Shown one piece after another: positions 1 to 37,409 of a stretch of 37,409 bases of DNA. The notes under the pieces were generated by a model, which had not been told where the DNA came from, did no database searches, and was given only the letters and a program-made list of their open reading frames with translations. This DNA is from an uncultured Pseudomonadota bacterium (lineage in GTDB: Bacteria; Myxococcota_A; UBA796; SXON01). The stretch spans positions 1 through 37,409 of the forward strand of contig CAJBVW010000604.1 in assembly GCA_903959175.1 (NCBI GenBank). Reading direction: 5' to 3'. The position numbers and the translations under genes are program-made. Positions within the stretch are counted from its first letter, which is position 1. Each line of letters begins with the position of its first letter.

Positions 1-1
1 C

Positions 2-118
2 GACCAGGCGGACGTGCGCAAGGCCGCCTTCCACTACCGGGCCTACCTGCGCGTCGCGGAGGACGGCCCCGCGGCGCCCCTCGCCCGCGCGCAGCTCCTC
101 CGCATGGGCCTCGAGTAG
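2..118 (+). CDS. C-terminal end of a TPR-type helical protein (partial)
   Basis: Only the last 38 residues are present; the start lies upstream of the window. The reading frame ends at TAG 116-118. The segment is helical and has the alternating small/aromatic pattern of a tetratricopeptide helix pair (a KAAFHYRAYLRV-type helix followed by a PLARAQLLRMG-type helix), as often seen at the end of TPR proteins. This is a resemblance only and the full function cannot be read. It converges on the minus-strand HEAT-repeat gene; the 40-bp gap holds a short CCCCG/CGGGG inverted repeat but no T-run. Confidence 0.55.
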   Translation, partial: DQADVRKAAFHYRAYLRVAEDGPAAPLARAQLLRMGLE

Positions 119-158
119 CGCGCCGCGCCGGGGCTCCCCGACGCGGACGGGGGGCGAT

Positions 159-809
159 CTACGCGGGCATCGGCCACTTGCGCTGCTGGAAGATCTCGAC
201 GAGGCGGCCCTTGATGCGGGTGCTCTCCTCCTTCGGGTTCGCAAGCGCGGGGGCGAGGTGCTCAGCGCCCTCGTCCCCTTCCTGCGCGGCGATGGCCTCG
301 ACCGCGGCGTGGCGCACGCCTTCATCGAAGTCGACGAGGAAGGGCGCGGCCGCGGCGACGATGCGCGCGCTGCGGCGCTCGGCGAGCGAGATGAGGAGGT
401 CGCGCTTCTTCTCGGGCTTGAACTCGTTGTCCACCTGCTCGGTGGAGAGGAGCTCGAGCAGCAGCAACACCGCGGCGTCGGCGCCCTCGACCTTCTCCAC
501 GAGGCGCACGACGTGGTGGAAGTGCGGGTTCTGGGTGGCCCAGCGGCGGGCGATCGCCGCGCCCTTGATGCCGTGCTCGGCGAGGAGGTCGAACACGATG
601 TCCTTCTCCTTGCGGTCCTTCATCCCGTGCTCGAGCTGGAGCCCGAACCGGCCGCAGAGGGCCGTCAGCGCCTCGTCGGTGCCGCTCTCCGCCAGCCAGT
701 GGGCCGACGCCTCGCGATCCTCCGCCTGGGCGTCACGGTTGGCCACGCGCCGGGCGTGACGCTTGAGCTGCCCCCCGGGGCCCCCGAGCAGGAAATCGAA
801 GAAGGCCAT
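159..809 (-). CDS. HEAT-repeat domain protein
   Basis: 216 residues with no signal peptide, so probably cytoplasmic. The N-terminus is basic and carries two Arg/Lys-rich segments (residues 15-35). The rest is built of alpha-helical pairs, with a clear HEAT-like unit near residues 150-185 where a 'DEGVRHAAVEAIAAQ' helix follows a 'RIVAAAAPFLV' helix. HEAT repeats usually serve as protein-binding scaffolds; no catalytic motif is visible and the partner is unknown. The start is supported by a GAGGAG sequence 7 bases upstream of ATG 809. It follows the minus-strand gene at 853-1647 by 43 bases, so the two may be co-transcribed. Confidence 0.75.
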   Translation of the reverse strand: MAFFDFLLGGPGGQLKRHARRVANRDAQAEDREASAHWLAESGTDEALTALCGRFGLQLEHGMKDRKEKDIVFDLLAEHGIKGAAIARRWATQNPHFHHVVRLVEKVEGADAAVLLLLELLSTEQVDNEFKPEKKRDLLISLAERRSARIVAAAAPFLVDFDEGVRHAAVEAIAAQEGDEGAEHLAPALANPKEESTRIKGRLVEIFQQRKWPMPA

Positions 810-852
810 TCACGTCTCCTCGCCGGGGGGATCCCCCGCGGCGCGGCGATGG

Positions 853-1647
853 CTATACACCCGACCCGCGATTGGGAAGGGCAGAAGCGAAGCCGACGGC
901 GAGTCCCACATGCGCGTCGGCCGCGGCGGGCACGAAGCCACCGCCCCCGTGCACCAGCCCGAACCAGCGGGTCCCGAAGCGCAAGGCTACGTCTCCCTCG
1001 ATTCGTGCGGGATTGCGTGACGTCGGGAGGTCCGCCGAGGCCTCTCCGACCACGCGGAAGGGCCCGCGGTCCCAGGCGAGGGACGCGCGCGCGACCGGCA
1101 CGTCGTCCTGGTTGGCGAACCGGAGCGGATTCCCGAGAATCGCGAGGCCGGCGCCGAGCCGGGCGGAGAGGGGGCCACGGGCCCACCCCGCGGTCACGCC
1201 GAGGGTCACGTCGGTCTCGTCGGTGCCGAGCTCGCCCTCGTCCGCCGCGTTCGGGAGCTTCACCTCCCAGCCCGCCGTGAGGTCGAACGCGCCGGGCCGC
1301 GCCAGCGTCACGACGGTCCCGAGACGCACATCCCCCGGGCCATTCACGACGCCGCCGCCCTCGCTGGCGTCCACGATCCACCCCCAGTTCGCGCGCAGCT
1401 CCACCGGGGCGATGCGTACCCCGCCCGACACGGAAGCAACCGTACGCGCCCGTTCACCGGCGCGGAACGGCGGCACGTAGCCGAGCGCGGCGTCGACCTG
1501 GGAGGTAAGGACGAAGGAAGGGCTTGCGATCCCGGCGGAGACAGGAGAGAGTACGTCCGGTCGCCAGCAGTCCTGTCCATGGGCTGCGCCGCTGGTCAGC
1601 AGCACACTCGTCAGTACGCACGCAGTCCGCCGCGTGTGACGGCACAT
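853..1647 (-). CDS. Secreted outer-membrane beta-barrel-like protein
   Basis: 264 residues from ATG 1647. A signal peptide is visible at residues 1-24 (basic MCRHTRR start, hydrophobic CVLTSVLLTSG core, AHG-Q cleavage site). The mature part is rich in alternating hydrophobic/polar strands and Gly ('VSGGVRIAPVELRANWGW', 'LTAGWEVKLP', 'VTLGVTAGWARGPLSARLGAGLAI'), the pattern of an outer-membrane barrel, perhaps of the MetA-pathway phenol-degradation/transporter-like group. No ligand can be deduced. An upstream ATG (1683) would put 12 residues before the signal peptide, so 1647 was chosen; an AGGAAA lies about 8-10 bases upstream. It diverges from the lipoprotein gene at 1752. Confidence 0.7.
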   Translation of the reverse strand: MCRHTRRTACVLTSVLLTSGAAHGQDCWRPDVLSPVSAGIASPSFVLTSQVDAALGYVPPFRAGERARTVASVSGGVRIAPVELRANWGWIVDASEGGGVVNGPGDVRLGTVVTLARPGAFDLTAGWEVKLPNAADEGELGTDETDVTLGVTAGWARGPLSARLGAGLAILGNPLRFANQDDVPVARASLAWDRGPFRVVGEASADLPTSRNPARIEGDVALRFGTRWFGLVHGGGGFVPAAADAHVGLAVGFASALPNRGSGV

Positions 1648-1662
1648 CGTGCCAATTTCCTG

Positions 1663-1692
1663 TTGACGGCGGCCCGTTCTCATCCGTACACT
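1663..1692 (+). promoter_or_regulatory. Sigma-70-type promoter for the PKD lipoprotein genes
   Basis: TTGACG (1663-1668, five of six consensus bases) and TACACT (1687-1692, four of six) are separated by 18 bases. It lies in the 104-bp divergent gap, about 60 bases before the ATG at 1752. This is pattern matching only; no mapped start exists. Confidence 0.45.
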
Positions 1693-1751
1693 GCCTCACC
1701 GCAGGCGCCTCACACGGCGCCAGCAACCCGTCCACTGCCGGAGCCCGTCGC

Positions 1752-3116
1752 ATGACTCCAACCCTTCGCACCACCGTCGTCCTGCTCTCGCTGGCAGGAC
1801 TCTCCTCGTGCATCAAGGACAAGGACCCGGTGGATGGCGACTCGGTCGACCCCTCCGCGTGCACTGCCCCCACCGTCTCCGGCGGGGCGGACCAGTCCGT
1901 CACGCTCGCTAGCCGCGTCATCATCGCGGCCGAGGGGACCGTCTGCGCCACCGGCGAGGAGCCCACGTTCAGCTGGGCCGTCGAGTCCGCGCCGGTGGAG
2001 TCCGCGGTAGACACCGGGGATCTCGACCTCACGAACCCCGCGGAGATCAGCTTCGCGCCGGACGTGGTGGGCACCTACGTCATCACCGTCACGTCCTCCG
2101 ACTCGACCGGCGCGACCTCCGTGCCCGACTACGTGGTCGTCACCGTCTCCTCCGGGAACGCGTCGCCGATCGCCGACTGCGGCCCGAACGTCACCGCCTC
2201 GGTCGACGAGCGCGTCGTGCTCGACGGCTCCGCTTCCAGCGACCCGGAAGGCTCCGCCCTCACCTACCAGTGGACCCTCTCGTCCACCCCGTCGTGCTCC
2301 GCGCTCGACGGCGCCGACGTGTACAACGCCACCACGGTCGAAGGCTCGGTCGTCCCCGACTGCGCCGGCGTCTTCGTCGTCGGCCTCGCGGTGAACGACG
2401 GCACCAACTGGTCCACCGCCGACTTCTGCAGCATCACCGTCGAGTCGACGAACGCCGCCCCCGTGGCCGACGCCGGCGAGAGCACCGTGCTGTCGCCCTG
2501 CACCGAGAACAACTTCGAGCTCGACGGCTACGGCAGCTACGACCCCGAAGGCGCGCCGCTGGCCTACCTGTGGTCGGTGCTCTCCGCCCCGACCGGCTCC
2601 ACCGCCGACCTCGACGACCCCACGCTGCCGAACCCCATCTTCCGCTGGGACGTGATCGGGACCTACACCTTCGAGCTGCGCGTGAACGACGGCAGCTCCG
2701 ACTCCCCCCCGGACATCGTCAGCTTCACGTTCACGGACGAGTCGGCGAACAACCCGCCGATCGCGAACGCTGGCGCCGACCAGACCATCACCGCGACGAC
2801 CGAGTGCGACACCGAGTCGTACGTCTTCACCTGCGAAGACTGCCCGGCCGAGAGCGTCGAGCTCGACGGCAGCGCCTCCGATGACCCGCTCGATGGCGAC
2901 GAGGTCGACTTCCTCTGGACCGACGCGTCCGGCGAGCTGACCCTCAGCTCCCGCTACGCTCCCGTCACCGAGGCCCTCACCCCCGCCTTCGCGTCCACGT
3001 ACAACGTGGCCATCACCAAGTCGTGGGAAGTCGTCCTGACCCTGAGCGACTGTGCCGACGCCGACACGGACTCGGTCAACATCACGTACACTTGCACCGG
3101 CGAATACAGCCCGTAG
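1752..3116 (+). CDS. PKD/Ig-repeat lipoprotein (first of a tandem pair)
   Basis: 454 residues. The N-terminus is a lipoprotein signal with lipobox LSSC (Cys about residue 20) and no Asp at +2, pointing to the outer membrane. At least four Ig-like PKD/REJ-type repeats follow, each with the signature D/E-G-S/Y-x-S-x-D-P-x-G ... Y-x-W ... G-x-Y-x-x-x-V ('LTYQWTLSSTP', 'LAYLWSVLSAPTGS', 'VDFLWTDASG'). Such domains act as extracellular spacers or adhesive modules. The last repeat contains a CEDC motif also found (as CDDC) in the downstream paralogue. The longer upstream reading frame (from 1524) is rejected because only ATG 1752 gives a signal peptide. The next gene starts 8 bases after the stop. 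Confidence 0.85.
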   Translation: MTPTLRTTVVLLSLAGLSSCIKDKDPVDGDSVDPSACTAPTVSGGADQSVTLASRVIIAAEGTVCATGEEPTFSWAVESAPVESAVDTGDLDLTNPAEISFAPDVVGTYVITVTSSDSTGATSVPDYVVVTVSSGNASPIADCGPNVTASVDERVVLDGSASSDPEGSALTYQWTLSSTPSCSALDGADVYNATTVEGSVVPDCAGVFVVGLAVNDGTNWSTADFCSITVESTNAAPVADAGESTVLSPCTENNFELDGYGSYDPEGAPLAYLWSVLSAPTGSTADLDDPTLPNPIFRWDVIGTYTFELRVNDGSSDSPPDIVSFTFTDESANNPPIANAGADQTITATTECDTESYVFTCEDCPAESVELDGSASDDPLDGDEVDFLWTDASGELTLSSRYAPVTEALTPAFASTYNVAITKSWEVVLTLSDCADADTDSVNITYTCTGEYSP

Positions 3117-3124
3117 GAGCCACC

Positions 3125-4504
3125 ATGCGCACGACTCTTTTCCTGGCGTTGTTCGCCGTGCTGCCTGCGTGCACGGATTCGACCGACAAGACCGGCGGTG
3201 AAGACACCGACGCGGTCGCCGCCAACCAGCGCCCGATCGCGGAAGCCGGCGAGGCCATCACGCAGAGCGCGGACACCGCGGTCGCGCTCAGCGGCGCCGC
3301 GTCCACCGATCCCGACGGGGACGCCATCACCTACCACTGGTCGTTCGACCATGTGCCGGACGCCTCCACCATCGCGACGCGCGAAGCGCCGTTCACGCTG
3401 AACCACACGCTCGAAGCCAGCTCGACGACGTTCTCGCCCGACGCCACGGGCACCTACGTCGTGCAGCTCATCGTGACCGACACCAACGGCGCGGACTCCG
3501 ACCCCGACTTCGTCATCGTGACGGTCCAGGATCCCGAGACCGTCCCCGTCGCGAACGCCGGCCTGGACATCACGGCGGACGTGGCCTCGCTCGTCACGCT
3601 CGACGGCTCGCTGAGCTACGACCCCACGGGCCGCCCGCTCACCTACGCCTGGACCATCCTCGACAAGCCGGAAGGCTCCACCGTCAGCTCCATCACCGGA
3701 GACGACACGGTCGCCGGTACGTTCACCCCCGACACGAAGGGCGTCTACGTCCTGAACCTCGTGGTGAACAACGGGCTGGCGCGCTCCGTTTCCGACGCCG
3801 TCACCGTCACCGCGGTCGCGGACGACAACGCCCCCGTCGCGAACGCCGGCGCCGACCAGCCGCTCGTCGAGGACTGCTCCACCATCTCGCTCGACTGCTC
3901 GATGTCGGCCGATCCCGATGGAGACACCCTCATCTACTCGTGGGACCTCCAGTCCAAGCCCGAGGGCTCCGCGGTCACCGTCGCGACGTTCTCGGATCGC
4001 ACCTCGGCCCGCCCGACGTTCTACCCGGACATCGCGGGCGAGTACGTGCTCTCCTGCGCGGTCAACGACGGCGCGACCTGGTCCACCCCAGACCTCGTCA
4101 CCCTCACCGCCGGCGAGCGCCGCAGCAACGAGCGCCCGACGGTCGACGCGGGTACGGACACCACGGTGGACGGCGGCTCTTCCACCTGCGAAGAGAGCGG
4201 CTACACCTACGACTGTGACGACTGCGCCTCGCAGACCGTCACGCTCACGGGCATCGCCACGGACGCCGACGGCGACACGATGACGTACGCCTGGAGCACA
4301 TCGAACAGCGACGCCACGATCACCAGCGCGACCAGCTACGTCACCACGGTCGTCCTCGAGGACGCCACCGCGACCGAGCCGGGCGAGTGCGAGGAGACCG
4401 AGTACGAGTTCGAGTTCGCCGCGACCGACTGCACCGGCGCGACCGTCACCGACTCCATCACGATCTCCGTGAGCTGCTGCGGCGTCGAAGACACCGCCCC
4501 GTAG
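3125..4504 (+). CDS. PKD/Ig-repeat lipoprotein (second of a tandem pair)
   Basis: 459 residues starting at ATG 3125 behind GGAG. Lipobox LPAC gives Cys about residue 17; the next residues (TDSTDKTGGEDTD) form a short acidic linker. Four PKD/REJ-like repeats follow, each with 'DPDGD/DPTG' and 'Y-x-W' hallmarks and the 'FxPDxxGxYxLxxxVxDG' ending. The fourth repeat carries the CDDC pair and aligns by eye with the C-terminal repeat of the gene at 1752, so the two arose by duplication. It is predicted to be an outer-membrane-anchored, surface-exposed or periplasmic protein; no enzymatic domain is seen. It is probably co-transcribed with the upstream paralogue. Confidence 0.85.
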   Translation: MRTTLFLALFAVLPACTDSTDKTGGEDTDAVAANQRPIAEAGEAITQSADTAVALSGAASTDPDGDAITYHWSFDHVPDASTIATREAPFTLNHTLEASSTTFSPDATGTYVVQLIVTDTNGADSDPDFVIVTVQDPETVPVANAGLDITADVASLVTLDGSLSYDPTGRPLTYAWTILDKPEGSTVSSITGDDTVAGTFTPDTKGVYVLNLVVNNGLARSVSDAVTVTAVADDNAPVANAGADQPLVEDCSTISLDCSMSADPDGDTLIYSWDLQSKPEGSAVTVATFSDRTSARPTFYPDIAGEYVLSCAVNDGATWSTPDLVTLTAGERRSNERPTVDAGTDTTVDGGSSTCEESGYTYDCDDCASQTVTLTGIATDADGDTMTYAWSTSNSDATITSATSYVTTVVLEDATATEPGECEETEYEFEFAATDCTGATVTDSITISVSCCGVEDTAP

Positions 4505-4540
4505 GCTCCCGACAGCTGCGCGGCGCGCTACGATCGCGCC

Positions 4541-5884
4541 ATGCTCCTTCTCGTGACGGCGGCTTCGGCCGCCGTCCTTGTGATTGCCGCCTCCGATCTG
4601 CGGCCCGCGGTCGGCCAGCCTGTGCGCCTGACGGCGTCCTGGTCGGGCCCGCTCCCGGCCGAGATCGCGTGGCGCGGCGTCGACACGGCGCTCGGCGCCG
4701 AGGCCCGCGTGGTGCCGCGCGCCGCGGGCCCGCTCCTCGTGCACGCGGACGACGCGACGATCACGCTCGACGTGCAGCCCGCGGGGAACGCCGGAGCGCC
4801 GCAGGTCCAGGCCGACGCGCGCTCCCTCCCGGCCGTCGAGGCCGCCTCCTGCCGCGACGACCGCTACCCCGCGCTCGCCGGCGCGTGGGTCGCGTGGTGC
4901 TCGACCACCGGCCGGGTCGACCGCGCCACCCATCTCGGCACCCGCGCCGAGGTGTCCCTCTCCGCGGGCGCCACCGCCCCCGGCCTCGGCCCGGACGCCG
5001 TCCTCGCGGCCGACCTCGGCCTCTGGCGCCTGCCCGAGGCCACGCCGGTCCCCGACCAGACCCGCGTGGGGACGGGCTCCGTCGGGCCGCCCGCCACCGA
5101 CGGCACCCACGGCGTGTTCGCGTGGGCGAACCGCGTCGAGGCCTTCGCGCTGACCGAGCGGCAACGCGAGCAGACGGAGGCGGCGCCGCTCCCTGGCTAC
5201 CCCACCGCGCTCGCGTGGCCCTTCGCGGCGTGGGTGGAGTCCGGCGGCGAGACTGGCGAGGACGTGTGGATGCGCGACACGACCAGCGCGCGCATCCCCC
5301 TCGCGCGGACGATACGAAACGAGCGCCTCGTGGTCGGCAGCGGCCGGTGGCTCGCGTGGGTGGATGAGGCCGGCGTGTACGTCCAGGACACGACGCGCGG
5401 GGAGCGACGCGCGTACCCCGCGAGCACCGGCTTCGTCTTCGGGCCGTCCCTCTGGGGCCCCGTGGCGTGCTGGGAGGACCGCGCGGCGCTCCGCGACGGC
5501 ACCGGCGACATCGACGTGCGCTGCTCCGACGGCGTCACCGTGGCGCGGCCGGGGCACCAGCGCGCTCCGTCGCGGTGGGGCCCCTGGCTGCTGTTCCGCG
5601 AGGCCGGCCAGATGATGGTCGCGACCGCCGCCGAGCTCGTTTTCGATGACGACGATCCGCGCGCCGAGGGCGGCGGGAACACGGTCGCCGGCGGGTGGCG
5701 CGGGGCGCACCGGGACGCGCCCGTCGCGTGGTCGTTCGACTGGCCCGCGGCCGGCTGGCGCGTCGAGCGCTGGGACGGCGCGGCCTGGGTGCCCGGCGAG
5801 GCCCTCGCGGTGGGGCCGGTGACGGTCTCCAACCCGAGCGGGGACGCCGTCCGGCTGCGCCCCGTTGACGGAGCCGCCCGATGA
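4541..5884 (+). CDS. Secreted WD40/TolB-like propeller protein, coupled to the GT39-like gene
   Basis: 447 residues. A signal peptide (MLLLVTAASAAVLVIAA) precedes a short Ig-like N-terminal part (residues 20-90, 'DLRPAVGQPVRLTASWSG') and then repeating blocks of roughly 45 residues with the pattern 'P-x-L-x-G-x-W-V-A-W', typical of the TolB/WD40-like propellers seen in some secreted bacterial proteins ('LAGAWVAWCS', 'LAWPFAAWVESG', 'GSGRWLAWVDEAG', 'LWGPVACWEDR'). The family assignment is by pattern only. The start lies 6 bases after a TACGAT hexamer and has no Shine-Dalgarno sequence, so it may be leaderless. The stop overlaps the next start as ATGA (5881-5884), so the two products are probably made together. 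Confidence 0.75.
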   Translation: MLLLVTAASAAVLVIAASDLRPAVGQPVRLTASWSGPLPAEIAWRGVDTALGAEARVVPRAAGPLLVHADDATITLDVQPAGNAGAPQVQADARSLPAVEAASCRDDRYPALAGAWVAWCSTTGRVDRATHLGTRAEVSLSAGATAPGLGPDAVLAADLGLWRLPEATPVPDQTRVGTGSVGPPATDGTHGVFAWANRVEAFALTERQREQTEAAPLPGYPTALAWPFAAWVESGGETGEDVWMRDTTSARIPLARTIRNERLVVGSGRWLAWVDEAGVYVQDTTRGERRAYPASTGFVFGPSLWGPVACWEDRAALRDGTGDIDVRCSDGVTVARPGHQRAPSRWGPWLLFREAGQMMVATAAELVFDDDDPRAEGGGNTVAGGWRGAHRDAPVAWSFDWPAAGWRVERWDGAAWVPGEALAVGPVTVSNPSGDAVRLRPVDGAAR

Positions 5885-7821
5885 GCGCGCCCGCCGCCGC
5901 CCCCGCCCCCGCGCCAGGCCCCACGCCGTCGTCCGCGCCCCCGCTCCTCGCGGGGCTCGTCGCCGTCGCGCTCGCCATTGCATTCGTGTGGATGGACCCC
6001 GCCGGGACCGTGCGGGGCGAGGCCGTCGTGGCGCTCGCGCGGGGCGGCATCCCCGCCCTGGCGGTGCTCGTGGCCGCGATGGGCGCGGGCGGGGCGGTCC
6101 TGCGCGCCACCGCGCCCGACGCGGTCACCGCCCCGTCTGGCTGGCTCACCGCGCTCGGCCTCGGCGTCGCGCTCCAAGGTGCCGGCATGGGCCTCTTCGC
6201 GATGGCCGGCGCGCTCGGGCCCGCCGCCGTCACCGTCGTGGGCGTGAGCCTGCTCGGGTGGGCCGCGCGCCCGCGCTTCACGTTCCCGCGCGTCCCCGCC
6301 GCGGCGTGGGTCGTCGGCGCGGCGTTCCTCCTCCCCGGCCTCGTCGAGGCCCTCTCGCCCCCGACCGACACCGACGAGCTCTCGTACCACCTCGCCCTCC
6401 CGCGCCGGATGCTCTCGGCGGGGCACCTCCTCGGTGGCTACCTCGAGCCCGAGGGCAGCCGGCCCCTCCCCGTGCACCTCGTGTTCACCGCGCTGTTCGC
6501 CCTCGGGGGCGAGGCCGCGCCGAAGCTCTGGCACCTCGGGATCACCGCCGCGCTCGCGCTCGGCGTGCGCACCCTCGCGGAGGCCCGCTTCGGCCCCGGC
6601 CGCGGCGACCTCCCCGCGCTGGCCCTGCTCGGCTCGTGGAGCTGGCTCCGCGAGGCGGGCCTCGCCTACAACAACCACGTCGTCGCGCTGTGGCTGCTCG
6701 TCGCGGCGGACGCGATGCTCGCGCGCCGCTGGGTGCTCATGGGCTGGATGTGCGGCTTCGCGCTCGCCGCGAAGTACACGGCCGCGCCGGTGGTCGGCGG
6801 CCTCGCGCTGGTCGCCGCGTGGGACGGACTCCGGCGCTCCCCGCGCGCGATCGTGCTCGCTGCCGTCGCGACGATCGCCCCGGTCGTGCCGTGGTGGATC
6901 CGCAACGCCGCCGACGGCCTCCACCCGCTCTTCCCCTTCGCCGGCTGGCCGCCGTCACCGAGCGGCGCCGAGTTCGTGTTCGTCTACCCCGAGAAGTACG
7001 GGATGGGCCGCGACCTCCTGAACACCGCGCTCCTCCCGTGGAACCTCCTCTTCCGCGCGGAGACGGACTCCTTCGTCTTCCTCGGCCGGCTCTCCCTCGT
7101 GTGGGCGGCCCTCGGCGCCGCCGCCGTGTACGCCGCCCGTCGCGACGCCGCGGTGCGTCGGCTCGTGTTCGTCGCCGCGCTCGGCTTCGCCGGGTGGGCC
7201 CTCGGCGCCCAGATCGCGCGCTACCTCCTGCCGATGGCCGCCATCGCCGCGCTCGCCGGCGGCGCCCTCCACCGCCGGTGGCCCGCGTGGCTGCTGTTCG
7301 CGGTCTCCCTCCCCGCCAACCTCGCGCCCACCCTGCGCGACACCGCCACGCGCCTCGCCGTCGTCACCGGCAACCAGACGCGCGAGGCCTTCCTCGTCGA
7401 GAACGTCCCCGCATGGGGCGCGCTCGGCTACCTGCGCGACCACGTCCCGGCGGACGCGAAGGTCGCCCTCCTCTACGCCTGGCAGCGCTACCACGTCGGT
7501 CAGACCTCGATCCTCGGCTCCGTGGAGGACCACGTCCCCACCCGCTACTGGACGTGGCAGCACGGCGACGACACCCTCCACGCCCTCGCCGACCTCGGCG
7601 TGAGCCACCTGCTCGTCGGCGACGTGCACTTCCTCAAGAAGAGCTACCCCTTCCTCTCGCCCGACGTGCTCCGCGCGCAGTTCACCGACCCCGAGAAGCA
7701 GCTCCGCGAGCTGCTCCTGCGCGACGCCACGCGCCTCTACGCCAGCGCCCGCTGGGAGGTGTGGCGGCTCGATCCACCTCTCGCGCCGAGCGGGCTTGAC
7801 GAGAACGCGCCGGCACCATAA
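5881..7821 (+). CDS. Polytopic GT39/ArnT-like glycosyltransferase
   Basis: 646 residues with about eleven to twelve hydrophobic segments. The first periplasmic loop after TM segments has 'TDTDELSYHLALPRRM' (about residues 161-176), matching the D-E motif of GT-C enzymes (ArnT, PMT and related), whose acidic residues act in catalysis with a polyprenyl-phosphate sugar donor. A soluble C-terminal part (about residues 500-640) follows the last TM. The N-terminal 20 residues are Pro/Ala-rich and cytoplasmic. It is translationally coupled to the secreted propeller-like protein, which could be its partner or substrate; that link is inference. The acceptor and sugar are unknown. The stop TAA lies 24 bases before tRNA-Leu. 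Confidence 0.75.
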   Translation: MSAPAAAPAPAPGPTPSSAPPLLAGLVAVALAIAFVWMDPAGTVRGEAVVALARGGIPALAVLVAAMGAGGAVLRATAPDAVTAPSGWLTALGLGVALQGAGMGLFAMAGALGPAAVTVVGVSLLGWAARPRFTFPRVPAAAWVVGAAFLLPGLVEALSPPTDTDELSYHLALPRRMLSAGHLLGGYLEPEGSRPLPVHLVFTALFALGGEAAPKLWHLGITAALALGVRTLAEARFGPGRGDLPALALLGSWSWLREAGLAYNNHVVALWLLVAADAMLARRWVLMGWMCGFALAAKYTAAPVVGGLALVAAWDGLRRSPRAIVLAAVATIAPVVPWWIRNAADGLHPLFPFAGWPPSPSGAEFVFVYPEKYGMGRDLLNTALLPWNLLFRAETDSFVFLGRLSLVWAALGAAAVYAARRDAAVRRLVFVAALGFAGWALGAQIARYLLPMAAIAALAGGALHRRWPAWLLFAVSLPANLAPTLRDTATRLAVVTGNQTREAFLVENVPAWGALGYLRDHVPADAKVALLYAWQRYHVGQTSILGSVEDHVPTRYWTWQHGDDTLHALADLGVSHLLVGDVHFLKKSYPFLSPDVLRAQFTDPEKQLRELLLRDATRLYASARWEVWRLDPPLAPSGLDENAPAP

Positions 7822-7823
7822 CT
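7796..7823 (+). promoter_or_regulatory. Possible promoter of tRNA-Leu inside the upstream gene's 3' end
   Basis: TTGACG at 7796-7801 (five of six matches) is followed 16 bases later by ATAACT (7818-7823). It sits across the last codons of the GT39-like gene and about 22 bases before the mature tRNA 5' end. The -10 match is modest. Confidence 0.35.
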
Positions 7824-7845
7824 GGCTCGGCGACCGCAAGTCCTC

Positions 7846-7931
7846 GCGAGGGTGGCGGAATGGCAGACGCGCCAGGCTCAGGACCTGGTGGGGTAACTCC
7901 CGTAGGGGTTCAAGTCCCCTCCCTCGCACCA
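7846..7931 (+). tRNA. tRNA-Leu (anticodon CAG)
   Basis: Acceptor stem GCGAGGG (7846-7852) pairs with CCCTCGC (7921-7927), then A73 and an encoded CCA (7929-7931). The anticodon stem CCAGG/CCTGG (7872-7876, 7884-7888) encloses loop CTCAGGA with anticodon CAG at 7879-7881, reading CUG. A long variable arm, as expected for a class II leucine tRNA, precedes the T arm GGGG-TTCAAGT-CCCC. CUG should be a heavily used leucine codon in such high-GC DNA. Confidence 0.97.
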
Positions 7932-8056
7932 CCTCTCTCTCCGAGTCAGCGCTCGGTCCGGCCCCCACGCGCGGGCCAGCCCGAAGCGCCCTCGGACGGA
8001 TTGAGGGGATGAGCCCACGGGCTCGGATCGAGCGCACACTGGGCTACATTCGCCCG

Positions 8057-8566
8057 ATGAAGCGTCGCTCCCTCCACGTCAGCGCCATCGGCGACTACGG
8101 CATCGAGACGGTCGAGCTGCCGAACGGCCGCGTGGTCGACCTCGCGGTCCTCCGCCACCCCGGCGCCTCCGCCGTCGTCCCCCTCCACGACGACGGCACG
8201 GTCACGCTGCTGCGCCAGCACCGCCACGCGGCGGGCGGTACCATCTGGGAGATCCCCGCGGGCAAGCTCGACCCCGGCGAAGGGCCCGAGGTGTGCGCGG
8301 CGCGCGAGCTCGCGGAGGAGGCCGGCCTCGCCGGCACCCTGACCCACCTCACGACCATCCACACCACCCCCGCCTTCACGGACGAGGTCATCCACCTCTA
8401 CGTCGCGACGGGCCTGAGGAGCGTGCCCACCCACCTCGACGACGACGAGGTGCTGGACCCCGTGCGGCTCCCCCTCGCCGACGCGCTCGCGCTGATCCGA
8501 CGCGGCGAGCTGACCGACGCGAAGTCGATCGTGGCGCTCCTGCTCGTGGAGCAGCGCCGGGCGTGA
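8057..8566 (+). CDS. NUDIX hydrolase, ADP-ribose pyrophosphatase type
   Basis: 169 residues, the usual size for the NudF/ADP-ribose pyrophosphatase group, which hydrolyses ADP-ribose to AMP and ribose 5-phosphate. A full Nudix box is at residues 69-91 (G69-x5-E75-x7-R83-E84-L85-x-E87-E88-x-G90-L91), preceded by the 'WEIPAGKLDPGE' segment characteristic of this group. Substrate is inferred from the family; other nucleotide-sugar diphosphates are possible. ATG 8057 was chosen because the N-terminal strand 'RRSLHVSAIGDYGIETVELPNG' is complete there; an earlier in-frame ATG at 8009 adds 16 unconvincing residues. A TACATT hexamer ends exactly 6 bases before the ATG and there is no ribosome-binding site, so the message may be leaderless. 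Confidence 0.9.
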   Translation: MKRRSLHVSAIGDYGIETVELPNGRVVDLAVLRHPGASAVVPLHDDGTVTLLRQHRHAAGGTIWEIPAGKLDPGEGPEVCAARELAEEAGLAGTLTHLTTIHTTPAFTDEVIHLYVATGLRSVPTHLDDDEVLDPVRLPLADALALIRRGELTDAKSIVALLLVEQRRA

Positions 8567-8663
8567 CATCCGCGTCACGGCCCGAGCGTTCGCCCGTCAC
8601 GGCGCGCCGCCCCCGCGCGTAGAAGCGACGCATCCACCGACGCGATCGAAACGCGCGCATGCG

Positions 8664-8679
8664 TGGCACGCATCGTGCA
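8664..8679 (+). promoter_or_regulatory. Sigma-54-type (-24/-12) promoter of the propeller lipoprotein operon
   Basis: TGGCACG (8664-8670), four bases, then GTGCA (8675-8679) matches the TGGCACG-N4-TTGCA consensus at every defined base except one. GG and GC are 10 bases apart as required. Transcription would start near 8690, five bases before a GGAGAG ribosome-binding site (8695-8700) and 15 bases before ATG 8705. Position and match are both strong; the needed enhancer-binding activator is not visible. Confidence 0.65.
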
Positions 8680-8704
8680 ACACTGTTGGAGAACGGAGAG
8701 CCAC

Positions 8705-10264
8705 ATGTCCCGGGTCCCCATCCACCTCCTGCTGCTGATCGGCTGCTCGGCCGACTACGAACTGGGCAAAGCAACCGACAAGGCGTCCTCCGACACCGGC
8801 GGCAGCTTCGAAGCCGACGCGGACACGGACGCCGACACGGACGCCGACGCCGACAGCGACGACACCGCGCCCCCCGAGGACGAGGACGACTTCCTCTCCC
8901 TCGCCCCCTCGGCGACCGACGCCTACGTGTTCGTCGCGAACCCCACGCGCAACACGGTGACGCGGATCTCGGTGCCGAGCCTCGCGGTGCTCACGACGGA
9001 GGTCGGCGAGGGCCCGTCCGTCATCGCGACGACCGCCGACTACTCGCGCGCCGTCACGCTCAACGAGAGCGACGACTCCGTCAGCATCATCGAGGCGGAC
9101 ACGCTCGAGGTACGCAACGTCGACATCCGCCCGAACTTCAACCGCCTCGCGCTCTCGGACGACGCCGGCTGGGTCATGGCCTGGTACGACCCGGACCTCG
9201 ACGAGAGCGCCGGCACGGACGACGGCGGCGTCCAGAGCTTCAATGAGGTGAGCTTCGTGCGCCTCGACACGGGCGCCCACACCCCGCTCGCGGTCGGCTT
9301 CAACCCCCGTGGCGTGCGGTGGAGCGCGGATGGCACGCTCGCCCTCGTCATCAGCGACGCCTCGCTCGCCATCATCGATCTGACGGCCGACTCCCTCTCG
9401 CCCGTCCTCGTCGAGATCGCGGACGACCCCGTGGACGCCCCCGAGGCCGAGGAGGTCGAGCTCTCGCCCGACGGCGCCTACGCCTACGTCCGGCAGTTCG
9501 GCTCGAGCGACCTCGTGATCGTCGACATCACGACCCTCGCCGTGGACCGCCTCCCCATCGGCGCCAACCCCACCGACCTCGACCTCTCGCCCGACGGCAG
9601 CCAGCTCGCCGTCGTCGCGCGCGGCTCCCGCGAGCTCTGGCTCCTCGACGCGGCAGACCCCTTCGCCGCCGCCACCGTCGTGCCCTTCGACTCACCGTAC
9701 GGCTCGCTCCTCTACACGGGCGACGGTACGCAGGCGATCCTCTACACCAACGCGGCGCTGCTCGCGTCGTTCGGCGTGTGGGACACCACGGACGGGACCG
9801 TCACCGAGCGCAGCCTCGTCAAGCCGGTCCAGTCCATCGGCGCGAGCCCGACCGGCGGCTCCCTCCTCGTCTTCCACACCGAGCAGGACGCCGACGACGC
9901 CGATCCCGACAGCCCCTTCGCCGGGGAGTGGGCGCTCACGCTCATGGACCTCGGCGATTTCCGCCAGAACCCGATGTTGCTCCCGGACGAGCCCTCGTCC
10001 TACTCCACCAGCGACGACGGCCTCTACGGCTACTTCGTGATGGAGGGCAACAAGTGGCTGGAAGTGCTCGACTTCCAGACCCTCCTCTACGAAGAGATCA
10101 CCCTCAAGAGCCCCCCGGTGCACCTCGGCGTGCTCCCCGGCAGCCAGACCGCGTGGGTCAGCCAGGACCACGACCTCGGCCGCCTCTCCTTCTACGACCC
10201 CGACGCCAGCACGCTCGACACCATCACGGGCTTCGAGCTCAACAGCGAGATCGACCATGACTAG
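8705..10264 (+). CDS. Beta-propeller (YncE/YVTN-like) lipoprotein A
   Basis: 519 residues from ATG 8705. A short signal ends in lipobox LIGC (Cys about residue 14). A low-complexity acidic tether of Asp/Ala/Thr repeats (about residues 38-62) separates the lipid anchor from the globular part. The globular part is a beta-propeller of about seven blades with YncE/YVTN-like hallmarks: 'DAYVFVANPTRNTVTRISVPSL', 'LALSDDAGWVMAWY', 'VELSPDGAYAYVRQFGSSDLVIVDI', 'PTDLDLSPDGSQLAVVARGS'. It is probably an outer-membrane, surface-facing protein; the ligand is unknown. Its close paralogue is the last gene of the operon (12456-13988). The stop overlaps the next start by 8 bases (ATGACTAG). Confidence 0.85.
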   Translation: MSRVPIHLLLLIGCSADYELGKATDKASSDTGGSFEADADTDADTDADADSDDTAPPEDEDDFLSLAPSATDAYVFVANPTRNTVTRISVPSLAVLTTEVGEGPSVIATTADYSRAVTLNESDDSVSIIEADTLEVRNVDIRPNFNRLALSDDAGWVMAWYDPDLDESAGTDDGGVQSFNEVSFVRLDTGAHTPLAVGFNPRGVRWSADGTLALVISDASLAIIDLTADSLSPVLVEIADDPVDAPEAEEVELSPDGAYAYVRQFGSSDLVIVDITTLAVDRLPIGANPTDLDLSPDGSQLAVVARGSRELWLLDAADPFAAATVVPFDSPYGSLLYTGDGTQAILYTNAALLASFGVWDTTDGTVTERSLVKPVQSIGASPTGGSLLVFHTEQDADDADPDSPFAGEWALTLMDLGDFRQNPMLLPDEPSSYSTSDDGLYGYFVMEGNKWLEVLDFQTLLYEEITLKSPPVHLGVLPGSQTAWVSQDHDLGRLSFYDPDASTLDTITGFELNSEIDHD

Positions 10265-11825
10265 GCTCTCCACGCTCCTCGCCCTCTTCGCCCTCGGCTG
10301 CGCACCCTGGGACCTCCCCGGCAACGGCTACGACGAGCTCGACGCGCCCTCGTGGGACCCCGCCGTCGTCGCCGCCTCAGACGGCGTCTACGTGCGCCTC
10401 CCCGCCGCCGGCCGCCTCGTCCGGGTCAAGGCCGACGGGACCTTCGACACGGTCGACCTCGGCGGCGCCGCGCCCGACCGCATGACGCTCGCCCCCGACG
10501 ACGAGACGCTCCTCACCTTCGTCTCGTGGCAGACGTGCCGCGACGACGATCCCGCCATCGTCTACGTCGACGAGTGCCGCTTCGAGGACCTCGACACCGC
10601 ATCCGAGCTCGTGCTCGTCCGCGACGGTGCCGTCGTGACCGCGCTGGATGTGCCTTCGCAGTACAACGCCTTCGCCTTCAACGACGCCGGCACGCTCGCG
10701 GTCGCCTACCTCGACTTCGCGGCGAGCGAGACCATCGACGTGTCGGGCGTGCTGAACCTCACCGAGGCCGTGTTCGTCGACATCGCCTCCGGCGAGGCCC
10801 ACAACGTCCCCGTCGGCTTCGCCCCGGAGAACGTCCTCTTCAGCGCGGACGGCGAGAAGGCCCTCGTGCTCTCGCGCAGCAAGGTCGCCGTGGTCTCGCT
10901 CGTCGGCGAGGACGCGTGGACCCGCACCGTCGTCTACCCGCTCACGCTCGACGTGGACCAGCAGGTCGACCCCGACAACGCCGTGCTCATCTCCGACGAC
11001 GACGGCGAGACCGACTACGCGCTCGTCACCGTCGCCGGCCAGAGCGAGCTCTACGTCCTCGACCTCACCAACGAGAGCATCGACATCGTCGAGCTCGACG
11101 CCGTGCCGTCCGACCTCCTCGTCGACGCCGCGAGCAACCACACCCTCATCGTCTACGGCAGCCGCGCGCGCCTCGACGTGCTCGAACACGAGCTGTTCGA
11201 GGTCGAGACCTTCACCCTGGACGAGGCCTGCACCCGACTCGCCGGTGGCGACGGCCGCGTGCTCCTCTACAACGACAGCGGGCGCACCCACGACGTGTAC
11301 ATGTTCGACACGATCGCCGAGACGCTCCACGAAGAGCGGGCGGAGAACCCGGTCATCGAGATGCGCCTGACGGAAGACGACGCCTGGGGCGTCGCGACGA
11401 TGTCGACCGAGACCTCCGGCGGCAACGACGTGTCCGGCTTCTACGACCAGTACTACGGCCTCGGCCTGTTCGACCTCGCCTCGGAGCCCCGCGACCCCGT
11501 CGCCCTCTTGCTCGAAGGGCTGCCCGTCGGATTTGCGCTCACGACGGACGACACCGCCAACTATGCGCTGGTGCTGATGGAGGGCATCGACGCCCTGCAG
11601 AAGATCGACGTGGGCGCGGCCACCGCGAGTGAGCTGATCCTCGAGGAGCCCCCCGTCGGCATCGACGCGATGCCCGGCGGCCTGTTCGTAGTCACCCACC
11701 CCAACCCCCTCGGCCTCGTCACCTTCGTCGACGCGACCACCGAATCCCTCACGACCGCCGCGGGTTTTGCGTCGGCCGGCCTGCTCGAACGCCCGGTGCT
11801 CCCGCGCCGCGACGTGGAGGAATAG
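10257..11825 (+). CDS. Beta-propeller lipoprotein B
   Basis: 522 residues. Lipobox ALGC gives Cys about residue 15, followed by Ala-Pro-Trp. The mature protein is a second beta-propeller of the same general kind as its neighbours ('DGVYVRLPAAGRLVRVKADG', 'FAFNDAGTLAVAYLDF', 'VLFSADGEKALVLSRSKVAVVSL') but clearly divergent, with extra Cys residues near 82, 92 and about 324. It lacks the long acidic tether of proteins A and A'. Start ATG 10257 lies within the last codons of the upstream gene, so translation is probably coupled. The stop is 4 bases before the barrel gene. Role unknown; the operon suggests a surface complex with A, A' and the barrel. Confidence 0.82.
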   Translation: MTRLSTLLALFALGCAPWDLPGNGYDELDAPSWDPAVVAASDGVYVRLPAAGRLVRVKADGTFDTVDLGGAAPDRMTLAPDDETLLTFVSWQTCRDDDPAIVYVDECRFEDLDTASELVLVRDGAVVTALDVPSQYNAFAFNDAGTLAVAYLDFAASETIDVSGVLNLTEAVFVDIASGEAHNVPVGFAPENVLFSADGEKALVLSRSKVAVVSLVGEDAWTRTVVYPLTLDVDQQVDPDNAVLISDDDGETDYALVTVAGQSELYVLDLTNESIDIVELDAVPSDLLVDAASNHTLIVYGSRARLDVLEHELFEVETFTLDEACTRLAGGDGRVLLYNDSGRTHDVYMFDTIAETLHEERAENPVIEMRLTEDDAWGVATMSTETSGGNDVSGFYDQYYGLGLFDLASEPRDPVALLLEGLPVGFALTTDDTANYALVLMEGIDALQKIDVGAATASELILEEPPVGIDAMPGGLFVVTHPNPLGLVTFVDATTESLTTAAGFASAGLLERPVLPRRDVEE

Positions 11826-11829
11826 CACC

Positions 11830-12456
11830 ATGCTCTCCCTGCTCTGCGCCCTCGCCGCCCCGGCCCTCGCCTCCTCCAACGAGATCAGCTTCGAGGTCGG
11901 TTGGCTCGGCGCCACCGACCCCGCCTTCGACACCTTCTCGAACGGGAATACGCTCGGCTCCCTCGGCCTCCGCGCCGGCTACGCCATCCACCCGAACGTC
12001 GCGATCATCGCCGGCTGGCAGCACGCCACGAACGGCGCCACCGTCGACGTTCCCGGCACCGAGAACACCGACGCGGACTACTACGGCTCCGGCACCAGCT
12101 TCCAGACCGCGCTCTACACCGACCAGATCTCGGTCGGGTCGAAGGCGGACGTGAAGGTGTGGAAGTGGCTGCACCCCTACGTGACCGCGCAGGTGGTCGG
12201 CATGCGCGGCCTCGCGCGGCTCGACGACGACAGCGGTGACGACGAGAACCTCACCCAGGTCCAGCGCGCCGGCCTCACCGGCGGCTTCCTCGCCGGGGGC
12301 GGCCTCGACTTCCTGATCCGCGTGCGCGGGGACGTGTACATCGCCCCCTACGTCGAGGTCGGCTACGGCTGGATGGCCCCGCTCGCGCTGAAGGACCTCG
12401 GCACCGTGCAGTTCTCCGGCTTCTCCGGACGCAGCGGCGTCGGCGTGCGCTTCTGA
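11830..12456 (+). CDS. Outer-membrane beta-barrel-like protein
   Basis: 208 residues from ATG 11830. The signal peptide MLSLLCALAAPALA-S is short and clear. The mature part consists of alternating amphipathic strands with Gly and aromatic girdle residues ('EISFEVGWLG', 'LGSLGLRAGYAIHPNVAIIAGWQHA', 'LHPYVTAQVVGMRGLARL', 'VYIAPYVEVGYGW'), ending in 'SGVGVRF', a C-terminal Phe typical of BAM-inserted barrels. About eight strands fit the length. It sits between propeller lipoproteins B and A', with its TGA overlapping the next ATG by one base (12456). It may serve as membrane platform or exit path for those lipoproteins; that is inference from operon order. Confidence 0.8.
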   Translation: MLSLLCALAAPALASSNEISFEVGWLGATDPAFDTFSNGNTLGSLGLRAGYAIHPNVAIIAGWQHATNGATVDVPGTENTDADYYGSGTSFQTALYTDQISVGSKADVKVWKWLHPYVTAQVVGMRGLARLDDDSGDDENLTQVQRAGLTGGFLAGGGLDFLIRVRGDVYIAPYVEVGYGWMAPLALKDLGTVQFSGFSGRSGVGVRF

Positions 12457-13988
12457 TGCGCCCCCTCGGCATCGTGACGCTCCTCGCGCTCGTCGGCTGC
12501 TCCGACACCTCGCTCAGCTACAAGGGCGAAGACGCGTATTACGACGACACCGGGTACTACGGCGCCGCGCCGTCCGACACCGCGGACGCCGACGCCGACG
12601 ACGCGCCCCCCGAGGAGGAGGACGACTTCCTCTCCCTCGCCCCCGCCGCGACGGACGCCTACGTGTTCATCGCCAACCCGACGCGCGGGACGGTCACCCG
12701 CGTGTCCGTGCCCTCCCTCGCCGCGCTCACCGCGGAGGTCGGCGAGCTGCCCTCCATCGTCGCGACCGCGAGCGACTACACACACGCCGTCACGCTCAAC
12801 GAGGGCACGGACGACGTGAGCCTGGTGGACGCCGCCACGATGGCCGTCACCAACGTGGACGTGCGCCCGAACCTGAACCAGCTCGTGCTCTCCGATGACG
12901 GGCGCTGGGCGATGGCCTGGTACGACCCGGACGCCGACAGCGAGGATCCCGCGGACGGCGTGCTCTCCTTCAACGAGGTCAGCCTCGTGGACCTCGCGAC
13001 CGGCACGCACACGCCGATGGCCGTGGGCTTCAACCCGCACGGCGTGAAGTGGAGCAAGGACGGGCGGCTCGCGGTCGTCGTGAGCGACTCTTCGCTCGCG
13101 CTCATCGATCTCACCGGCGGGGCCTTGGTCCCCACGTTCATCCCCATCGAGGAGGACGCGCTCGGCGCCCCGGCGGCGGAGGAGGTCGAGCTCTCTCCCG
13201 ACGGCGCCTTCGCCTACGTCCGCCAGTTCGGCGCGAGCGACCTCGTGGTGGTGGATCTCCTCGGCGGCGCGGTCGATCGCATCCCCATCGGCGCCAACCC
13301 GACCGACCTCGATCTCTCCCCGGACGGCGAGTCGCTCACGATCGTCGCGCGCGCCTCCCGCGAGGTGTGGACGCTCGACGCCCGCGATCCCTACGCCACG
13401 CCCGTGATCTCCCCGATGGAGAGCCCCTACGGCTCCGTCCTCTACGCGAGCGACACGACGGCGCTGCTCTATACGAACGCCGCCGCGCTCACGACGTATG
13501 GCGTCTGGGACATCCCCAGCAACACGATCACCGAGCGCAGCCTCGTCAAGCCGATCGCGTCCATGGGCGTGAGCCCGACGGGCGGCTCGCTGCTCGTGTT
13601 CCACACGAAGACGAACGCGGATGACGCGGATACAACCAGCCCTTTCTACAACGAATGGGCGCTCACCCTCATCGATCTCGACGACTTCCGCACCAACCCT
13701 CTCGTGCTCGACGCGGAGCCGGTGCAGTTCGACACGTCGGACGACGGGCGCTGGGGCTTCTTCGTGCTGGACGGGCTCAAGTACCTGGAGATCCTCGACT
13801 TCGACAGCCTGCTTTACGACGAGGTGCGGCTCCCCAGCGTGCCGGTCCACATGGGCGTGCTCCCCGGCGGGAACACGGCGTGGGTCAGCCAGGAGCATGA
13901 CCTCGGGCGGATCAGCTTCTACGAGCCGGGGAGCGGGTCACTCGACACGATCACGGGCTTCGAGCTGAACAGCGGCATCGACCACTAG
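12456..13988 (+). CDS. Beta-propeller lipoprotein A' (duplicate of A)
   Basis: 510 residues. Lipobox LVGC gives Cys about residue 15, then a Tyr/Asp-rich segment (YKGEDAYYDDTGYYG) and a shorter Asp/Ala tether than in protein A. From 'EEDDFLSLAP' onward it is collinear with the product of 8705-10264 and matches most residues by eye, including 'VELSPDGAFAYVRQFGASDLVVVD' and the last 'TITGFELNSGIDH'. Nucleotide identity is also high over stretches (compare 9449-9500 with 13183-13234), so this is a recent duplication followed by insertion or retention of two genes between the copies. Coupled to the barrel gene by one-base overlap. The stop codon overlaps that of lgt on the opposite strand (13985-13988). 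Confidence 0.85.
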   Translation: MRPLGIVTLLALVGCSDTSLSYKGEDAYYDDTGYYGAAPSDTADADADDAPPEEEDDFLSLAPAATDAYVFIANPTRGTVTRVSVPSLAALTAEVGELPSIVATASDYTHAVTLNEGTDDVSLVDAATMAVTNVDVRPNLNQLVLSDDGRWAMAWYDPDADSEDPADGVLSFNEVSLVDLATGTHTPMAVGFNPHGVKWSKDGRLAVVVSDSSLALIDLTGGALVPTFIPIEEDALGAPAAEEVELSPDGAFAYVRQFGASDLVVVDLLGGAVDRIPIGANPTDLDLSPDGESLTIVARASREVWTLDARDPYATPVISPMESPYGSVLYASDTTALLYTNAAALTTYGVWDIPSNTITERSLVKPIASMGVSPTGGSLLVFHTKTNADDADTTSPFYNEWALTLIDLDDFRTNPLVLDAEPVQFDTSDDGRWGFFVLDGLKYLEILDFDSLLYDEVRLPSVPVHMGVLPGGNTAWVSQEHDLGRISFYEPGSGSLDTITGFELNSGIDH

Positions 13989-14872
13989 GCTGCGGGCCAG
14001 GCCGCCTGCTTCACCGCGGTCTTCGAGCGGGTGGCCAACATCCACACCGCGAGCGCCGTGACGACGATGCTGCCGTACTGGGCGGGGGTCAGGCCCATGT
14101 AGCGGCCGCCCTCGTCGACGGCGGAGCTGCGGCCGAAGTCGAGGAAGAAGCGGAAGGGGCCGTAGAGCGCGGCGATCCAGCTCACGTAGAAGCCGTGGAA
14201 GCGCGGCTTCGTGTCGAGGCGGGTGAAGAGCAGGTAGACCGCGCCGGACCAGAGGGCCTCGTAGAGGCCGAGGTCGTGGGTGGCGACATCCTTGAGGATT
14301 GCGCCGTTCGCGTCCCGCGTCATGCCGTAGACGCCGAGCCAGAAGTTGGTCTCGCCGCCCGGGTGATCGTGGGCGGAGAAGCAGCCCATCCGGCCGAAGA
14401 ACCAGCCGAGCGCGAAGGCGATCGCGAGGGCGTCGAGGTAGGGCCAGACGTTGACCTTCTCCTTGCGGAAGAACCAGATGCAGAGCGGCACGCACACCGA
14501 GAAGCCGCCGAAGCTCGAGAGCCCCTCCCAGAGGCGCAGGATGAGCGGGATCTCGTCGGAGCGCGGGAGTCGGCCCGACGCGAAGGCGGCCATCATCTTG
14601 CCGAAGAGCGCGGGATCGTCCACGAGATCGCCGGGGCGGTAGAAGAGCACGTCCCCGAGGTGGCCGCCGATGAAGGTGCCGAAGACGAGCCAGCCCACGA
14701 GGCGATTGACACGCTCGGCGGCCTTTGGATCGCCGGTGAAGCGGACGGCCTTGGCCTGCGCCACGTTGCCGCCGATGAGGAAGCCCAGGGCGACCAGGAT
14801 GCCGAACGCGTGGACCTTGACGATGCCGAGGTCGAGCACGAAGGGTTCGAAGTAGGGAATCAGGGGATGCAT
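13985..14872 (-). CDS. lgt: Prolipoprotein diacylglyceryl transferase family protein
   Basis: 295 residues with about seven TM segments. Lgt transfers diacylglycerol from phosphatidylglycerol to the lipobox cysteine in the inner membrane, the first step of lipoprotein maturation. The N-terminus 'VKVHAFGILVALGFLIGG' and the central 'FFGRMGCFSAHDHPGG' (Cys about residue 164) match the GRxGCF variant of the Lgt family found in myxobacteria-type relatives; the Escherichia form has GN in place of GC. ATG 14872 was chosen because the much longer open frame (to 15775) is antisense to the GTPase gene. It could be a paralogue rather than the only Lgt. It converges on, and overlaps by 4 bases, a lipoprotein gene. 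Confidence 0.85.
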   Translation of the reverse strand: MHPLIPYFEPFVLDLGIVKVHAFGILVALGFLIGGNVAQAKAVRFTGDPKAAERVNRLVGWLVFGTFIGGHLGDVLFYRPGDLVDDPALFGKMMAAFASGRLPRSDEIPLILRLWEGLSSFGGFSVCVPLCIWFFRKEKVNVWPYLDALAIAFALGWFFGRMGCFSAHDHPGGETNFWLGVYGMTRDANGAILKDVATHDLGLYEALWSGAVYLLFTRLDTKPRFHGFYVSWIAALYGPFRFFLDFGRSSAVDEGGRYMGLTPAQYGSIVVTALAVWMLATRSKTAVKQAAWPAA

Positions 14873-14953
14873 GTTGAGCCTGGGATCGAGGACAGCGGCG
14901 GCCGTCGGCCTTAACGCAAGGTGACCGACCCGGGGGCCGGAGACGGCCGGAGT

Positions 14954-15009
14954 CGCGTCCGGACGCGTCACGCGCGCCACGAGGCTGCGCGGATCCTGTA
15001 TGATCCGCG
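14954..15009. promoter_or_regulatory. Two palindromes between lgt and the GTPase gene
   Basis: CGCGTCCGGACGCG (14954-14967) is a perfect 14-bp palindrome. A second inverted repeat, CGCGGATC (14988-14995) and GATCCGCG (15002-15009), flanks a 6-base spacer and overlaps TATGAT (14999-15004), a five-of-six -10 hexamer placed about 31 bases before the GTPase start codon. No good -35 is seen. The arrangement fits an operator lying on a promoter. Confidence 0.45.
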
Positions 15010-15034
15010 ACCGCAGGCCCTGGAGCCCCCGCCG

Positions 15035-16369
15035 ATGGCGCTGATCAACTTCGCGCGACGCGAAATCGAAGTGAAGATTGTCTACTATGGTCCTGCGCTC
15101 TCGGGCAAGACGACCAACGTGGAGGTCCTTCACCGGATGATGCCGCCCGCGCAGCGCGGGGAGCTCCATTCGTTGCGCACCGAGCAGGATCGCACGCTCT
15201 TCTTCGACTACGTCCCGCTCCGTCTCGGGGAGATCGCCGGTTTCGCGGCTCGCTTCAAGCTCTTCACGGTGCCCGGGCAGAGCTTCTACAAGGAGACGCG
15301 CCGCGTGGTGCTCGAGGGCGCGGACGCCGTGGTGTTCGTCGCCGACTCCACGCCGGAGCGCGCGGCCGCGAACCTGGACGCGCTGGTCGACCTCGAGGCG
15401 AACCTCCGCTCGCAGGGCCTCGATCTGTCGAGCATCCCCCTCGTGATCCAGCTCAACAAGCGCGACGCGCCGGGCGCCGCGAGCGTGGAGGAGATGTCGG
15501 CCGAGCTGAACCCCTTCGGCGTGCCGGTGATCGAGGCCGTCGCCGCCGAGGGCCGCGGCGTGCTCGAAACGCTGCGCCGCGTCACCGACATCACCGCCCA
15601 GCGCATCCGCGAGAATCTCTCGGGCGAACGCAATGCCGTCGCCCTCACCGCGGTGGAGCGCGCCGCCCCGGAGGACGAGCGCGAGGTCGTGCGCGCCCAG
15701 ATGGACGCCATCCGCGCCGTGCGCCCCGCGGAGGACGCCGCCGTGCGCCTCCTCCAGGCCTCCGGCATGCTCCACGCCGGGCAGATCGACGCGGTGCTCA
15801 ACGAGCTCGTGGTCCGCAGCGAGGACGTGACCCCGCCCGAGCCGCTGGAGCCCCCGGACGGCCCGTTCGACGAGCTGCCGGTGCCCCGGGACCCGCGCCC
15901 GCCCCGCGCCGCCCCACCCGCCGCCGAGCCCGTGCTGCGCCCGCGCACCACCGCCCCCCGCGGGCTACCGCTCGCGCGGATGGACGCGGGGGACGCGACG
16001 CCCGTGCGCGCCCTCACGCCGCCGCGCGGCGGCATCGCCTACGGCGCACCGCTGGACGGCTGGATCGACGGGGTCGGTGCGCGCGTCGTGGAGGTCCTCG
16101 GCGGCTCGGTGCCCCCCCAGGGGGAGGCGCAGATCGAGCTCGTCGCCGACTGGCAGGGCGAGCGTCGTCGCCACCTCGTGACGCTCCACATGGGCGCACC
16201 GCCCGCGGCCGAACCGCCCGCCCGCGCCGCGCCGACGCCCGCGCCGACGCCTGCGCGCCCCGCTCCCCTCACGGTGAACTGGGTCGCGCTCGGCGGGGCC
16301 GCCGTCGTGGCCGCGATCGGCGGCATCGCGATCGGGGTGGGCCTGGGCTGGATCACGTCCGCGATGTAG
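15035..16369 (+). CDS. MglA-like small GTPase with C-terminal membrane anchor
   Basis: 444 residues. Residues 1-190 match the MglA family of Ras-like GTPases (polarity and gliding control in Myxococcus): P-loop G19-PALSGKT-T26, 'DRTLFFDYVPL', 'TVPGQSFYKETRRVVLEGADAVVFVADS' (PGQ at 80-82 replacing DxxG), and base-specificity motif N141-K-R-D144. Residues about 190-280 are a helical linker, 285-345 a Pro-rich stretch, and 412-440 a single hydrophobic helix near the C-terminus, so the enzyme is probably tethered to the inner membrane. Free MglA is about 195 residues, so the tail is an addition. No MglB partner is in the window. ATG 15035 sits 9 bases after GGAG; recJ follows by 10 bases. Confidence 0.88.
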   Translation: MALINFARREIEVKIVYYGPALSGKTTNVEVLHRMMPPAQRGELHSLRTEQDRTLFFDYVPLRLGEIAGFAARFKLFTVPGQSFYKETRRVVLEGADAVVFVADSTPERAAANLDALVDLEANLRSQGLDLSSIPLVIQLNKRDAPGAASVEEMSAELNPFGVPVIEAVAAEGRGVLETLRRVTDITAQRIRENLSGERNAVALTAVERAAPEDEREVVRAQMDAIRAVRPAEDAAVRLLQASGMLHAGQIDAVLNELVVRSEDVTPPEPLEPPDGPFDELPVPRDPRPPRAAPPAAEPVLRPRTTAPRGLPLARMDAGDATPVRALTPPRGGIAYGAPLDGWIDGVGARVVEVLGGSVPPQGEAQIELVADWQGERRRHLVTLHMGAPPAAEPPARAAPTPAPTPARPAPLTVNWVALGGAAVVAAIGGIAIGVGLGWITSAM

Positions 16370-16379
16370 AGATGAGCGG

Positions 16380-18086
16380 ATGTGGACCTCCCGAACGGGC
16401 CGTCGCTGGGAGCTCGTCCCCGCCGCCCAACCCACGATCGACGCCCTCGCCGCCACGCTCGGCATCCTCCCGCTCACCGCGCGCATCCTCGCGGCGCGCG
16501 GCCACGACGTTGCCTCCGCGGGAGGCTTTCTCTCGCCGCTCGACGGCCCCCTCCATGACCCCGCGCTGCTCCTCGGCCTCCCCGCCGCCGTGGCGCGTAT
16601 CGAGCGCGCGATCGAGCGCTCCGAGCACATCCGCCTCGTGACGGACTACGACGTGGACGGCACGACCTCGTGCCTCATCCTCCACGCCGCCCTCGACCGC
16701 CGCATCCAGGCCGCAGGGAGCCGCGCCGTCGTGAGCTACCATGTGCCCGATCGCTTCCGCGAGGGCTACGGCCTCTCCGCGCTCGCGGTCGAGACGGCGG
16801 CCGCGGACGGGGTGAACCTCCTCGTGACCGCCGACATCGGCGTGCGCGACCACGTCACCGTCGCGCAGGCGCGCGCCGCGGGCCTCGACGTCATCGTGGT
16901 GGACCACCACCTGCCCGCCGGAGAGGCCGTCCCCGCCGACGCTCTCGCGGTGATCTGCCCCCCGCAGGCCGGCTGCCCGTACCCCAACAAAGCGCTCGCC
17001 GCGTGCGGGGTGTCGCTCAAGCTCGCGACGGCGCTGCTCGCGGAGACGCCGCGCCGCGACGAGATCCTCCGGTCCCTCTTCAAGCTCGCCGCCATCGGCA
17101 CCGTCGCCGACGTCGTGGACCTCTCGACCCCCGAGAACCGCGGCATCGTCGCGCGCGGGCTCGTGGCGCTGAACACCGACCGCCACGGGCCCGGCCTCGC
17201 CGCGCTCCTCGAGGTCGCGGGCGCCGCGCCGGGCCGCCTCAACGCGGGGGACCTCGGCTTCCGCATCGGCCCCCGCATCAACGCCGCCGGCCGCCTCAAG
17301 GACGCGAACGCGGTGGTGCGGCTGCTCCGCGAGCGCGATCCGGCCGCGGCGAAGGCCCAGGCCCACGCGCTCGATGCGCTGAACCGCGAGCGCCAGGGCA
17401 TCCAGGAGGAGCTCGTCACCAAGGCGCTCGACGGCGTCCCGTCGCCGGTGCCGGGCTTCGTCGTGGTGTGGGGCCCGGAGGACGAGGGCTGGCATCGCGG
17501 CGTCGTCGGGATCGTGGCGAGCAAGGTGCGGGACCGCATCCACCGCCCCGCCGCCGTCGTGTCGGTGATGGGCGAGTCCGCCACCGGCAGCATCCGCTCC
17601 GTGCCGGCCGTCCACGCGGTGCGCGCCCTGGACGCCGTCTCCGACCTGCTCCTCCGCTACGGCGGGCACGCGGCCGCCGCCGGGTTCAGCGTCCCCGCCG
17701 CGAAGCTCCCCGAGCTCGCCGCGCGCCTCGCCGCCTGGGTCGACGCGAACGCGGGCGTCGAGGAGCTCGTGCCCGTCGCCGCCGTCGACGCCACCACCCC
17801 CGGCGCGGGCGTGACCCTCGCGCTCCTCCGCGAGCTCGAGGCGCTCGAGCCCTGCGGCAAGGGCAACCCCTCCGCGCGGCTCGTGGTCGAGGGCGCCGTG
17901 AGCGGCATCCGGGTGGTGAAGGACCGCCACCTCTTCTTCCAGATCGACGGCGCGGACGCCGTGTGGTGGGGCGGGGCCGACCAGCGGGACCTCCTCCAGG
18001 GCGCGCGCGCGGTGCTCGGCACCGTCGGGCTCAACGAGTGGAAAGGAACCTTGACCGCCCGCTTGACCGTCGAGGACGTGGCCTAG
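16380..18086 (+). CDS. recJ: Single-stranded-DNA-specific exonuclease RecJ
   Basis: 568 residues, full family length. RecJ degrades single-stranded DNA 5' to 3' in recombination, mismatch and base-excision repair. DHH-family motifs: D89-Y-D91-V-D93-G, D152 (in TADIGV), D175-H176-H177, and the DHHA1 motif G428-G-H-AAAAGF. The C-terminal OB-like part ends with 'LNEWKGTLTARLTVEDV', as in the family. Metal-binding residues appear intact. ATG 16380 gives the usual N-terminus; the 8-base-earlier ATG is in another frame. It lies 10 bases behind the GTPase gene, so the two are probably co-transcribed without functional link. The next gene on the minus strand ends in the adjacent base. Confidence 0.93.
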   Translation: MWTSRTGRRWELVPAAQPTIDALAATLGILPLTARILAARGHDVASAGGFLSPLDGPLHDPALLLGLPAAVARIERAIERSEHIRLVTDYDVDGTTSCLILHAALDRRIQAAGSRAVVSYHVPDRFREGYGLSALAVETAAADGVNLLVTADIGVRDHVTVAQARAAGLDVIVVDHHLPAGEAVPADALAVICPPQAGCPYPNKALAACGVSLKLATALLAETPRRDEILRSLFKLAAIGTVADVVDLSTPENRGIVARGLVALNTDRHGPGLAALLEVAGAAPGRLNAGDLGFRIGPRINAAGRLKDANAVVRLLRERDPAAAKAQAHALDALNRERQGIQEELVTKALDGVPSPVPGFVVVWGPEDEGWHRGVVGIVASKVRDRIHRPAAVVSVMGESATGSIRSVPAVHAVRALDAVSDLLLRYGGHAAAAGFSVPAAKLPELAARLAAWVDANAGVEELVPVAAVDATTPGAGVTLALLRELEALEPCGKGNPSARLVVEGAVSGIRVVKDRHLFFQIDGADAVWWGGADQRDLLQGARAVLGTVGLNEWKGTLTARLTVEDVA

Positions 18087-18557
18087 TCAGGGCGCCGGGG
18101 CGGCCTCGGGCGCACCCTCCCCCACCGCCGCGATCCGCCGCCGCACGAGGTCCGGCACCTCGCGGCGAGGCCGCCGGTAGAAGGCCTGGATGCGCTCGAT
18201 CTGGTAGGCGAGCTGGGCCTCGGGCATGGGGGGCAGGCGCGAGATCTCGCGGGACACGGCGTTCCCGCGGCACGCCTCGTCGAAGCGCCCGGCCGTCATG
18301 CACCCGCGCATCGCGTCGGCGCCGGTGAGCTCCGCGGCGTCCACCGCGCTGAACCAGCACTCGTCCCGCATCACCGGGGACGTGACCTCGCCGCAGCGGG
18401 CCGAGGCGGCCGGGTCGGCGCGGACGGCGTAGACGACGCAGTCATCGCGCAGCCCCACGTCCACGATGCGCGCGCAGTCGAGGTCCCGGAAGGCCACGCG
18501 GTCGGCCGCGGGGTCGGATCCCGCGCACGCCACCAGCATCCAGGCCCACACCCGCAC
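18087..18557 (-). CDS. Small Cys-rich lipoprotein of unknown function
   Basis: About 156 residues. The start region has consecutive GTG codons (18560, 18557, 18551) behind GGAGG; 18557 gives 4-base spacing and was chosen, but this is uncertain by one to three codons. Lipobox LVAC follows a short Trp-rich signal (RVWAWM). The mature part contains six further Cys residues (about 28, 40, 55, 67, 86, 95), mostly spaced 10-20 apart, suggesting three disulfides and helical hairpins in the periplasm or on the outer membrane. The C-terminus is Pro/Ala-rich. I do not recognise the family. It converges directly on recJ (no intervening base) and diverges from the aconitase gene. Confidence 0.65.
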
Positions 18558-18670
18558 CACCCCTCCGGTCAGGCGGATCCTACCTCGCCCGTGACCTCAC
18601 CGCGGGCGCTCGGCGGGCATGGCGGCGACCCCGCCGACGGCTTAGATGGCCCCCCTTTCCGGAGTCCACG

Positions 18671-20956
18671 ATGACCACCGCCGTCTCGAAGGAACTGGCC
18701 GCCGCCCGGGCGCTCTATGCCAGCTTCCCCGCCCGCCACGCCATCGCCCGCCGCCGCCTCGGCCGCGCCATCACCCTCGCGGAGAAGATCCTCTTCGCCC
18801 ACCTCTCCGACCCCGAGGGCGCCGCCTTCGTGCGCGGCAAGTCGTTCCTCGATCTGAGCCCGGATCGCGTCGCGATGCAGGACGCCACGGCCCAGATGGC
18901 GCTCCTCCAGTTCATGCTCGCCGGCAAGGAGACCACCGCGGTCCCCTCCACCGTGCACTGCGACCACCTCATCCGCGCCCGCAGCGGCGCCGCCGAGGAC
19001 ATGAAGGTCGCCCTCGACGAGAACTACGAGGTCTACGAGTTCCTTCGCACCGTCTCGCAGCGCTACGGCATCGGCTTCTGGAAGCCGGGCGCGGGCATCA
19101 TCCACCAGGTGATCCTCGAGAACTACGCGCTCCCCGGCACGCTCATGATCGGCACCGACAGCCACACCCCCAACGCGGGCGGCCTCGGCATGCTGGCGGT
19201 GGGCGTCGGCGGCGCGGACGCGGTGGACGCGATGGTCGGCCTCCCCTGGGAGGTGCTCTGCCCGAAGGTCATCGGCGTCAAGCTCACCGGCAAGCTCTCC
19301 GGCTGGACCTCCCCGAAGGACGTGATCCTCAAGCTCGCCGGGCTGCTCACCGTCAAGGGCGGCACCAACGCGATCATCGAGTACTTCGGCCCCGGTACCG
19401 AGAGCCTCTCGTGCACCGGCAAGGCGACGATCTGCAACATGGGCGCCGAGCTCGGTGCGACCACGTCGGTCTTCCCCTACGACAGCCGCATGGCGACGTA
19501 CCTCCGCGCCACCACCCGCTCGGCCGAGGCCGACCTGTGTGACGCGAACGCCGCGTTCCTCCGTGCCGATCCCGAGGTCGAGGCGGACCCCGCCGCGTAC
19601 TTCGACCGCGTGGTCGAGATCGATCTGGACACGCTCGAGCCGCACCTCGTCGGCCCCCACACCCCCGACCTCGCGCGCCCCGTCTCCGAGATGCGCGCCG
19701 CGGTGGAGAAGGAGGGCTACCCCGCCAAGATCAGCAGCGCCCTCATCGGCTCCTGCACCAACTCCTCCTACGAGGACATCGGCCGCAGCGCGCACCTCGC
19801 CCGCCAGGCCGCCGCGGCCGGGCTCAGGTCCGCCGCGCCGTTCCTCATCTCGCCGGGGTCGGACCAGATCTACGCGACGATCCAGCGCGACGGCCAGATG
19901 GCCGACCTCGCCGCGATCGGCGGCACCGTGCTCGCGAACGCCTGCGGGCCCTGCATCGGCCAGTGGAAGCGCGACGACATCCAGAAGGGCGAGTCGAACA
20001 CCATCGTCTCCTCCTTCAACCGCAACTTCCCCGCTCGCAACGACGGCAACACGGCCACGCTGTCCTTCATCGGCAGCCCCGAGATCGTGACCGCGCTCGC
20101 CTTCGCCGGGGACCTCCGCTTCAACCCGATGACCGACTCGATCACCCGGGACGGCGTGACCTTCAAGTTCGAGGCGCCCGTCGCCGACGAGCTCCCGGTC
20201 AACGGCTTCCTCCCGGGCTTCGACGGCTTCATCGCCCCCTCCGAGGCCGGTAAGTCGACCGAGATCGCCATCGCGCCCACGTCCGACCGCCTCGAGCGCC
20301 TCACGCCCTTCGCGGCATGGGACGGCCAGGACATCGGCGGGCTCGTGGTGCTGCTCAAGGCCAAGGGCAAGTGCACGACGGACCACATCTCCGCCGCCGG
20401 GCCGTGGCTGAAGTACCGCGGCCACCTCACGAACATCTCGGGCAACCTCTTCCTGACCGCCAACAACGCCTTCACCGGTGAGATGGGCAAGGGCAAGGAC
20501 GTGGTCGCCAACGAGGCCGGCGTCGCCTACCCCGACCTCGCCAAGCGCTACCGCGCCTCGGGCCAGGGCTGGGTCGCCATCGGCGACGAGAACTACGGCG
20601 AGGGCAGCTCCCGCGAGCACGCCGCGATGGAGCCGCGCCTCATGGGCGCCCGCGCCGTCGTCGCGCGCAGCTTCGCCCGCATCCACGAGACCAACCTCAA
20701 GAAGCAGGGCCTGCTCCCCCTCACCTTCGCGGACGCCGCCGACTACGAGAAGGTGCGCGAGGACGATCGCGTCGCCATCGAGGGTATCGCTGGGATCCCC
20801 CAGGGCAAGTCCCCGACGCTCGTACTCACGCATACCGACGGCACGGTGGACCGCGTCCCCGTGAAGACGACGCAGTCCCCCGAGCAGTTCGAGTGGTTCA
20901 AGGCGGGTAGCGCGCTGAACCTCATCCGCAGCAAGGCCGCCGCCGCCAAGGCGTAG
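18671..20956 (+). CDS. acn: Aconitate hydratase, mitochondrial (ACO2) type
   Basis: 761 residues, the length of mitochondrial-type aconitase rather than the roughly 890-residue AcnA or 850-residue AcnB. It isomerises citrate and isocitrate in the TCA cycle using a [4Fe-4S] cluster. Cluster ligands are C362 (SCTNSS), C425 and C428 (NACGPC). Other family motifs: '[11 protein letters not shown]', '[28 protein letters not shown]', '[11 protein letters not shown]', '[13 protein letters not shown]' and swivelling-domain '[19 protein letters not shown]'. ATG 18671 lies 6 bases after GGAG; TTAGAT at 18642-18647 is a plausible -10. It is monocistronic, with a strong hairpin downstream. Confidence 0.95.
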
Positions 20957-20979
20957 GCTCCGGACGCGGGGGCCAGGGG

Positions 20980-21005
20980 GCCGGCTACCGGAGACGGTGG
21001 CCGGC
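20980..21005 (+). terminator. Terminator hairpin after aconitase
   Basis: GCCGGCTACCG (20980-20990), GAGA loop, CGGTGGCCGGC (20995-21005) form an 11-bp stem with one T-G wobble and a GNRA-like tetraloop, 24 bases after the stop. The following TCTCGTGCTTTT is only a weak T-run, so termination may be partial. It also lies downstream of the minus-strand lipoprotein gene and could act in both directions. Confidence 0.65.
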
Positions 21006-21073
21006 TCTCGTGCTTTTGGGGGGACCGGCTCGGCGGACGGCCCGCTCAGCGACCTACGCGCGGCCCGCGACCT

Positions 21074-21640
21074 TCAGCGCCCCGCGAGCGGCCCGCAGGT
21101 GACCGTCAGCCGGAACGGGCCGGTCTTCCGGTTTTTTCCCTCGACGGCGACGAGGTAGTCGCGCGCCTTGAAGGTGCTGAGGTGCACGTCCCCGCCGCCG
21201 ACGTGGGCGTCCGCCTCACACTCGGGGATGAGGTGGTTCACGCCGGGGCAGGTGCCCTCGTACTGCCAGGCGAGCGCGGCGATGTCGAGATCGACGCAGT
21301 CGGACTGGAGCTTGATGTGGATGTCCTGGTTGGCGGGCGCCTCGAGCCGGTAGACGCGCTCGGGCCCGGCGCGGTTGTCCCCCGCGGGGAAGCAGAAGAT
21401 CCCGGCGTAGAAGTCGTCGCTCCAGTTGGACTCGCCGCCCTCGATGGTGCCCTCGATGACGTCCCCGCACTTCAGCGTGCCGCTCAAGCAGCCCTGGGGC
21501 TCCTCGTTGGGTACGGCGGCGTCACACGCGAGGGCGGGCGTGGTCGCCTCCTCCTTCGCGCGCATCGCCAGCTTCTGCACCTTGGTGGCCGCTTGCTGGA
21601 CCTCGCGGCAGCCGCCGAGGGCCAGGATCATCATCATCAT
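21074..21640 (-). CDS. Lipoprotein with PPC-like beta-sandwich domain
   Basis: 188 residues from ATG 21640, which lies 8 bases after GGAG and overlaps the GNAT stop as ATGA; this start fits better than GTG 21649. The signal MMMMILALGG-C is very short. A helical segment (about residues 11-35) precedes a beta-sandwich domain with the pattern 'GDVIEGTIEGGESNWSDDFY ... RVYRLEAPANQDIHIKL ... DLDIAAL ... DYLVAVEGKNRKTGPFRLTV', resembling the pre-peptidase C-terminal (PPC) type. Seven mature Cys suggest disulfides. Function unknown; PPC-type domains often bind ligands or assist secreted enzymes. Last gene of a minus-strand run with the rhodanese-like and GNAT genes. Confidence 0.75.
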   Translation of the reverse strand: MMMMILALGGCREVQQAATKVQKLAMRAKEEATTPALACDAAVPNEEPQGCLSGTLKCGDVIEGTIEGGESNWSDDFYAGIFCFPAGDNRAGPERVYRLEAPANQDIHIKLQSDCVDLDIAALAWQYEGTCPGVNHLIPECEADAHVGGGDVHLSTFKARDYLVAVEGKNRKTGPFRLTVTCGPLAGR

Positions 21641-22185
21641 CCGGTCCACTCCGAGCGGAGCAGCCCGTAGAGCAGGGCTCCGTCGGCACCACTACGCTCG
21701 TGGCGGATGACTCCTTCACGAACGAAGTGCAATTTCTCGAGGAGGCGGATGCCGCTCGCGTCCGAGCCGCGCACGCGGGCCTCGATGCGGTGCACGTCGG
21801 GGTGGGTCTCGAAGAGCCAACCGAGCAGCGCCGCGATCGCCTCGTGCGCGAGGCCCCGGCCCGCCATCGCGGGGTGGAGGACCCAGCCGAGCTCGAACGT
21901 CGGCGGGGAGAGCCACACCTGCCGGAACGCGACGCCGCCGATGAGCTGCCCCTCGAAGACGACGCCGAGGTCGGCGCGCGGCGGGCGGCCGTAGCGGGCG
22001 ATGGTGTCGACGAGGTAGCGGGCGGCGTCCGTCGGGCTGGCGCCGCCGAGCCACGAGCCGTACTCCGTGGCGGGCTGGCCCTCGGCGTAGGTGCGGAAGG
22101 CGCCGATGTCGGTCGCGGTGAAGGGACGGATGACGAGGCGCTCGGTGCGCAGCGTCGGCGGGAGCCACTGGCTGGAGTGCTCCAC
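21637..22185 (-). CDS. GNAT N-acetyltransferase, RimJ/RimL type
   Basis: 182 residues starting at GTG 22185. The RimJ/RimL-type fold is shown by the 'LRTERLVIRPFTATDIGAF' opening, 'ELGWVLHPAMAGRGLAHEAIAALLGWLFE' (acetyl-CoA pyrophosphate-binding Q/R-x-x-G-x-A variant, here AGRGLA, about residues 110-115) and 'RIEARVRGSDASGIRLLEKLHFVREGV' ending. Family members acetylate N-terminal residues of proteins, or small amines and antibiotics; the substrate cannot be told. It starts 3 bases after the rhodanese-like gene and overlaps the lipoprotein gene by 4 bases, so the three are likely one transcript, though their functions share nothing obvious. Confidence 0.85.
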   Translation of the reverse strand: MEHSSQWLPPTLRTERLVIRPFTATDIGAFRTYAEGQPATEYGSWLGGASPTDAARYLVDTIARYGRPPRADLGVVFEGQLIGGVAFRQVWLSPPTFELGWVLHPAMAGRGLAHEAIAALLGWLFETHPDVHRIEARVRGSDASGIRLLEKLHFVREGVIRHERSGADGALLYGLLRSEWTG

Positions 22186-22188
22186 GGG

Positions 22189-22677
22189 CTACGCGGCCTC
22201 GGTCGGGCCGCCGGCCGCCTTCCACCGCGCGATCCCGCCGGGGAGGACCCAGGAGTCCTCGATCCCGCGCTCGCGGAAGAACAGGACGGCCTGGGTGGCG
22301 CTGGCGTCATCGTCCGAGAAGGCGGCGACGAGCTGATCGTCGGAGAGCTCGGAGACGCGGGTGGAGATCTCGGAGAGCGGCATGTGGAGCGCACCCGGGA
22401 TGCCCTCGCCCACGCGACGCTCGCGCAGGTCGACGAGGAGGACGTTCCGGCCCTGCCCTTGCGCCCCGCGGACGCTCGCGGCGTCCATCCGGATGGTGGC
22501 GGGATCGAGGGTGGAGTACACCTTCGGCGCGGACGGGGGCCCGTGGGTGTTCGCCATGTCGCCCGGATCCTGGGTGGCGCCGTACTTTTCGCGCAGCTTG
22601 GCGTCCTCGCGCTCCTGGAAGGCACGGGCCGCGCGCGTCGCGACGGAGAAGGGAAGATTGACGAGTCGCCTGAACAT
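22189..22677 (-). CDS. Rhodanese-fold protein lacking the catalytic cysteine
   Basis: 162 residues. The N-terminal 60 residues are charged and helical; residues about 70-160 form a rhodanese domain ('VLLVDLRERRVGEGIPGALHMPLSEIS', then 'ERGIEDSWVLPGGIARWKAAGG'). Where active rhodaneses have a Cys-x4-[GR]-[ST] loop, this protein has 'FSDDDASATQ', with Ser in the Cys position and two or three Asp residues. It is therefore unlikely to transfer sulfur and may act as a binding module. The start codon follows TAAGAT by exactly 6 bases and there is no Shine-Dalgarno sequence, so the transcript may be leaderless. It diverges from the SRPBCC gene across 73 bases. Confidence 0.82.
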   Translation of the reverse strand: MFRRLVNLPFSVATRAARAFQEREDAKLREKYGATQDPGDMANTHGPPSAPKVYSTLDPATIRMDAASVRGAQGQGRNVLLVDLRERRVGEGIPGALHMPLSEISTRVSELSDDQLVAAFSDDDASATQAVLFFRERGIEDSWVLPGGIARWKAAGGPTEAA

Positions 22678-22750
22678 GCCGCCATCTTAGCCCAGGCGCC
22701 GTAGCCGCGTCGCTCCCGAGGCGGCCGATCCCGCGTTAGAACAGCGAACG

Positions 22751-23239
22751 ATGCTGCTCTTCCTCTCCTCCGTGGCGCTCGCCGGCAAGTGGGACGGCGC
22801 GGAGACCGACATCTCCGCCGAGCGCGTGATCCCCGCCGCGCCCGAAGCGGTGTTCTCCCACCTGCTCGACCTCGACCACCTTCGCGCCCTGTTCCCGACG
22901 GACTGCGTCGGCCTCTGGGAGCCCGGCGGGCGGACCTACGGCGAAGGCGCGAACGCCGTCGTCCGGTACGACATGGGCGCGATGCACCGCAAGCTCGCGA
23001 TGACGCTCGTGCGCGCCGAGGCCCCCCGCCTCATCGACCTCGACCACCTCGGCTCGCGCGGCTTCGTCACGCGGTGGAGCCTCTCGGAGGAGGCCGGCGG
23101 CACGAAGGTGCGCCTGCTCACCCCGCTGAACGCGCCGCCCGCGCCCTTCCGCGGCTACTTCCAGAACGTGGTCCGCCCCGAGTGGGTGGAGTGCTACGAG
23201 CGCACGCTGACCAACCTCGCGGGCGTGTTCCCGTCGTGA
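22751..23239 (+). CDS. Exported SRPBCC (START/Bet v1-fold) protein
   Basis: 162 residues. A short signal peptide (MLLFLSSVALA-G) precedes a helix-grip domain: 'ISAERVIPAAPEAVFSHLLDLDHLRALFP' at the start, the central 'AVVRYDMGAMHRKLAMTLVRAEAPRLIDLDHLGSRGFVTRWSL' sheet and a long C-terminal helix ('NVVRPEWVECYERTLTNLAGVF'). SRPBCC domains bind hydrophobic ligands such as lipids or polyketides; most are cytoplasmic, so export is unusual. It opens a four-gene cluster whose second start (GTG) overlaps this TGA as GTGA at 23236-23239. TTAGAA (22736-22741) is a possible -10 with a very short leader. Ligand unknown. Confidence 0.78.
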   Translation: MLLFLSSVALAGKWDGAETDISAERVIPAAPEAVFSHLLDLDHLRALFPTDCVGLWEPGGRTYGEGANAVVRYDMGAMHRKLAMTLVRAEAPRLIDLDHLGSRGFVTRWSLSEEAGGTKVRLLTPLNAPPAPFRGYFQNVVRPEWVECYERTLTNLAGVFPS

Positions 23240-24021
23240 TCGCAGTCCTGCTCGCAGGGCTGGTGTCCACGGCGGACGCGTCCGACCGTGCGGACGGGGA
23301 CGCCGCCGACGCCGCCCGCGACTGGCCCGCGGCCCTCGCCGCATGGTCCGCCTGCGCCGCCGCGGATCCCGGCGGGCGGGACGGCCGCTACTGCGCCACC
23401 CGCGCCGCGGCGCTCGCTCCCCAGGCCGCCGACCGATTCGCCGGGTGGGGCGCCCTCGAGGAGGTGCGTCGGGAGTACCGAACGCTCGGTTCGGACGCCG
23501 CCGTCGCGCGTGTGGAGGCCGCGCTGGCCGCCGCGCCCGAGGGCCCGGCCGCCGCGTCGATGCGGGTGTGGCTGGCGAACGAGCGCGCGCGGCGCGGCGA
23601 GCACGACGCCGTCGCGCGGATCGGGGCGGAGCTCGCGGTCGACCCCGGCGCCACCGACACGCAGCGCGCCTTCGTCGCCGGGCGCGTCGCCTTCGACCGC
23701 CGCGAGGGGCAGCGGCGCGTCGTGGCGGGGGTCGCCGGCGCCGTCGGCGTGGCCTACCTCGCGGTCGCGGCGCGCGGGCCCGGTCCGTGGCGGTGGCGCT
23801 CCGCGGGCCTCGCGGCGGGACTGCTGGGTGCGGTCCCCGTCGTCCTCGCGGCGCTGTACGAGGACGGCGTGGCGACCGGCTTCGCGGCCTCCGGCCTCGT
23901 CGTGAGCGTAGCCGTGCTCCTCGCGGGGCGGGCGCCGCGCTGGATCGCGGTTCCCGGCACGCTCGGGGGCTTCGGCGCGGTGGCGTGGGCCAACGGCTGG
24001 TACCCCTCGTTGGGCTTCTGA
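23236..24021 (+). CDS. TPR-like membrane protein of the radical SAM cluster
   Basis: 261 residues starting at GTG 23236, which overlaps the preceding stop; no later start gives a complete signal. Residues 1-15 (MIAVLLAGLVSTADA) look like a signal peptide. Residues 20-150 are helical with a TPR-like pattern ('ARDWPAALAAWSACAAADP', 'ERARRGEHDAVARIGAELAVDP'), and three to four hydrophobic segments follow (about 165-180, 188-206, 212-230, 235-255). The topology is a periplasmic helical domain joined to a membrane bundle. Family unknown. The TGA overlaps the radical SAM ATG by one base (24021), strongly suggesting coupled synthesis. Confidence 0.72.
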   Translation: MIAVLLAGLVSTADASDRADGDAADAARDWPAALAAWSACAAADPGGRDGRYCATRAAALAPQAADRFAGWGALEEVRREYRTLGSDAAVARVEAALAAAPEGPAAASMRVWLANERARRGEHDAVARIGAELAVDPGATDTQRAFVAGRVAFDRREGQRRVVAGVAGAVGVAYLAVAARGPGPWRWRSAGLAAGLLGAVPVVLAALYEDGVATGFAASGLVVSVAVLLAGRAPRWIAVPGTLGGFGAVAWANGWYPSLGF

Positions 24022-25196
24022 TGGCGCGCCCGATCCGTCGCATCCGCCTCGGGCACGCGCCCAACTGCTCGTCGCTCGGGAACGTGCTCAACGCGCTGGT
24101 GTGGACCCAAGCGGCCGTCGGGATCCTGTGGGTCGCGGCGGAGGCGTGGCCGGCGCGGCGCCGACGCCCCGAGCCCGGCGGCGGCGAGACCCGCGCCGTA
24201 GACGACCCGCCCGCGCTCGTCACCACCGGCGACACCGTGGAGGCCCCCATCGAGGCCCACGTGCAGGTCACCAAGGCGTGCGGCCTCCCCTGCCCGTCCT
24301 GCCACATCGACCCGACGCCGGACGGCCCCCACGTCCCCGTGGACGTGCTCGACACGCGCTTCGCCGCCCTCGCCGCGCGCGGGGTCTTCCGCGTCGCCAT
24401 CGGCGGCGGCGAGGCCCTCCGCCACCCCGACCTCCCCGGCATCGCCGCCGCTGCGCGCCGCCACGGCCTCACGCTCGGGCTCACGACCTCCGGGGTGGGG
24501 CTCACCGAGCGCCGCGCCGCCGATCTCGCGGGGTTCTCCCAGGTGAACGTGTCGCTCGACGGCGTGGGCGCGGCCTTCGCGGCGGCGCGCGGCTACGACG
24601 GCGCGGACGGCGCGCTGCGGGCGATCCGGGTGCTCGCGGCGGCGGGCGCGCGCGTGGGCGTGAATGTCGTGCTCGACCGCGCGGGCTTCGATCGCATCGA
24701 AGAGACCGTGCTCGCCGCGGTGGAGGCCGGCGCGCGCGACGTGCAGCTCCTCCGCCTCAAGCCCGCCGGGCGCGGCACCGCCGGCTACCTCGACCGCCGG
24801 CTCACCCCCGAGCAGGGCTGGGACCTCTGGCCGCGGGCGCGCGCGCTCGTCGAGGCCCACCCCGGCGTGACCTTCCGCGTGGACTGCTCGCTCGTGCCCT
24901 TCCTGGCCGCGCACGGAGTCGACCCCGAGCGCATGCGCGCCTTCGCCTTCCTCGGCTGCCACGGCGGCGACGCCCTCGTCAGCGTCGACCCCGCCGGCGC
25001 CGAGCACCCGTGCAGCTTCGTCCCGGGGCCGGTCACGCCGCAGTGGCGCGAGGGCGTGACGCAGGGCGCGTGTGCCTCCTGCGCATACCGTGACATGTGC
25101 CGCGGCGGCTGCCACGCGGTCGCTGCCCACCTCACCGGCGATCCCTTCGCGCCCGATCCGGAGTGCCCGATGGTGCGCGCCGGGGCGCCCGGATGA
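24021..25196 (+). CDS. Radical SAM/SPASM enzyme with N-terminal membrane-anchor-like extension
   Basis: 391 residues. The radical SAM cluster motif is C87-x3-C91-x2-C94 (ACGLPCPSC), with the expected 'VAIGGGEALRHPDL' motif and 'QVNVSLDG' strand. The C-terminal SPASM-type region has Cys residues in 'FLGCHGG', 'EHPCSFVPG', 'QGACASCAYRDMCRGGCHAVA' and 'DPECPM', enough for two auxiliary clusters, as in peptide-modifying enzymes (PqqE/MftC-like and heme-pathway relatives). An extra 85 residues at the N-terminus include 'HAPNCSSLGN' (Cys16) and a hydrophobic stretch (about 19-43), unusual for this family. No precursor peptide gene is seen nearby, so the substrate is open: a peptide, a neighbouring membrane protein or a small molecule. 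The start overlaps the previous stop; the stop overlaps the next start (ATGA). Confidence 0.88.
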   Translation: MARPIRRIRLGHAPNCSSLGNVLNALVWTQAAVGILWVAAEAWPARRRRPEPGGGETRAVDDPPALVTTGDTVEAPIEAHVQVTKACGLPCPSCHIDPTPDGPHVPVDVLDTRFAALAARGVFRVAIGGGEALRHPDLPGIAAAARRHGLTLGLTTSGVGLTERRAADLAGFSQVNVSLDGVGAAFAAARGYDGADGALRAIRVLAAAGARVGVNVVLDRAGFDRIEETVLAAVEAGARDVQLLRLKPAGRGTAGYLDRRLTPEQGWDLWPRARALVEAHPGVTFRVDCSLVPFLAAHGVDPERMRAFAFLGCHGGDALVSVDPAGAEHPCSFVPGPVTPQWREGVTQGACASCAYRDMCRGGCHAVAAHLTGDPFAPDPECPMVRAGAPG

Positions 25197-25474
25197 AGGC
25201 GAACGCACGAACCTCCGCGATCCTGTGCTTCGTGGTCGTCGCGATCGTCGGGTACGCGGCGCTCCGGCTCCGGGGCGCGATCGGCGAGCCGGATCCACGC
25301 ACCGTCGGCCCCAGCCTGCACGTCGGCTACTACTGGCGCGTCGCGACGGCGCTGTGGTGGGCGACGCTCGCGGCCGTCGGCGGGTGGCGGTTCCCCGACG
25401 CGGGCACCTGGGCGGCGCGGGCGCTGCCGGTCGCGGTGGGCGCCGCGGTGATCGCGGCGTTCGCCGTACCGTAG
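25193..25474 (+). CDS. Small membrane protein coupled to the radical SAM gene
   Basis: 93 residues from ATG 25193, which overlaps the radical SAM stop as ATGA. Two or three hydrophobic helices are visible (about residues 9-27, 48-65 and 70-92), separated by the polar loop 'GAIGEPDPRTVGPSLHVGYYWR'. No family recognised. Tight coupling suggests it works with the enzyme, for instance as a membrane partner, carrier or substrate. It contains one Cys (in ILCFVVV) and two adjacent Tyr that could be modified, but that is speculation. It converges on the LptF/G-like gene with 4 bases between the stops. Confidence 0.7.
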   Translation: MKANARTSAILCFVVVAIVGYAALRLRGAIGEPDPRTVGPSLHVGYYWRVATALWWATLAAVGGWRFPDAGTWAARALPVAVGAAVIAAFAVP

Positions 25475-25478
25475 GCGG

Positions 25479-26183
25479 TCAGCCCCACCGGCGCGGGAAC
25501 AGGGGCGCGCGGAGGAGTAGGACGAGGATCGCCGCCCCGGCCACGGCGGCGGCCACGCCCACGCCCGCCGTCGGGAGCGCGCCACGCTCGGCGAGGCCCC
25601 GCGCCACGAGGTCGGTCACGAGCAGGAGCGCGGCGGCGACGAGCGTGGGGGCGGCGCCCGCGTAGAGCCCCAGCGTGGCCCCGAGCGCGCCCGCGGCGCA
25701 CCCGGTGAGGGTGTCCGCCACGGGGTCTCGCGTGGCCCGCGGGAGCGGCCGCACGACGCCGCCGGGGGCGTCCGGCCAGCCCTCCCCGTCCCGGATCCAG
25801 CCTCCGTCGCCGCGGGCCCACTCCCCCGTGCGCGCCGGCGCGTCCACCGGCACCCGGCTCGCGAGGCCCCCGACGGCGGCGCCGGTCAACCCCGCGACGA
25901 CGAGCACGAGGCGCGGCCCCACGCCGAGGGACGCGAGCCCGAGGAGCACGCCCTGACGACGCAGGCGCACGACCGCGAGCGCGGCGCCGCACAGGCCGAG
26001 GACCGCGGAGGCCTGCGCCCAGAGCGCGGGGACGCGCGTCGCCGCGGCGCGGAGCACGTCGGGGAGCGAGGCGTCCGCGGCCTCGACGAGGACCACCAGC
26101 ACGAAGAGCGCGGCGCCCGCGAGCTGGGCGGCGACCACCCCGCCGACGACGGCGCGGGCGAGGAGGAGCAGGGCGCGCTTCAT
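25479..26183 (-). CDS. Reduced LptF/LptG-like permease with minimal periplasmic domain
   Basis: 234 residues, against about 350-390 for normal LptF or LptG. Six hydrophobic segments are visible in a three-plus-three layout (about 4-35, 48-72, 85-108, then 152-172, 174-194, 203-225). The 'GVLLGLASLGVGPRLVLVV' part after TM2 matches the LptF/G coupling region that normally reads 'R-A-x-G-V/I-S'. The loop that should hold a roughly 130-residue beta-jellyroll is only about 45 residues ('RTGEWARGDGGWIRDGEGW' and following). LptF/LptG with LptB extract LPS from the inner membrane. The assignment rests on layout and neighbour, so other permease functions remain possible. It is 9 bases downstream of the longer LptF/G-like gene. 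Confidence 0.6.
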   Translation of the reverse strand: MKRALLLLARAVVGGVVAAQLAGAALFVLVVLVEAADASLPDVLRAAATRVPALWAQASAVLGLCGAALAVVRLRRQGVLLGLASLGVGPRLVLVVAGLTGAAVGGLASRVPVDAPARTGEWARGDGGWIRDGEGWPDAPGGVVRPLPRATRDPVADTLTGCAAGALGATLGLYAGAAPTLVAAALLLVTDLVARGLAERGALPTAGVGVAAAVAGAAILVLLLRAPLFPRRWG

Positions 26184-26192
26184 CGGGGGCGC

Positions 26193-27167
26193 TCAGGCAT
26201 CGCGCCACCCGCGCCACGCGTAGAGGAGCCACCCGACGGCGACCGCGACGACGCCACACGCCACCGGCGCCAGACCGACGCCCGCGACCCATTGGTCGCC
26301 CACGCGCACCGCGCCCCAGACGAGGCCCACCGGCGCGCCGACGAGGGCCAACAGCGGCCACCGCAAGCGGAGGGCGAGGGGCGGCACCGCGAGGCCGATG
26401 GACAGAAAACAGAGTGGGAGCAACGTCCGCTTCCACAGGATCCACCGCTCGTACGCGTCCCGGCCGAGCGCCGCGCTCACCGCGAGCTGCCGGCGGAGGT
26501 CCGGCGTGGTGCGCTCGGAGGCGTGGACCTTCCCGCCGGTGCCCCCGAGCGAGATCGGCATCTCCAGCGCGGCGAAGCGGGCGCGGCTCGCGCCGTCGAG
26601 GCCCTGCAGCTCGCCGTCCCGGAGCTCCACCACGACCCCGGTGAGCGCCGGCCGGATCTCCCAGGACGCCGCCTTCCCCCTCCACTCTCCCCCGGCGAAG
26701 TGGAGGACGCCATGCTCGACCGCGGCCGCCCATCCCCCCAGCGCCACGACGCGGCCCTCGACCGGCACGACACGCACGGCGGCGGCGATCCGCGCGTCCC
26801 GGAGGGCCGCCCGCGCGAGCGGCTCCCCGACGTGGGTCACGCCCAACCACAGGGCGGCCACGCCGCCGAGGAACGCGACGACCGGCGGGAGGAGGGCGCG
26901 GCCCCCGACGCCGAGGCTGCGGAGGCCGAGCCACGCGCGATCCTCCGCGACCTGCCGCAGGCCCGAGGCGAGCCCCCCGAGCGCGCCGACGGGGAGCGCG
27001 AGGCTGGCACCGACGCCCGCGGCGCCCAGGAACATCCGCCCGAGGAGGTCGAGATCGGGCACGACGGCGCTGACCAGGAGCGCCTGCCCGAGCCCCCCCA
27101 GCGCGAGCACCAGCCACACCAGGGCGCCGACCGTAGCCGCGCGGCGAACGACGGGCACGAGCACCAT
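26193..27167 (-). CDS. LptF/LptG-family permease
   Basis: 324 residues from ATG 27167. An in-frame TTG at 27254 would add 29 residues ('...RQASVRLLLAR') and bring the length to 353, nearer the family norm; neither has a good ribosome-binding site. Layout: TM segments near residues 12-33, 42-70 and 85-105, a periplasmic part (about 115-225) rich in beta strands ('GVLHFAGGEWRGKAASWEIRPALTGVVVELRDGELQG'), a helix, and three C-terminal TMs (about 235-305). This is the YjgP/YjgQ layout of the LPS export permeases. LptF and LptG work as a heterodimer; the short neighbour downstream could be its partner. Divergent from cdnL. Confidence 0.75.
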   Translation of the reverse strand: MVLVPVVRRAATVGALVWLVLALGGLGQALLVSAVVPDLDLLGRMFLGAAGVGASLALPVGALGGLASGLRQVAEDRAWLGLRSLGVGGRALLPPVVAFLGGVAALWLGVTHVGEPLARAALRDARIAAAVRVVPVEGRVVALGGWAAAVEHGVLHFAGGEWRGKAASWEIRPALTGVVVELRDGELQGLDGASRARFAALEMPISLGGTGGKVHASERTTPDLRRQLAVSAALGRDAYERWILWKRTLLPLCFLSIGLAVPPLALRLRWPLLALVGAPVGLVWGAVRVGDQWVAGVGLAPVACGVVAVAVGWLLYAWRGWRDA

Positions 27168-27263
27168 GCGCGCGAGCAGCAGGCGGACGGAGGCCTGCCG
27201 CGAGGCACCGGGCGCGGGGCCGGGAGCGGCTGGCGCGGCACGAACGGCAGGCAAGACGGCGAT

Positions 27264-27279
27264 TGGGGGAACTTTTGCT
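27264..27279 (+). promoter_or_regulatory. Possible sigma-54-type site upstream of cdnL
   Basis: TGG at 27264-27266 and TTGCT at 27275-27279 place GG and GC exactly 10 bases apart, with a good -12 half but a poor -24 half. Transcription would start near 27290, giving a leader of about 137 bases before cdnL. Weaker than the site at 8664. Confidence 0.25.
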
Positions 27280-27303
27280 TGGATGGAGAGCCAAGAACGG
27301 GTT

Positions 27304-27347
27304 AAGAGCCCCACGCTCGTTCGCCCAGCGCGTCCGTGCGGGCTCTT
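27304..27347 (+). other. Inverted repeat in the cdnL leader
   Basis: AAGAGCCC (27304-27311) and GGGCTCTT (27340-27347) are perfect 8-base complements separated by 28 bases, ending in a short T-run. It lies 80 bases before the cdnL start. It could be a leader stem with an attenuator-like form or an old terminator; nothing further is visible. Confidence 0.35.
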
Positions 27348-27426
27348 TCGGATCCGCCCGGTGCTCCCCCCGATACGCCTGCTCTTCCAGGGCAGGGCCG
27401 GGCGGTACGAGCGCCAGCGAGGATCC

Positions 27427-27921
27427 ATGGAGTTCAATGTCGGCGACAAGGCGGTCTACCCTGCTCATGGCGTCGGGATCATCAGAGACGTCGTGACTCA
27501 AGAGATGGACGGAGAGAAGGTCACCGTCTATGTCTTGAAGATCCTCGACAACGGTATGACGATCCGGGTGCCCGTGCAGAACGCGCGCTCGATCGGGATG
27601 CGCGGTGTCATCTCCCGCGACCATGTGGACAAGGTTTACGAGATCCTCCGCGACCGGGACGTCCCCACGGACAACCAGACGTGGAACCGTCGCTACCGCG
27701 ACTACATGAGCAAGATCAAGACGGGCGATCCGCTCGAGGTGGCCAAGGTCCTCCGTGACCTCGCGCTCCTCAAGAGCGAGAAGGCCCTCTCCTTCGGCGA
27801 GCGCAAGATGTTCGACCAGGCGCGCAGCCTGCTCGTCCAGGAGATCGCCGTCGCGAAGGACCACGACGAAAAGCTCGTCGGGGCAGAGATCGACGCGCTC
27901 TTCGCGCTGAAGACGGAGTAG
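27427..27921 (+). CDS. cdnL: CdnL/CarD-family RNA polymerase-binding regulator
   Basis: 164 residues, the same length as Myxococcus xanthus CdnL. The N-terminal Tudor-like domain ('FNVGDKAVYPAHGVGIIRDV ... VYVLKILDNGMTIRVPVQNARSIGMRGVIS') binds the RNA polymerase beta subunit, and the helical C-terminal domain ('TWNRRYRDYMSKIKTGDPLEVAKVLRDLALLKSEKALSFGERKMFDQARSLLVQEI') contacts DNA at the promoter upstream of the transcription bubble. CdnL stabilises open complexes, especially at rRNA promoters, and is essential in Myxococcus. ATG 27427 lies 4 bases after GAGG. cysS starts 39 bases downstream. The identification is firm; the very similar CarD of actinobacteria is the main alternative name. 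Confidence 0.95.
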   Translation: MEFNVGDKAVYPAHGVGIIRDVVTQEMDGEKVTVYVLKILDNGMTIRVPVQNARSIGMRGVISRDHVDKVYEILRDRDVPTDNQTWNRRYRDYMSKIKTGDPLEVAKVLRDLALLKSEKALSFGERKMFDQARSLLVQEIAVAKDHDEKLVGAEIDALFALKTE

Positions 27922-27960
27922 CCGTCGCGGTCTGGGGTCCGCGCGGATAGACGGCGCCCC

Positions 27961-29468
<1,508 letters not shown>

Positions 29469-29472
<4 letters not shown>

Positions 29473-30032
29473 AGATCGTCCTCGCCAGCCGCAACGCCCA
29501 CAAGATCGAAGAGCTCCGTCGCATCGCGCCGGTCATCGACTGGGTGATCATGCCCGACGAGCTCCCCGACCCTCCGGAGACCGGCGCCACGTTCGAGGCG
29601 AACGCCCTGGAGAAGGCGCGCTTCGTGTTCGCCCACACCGGGCAGGTCTGCCTCGCGGACGACTCCGGCCTCGAGGTCGACGCCTTGGGCGGACGGCCCG
29701 GCGTGTGGAGCAAGCGCTACAGCGACGAAGGCACGAGCGCGGCCAACAACGCCAAGCTCCTCGCCGAGCTGGGCGCGCGGTCGGATCGCACGGCGCGGTT
29801 CCGCTGCGTGCTCGCGCTGGTGGGCCCCGGCGTCGAGCGCACGGCCTCGGGCGCGTGCGAGGGCGTCATCGCCTTCGCGGAGAGCGGGGTCGGCGGCTTC
29901 GGCTACGACCCGCTGTTCGTCCCCGCGGGGAGCCCGCGCTCGATGGCGGAGCTCGCCCCCGCCGAGAAGGACGCCATCAGCCACCGCGGCGCCGCGATGG
30001 CGCACCTCGATCGGCTGATCGAGGGCCTCTAA
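29469..30032 (+). CDS. rdgB: RdgB/HAM1 non-canonical purine NTP pyrophosphatase
   Basis: 187 residues starting at GTG 29469, which overlaps the cysS stop (GTGA). The enzyme hydrolyses dITP, ITP and XTP to monophosphates, keeping deaminated purines out of DNA and RNA. Family motifs: 'IVLASRNAHKIEELRRI' (the SxNxxK signature near the start), 'ETGATFEANALEKARF', 'LADDSGLEVDALGGRPGVWSKRYS' and 'GGFGYDPLFVP', then 'MAELAPAEKDAISHRGAAM' near the end. All metal and substrate residues that can be recognised are present. Coupling to cysS is tight and gives co-expression with a housekeeping gene. Stop is 4 bases before the convergent small membrane protein gene. Confidence 0.94.
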
Positions 30033-30035
30033 GGC

Positions 30036-30278
30036 CTACGACGCGTCGTCCGCCCCGCGGCTGCGGAAGTAGCGGACGACCTCGCGCACCGTGAAGACGA
30101 GCGCCAGCCCGCCGAAGACCTGCACGGTGAGCGCGCCCTGCGCCGCCATGTTGCCCGCGACGCTCGGCGAGAGCGAGTCGAGGAACGGGAGGACGAGCGC
30201 GCGATCGGTGTGCTGGGCGTTGTACCAGCCGATGTAGACCGCTGCCGCTGCGAAGAGAGCCGGGGTGACGAACCGCAT
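30036..30278 (-). CDS. Small two-TM membrane protein
   Basis: 80 residues from ATG 30278. Two hydrophobic helices (about 4-18, 'TPALFAAAAVYIGWY', and 44-64, 'GALTVQVFGGLALVFTVREVV') are joined by a loop with 'TDRALVLPFLDSLSPSVAGNMAAQ', and the C-terminus is basic (RYFRSRGADDAS). No family recognised. The frame is open much further upstream, antisense to the amylase gene and through the operator repeats; that part is rejected as non-coding. It is divergent from the GH13 gene, so both may be under the repeat array at 30335-30379. Confidence 0.6.
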   Translation of the reverse strand: MRFVTPALFAAAAVYIGWYNAQHTDRALVLPFLDSLSPSVAGNMAAQGALTVQVFGGLALVFTVREVVRYFRSRGADDAS

Positions 30279-30334
30279 GCGCGCCCCTATCCCGCGGAGG
30301 ATCGACGAGCGCGCCTTGACGCGGCCGGGGTGAC

Positions 30335-30379
30335 GGACGTCCGTCGGGGGGTGACGGATGTCCGTCGGACGTCCGTCGG
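30335..30379. promoter_or_regulatory. Phased operator-like repeat array
   Basis: Three copies of GGAYGTCCGTCGG lie at 30335-30347, 30356-30368 and 30367-30379. Start-to-start distances are 21 and 11 bases, close to two and one helical turns. The first copy sits in a perfect 14-base palindrome GACGGACGTCCGTC (30332-30345). It lies between the divergent genes at 30278 (minus) and 30474 (plus), which is where a repressor or activator would bind. Confidence 0.55.
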
Positions 30380-30473
30380 GGTGGATCACATAAGTCATTG
30401 AGATCACGATAGTTCTCTCGGTGCCACGCGTGGCGCGTTTCTTGGAGAGGGCGGGCACCCCTCCCGGTGACCC

Positions 30474-32081
30474 GTGCGTCTGCCCGCCTGCCTCCTCGCC
30501 TCCCTGTCCCTCGCCTGCACCGCCCCGACCGCCCCCGCGGCCCCCCTCGCGACCGGGGGCCCCGCGCTCTCCGCCGCCTCCGGCCGCAGCGCCGGCGACA
30601 CCGGGCGCGGCCTCGGCCTCACCTACGAGATCTACGTGCGCTCCTTCCAGGACTCCGACGGCGACGGCATCGGCGACCTCGAGGGCGTCCGCACGCGGCT
30701 CGACCACCTCGAGGCCATGGGCGTGCGCACCCTCTGGCTCATGCCCGTCTTCCCGAGCGTCGGGCCCGCCGGCTACGACGTGACCGACTTCGACCGCGTG
30801 CGCGCGGACTACGGCGACGCCGATGCGCTCTCCGCGCTGCTCGCGGACGCCCACGTGCGCGGCATGCGCGTCCTCCTCGACCTCCCCTTCAACCACGTCG
30901 CGCGGACCCACCCGTGGTTCGCCGCGGCCGAGGCCGATTCCGCGGCGCCCGAGCGCGATCTCTTCCTCTTCGCGGGCACCCAGTGGGACACCCACCGCTG
31001 GTTCCCGAGCGCGGCCGGCGACTACTACTACGGCTTCTTCGGCGCCGATCTCCCCGACCTCGACTGGACGAACGACGCGACGCGCGCGCGCATGTTCGAC
31101 GTGTTCGGCGCCTGGCTCGACGCGGGGGTGGACGGCTACCGGCTGGACGCGGTCACCACCCTCGTGGAGGCGGACGGCGCCATCACCAACACCGACGCGA
31201 CCCACGCGCTCCTGGCCGAGCTCTACGCGTACGCGGCCGACGTGAACCCCGACGCCGTCTTCCTCGCCGAGGCCGGCGAGCCCGACGTAGCCGACAACGC
31301 CGGCTTCCTCGGCACCGACGCCGCGCCGGAGAGCGACCGCGTGCTCGACTTCCCGCGCCGCACCGCGCTCCTTGAGGCCGTCGGCACCGGCACCCCCACG
31401 CCCCTCCTCGCGCTCCTCCAGGCCACCGAGGAGGCCGACGCCCTCGGCCGCACCGCTACCTTCGTGTCCTCGCACGACCTCGCGCGCCTCCCCGCCTTCG
31501 TCCCCGACGCCGCCGCGCGTCGCCTGCTGATGGTGCTCCAGCTCACCCTGCCCGGCGACCCGGTCCTCTACTACGGCGAGGAGCTCGACCTCGCGGACGC
31601 GACCACCGCCACCGGCCAGGACTACGCCCAGCGCGCCCCGATGCCCTGGGACAGCTCGCGCAACGCCGGCTTCTCGACGGGCAGCGCGTGGTTCACGCTG
31701 GATCCCGCCTACGCCGAGGGCCGCAACGTCGCCGGGGCCGTCGCGGACCCGGACAGCACGCTCAACCTCGTGCGAGACCTCGCCTGCGTGCGCGACGCCA
31801 TCGAGGGCGCCGCGTGGGAGCCCGTCGCAACCGACTCGGCGGCCGTGCTCGCGTACAGCCGCGCCACCGAGGCCGGCCGGATCGTGGTCGTCGCGAACCT
31901 CGGCGCGACCGCCACGCGCGAGCTGCGGATCGACGCGCACGGGGCCTTCCAGGACCTCACCCACGGCCTCGCCGGCGTCTACGCGGCCGACGGGCTTCGG
32001 ATCCAGGGGCTACCCGCCTACGGGTACGCCGTGTTCGCCGAAGAGATCGCGGCGGACTGCCCGGTCGCCGGTCCGGTGTAG
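30474..32081 (+). CDS. GH13 alpha-amylase-family lipoprotein
   Basis: 535 residues from GTG 30474. Lipobox SLAC (Cys15) follows a short signal; a Thr/Ala/Pro/Gly-rich tether leads to the TIM barrel at about residue 45. GH13 motifs: the calcium loop 'DSDGDGIGDLEG', region I D136-LPFN-H141, region II 'GVDGYRLDAV' with R223 and nucleophile D225, region III E266 (AEAGEP), region IV H334-D335 (SSHDLARL). The set resembles oligo-1,6-glucosidase/trehalose-synthase-like members more than classical alpha-amylases, so it probably cleaves or transfers short alpha-glucans at the cell surface. A beta-sandwich C-terminal domain ends with 'LPAYGYAVFAEE'. The usual Asn before His-Asp in region IV is Ser here. 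Confidence 0.9.
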   Translation: MRLPACLLASLSLACTAPTAPAAPLATGGPALSAASGRSAGDTGRGLGLTYEIYVRSFQDSDGDGIGDLEGVRTRLDHLEAMGVRTLWLMPVFPSVGPAGYDVTDFDRVRADYGDADALSALLADAHVRGMRVLLDLPFNHVARTHPWFAAAEADSAAPERDLFLFAGTQWDTHRWFPSAAGDYYYGFFGADLPDLDWTNDATRARMFDVFGAWLDAGVDGYRLDAVTTLVEADGAITNTDATHALLAELYAYAADVNPDAVFLAEAGEPDVADNAGFLGTDAAPESDRVLDFPRRTALLEAVGTGTPTPLLALLQATEEADALGRTATFVSSHDLARLPAFVPDAAARRLLMVLQLTLPGDPVLYYGEELDLADATTATGQDYAQRAPMPWDSSRNAGFSTGSAWFTLDPAYAEGRNVAGAVADPDSTLNLVRDLACVRDAIEGAAWEPVATDSAAVLAYSRATEAGRIVVVANLGATATRELRIDAHGAFQDLTHGLAGVYAADGLRIQGLPAYGYAVFAEEIAADCPVAGPV

Positions 32082-32117
32082 GTGCGGCGGCGCCCAGACG
32101 GGATATGGCGCGAACTT

Positions 32118-32194
32118 CGGGGCGTAGCTCAGTCTGGTAGAGCGCCTGCCTTGGGCGCAGGAGGTCATCGGTTCGAATCCGGCCGCCCCGACCA
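32118..32194 (+). tRNA. tRNA-Pro (anticodon TGG)
   Basis: Acceptor stem CGGGGCG (32118-32124) pairs with CGCCCCG (32184-32190), then A73 and encoded CCA (32192-32194). The anticodon stem CCTGC/GCAGG encloses loop CTTGGGC with anticodon TGG at 32152-32154, reading CCA and other proline codons by wobble. The T arm carries GGTTCGAATCC. The sequence directly downstream changes character and contains an integrase, so this gene is the probable attachment site of a mobile element. Confidence 0.97.
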
Positions 32195-32236
32195 CATTCA
32201 AAGCCCATAATTGCAGAGTCGCCTCCGCGACCACAG

Positions 32237-32260
32237 CGCGCTGGGTAACGCGCTGGGTAA
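32237..32260. repeat. Tandem 12-bp repeat near the element boundary
   Basis: CGCGCTGGGTAA occurs twice head to tail (32237-32248, 32249-32260), 43 bases after the tRNA. A small hairpin GTCGC-CTCC-GCGAC precedes it (32218-32231) and a perfect 14-base palindrome GAGCCCGCGGGCTC follows (32340-32353). These may be recombinase or excisionase arm sites. The rest of 32195-32425 shows no convincing gene. Confidence 0.4.
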
Positions 32261-32425
32261 CGGAGGGGCTTTGCATTGCGACGCATCGGCTCGACGGCTT
32301 ACGGAATCGACCGCCCGGCCAGGGCAGGCGTTCGGCCTGGAGCCCGCGGGCTCGTACACGCTCTTGCCGGGCGAGCGGGCGGAGCGATGCCACGCCCCGC
32401 CGGCCGTCAGGGAGGGGTGACGGGG

Positions 32426-33025
32426 CTACAGCTCGTCCACGAACTCGGACGGGCCAGGACGTCCGGATGGGGCAGTCTCGTTCATGACGGCTTCCACGGT
32501 CTTGATGACGACCAGTAGGAGACGCAGGAGCCTGGTCGTCGGCAGCTTGCTCGTGCGAGCCAAAGCCCACACCAGCTTCCTTGGAACCCGCCCACGGAGC
32601 GTGTCCTTCTCCAACAGGCAGGCGACGAGGACGCCCGAGATTCGAGCGATGTCTTGCGCGACGGTGCCTTCTTTCGCGCTCTGCGCGCGGTCGAGGGCGC
32701 GGAGCGTGAGGATGAGTTCCTCCTCGTGGTCGAGGAGCGTCGTCTCGCCGCGCTCAAGGTCGGCCTTGAGGTCGGCATAGGCCTCTGCGTCCGCGAGACG
32801 TAGGCGCTCGTCCCGCGCGAGACGCCAAACATCTGAAGCGGGCGCACCGAGCGCCGCCGCCAACACCATGCAGGTGGCGCGGTCAGGAGGCTTCAGGCGC
32901 CCTGCTTCGATCTGGGTGATCGTGCCGGGAGTCTTCTCGAGCGCCGCGTCAAGCTCCGCCTGAGAGACGCCAGCCTGACGGCGCCAGGTGCGGAGTGCCT
33001 GCGGGAACGGATCGGAGGAGGCCAT
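32426..33025 (-). CDS. XRE-family transcriptional repressor
   Basis: 199 residues. The N-terminal helix-turn-helix (about residues 9-65) reads 'ALRTWRRQAGVSQAELDAALEKTPGTITQIEAGRLKPPDRATCMVLAAALG', a typical Cro/C1 domain. The remaining 130 residues are helical ('DLKADLERGETTLLDHEEELILTLRALDRAQSAKEG') and end in a Leu/Arg-rich helix ('TTRLLRLLLVVIKTVEAVM') that could mediate dimerisation; no LexA-type protease or effector domain is seen. It diverges from the HTH/integrase genes across an inverted repeat (33081-33111), so it is probably the element's lysogeny-type repressor. ATG 33025 was chosen because the HTH starts immediately after it. Confidence 0.85.
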   Translation of the reverse strand: MASSDPFPQALRTWRRQAGVSQAELDAALEKTPGTITQIEAGRLKPPDRATCMVLAAALGAPASDVWRLARDERLRLADAEAYADLKADLERGETTLLDHEEELILTLRALDRAQSAKEGTVAQDIARISGVLVACLLEKDTLRGRVPRKLVWALARTSKLPTTRLLRLLLVVIKTVEAVMNETAPSGRPGPSEFVDEL

Positions 33026-33080
33026 CTGATTTCTTCGGGAAGGGTGACGAACGCGTAGACGTCCGGGAATCGCTGATGGT

Positions 33081-33111
33081 ATGTACAGGTCATAGGGCAT
33101 CACCTGCACAT
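33081..33111. promoter_or_regulatory. Inverted-repeat operator between repressor and HTH/integrase genes
   Basis: ATGTACAGGT (33081-33090) and ACCTGCACAT (33102-33111) are inverted copies with one mismatch in ten, separated by 11 bases. Half-site centres are 21 bases apart, two helical turns. The right half covers the ATG at 33110. It is the likely binding site of the XRE repressor. Confidence 0.55.
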
Positions 33112-33853
33112 GTTCTACGATTCTGGTTCGTCTCAAGTCATGCGAGTTCCTAACCCGGTCGCCTTCACCGACGACGACGGCGTGCCGTGGTTTCGCGTGG
33201 CCTCGGGACCCGTCGAGTACGAGTCCGAGCGCGAGATCTACTACGACGACGGTAGCTCCCTCACGCTCCGGCGGGTCCGGCTCCGTGTCGGCGCGGTGCT
33301 CGAGGACGTGGTGGTACACGAGGGCGACGAAAGTGTCGTCGTCATGCCGCCGGGGGACGAGGAGCGAGCGTTTCGGCTCGCCGAGCTCCATGCCCAGCGT
33401 CGCGTCGCGGGCGCCCTCGAGGCGTTGGTGACCACGCACCGGCCCGCCGAAGCCGCGGCTGAGCCCGTCGGCGAGTGGACCAGCCGCGACGGCGCCGCTC
33501 GCTGGCTCGGTGTCAGCGTCGACAAGCTGGACGATCTTCTCAAGGACCGACTCCGGCCCGCGGTGCGCTCGTTCGGGCGAACCGTTCTCGTTCACGTCCC
33601 TACAGCAAGGAGGCAGCTTGGCATCTCTCGCGAAGGAACAAAGGAAGAACCCCGCCAGTGGGCGGATGGAGACGTACTTCAAGATCGCGTACAAGGAGGG
33701 AACGAAGCAGCGGCGCGCCGCGCTGGGGTTCCTCTCCAAGACGGACGCAGAGGCGGCGCTGAGGCACTGGGAGGCGCGGCGCCTCCTCGGCCTCGAGTGC
33801 GAGCCGCTGACCGCTTCGCCCACCTCTCGCGTCGCGAGTCCGACCCTGGCTAA
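33110..33853 (+). CDS. Excisionase-like HTH protein, 3' part overlapping the integrase
   Basis: The open frame has 247 codons. Residues about 10-100 form a beta-rich domain ('VPWFRVASGPVEYESEREIYYDDGSSLTLRRVRLRVGAVLEDVVVHE'); residues about 123-170 resemble a MerR/Xis-type winged HTH ('SRDGAARWLGVSVDKLDDLLKDRLRPAVRSFGRTVLVHVPTARRQLG'). After about residue 170 the sequence becomes shadow-like because it overlaps the integrase frame for 236 bases. Either the protein really ends with an unrelated tail, or translation shifts +1 near AGG-AGG (33608-33613) to make an HTH-integrase fusion. No ribosome-binding site precedes ATG 33110; ATG 33140 is an alternative. Role: recombination directionality or control. 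Confidence 0.6.
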   Translation: MFYDSGSSQVMRVPNPVAFTDDDGVPWFRVASGPVEYESEREIYYDDGSSLTLRRVRLRVGAVLEDVVVHEGDESVVVMPPGDEERAFRLAELHAQRRVAGALEALVTTHRPAEAAAEPVGEWTSRDGAARWLGVSVDKLDDLLKDRLRPAVRSFGRTVLVHVPTARRQLGISREGTKEEPRQWADGDVLQDRVQGGNEAAARRAGVPLQDGRRGGAEALGGAAPPRPRVRAADRFAHLSRRESDPG

Positions 33854-34820
33854 GTGGTGGGGTGCGACGACGGACCCGTGGCCGGCCTGGCCGGAGTCCC
33901 GCATGCACGACTGGATCGTCGCCCAGGGCTTTGCGGAGAAGACTGTTCGAACCGCCGACTGCGCTCGGCGTGCCTTCCTGCCATTCCTGGGCGACAAGCG
34001 CCTCGACGCCATCACGGTCGCGGACGGTGACAGCTTCGTCTGCCGGCTTCGCGAGCGCGGCTGCCGGTCCCGCACGTGCCAGATCTACCTCGGCTGGTTC
34101 CAGCGCTCGCTCGACGTCGCCGCCAAGGACGGCGTCATCCCCACGGCCCCGAAGCTCAACACCGTCCCGGGGACGGACCGTCGAAGCTCGCCGTGGCTCA
34201 CTCCCGGCCAGACCCGGGAGTTGTACCAGGAGCTGGATCGGAGGGTGGACCTCGGCATCTGCCCGGCAGGCTCTGCTCTGGCCATCCGACTCGGCGAGAC
34301 GCTCTTCATGCGCCCCGGCGAGGTCCTGAACCGGCGATGGTCGGACATCCAGCGCGATCCGGACTGGAGCACCGGCGACATCTCGATCCGCGCGGTGAAC
34401 CTTCCGAACGGCAAGCGCTGGTCCCCGAAGAACAAGCCCAGCGTGCGAACGATCTCGAGCCCGCCCGAGCTCCTGCGCCGCCTGCGCGACCACTGGGTCG
34501 CGGCTGGCCAGCCGCGCGATGGGTGGATCTTCCCGGCGGAGGACGCCCCCGACAAGCCGCTGGGGTCGTTCAAAAAGGCCCTCGCTGGCGCCTGCCGCAC
34601 CATCGGCCTCCCGGTACTGAACCCGCACGCCCTGCGCCATACCGGCGCGACCCGCCTTGCCTTCGCCGGCGTCGAGCGGCGCACGACCATGAAGGTCGGC
34701 GGCTGGACCACCGGCGACATGCTCGACGAGATCTACGAGCACACGTCGGACCAGCGTGCCGCGGATGTCCTGAAGGCCAACGAGGTCGTTGGCGGCGGCG
34801 TGGGGGATGGTGGGTCGTGA
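33618..34820 (+). CDS. Tyrosine-type site-specific recombinase (integrase)
   Basis: 400 residues from TTG 33618, which lies 4 bases after a full AAGGAGG ribosome-binding site; the next likely in-frame Met is much deeper. Domains: an N-terminal AP2-like strand region ('ETYFKIAYKEGTKQRRAALGFLSKTDAEAALRHWEARR'), a SAM-like core-binding domain (about 95-190), and the catalytic domain with R232 (FMRPGEVL), H337-xx-R340-H341 (HALRHTG), W363 in the His/Trp position and nucleophile Y373 (EIYEH). All catalytic residues seem present. It should integrate the element into the tRNA-Pro 3' end, by analogy with tRNA-adjacent integrases. It overlaps the HTH gene in another frame. Confidence 0.88.
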   Translation: MASLAKEQRKNPASGRMETYFKIAYKEGTKQRRAALGFLSKTDAEAALRHWEARRLLGLECEPLTASPTSRVASPTLAKWWGATTDPWPAWPESRMHDWIVAQGFAEKTVRTADCARRAFLPFLGDKRLDAITVADGDSFVCRLRERGCRSRTCQIYLGWFQRSLDVAAKDGVIPTAPKLNTVPGTDRRSSPWLTPGQTRELYQELDRRVDLGICPAGSALAIRLGETLFMRPGEVLNRRWSDIQRDPDWSTGDISIRAVNLPNGKRWSPKNKPSVRTISSPPELLRRLRDHWVAAGQPRDGWIFPAEDAPDKPLGSFKKALAGACRTIGLPVLNPHALRHTGATRLAFAGVERRTTMKVGGWTTGDMLDEIYEHTSDQRAADVLKANEVVGGGVGDGGS

Positions 34821-34832
34821 GCGCGGCTGTCG

Positions 34833-35249
34833 ATGGTGGTGGACCTTGGTGATCTGTTCCCTTCCCTCCAACACGTCCCCCTCGCCCAGGTCGAGCACGC
34901 GTTCGACCCGGCGCTCGTGTCCGTGACCGCGGACGGCCGCGGCGATCTTGAGGCGTTCCTGGGTCGGGAGCTGCCCGAGACCTTCCGCCTGTTCACGCAC
35001 CTCGGCCACGTCTCGCACTGCCCCCGTCGCTACCCGTTCCTGCGGGTACCCCCGGCGGGATGGCGAGGTCGTACCTCCGGTGCCCCCGTTCTCAGCGACG
35101 GCCAGTACCGCGCGGCGAGCGCCTCGAGGGTCTTCACGGCGAGCCTGAAGAAGGGGATCCGGAATCGGCTCACGGCGATGCCGGGCGAGCTGACGGCGAA
35201 GCGCCCGCAGGCGGGGCCGGCTCTCGCCGACCCCGCCTGGGCCACGCCC
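34833..35249 (+). pseudogene. Coding-like remnant behind the integrase
   Basis: The frame from ATG 34833 shows strong G/C preference in third positions for about 70 codons ('VPLAQVEHAFDPALVSVTADGRGDLEAFLGRELPETFRLFTHLGHV') and again from about 35095 to 35235 ('RVFTASLKKGIRNRLTAMPGELTAKRPQ'), but loses it between about 35040 and 35090. The frame then runs on without a stop into the antisense of well-supported minus-strand genes. It may be a small element gene truncated at its 3' end, or a gene with compensating frameshifts. No family recognised. The stretch 34821-35249 holds no other convincing gene. Confidence 0.25.
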
Positions 35250-35414
35250 CTACTTCTTCCCGCTCGCCGGCGGCACCTTGCCCTGGTTGGCGTTCTTGTC
35301 GCCGGCGCCCTGCGCCCGCTCCTTGAAGCCCTGGTTGGTGCCGCTCTTGTCGGCCTGGCTCTGGATGCGCGAGGCATCCTTCGGCGTCATCGGGGTCTGC
35401 TTCTTGTCCGACAT
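35250..35414 (-). CDS. SMP-like small protein of mobile elements
   Basis: 54 residues. The sequence 'PMTPKDASRIQSQADKSGTNQGFKERAQGAGDKNANQG' resembles the short seed-maturation-protein-like (SMP) polypeptides common on plasmids and integrative elements, whose usual form is M-T-P-x-A-A-x-R-I-Q-S followed by F-x-x-R-A-Q-x-A-A. It is hydrophilic, rich in Lys, Gln, Asn and Ala, without a signal or membrane segment, and likely disordered. Function unknown. AAGGAG lies about 10 bases before ATG 35414. It precedes, on the same strand, nothing obvious; the radical SAM gene ends 87 bases upstream of it, so it may be the last gene of that transcript. Confidence 0.7.
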   Translation of the reverse strand: MSDKKQTPMTPKDASRIQSQADKSGTNQGFKERAQGAGDKNANQGKVPPASGKK

Positions 35415-35501
35415 GGGCTCGGATCTCCTTGTTGGTTGTGCCCTTTCGGGCGGTGCACCACCGACCCGCGGAATGCGAGCGGCGGAAGGGGGCGAGCACG
35501 C

Positions 35502-36755
35502 TCAGGCCGCGCCCGACGGATCGGAAGAGTCGGGCGGGTCGAGGCGCTCGGCGAGCGCCCTCATCGCCAGCCACTCCGCGTTCGAGAAGCTGGACGACGC
35601 ATTCACGACGGGGATCTCGTCGTCGCTCTCGACGAGGCCCCAGCGGGCGCGGTCCCGGTCGAGTCCGGTCCCGCGCAGCAGCATCAGCGGGAACGCCTTC
35701 AGCGTGGAGACACCGCGCTCCTGGCACCACTGGACGCTGGCCTCGAACGCGGCGACAGTCTGCTCAGGCAGCCCGTAGATGAGCGACACCTCGAAGGCGA
35801 TCCCCCGACGATGGAGCGCCGCGATCACGGCTTCTGCCTTCGCGAGGTCGTTCATGCGACCCACCGCCCGCATCTCCGCCCGTTGCACGGTCTGGAGGCC
35901 GAACTCCAGGCGAATGTCGAGCCCCTTGCAGGCGTCCAGGAACTCGTCGTCGATCAGCTCGAACCGCGACTGGAGCGAGATTCGGCCGCTGAAGCCGCCT
36001 TCTCGGAACCTGCGCAGTATGTCCACGGCGGCAGGATTCGAGTGGAAGATAGGGTCGAGCACGGCGATGTCCCGGGCTCCGCCGCGCACGAAGCACTCGA
36101 TTTCTGCGGCCGTGCGCGCGGGCGCGAGGACGTTCTGCCGTAGGCGGGAGCCCGACTCCCGGTGCTGGCAGAAGGTGCACGCGTAGATGCAGCCGCGCTG
36201 GGTCTCCCACCGCACGAACCCGCTCGGTGGCAACGCGCCACCCAAGAAGGGAGAGGGCAGGCGCCGGAGGTCAACCGACGCCGGAAGCTCGGACACGTCG
36301 TGCCCGCGCCGGCTCACCCCGACAAGATCGACGGGCGCGTCGGTGGCCACGACGGCCGCAAGCGCGTCCTCGGCGTAGCCCCGGATGAAGATGTCCGCGT
36401 CCGGATACGTGCGGTCGATACCGGGCGGTGCGTAGCTGATCTGCGGCCCGCCCAGGATGATCCTTCCCGCGAAGCCGGACTGCCGGAGCGCAGGGAGGAG
36501 CCACTGCACCACGGGCTCGTTCCAGACGTAGGCGCCGATGGCCACGTCGGCCTGGCCATTGCGCGTCGCGGCGAGGACCGCCGCGAGGACCGCCGACCGC
36601 GTGAACGCCGGGTCGTTGACGGCAAAGGCGACGGGCGTGACCACGAGGTCACGGACCTCCACCAGGCGGGCCAGGAGCGAGGCGTGACCGAGGGAGGTCC
36701 GCGGGTCCTTGGGCCTGATCCAGTCGAGGGAGACGAGAACGAGGTGGCGGCTCAT
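35502..36755 (-). CDS. Cobalamin-binding-type radical SAM protein
   Basis: 417 residues. Residues 1-160 have the Rossmann-like layout of a B12-binding domain of class B radical SAM enzymes ('LVLVSLDW', 'ADVAIGAYVWNEPVVQWLLPALRQSGFAGRIILGGPQISYAP', 'ADIFIRGYAEDAL'), without the classical DxHxxG base-off motif. The radical SAM core has C189-x3-C193-x2-C196 (RGCIYACTFC), 'DIAVLDPIFHSNP' and 'RLEFGLQTVQRAEMRAVGR', with 'FEVSLIYGLPEQTVAAFEASV' near the end. Such enzymes methylate unreactive carbons or carry out other B12-dependent radical steps, on peptides, lipids or small molecules. Its start overlaps the DUF4258 stop (ATGA, 36752-36755). Substrate unknown; no precursor peptide is obvious. Confidence 0.85.
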   Translation of the reverse strand: MSRHLVLVSLDWIRPKDPRTSLGHASLLARLVEVRDLVVTPVAFAVNDPAFTRSAVLAAVLAATRNGQADVAIGAYVWNEPVVQWLLPALRQSGFAGRIILGGPQISYAPPGIDRTYPDADIFIRGYAEDALAAVVATDAPVDLVGVSRRGHDVSELPASVDLRRLPSPFLGGALPPSGFVRWETQRGCIYACTFCQHRESGSRLRQNVLAPARTAAEIECFVRGGARDIAVLDPIFHSNPAAVDILRRFREGGFSGRISLQSRFELIDDEFLDACKGLDIRLEFGLQTVQRAEMRAVGRMNDLAKAEAVIAALHRRGIAFEVSLIYGLPEQTVAAFEASVQWCQERGVSTLKAFPLMLLRGTGLDRDRARWGLVESDDEIPVVNASSSFSNAEWLAMRALAERLDPPDSSDPSGAA

Positions 36756-37003
36756 GCGGCCCGCCCATCAAGCCAGTGCGCCGTGACGACGCGGCGACGG
36801 AAGCCGTCGACGACGACCCGCAGCCCATCCTGGAAGTCCCCGCCGCAGCGGCACGCGAGTTCCCGGGCGGTGAGCGTGAAGATCTGGCCGCGCCCGTAGA
36901 CTTGGGGCCGACTGCCGACAACTGCGTCGACCCAGCGGCGCAGGATGCCGCGTTCATCTAGGCGCTGGAGCGCGTGTTGGGAGTAGCGGAGACGCTGGGG
37001 CAT
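36752..37003 (-). CDS. DUF4258-type small protein
   Basis: 83 residues from ATG 37003, 4 bases after AAGGAG; an upstream in-frame extension passes through the operator and is rejected. The sequence 'RYSQHALQRLDERGILRRWVDAVV' followed by a beta-rich part ('QVYGRGQIFTLTARELACRCGGDFQDGLRVVVDGFRRRVVTAHW') matches DUF4258 proteins, a RelE/BrnT-like fold group often suspected to be small RNases or toxin-like. Two Cys flank Arg (CRCGG). It is translationally coupled to the radical SAM gene, so a stand-alone toxin is not the only possibility: it may be the enzyme's partner or substrate carrier. No antitoxin is visible beside it. Confidence 0.7.
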   Translation of the reverse strand: MPQRLRYSQHALQRLDERGILRRWVDAVVGSRPQVYGRGQIFTLTARELACRCGGDFQDGLRVVVDGFRRRVVTAHWLDGRAA

Positions 37004-37044
37004 TGAACTCCTTGAGGTGCCCCCGCATCGTAGGTCGCCCATGC

Positions 37045-37113
37045 CCGTACGGAGCCGTACGGAGTCCGTAGGCACGCGCATGATCGAGCGTTAGTCTACG
37101 GAGTCCGTACGGA
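37045..37113. promoter_or_regulatory. Paired palindromic operator between divergent element genes
   Basis: TACGGAGTCCGTA (TACGGA-N-TCCGTA) occurs at 37058-37070 and 37097-37109. Extra TACGGA half-sites lie at 37048-37053 and 37108-37113, so half-sites are spaced 10 and 11 bases within each cluster and the two palindrome centres are 39 bases apart. It separates the DUF4258 gene (minus) from the gene at 37160 (plus) and should control one or both. Confidence 0.6.
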
Positions 37114-37159
37114 CATCTCGGCAGCCCGACGAGTCATCCTTCCAGCCACCGGAGGCCCG

Positions 37160-37409
37160 ATGCCTGAATCCCACGACCTCACCCCCCGCCAGAGGGCGGC
37201 CTGGTGCGCACAGATCGGCGCGCTCTTCTTGAAGGAGGGAAACTGTTCCAAGCTGGCCGAGAAGGGTGGCTTCGGTGAGCGAAACGCGAAGACCGTCGCC
37301 GGCTACATCGGCGAGTTTCGGGACGGGAAGCCTCGCGCGCTCCGGTATTTCCTCGGGGAGCCGGCCCGCCTGGACCGGCTGGCGAAGGCGCTCGACTCGG
37401 ACGCCGACA
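37160..37409 (+). CDS. Start of an unknown element protein (truncated by window end)
   Basis: 83 codons are present and the frame is still open at the end. ATG 37160 follows GGAGG by 4 bases. The sequence 'LTPRQRAAWCAQIGALFLKEGNCSKLAEKGGFGERNAKTVAGYIGEFRDGKPRALRYFLGEPARLDRLAKAL' is helical, and its second half looks like a helix-turn-helix or a small N-terminal domain seen in front of signalling ATPases. I do not recognise the family. It is divergent from the DUF4258/radical SAM pair and shares their palindromic control region, so it may encode their regulator or another cargo function. Confidence 0.65.
   Translation, partial: MPESHDLTPRQRAAWCAQIGALFLKEGNCSKLAEKGGFGERNAKTVAGYIGEFRDGKPRALRYFLGEPARLDRLAKALDSDAD

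Follow-up and report, generated by a model that had tools for sequence, protein, structure and literature searches.

A radical SAM/SPASM enzyme with a candidate substrate peptide fused to its N terminus in Myxococcota_A

Introduction

Among described radical SAM/SPASM systems, SkfB, SuiB, CteB and PqqE, together with MftC by profile, come closest to the locus presented here, with which they share a CX3CX2C barrel, the full set of SPASM cysteines, the best PDB fold matches and a dedicated small peptide linked to the enzyme gene. anSME, another member of the SPASM subfamily, forms formylglycine from either Cys or Ser (PMC5682303). The borosins are a RiPP enzyme family that occurs both fused to its precursor (OphMA) and split from it (SonM/SonA; PMC8429565), with the core peptide at the C terminus (PMC7878506). 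No description of the present system was found in the open-access radical SAM/SPASM literature searched.

The locus lies in a stretch of 37,409 nucleotides from an uncultured member of Myxococcota_A (the window). On balance, it probably encodes a SPASM system for peptide maturation, with the substrate peptide fused to the N terminus of its own enzyme, the counterpart in most of the phylum being a separate membrane peptide encoded upstream.

Results

A recurring operon around a SPASM enzyme

Four ORFs, encoding proteins of 162, 261, 391 and 93 residues, occupy positions 22751-25474, all on the forward strand:

22751-23239, forward strand: exported SRPBCC (Polyketide_cyc2-like) protein, 162 aa (ORF; Pfam E 2.4e-11; a family-specific addition)
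23236-24021, forward strand: exported TPR-like protein with C-terminal membrane segments, 261 aa, GTG start (ORF; profile homologues at 62 of 78 loci, some with TPR matches)
24021-25196, forward strand: radical SAM/SPASM enzyme with fused N-terminal peptide module, 391 aa (ORF; Pfam E 2.4e-12; full SPASM Cys set; AlphaFold pLDDT 94)
25193-25474, forward strand: small membrane protein, 93 aa, with the family motif Y...R ... YYWR (ORF; family at 51 of 78 loci)

The junctions read GTGA (4-bp overlap), TGATG (1 bp) and ATGA (4 bp), and all four overlapping genes lie where the original prediction had placed them. The SRPBCC protein has a short ALA|G-type signal peptide that is common to its homologues. 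The second gene product combines a signal-like N terminus, a helical region and three predicted C-terminal hydrophobic segments; it has no Pfam match itself, and members of its family match TPR models. Hydropathy indicates two hydrophobic segments in the 93-residue protein.

The enzyme was present in 30 of 58 related genomes searched. The window's family shows the four genes repeatedly in the same order, overlapping for the most part, and the SRPBCC gene accompanies the other cassette genes at 15 of 18 loci. Genes 2-4, which encode the TPR-like/membrane protein, the enzyme and the small membrane protein, recur in genomes across the phylum and commonly overlap by 4 bp; at 78 enzyme loci, profiles detected the TPR/membrane protein 62 times, the small membrane protein 51 times, a four-helix membrane protein of ~150 residues 37 times and the SRPBCC protein 15 times. 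Given the recurrence of the SRPBCC-containing set in the window's family and of genes 2-4 phylum-wide, the arrangement is an operon, far beyond chance, and the recurring overlapped order bears out the predicted coordinated, membrane-associated unit around a SPASM enzyme. The expectation that the same four families would co-occur in distant genomes held for homologues of genes 2-4 and not for SRPBCC, which is confined to the window's family (0 of 60 loci elsewhere) and was dropped as a core component.

The four-helix membrane protein is missing from the window; a relative is encoded elsewhere in the same genome (G000:C377:4768-5187, locus L183). In other families it is the last gene of the cassette, and its family has a conserved His, a Tyr-Arg and a Lys-Glu-His. 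AlphaFold predicted a confident four-helix bundle for the member at L062, for which a PDB fold search returned nothing below E 0.1; with Pfam matches that were weak as well, an assignment of this partner as a known haem protein was rejected.

Several further neighbours were noted. At L135-L144, in one enzyme clade, a downstream ORF of 265-302 residues that reads as a PEP-synthase regulatory protein (PPSR/DUF299-like) replaces the small membrane proteins. One genus within the window's family has a conserved, exported-looking 118-residue protein after the cassette (L047:5487-5843, L045:1318-1674). On the strand opposite the cassette, the window encodes a 234-residue membrane protein with no Pfam match (25479-26183) adjoining an LptF/LptG-like permease (26193-27449; Pfam match sub-threshold), and this gene pair (25479-27449) is partly conserved with the cassette in the window's family. 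At L132:1397-8232 (G307), the peptide, enzyme, small-membrane and four-helix genes lie, as read by eye, directly behind an apparent cbb3-type oxidase operon (CcoNO, CcoQ, CcoP, CcoG); this link to cytochrome oxidase is absent in the sister genome G264 (L189) and was not retained.

An N-terminal peptide module with separately encoded counterparts

The enzyme begins with a short module that is joined to the catalytic domain by a linker:

24033-24149, forward strand: peptide module, residues 5-43 (IRRIRLGHAPNCSSLGNVLNALVWTQAAVGILWVAAEAW; begins IRRIRLGHAPNCSSLGNVLNALVW), homologous to separate ORFs of 58-184 aa in the rest of the phylum
24063-24080, forward strand: N15-C16-S17-S18-L19-G20, proposed modification site (C16 and S17 invariant; Cys/Ser swap in a split clade)
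24150-24242, forward strand: variable linker from peptide module to enzyme domain (mean entropy 1.88 bits; length differs widely among homologues)

The module comprises a strand (residues 7-10), an N-C-S-S-x-G loop (15-20) and a hydrophobic helix. C16 and S17 are invariant in 27 fused proteins, and residues 11-18 (GHAPNCSS) are conserved as strongly as the SAM-cluster motif, though far upstream of the barrel: they outrank 98% of the enzyme's 8-mers in conservation, and their mean entropy is 0.49 bits as against the value given above for the linker. In most of the remaining phylum the enzyme lacks this N-terminal segment and the motif resides on a small ORF of its own, which usually lies immediately before the enzyme gene and frequently has a 4-bp overlap (for example, GHGANCSSIGSVVDTLF, and, from one clade, NPNSSSLGVDVTFLL). 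Fused and separate peptides share the motif G-x-x-[PA]-N-[C/S]-S-[S/A]-x-G followed by the hydrophobic helix. In one whole clade of split peptides, every peptide that was found carries Ser at the Cys position, with the neighbouring Ser kept.

Because the same motif occurs on separate ORFs where the enzyme lacks the segment, the window's enzyme is, on sequence grounds, a fusion of peptide and maturase. The original prediction had stated that there was no evident precursor peptide. This does not hold: the precursor is probably present in the enzyme's own N terminus, and was likely missed because of the fusion. A pattern scan of the window's genome for the motif returned the enzyme alone, which removed other proteins of that genome as candidate carriers. 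The motif matched nothing in NCBIfam, and one split peptide checked against Pfam gave no match.

Peptide and enzyme co-occur across the phylum

A 44-column peptide profile was run against 361 genomes of the phylum, with the enzyme family called at E < 1e-80. Taking genomes up to G360 as the assumed searched set, 74 genomes contain both peptide and enzyme, 2 the enzyme only, none the peptide only and 285 neither. Both enzyme-only matches begin at a contig edge that cuts off the N terminus. A dedicated peptide, and candidate precursor, is thus linked to the enzyme in 74 of 76 enzyme genomes. Part of this co-occurrence is trivial, since fused genomes score for both; outside the window's class the association is not trivial. 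Copy numbers also match, with two peptides and two enzymes in G073, G305 and G340 and one of each elsewhere, and they do so even where the genes are far apart. Peptide and enzyme lie on different contigs in eight genomes (G093, G132, G206, G229, G283, G326, G332 and G352). At L172-L174, three loci examined for peptides in trans, the peptide was matched in a six-frame search and there is no called peptide gene.

Where the peptide is distant from the enzyme, a TPR protein tends to adjoin it, in three different contexts: a DUF3857/transglutaminase/TPR protein (L168, L175 and L176, confirmed by Pfam for L176), a TRAP DctP-TAtT pair (L166, L169 and L170, confirmed by Pfam for L166) or a TPR/membrane protein (L167). 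No TPR partner was recognised near the peptide at L165 and L171. From this we infer a joint role of the peptide, whether modified or not, with exported TPR proteins.

The enzyme resembles peptide maturases in fold and falls outside the named NCBIfam families

The enzyme belongs to the radical SAM superfamily (PF04055 above cut-off, E 2e-12; CX3CX2C motif; barrel fold match) and contains the complete SPASM pattern C-X9-15-G-X4-C ... C-X2-C-X5-C-X3-C ... C:

24279-24302, forward strand: C87-X3-C91-X2-C94, SAM-binding [4Fe-4S] motif, invariant in alignment A1
24957-25166, forward strand: SPASM domain, C313-X12-G326-X4-C331 ... C351-X2-C354-X5-C360-X3-C364 ... C382, cysteines invariant in A1

None of the NCBIfam radical SAM/SPASM families matched above its curated cut-off (best score 105.9 bits against a cut-off of 265), and the same was found for the enzymes at L120 and L062, which supports the original prediction on this point. 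The best sub-cut-off profiles were MftC, GeoRSP, PqqE, NirJ and AhbD. An AlphaFold2 model of the fused protein, built from a 27-row alignment, reached a pLDDT of 94 and a pTM of 0.92. In this model, the strand at 7-10 and the helix at 30-40 are ordered, a further helix spans 24-27, the loop at 11-20 is looser (pLDDT 74), and three strands at 45-68 precede the barrel. The nearest PDB folds were SkfB, SuiB (with and without SuiA), CteB, PqqE and anSME, and sequence profiles agree with the fold search on PqqE and SkfB. The predicted strands before the barrel and the peptide strand are present without a three-helix winged fold, and Pfam gave no PqqD match. Neither a classical RiPP RRE nor a protease or exporter was identified.

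Repeated fusion

In a tree made from the enzyme domain alone, the fused state characterizes the whole class of the window and appears separately within the split clade, where L115 is fused and its sister L142 is split (77% identity, support 100). L151 is also fused, in a reading frame with internal stops. The Ser-version peptides belong to one clade. As read from this tree, fusion arose at least twice. Repeated fusion indicates that peptide and enzyme work together, which by itself is no proof that one modifies the other.

Discussion

The system appears to be an undescribed peptide-modifying one, whose likely target is the N-terminal peptide. The homology of fused and separate peptides, their co-occurrence and matched copy number with the enzyme, the repeated fusion, the conserved gene order and the maturase-like fold are direct observations, whereas the peptide as substrate, the residue altered, the membrane role and the TPR protein as partner are inferred. 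As a more specific proposal, which we put forward tentatively, the SPASM maturase carries its substrate in cis and converts the Cys/Ser of the membrane-anchored N-[C/S]-S-S-x-G motif, for example to formylglycine, the modified peptide remaining permanently in a functional complex of the envelope that includes exported TPR proteins, and not a released natural product. In the mechanism proposed for the main reading, the short basic peptide strand (RIRL) would dock on the β-strands before the barrel, in the way that SPASM maturases bind their leader peptides, and would so place the N-[C/S]-S-[S/A]-x-G loop, itself predicted at the lower pLDDT of 74, at the SAM cluster. There, the 5'-deoxyadenosyl radical might oxidise or otherwise alter the Cys/Ser or the invariant adjacent Ser. 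The hydrophobic helix would keep the peptide at the membrane; there, in its modified form, the peptide may act with the exported TPR/membrane protein of the same operon; in the ancestral operons, the small membrane protein and the four-helix membrane protein may also be partners. The alternation of Cys and Ser argues against a thioether, and a sactipeptide-type maturase was set aside, as the Cys donor that it requires is replaced by Ser in one clade.

In the main rival of the substrate reading, the module serves the enzyme as a membrane anchor or as an accessory subunit, much as PqqD serves PqqE. It would tether the enzyme to the TPR/membrane protein, and the true substrate would be some other membrane protein, or else a lipid or small molecule. 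We regard this as a real possibility that falls short of probable. The hydrophobic segment is found in fused and split forms alike and could make the module a mere anchor, a point against the substrate reading; the perfect co-occurrence is equally expected of an obligate subunit, the Cys of the motif is not universal, and accessory domains often exist both fused and free. An anchor would, however, have no need of an invariant polar G-x-x-x-N-C-S-S-x-G loop that surpasses most of the enzyme in conservation, an RRE fold would not fit into so short a module, and in several genomes the peptide gene stands with TPR proteins instead of the enzyme, as would a gene for a product. A weakness of the substrate reading itself is that, in the fused form, the modified module would remain attached to the enzyme unless cleavage of the linker frees it.

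That the 93-residue protein or a ligand of the SRPBCC protein is the substrate, as the original prediction had suggested, now seems very improbable, even though the gene order is overlapping and the 93-residue family has one invariant Arg and a near-invariant Tyr, Arg and Trp. SRPBCC is an add-on of one family, so its ligand is unlikely as a general substrate. The 93-residue protein adjoins the enzyme at just 22 of 44 loci outside the window's class; being absent from about half of them, it is not an obligate substrate, and was downgraded. Moreover, in one member of the window's family a relative is located elsewhere, beside the four-helix protein (L185), and the N-terminal peptide is the better-matched partner of the enzyme. 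About as improbable, finally, is that the product of the enzyme is a small redox cofactor or a group like haem, in the manner of PqqE, MftC or AhbD, that the peptide or membrane proteins only use or carry. The best NCBIfam profiles point in this direction, as do the conserved His of the four-helix protein, one member of which is weakly similar to COX15/CtaA, and the single cassette read by eye behind an oxidase operon; yet all of those profile matches are far under their curated cut-offs, the peptide motif lacks the conserved Tyr of PqqA and MftA, the four-helix fold search gave no significant match, and the oxidase context is missing in the sister genome.

Should the peptide prove to be the substrate, the system would represent an undescribed maturase-peptide pair, testable with two short genes. 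It would also be the radical SAM counterpart to the fused and split borosins, and its motif permits genome mining. From the Cys/Ser alternation comes a specific prediction of which position is modified. The association with exported TPR proteins suggests that the modified peptide serves the cell envelope and does not act as an antibiotic.

In contrast to SkfB, SuiB, CteB and PqqE, the present system has a peptide with a membrane segment, an enzyme-fused form and a TPR/membrane partner, whereas it matches no family model above cut-off, its motif falls outside NCBIfam, and no RRE, protease or exporter was identified. The Cys/Ser target of anSME is mirrored by the NCSS and NSSS versions of the motif at the putative modified position, and the folds match. 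However, there is no sulfatase here, the peptide reads N-[C/S]-S-[S/A]-x-G in place of the sulfatase motif C/S-x-[PA]-x-R, and the target would be a small membrane peptide. For the fused/split duality of enzyme and peptide there is precedent in the borosins, which are N-methyltransferases of unrelated chemistry and enzyme class and in which the core peptide is C-terminal, as opposed to N-terminal in the window. TRAP transporters with TAtT offer a further likeness, one subclade having the peptide gene after the DctP and TAtT genes, whereas at the other loci read there are no TRAP genes by the peptide and its neighbour is a TPR/membrane or DUF3857 protein.

What the first reader, a model, noticed from the sequence alone, without database searches (positions are those of the whole stretch)
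35502..37003. Radical SAM (B12-type) enzyme coupled to a DUF4258 protein on a mobile element
The two genes overlap as ATGA and sit in the cargo part of a probable integrative element, behind a two-palindrome operator and a divergent unknown gene. DUF4258 proteins are often suspected toxins, but here one is fused by translation coupling to a radical chemistry enzyme. This could be a defence, toxin-modification or peptide-modification module.
Basis: partly seen in the sequence, partly recalled or inferred. Interest (0 to 1): 0.7.

Follow-up and report, generated by a model that had tools for sequence, protein, structure and literature searches.

The report
B12 radical enzyme–toxin defence candidate
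A vitamin-B12-dependent radical enzyme is translated together with a small RNase-like toxin, and it draws on the same helper genes as viperin, a known antiviral enzyme, so it may be an unrecognised way for bacteria to fight viruses.

Summary
A B12-type radical SAM gene (35502-36755, -) overlaps a DUF4258-like gene (36752-37003, -) as ATGA. A recombinase, a divergent gene and a palindromic operator lie around them. The enzyme is PADLOC's candidate PDC-M51A (E 4.5e-138). Its model (pLDDT 93) resembles cobalamin-dependent CysS/TokK; the CxxxCxxC cysteines and TokK's Trp76 equivalent are invariant in 58 of 58 relatives. The DUF4258 model has the BECR toxin fold. Among 75 family loci, 9 have DUF4258 directly beside the enzyme, 11 carry a ParE- or HicA-like gene, and 25 a thymidylate-kinase-like gene (PDC-M51B), which the window lacks. 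The main new result: a same-genus genome keeps the same framework (related sensor, same operator palindrome, same 54-aa gene) but holds a viperin in the enzyme's place. Profiles built from the enzyme's partners hit 12 of 30 viperin loci, 0 of 30 other B12-type radical SAM loci and 0 of 20 random regions. Best reading: a viperin-like, probably nucleotide-directed, antiviral module with a coupled toxin. Chemistry, substrate and phage protection are untested. Known defence genes are not enriched around myxobacterial loci, and no viral carrier was found.

The parts
35502..36755 (-). Cobalamin-type radical SAM enzyme, 417 aa; PADLOC candidate PDC-M51A
   Evidence: PF04055 1e-13; PDC-M51A 4.5e-138; AF2 pLDDT 93.2; CysS/TokK fold TM about 0.8; C189, C193, C196 and W78 invariant in 58 of 58
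36752..37003 (-). DUF4258-like, BECR-fold toxin-like protein, 83 aa, ATGA overlap with the enzyme
   Evidence: PF14076 20.7 bits, cut-off 25; model pLDDT 88.8; colicin E5 RNase Z 7.0, rows 1-22 are toxins, RNases or toxin-antitoxin/CDI complexes; overlap
37045..37114 (.). Operator: two TACGGAGTCCGTA palindromes 39 bp apart plus CCGTACGG boxes, between the divergent genes
   Evidence: same motif twice, 38 bp apart, at the viperin of L168
37160..37409 (+). Start of a divergent sensor/regulator gene, cut by the contig end
   Evidence: N-terminal 83 aa 40% identical to the 1015-aa divergent protein of L168, E 6e-12
35250..35414 (-). 54-aa 'RIQS' protein behind the enzyme, probable accessory of unknown role
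   Evidence: 13 copies in 12 of 377 phylum genomes; five lie near the family enzyme, or beside its DUF4258 in G087
33510..34820 (+). Tyrosine recombinase of the probable integrative element
   Evidence: PF00589 3.4e-12
32118..32194 (+). tRNA-Pro, possible integration site
   Evidence: ARAGORN; attachment repeat not found

Best explanation
The pair is the effector part of a sensor-regulated antiviral module. The enzyme (PDC-M51A) is a cobalamin-dependent radical SAM enzyme that fills the role viperin fills in a sister cassette. It most likely alters a nucleotide into a replication- or transcription-poisoning analogue. In many loci the thymidylate-kinase-like partner supplies or charges that nucleotide; the window lacks it and would need the cell's own kinases. 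The DUF4258 protein, a BECR-fold RNase-type toxin, is made in a fixed ratio by overlapping translation and is a second, growth-arresting effector. The divergent gene's product binds the palindromic operator and releases or activates the effectors on infection. Shown: gene order, overlap, predicted folds, intact cofactor motifs, recurrence, and the partner pool and cassette shared with viperin. Inferred: defence, nucleotide substrate, toxin activity, regulation.
For: PDC-M51A matches the window protein and 58 of 58 aligned relatives; PDC-M51B matches 24 of 24 kinases. Kinase genes in 25 of 75 loci, 24 just behind the enzyme. G208, same genus: related divergent sensor, same operator, viperin (PDB viperins E 1e-46), DUF2325-like gene and the same 54-aa gene. 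Partner profiles hit 12 of 30 viperin loci, 0 of 30 other B12-type radical SAM loci and 0 of 20 random regions (Fisher 6e-5). A viperin-linked kinase (L183) is 49% identical to the kinase of L042. ATGA overlaps join viperin to DUF4258 in L189 and L195. OxsB, a cobalamin radical SAM enzyme, acts on dAMP/dADP/dATP (PMC13331322, passages) and shares the fold. Viperins make chain-terminating ddh-nucleotides (PMC10732462, passages).
Against: Closest structures are natural-product methyltransferases, not nucleotide enzymes. The window has no kinase; the only kinase match in its genome is on another contig at E 2.9e-8. Around 17 myxobacterial loci known defence genes are no commoner than in control regions: 84 proteins each, top family 3 against 2 members. 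No relatives in viral contigs. Sharing partners with viperin shows association, not chemistry. An 83-aa fragment alone represents the window's sensor.
Confidence: 0.45

Rival explanations
1. RNA-level restriction and protection: the enzyme methylates tRNA, rRNA or another target that the DUF4258, ParE-like or HicA-like RNase would cleave, so host RNA is protected and infection tips the balance.
For: Toxin-like folds recur as partners (20 of 75 loci: DUF4258 9, ParE-like 7, HicA-like 4); the fold also resembles MiaB, which acts on tRNA.
Against: G087 keeps a 70%-identical DUF4258 with no family enzyme in its genome at E 1e-30. 55 of 75 loci had no such toxin-like partner found. DUF4258 also pairs with viperin. 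The kinase partner is unexplained.
Confidence: 0.2
2. Toxin modification (type VII-like toxin-antitoxin): the enzyme modifies and silences or activates the DUF4258 protein itself.
For: Overlapping translation in a fixed ratio; no conventional antitoxin gene was recognised next to DUF4258.
Against: The DUF4258 survives without the enzyme in G087; partners look unrelated (BECR, HicA-like, zinc ribbon, DUF2325-like), so no common modified site is expected.
Confidence: 0.15
3. Peptide (RiPP-like) modification: the enzyme modifies a small peptide such as the 54-aa RIQS protein.
For: The 54-aa gene is rare yet recurs beside the enzyme; other cobalamin radical SAM enzymes modify peptides (recalled).
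Against: Near the enzyme it was found in only 4 of 75 loci, and also beside DUF4258 without the enzyme (G087) and beside viperin (L168).
Confidence: 0.06
4. Ordinary secondary-metabolism methyltransferase beside a stray toxin gene, with no joint function.
For: Fold nearest to CysS/TokK; DUF4258 genes are common in the phylum (80 of 377 genomes).
Against: 9 of 9 DUF4258 hits within 7 kb of the enzyme are directly adjacent, with at least 6 label changes on the tree; 0 of 30 other B12-type radical SAM loci have these partners.
Confidence: 0.08

Closest known systems
PDC-M51 (PADLOC putative defence candidate, genes A and B)
   Same: The enzyme is M51A: 458.6 bits, residues 2-407 on profile 4-413 of 420
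   Different: M51B kinase absent from the window; the DUF4258 protein matched no PADLOC model. No paper naming PDC-M51 was found. A paper on archaeal immunity says PDCs come from guilt-by-embedding and that validation is pending for most (PMC12988326, passages)
Viperin and its associated genes
   Same: Same operator, related divergent sensor and same 54-aa gene in G208; same accessory families DUF4258, DUF2325-like, zinc ribbon and kinase
   Different: Not the same enzyme family; the window enzyme has an added cobalamin domain and no viperin match in the PDB sequence searches
CysS / TokK cobalamin-dependent radical SAM methyltransferases
   Same: Cobalamin domain and radical SAM core, TM about 0.8; TokK Trp76 equivalent invariant
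   Different: About 20% identity and shorter (417 against about 650 residues); sits with toxin-like and kinase genes
OxsB (oxetanocin A)
   Same: Cobalamin radical SAM enzyme; fold match TM 0.67; acts on deoxyadenosine phosphates (PMC13331322, passages)
   Different: Weak sequence similarity (E 2e-4); extra N-terminal domain; works with the OxsA phosphohydrolase, not a kinase
DUF4258 (PF14076), RelE/ParE-type BECR toxins
   Same: BECR fold; conserved H10, R14, R18, I20, T74. A survey lists DUF4258 as a BECR toxin family of unknown target (PMC11980606, passages)
   Different: No antitoxin gene recognised; the coupled partner is a radical enzyme

Membership tests
PDC-M51 | M51A radical SAM protein | tested here: met
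   E 4.5e-138; 58 of 58 aligned relatives
PDC-M51 | M51B kinase gene next to it | tested here: not met
   None in the window; nearest match in the genome is on contig C64, E 2.9e-8. So the locus holds an M51A homologue, not a complete two-gene PDC-M51
PDC-M51 | Protection against phage | not testable with these tools
   Needs phage challenge
Cobalamin-dependent radical SAM enzyme | CxxxCxxC cluster motif | tested here: met
   C189, C193, C196 invariant in 58 of 58
Cobalamin-dependent radical SAM enzyme | Cobalamin-binding Rossmann domain with a lower-face residue | tested here: met
   Fold match to CysS/TokK; W78 aligns with TokK Trp76. Pfam B12-binding is below cut-off
Cobalamin-dependent radical SAM enzyme | Binds cobalamin and transfers methyl or makes 5'-deoxyadenosine | not testable with these tools
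   Needs purified enzyme
Viperin | Sequence membership of the viperin family | tested here: not met
   No viperin chain among PDB sequence hits of the enzyme or its profile, while the G208 protein hits viperins at 1e-46
Viperin | Makes an antiviral nucleotide | not testable with these tools
   Inferred from shared cassette and partners only
DUF4258 (PF14076) | Score over the curated cut-off | tested here: not met
   20.7 against 25 bits; relatives from L063, L071 and L032 pass
BECR-fold toxins | BECR fold | tested here: met
   Colicin E5, BrnT and RelE at Z 6-7 head the list; Z under 8 can be a common arrangement, but rows of other folds start at 4.3
Type II toxin-antitoxin | Adjacent antitoxin gene | tested here: inconclusive
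   No small antitoxin-like ORF recognised beside DUF4258; neighbours are the enzyme and the divergent gene

The most novel reading that the evidence does not exclude
A second, independently evolved viperin: a vitamin-B12-dependent radical SAM family that makes an antiviral nucleotide and is swapped cassette-for-cassette with true viperins, sharing their sensor, operator, kinases and toxin-like helpers; the DUF4258 version adds an RNase-type toxin as a second effector.
Probability: 0.35. Interest if true: 0.9.

Novelty: new variant of a known kind. Interest (0 to 1): 0.7.

Why it matters
Viperin is a defence enzyme shared by bacteria and animals and makes antiviral nucleotides. If a B12-dependent enzyme is its interchangeable counterpart, a second chemistry for such nucleotides may exist and could yield new chain terminators. 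It also gives a testable role to an unnamed candidate family (PDC-M51), and suggests that DUF4258-type toxins, whose target is unknown, work beside nucleotide-altering enzymes.

Tried and rejected
Defence-island test: 84 neighbour proteins (of 123 called; 90 drawn, 6 dropped because they were the kinase or DUF4258) against 84 of 210 control proteins (90 drawn, the last 6 of the printed list left out) showed no enrichment. Viral contigs: no relatives of the enzyme or DUF4258. Plasmids and phages: distant hits only.

The first clustering wrongly dropped every protein containing asparagine; redone. The 41-locus 'kinase' cluster mixed in shadow frames; reduce it to 25. HicA hits in L060 and L052 and a zinc-ribbon hit on the opposite strand in L050 were dropped as shadow frames or opposite strand. 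Homology of the window's divergent fragment to the divergent genes of L042 and L117 was not detectable; only L168 matched. The HpnJ search passed no cut-off (0 of 63 genomes); its 30 loci were used as a set of other B12-type radical SAM genes. The count of 11 of 18 for the family's own loci is partly circular, as the profiles came from such loci; the viperin count is not. A C-terminal Ala-Ala in 7 of 18 enzymes (counted by eye) was considered as a degradation tag and not pursued. Foldseek alone gave nothing below 1e-3 for DUF4258.

Paper searches for novelty: 'DUF4258' with 'radical SAM', 0 papers; 'PDC-M51', 0; VakA, nothing relevant listed; viperin, cobalamin, PADLOC and kinase terms, nothing on this system listed. 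That VakA stands for viperin-associated kinase is my guess.

Full report
What is there. The window is a whole contig (C604) of a 7.2-Mb draft genome. On the minus strand a 417-aa radical SAM gene (35502-36755) overlaps an upstream 83-aa DUF4258-like gene (36752-37003) as ATGA. Behind the enzyme lie a 54-aa gene (35250-35414) and a tyrosine recombinase (33510-34820); tRNA-Pro is at 32118-32194. In front lies an operator with two TACGGAGTCCGTA palindromes, then a divergent gene cut by the contig end.

The enzyme. Pfam gives Radical_SAM at 1e-13 and B12-binding below its cut-off. The model built from 58 aligned sequences has pLDDT 93.2 and matches CysS and TokK, cobalamin-dependent methyltransferases, at TM about 0.8, with OxsB at 0.67. 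The three cluster cysteines and W78 are invariant in 58 of 58. W78 aligns with TokK Trp76, the residue under the cobalt (PMC13331322, passages). The enzyme therefore looks active and cobalamin-dependent. PADLOC names it PDC-M51A, as it does all 58 members of the alignment.

The small partner. The AF2 model of the DUF4258 protein (pLDDT 88.8) matches colicin E5 RNase, BrnT, RelE, HigB and ParE before other folds. H10, R14, R18, I20 and T74 are invariant in 9 of 9 aligned, so the toxin core looks intact.

Recurrence. The enzyme family is patchy: 18 of 377 phylum genomes, and 72 loci in the genome collection, in Myxococcota, Planctomycetota, Pseudomonadota, Bacteroidota and Archaea by record title. 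After removing duplicates, 75 loci were scanned up to 7 kb each way; some are cut by contig ends. Nine have DUF4258, all directly adjacent: six in front, three behind, from a 29-nt overlap to a 1-nt gap. Seven have a ParE-like gene, four HicA-like, four DUF2325-like and three a zinc-ribbon protein. Twenty-five have a thymidylate-kinase-like gene, 24 of them just behind the enzyme; all 24 match PDC-M51B. On the enzyme tree of 63 rows the DUF4258 label needs at least six changes, so the pairing arose, or was lost, repeatedly. Further genes in front of the pair vary: CHAT peptidase (L032), subtilase, ankyrin, P-loop NTPase, and Ser/Thr kinases (L058, L063).

A natural comparison. In G087, same family, the DUF4258 (70% identical) is followed at once by the 54-aa gene region (88% identical DNA); the enzyme gene is exactly absent, and that genome has no family member at E 1e-30. 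So the enzyme is a removable cassette and not a required antitoxin.

The viperin link. The 54-aa gene is rare: 13 copies in 12 of 377 genomes. One of two copies in G208, same genus as the window, lies in a matching cassette (L168): a divergent 1015-aa gene whose start is 40% identical to the window's fragment (E 6e-12), two copies of the operator palindrome 38 bp apart (39 bp in the window), a viperin (PDB viperins at 1e-46), a DUF2325-like gene and the 54-aa gene. The enzyme and DUF4258 are thus replaced by viperin and a DUF2325-like gene.

I then asked whether viperin shares partners in general. Viperin occurs in 32 of 377 genomes, with 36 matches. In 30 loci, up to 1.5 kb each side, profiles made from the enzyme's partners hit 12: DUF2325-like 4, DUF4258 3, kinase 4 (two in one open frame with viperin), zinc ribbon 1; the 54-aa gene occurs in one of these 12. 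Thirty other B12-type radical SAM loci gave no partner hit and 20 random regions (315 kb) none; Fisher 6e-5. The viperin-linked kinase of L183 is 49% identical to the kinase of L042. Two viperin-DUF4258 pairs overlap as ATGA.

How it most likely works. Viperins make chain-terminating ddh-nucleotides (PMC10732462, passages), and OxsB shows that a cobalamin radical SAM enzyme can act on deoxyadenosine phosphates. An enzyme that shares viperin's cassette, nucleotide kinase and toxin-like helpers most likely also makes a poisonous nucleotide. The toxin-like protein would be a second effector made in step with it, and the divergent sensor would control both through the palindromes. None of these functional steps is shown here.

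Against this reading. The nearest solved relatives are methyltransferases of natural products. The window has no adjacent kinase. Known defence genes are not enriched around 17 myxobacterial loci. No viral carrier was found. Of 30 DUF4258 loci examined, 2 lie beside the enzyme, so DUF4258 is a general toxin family recruited here. Shared partners could also mean a shared trigger rather than shared chemistry.

Novelty. The core enzyme and kinase are already listed as a defence candidate, PDC-M51. The toxin partners, the exchange with viperin and the shared partner pool were not found in the papers searched (no bioRxiv collection held).

Noticed in passing
window 35250-35414; L117 8127-8291; L168 6032-6187; L032, L034, L074: A rare 54-aa 'RIQS..ADK..TNQ.FK.RAQ' protein, with no NCBIfam match and no Pfam match over cut-off, recurs beside this enzyme, beside DUF4258 and beside viperin; in some other genomes it sits next to larger proteins whose N-terminus looks, by eye, like a helix-turn-helix.
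   Followed up: partly
L186, L205: A viperin and a thymidylate-kinase-like domain lie in one open frame, apparently a fusion.
   Followed up: partly
G000:C56:54305-55120 (L190): The window's genome also carries a viperin on another contig, 53% identical to the G208 viperin.
   Followed up: no
L041: A contig titled Klebsiella pneumoniae has the same length (206,676) as contig C3 of a genome in the window's own family and carries its close relative; the record's organism name is doubtful.
   Followed up: no
L058, L063, L044: Ser/Thr kinase-like proteins lie near the enzyme; those of L058 and L063 match PADLOC PD-T4-6 kinases, and L058 also has a sigma-70-like gene. L044 was judged by eye from its sequence.
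   Followed up: no
A1, C termini: 7 of 18 enzymes end in Ala-Ala, like a degradation tag; this could be high-GC chance (counted by eye).
   Followed up: no
L109: The family enzyme of a Ca. Ruthturnera MAG is split into two frames, so it is probably broken.
   Followed up: no
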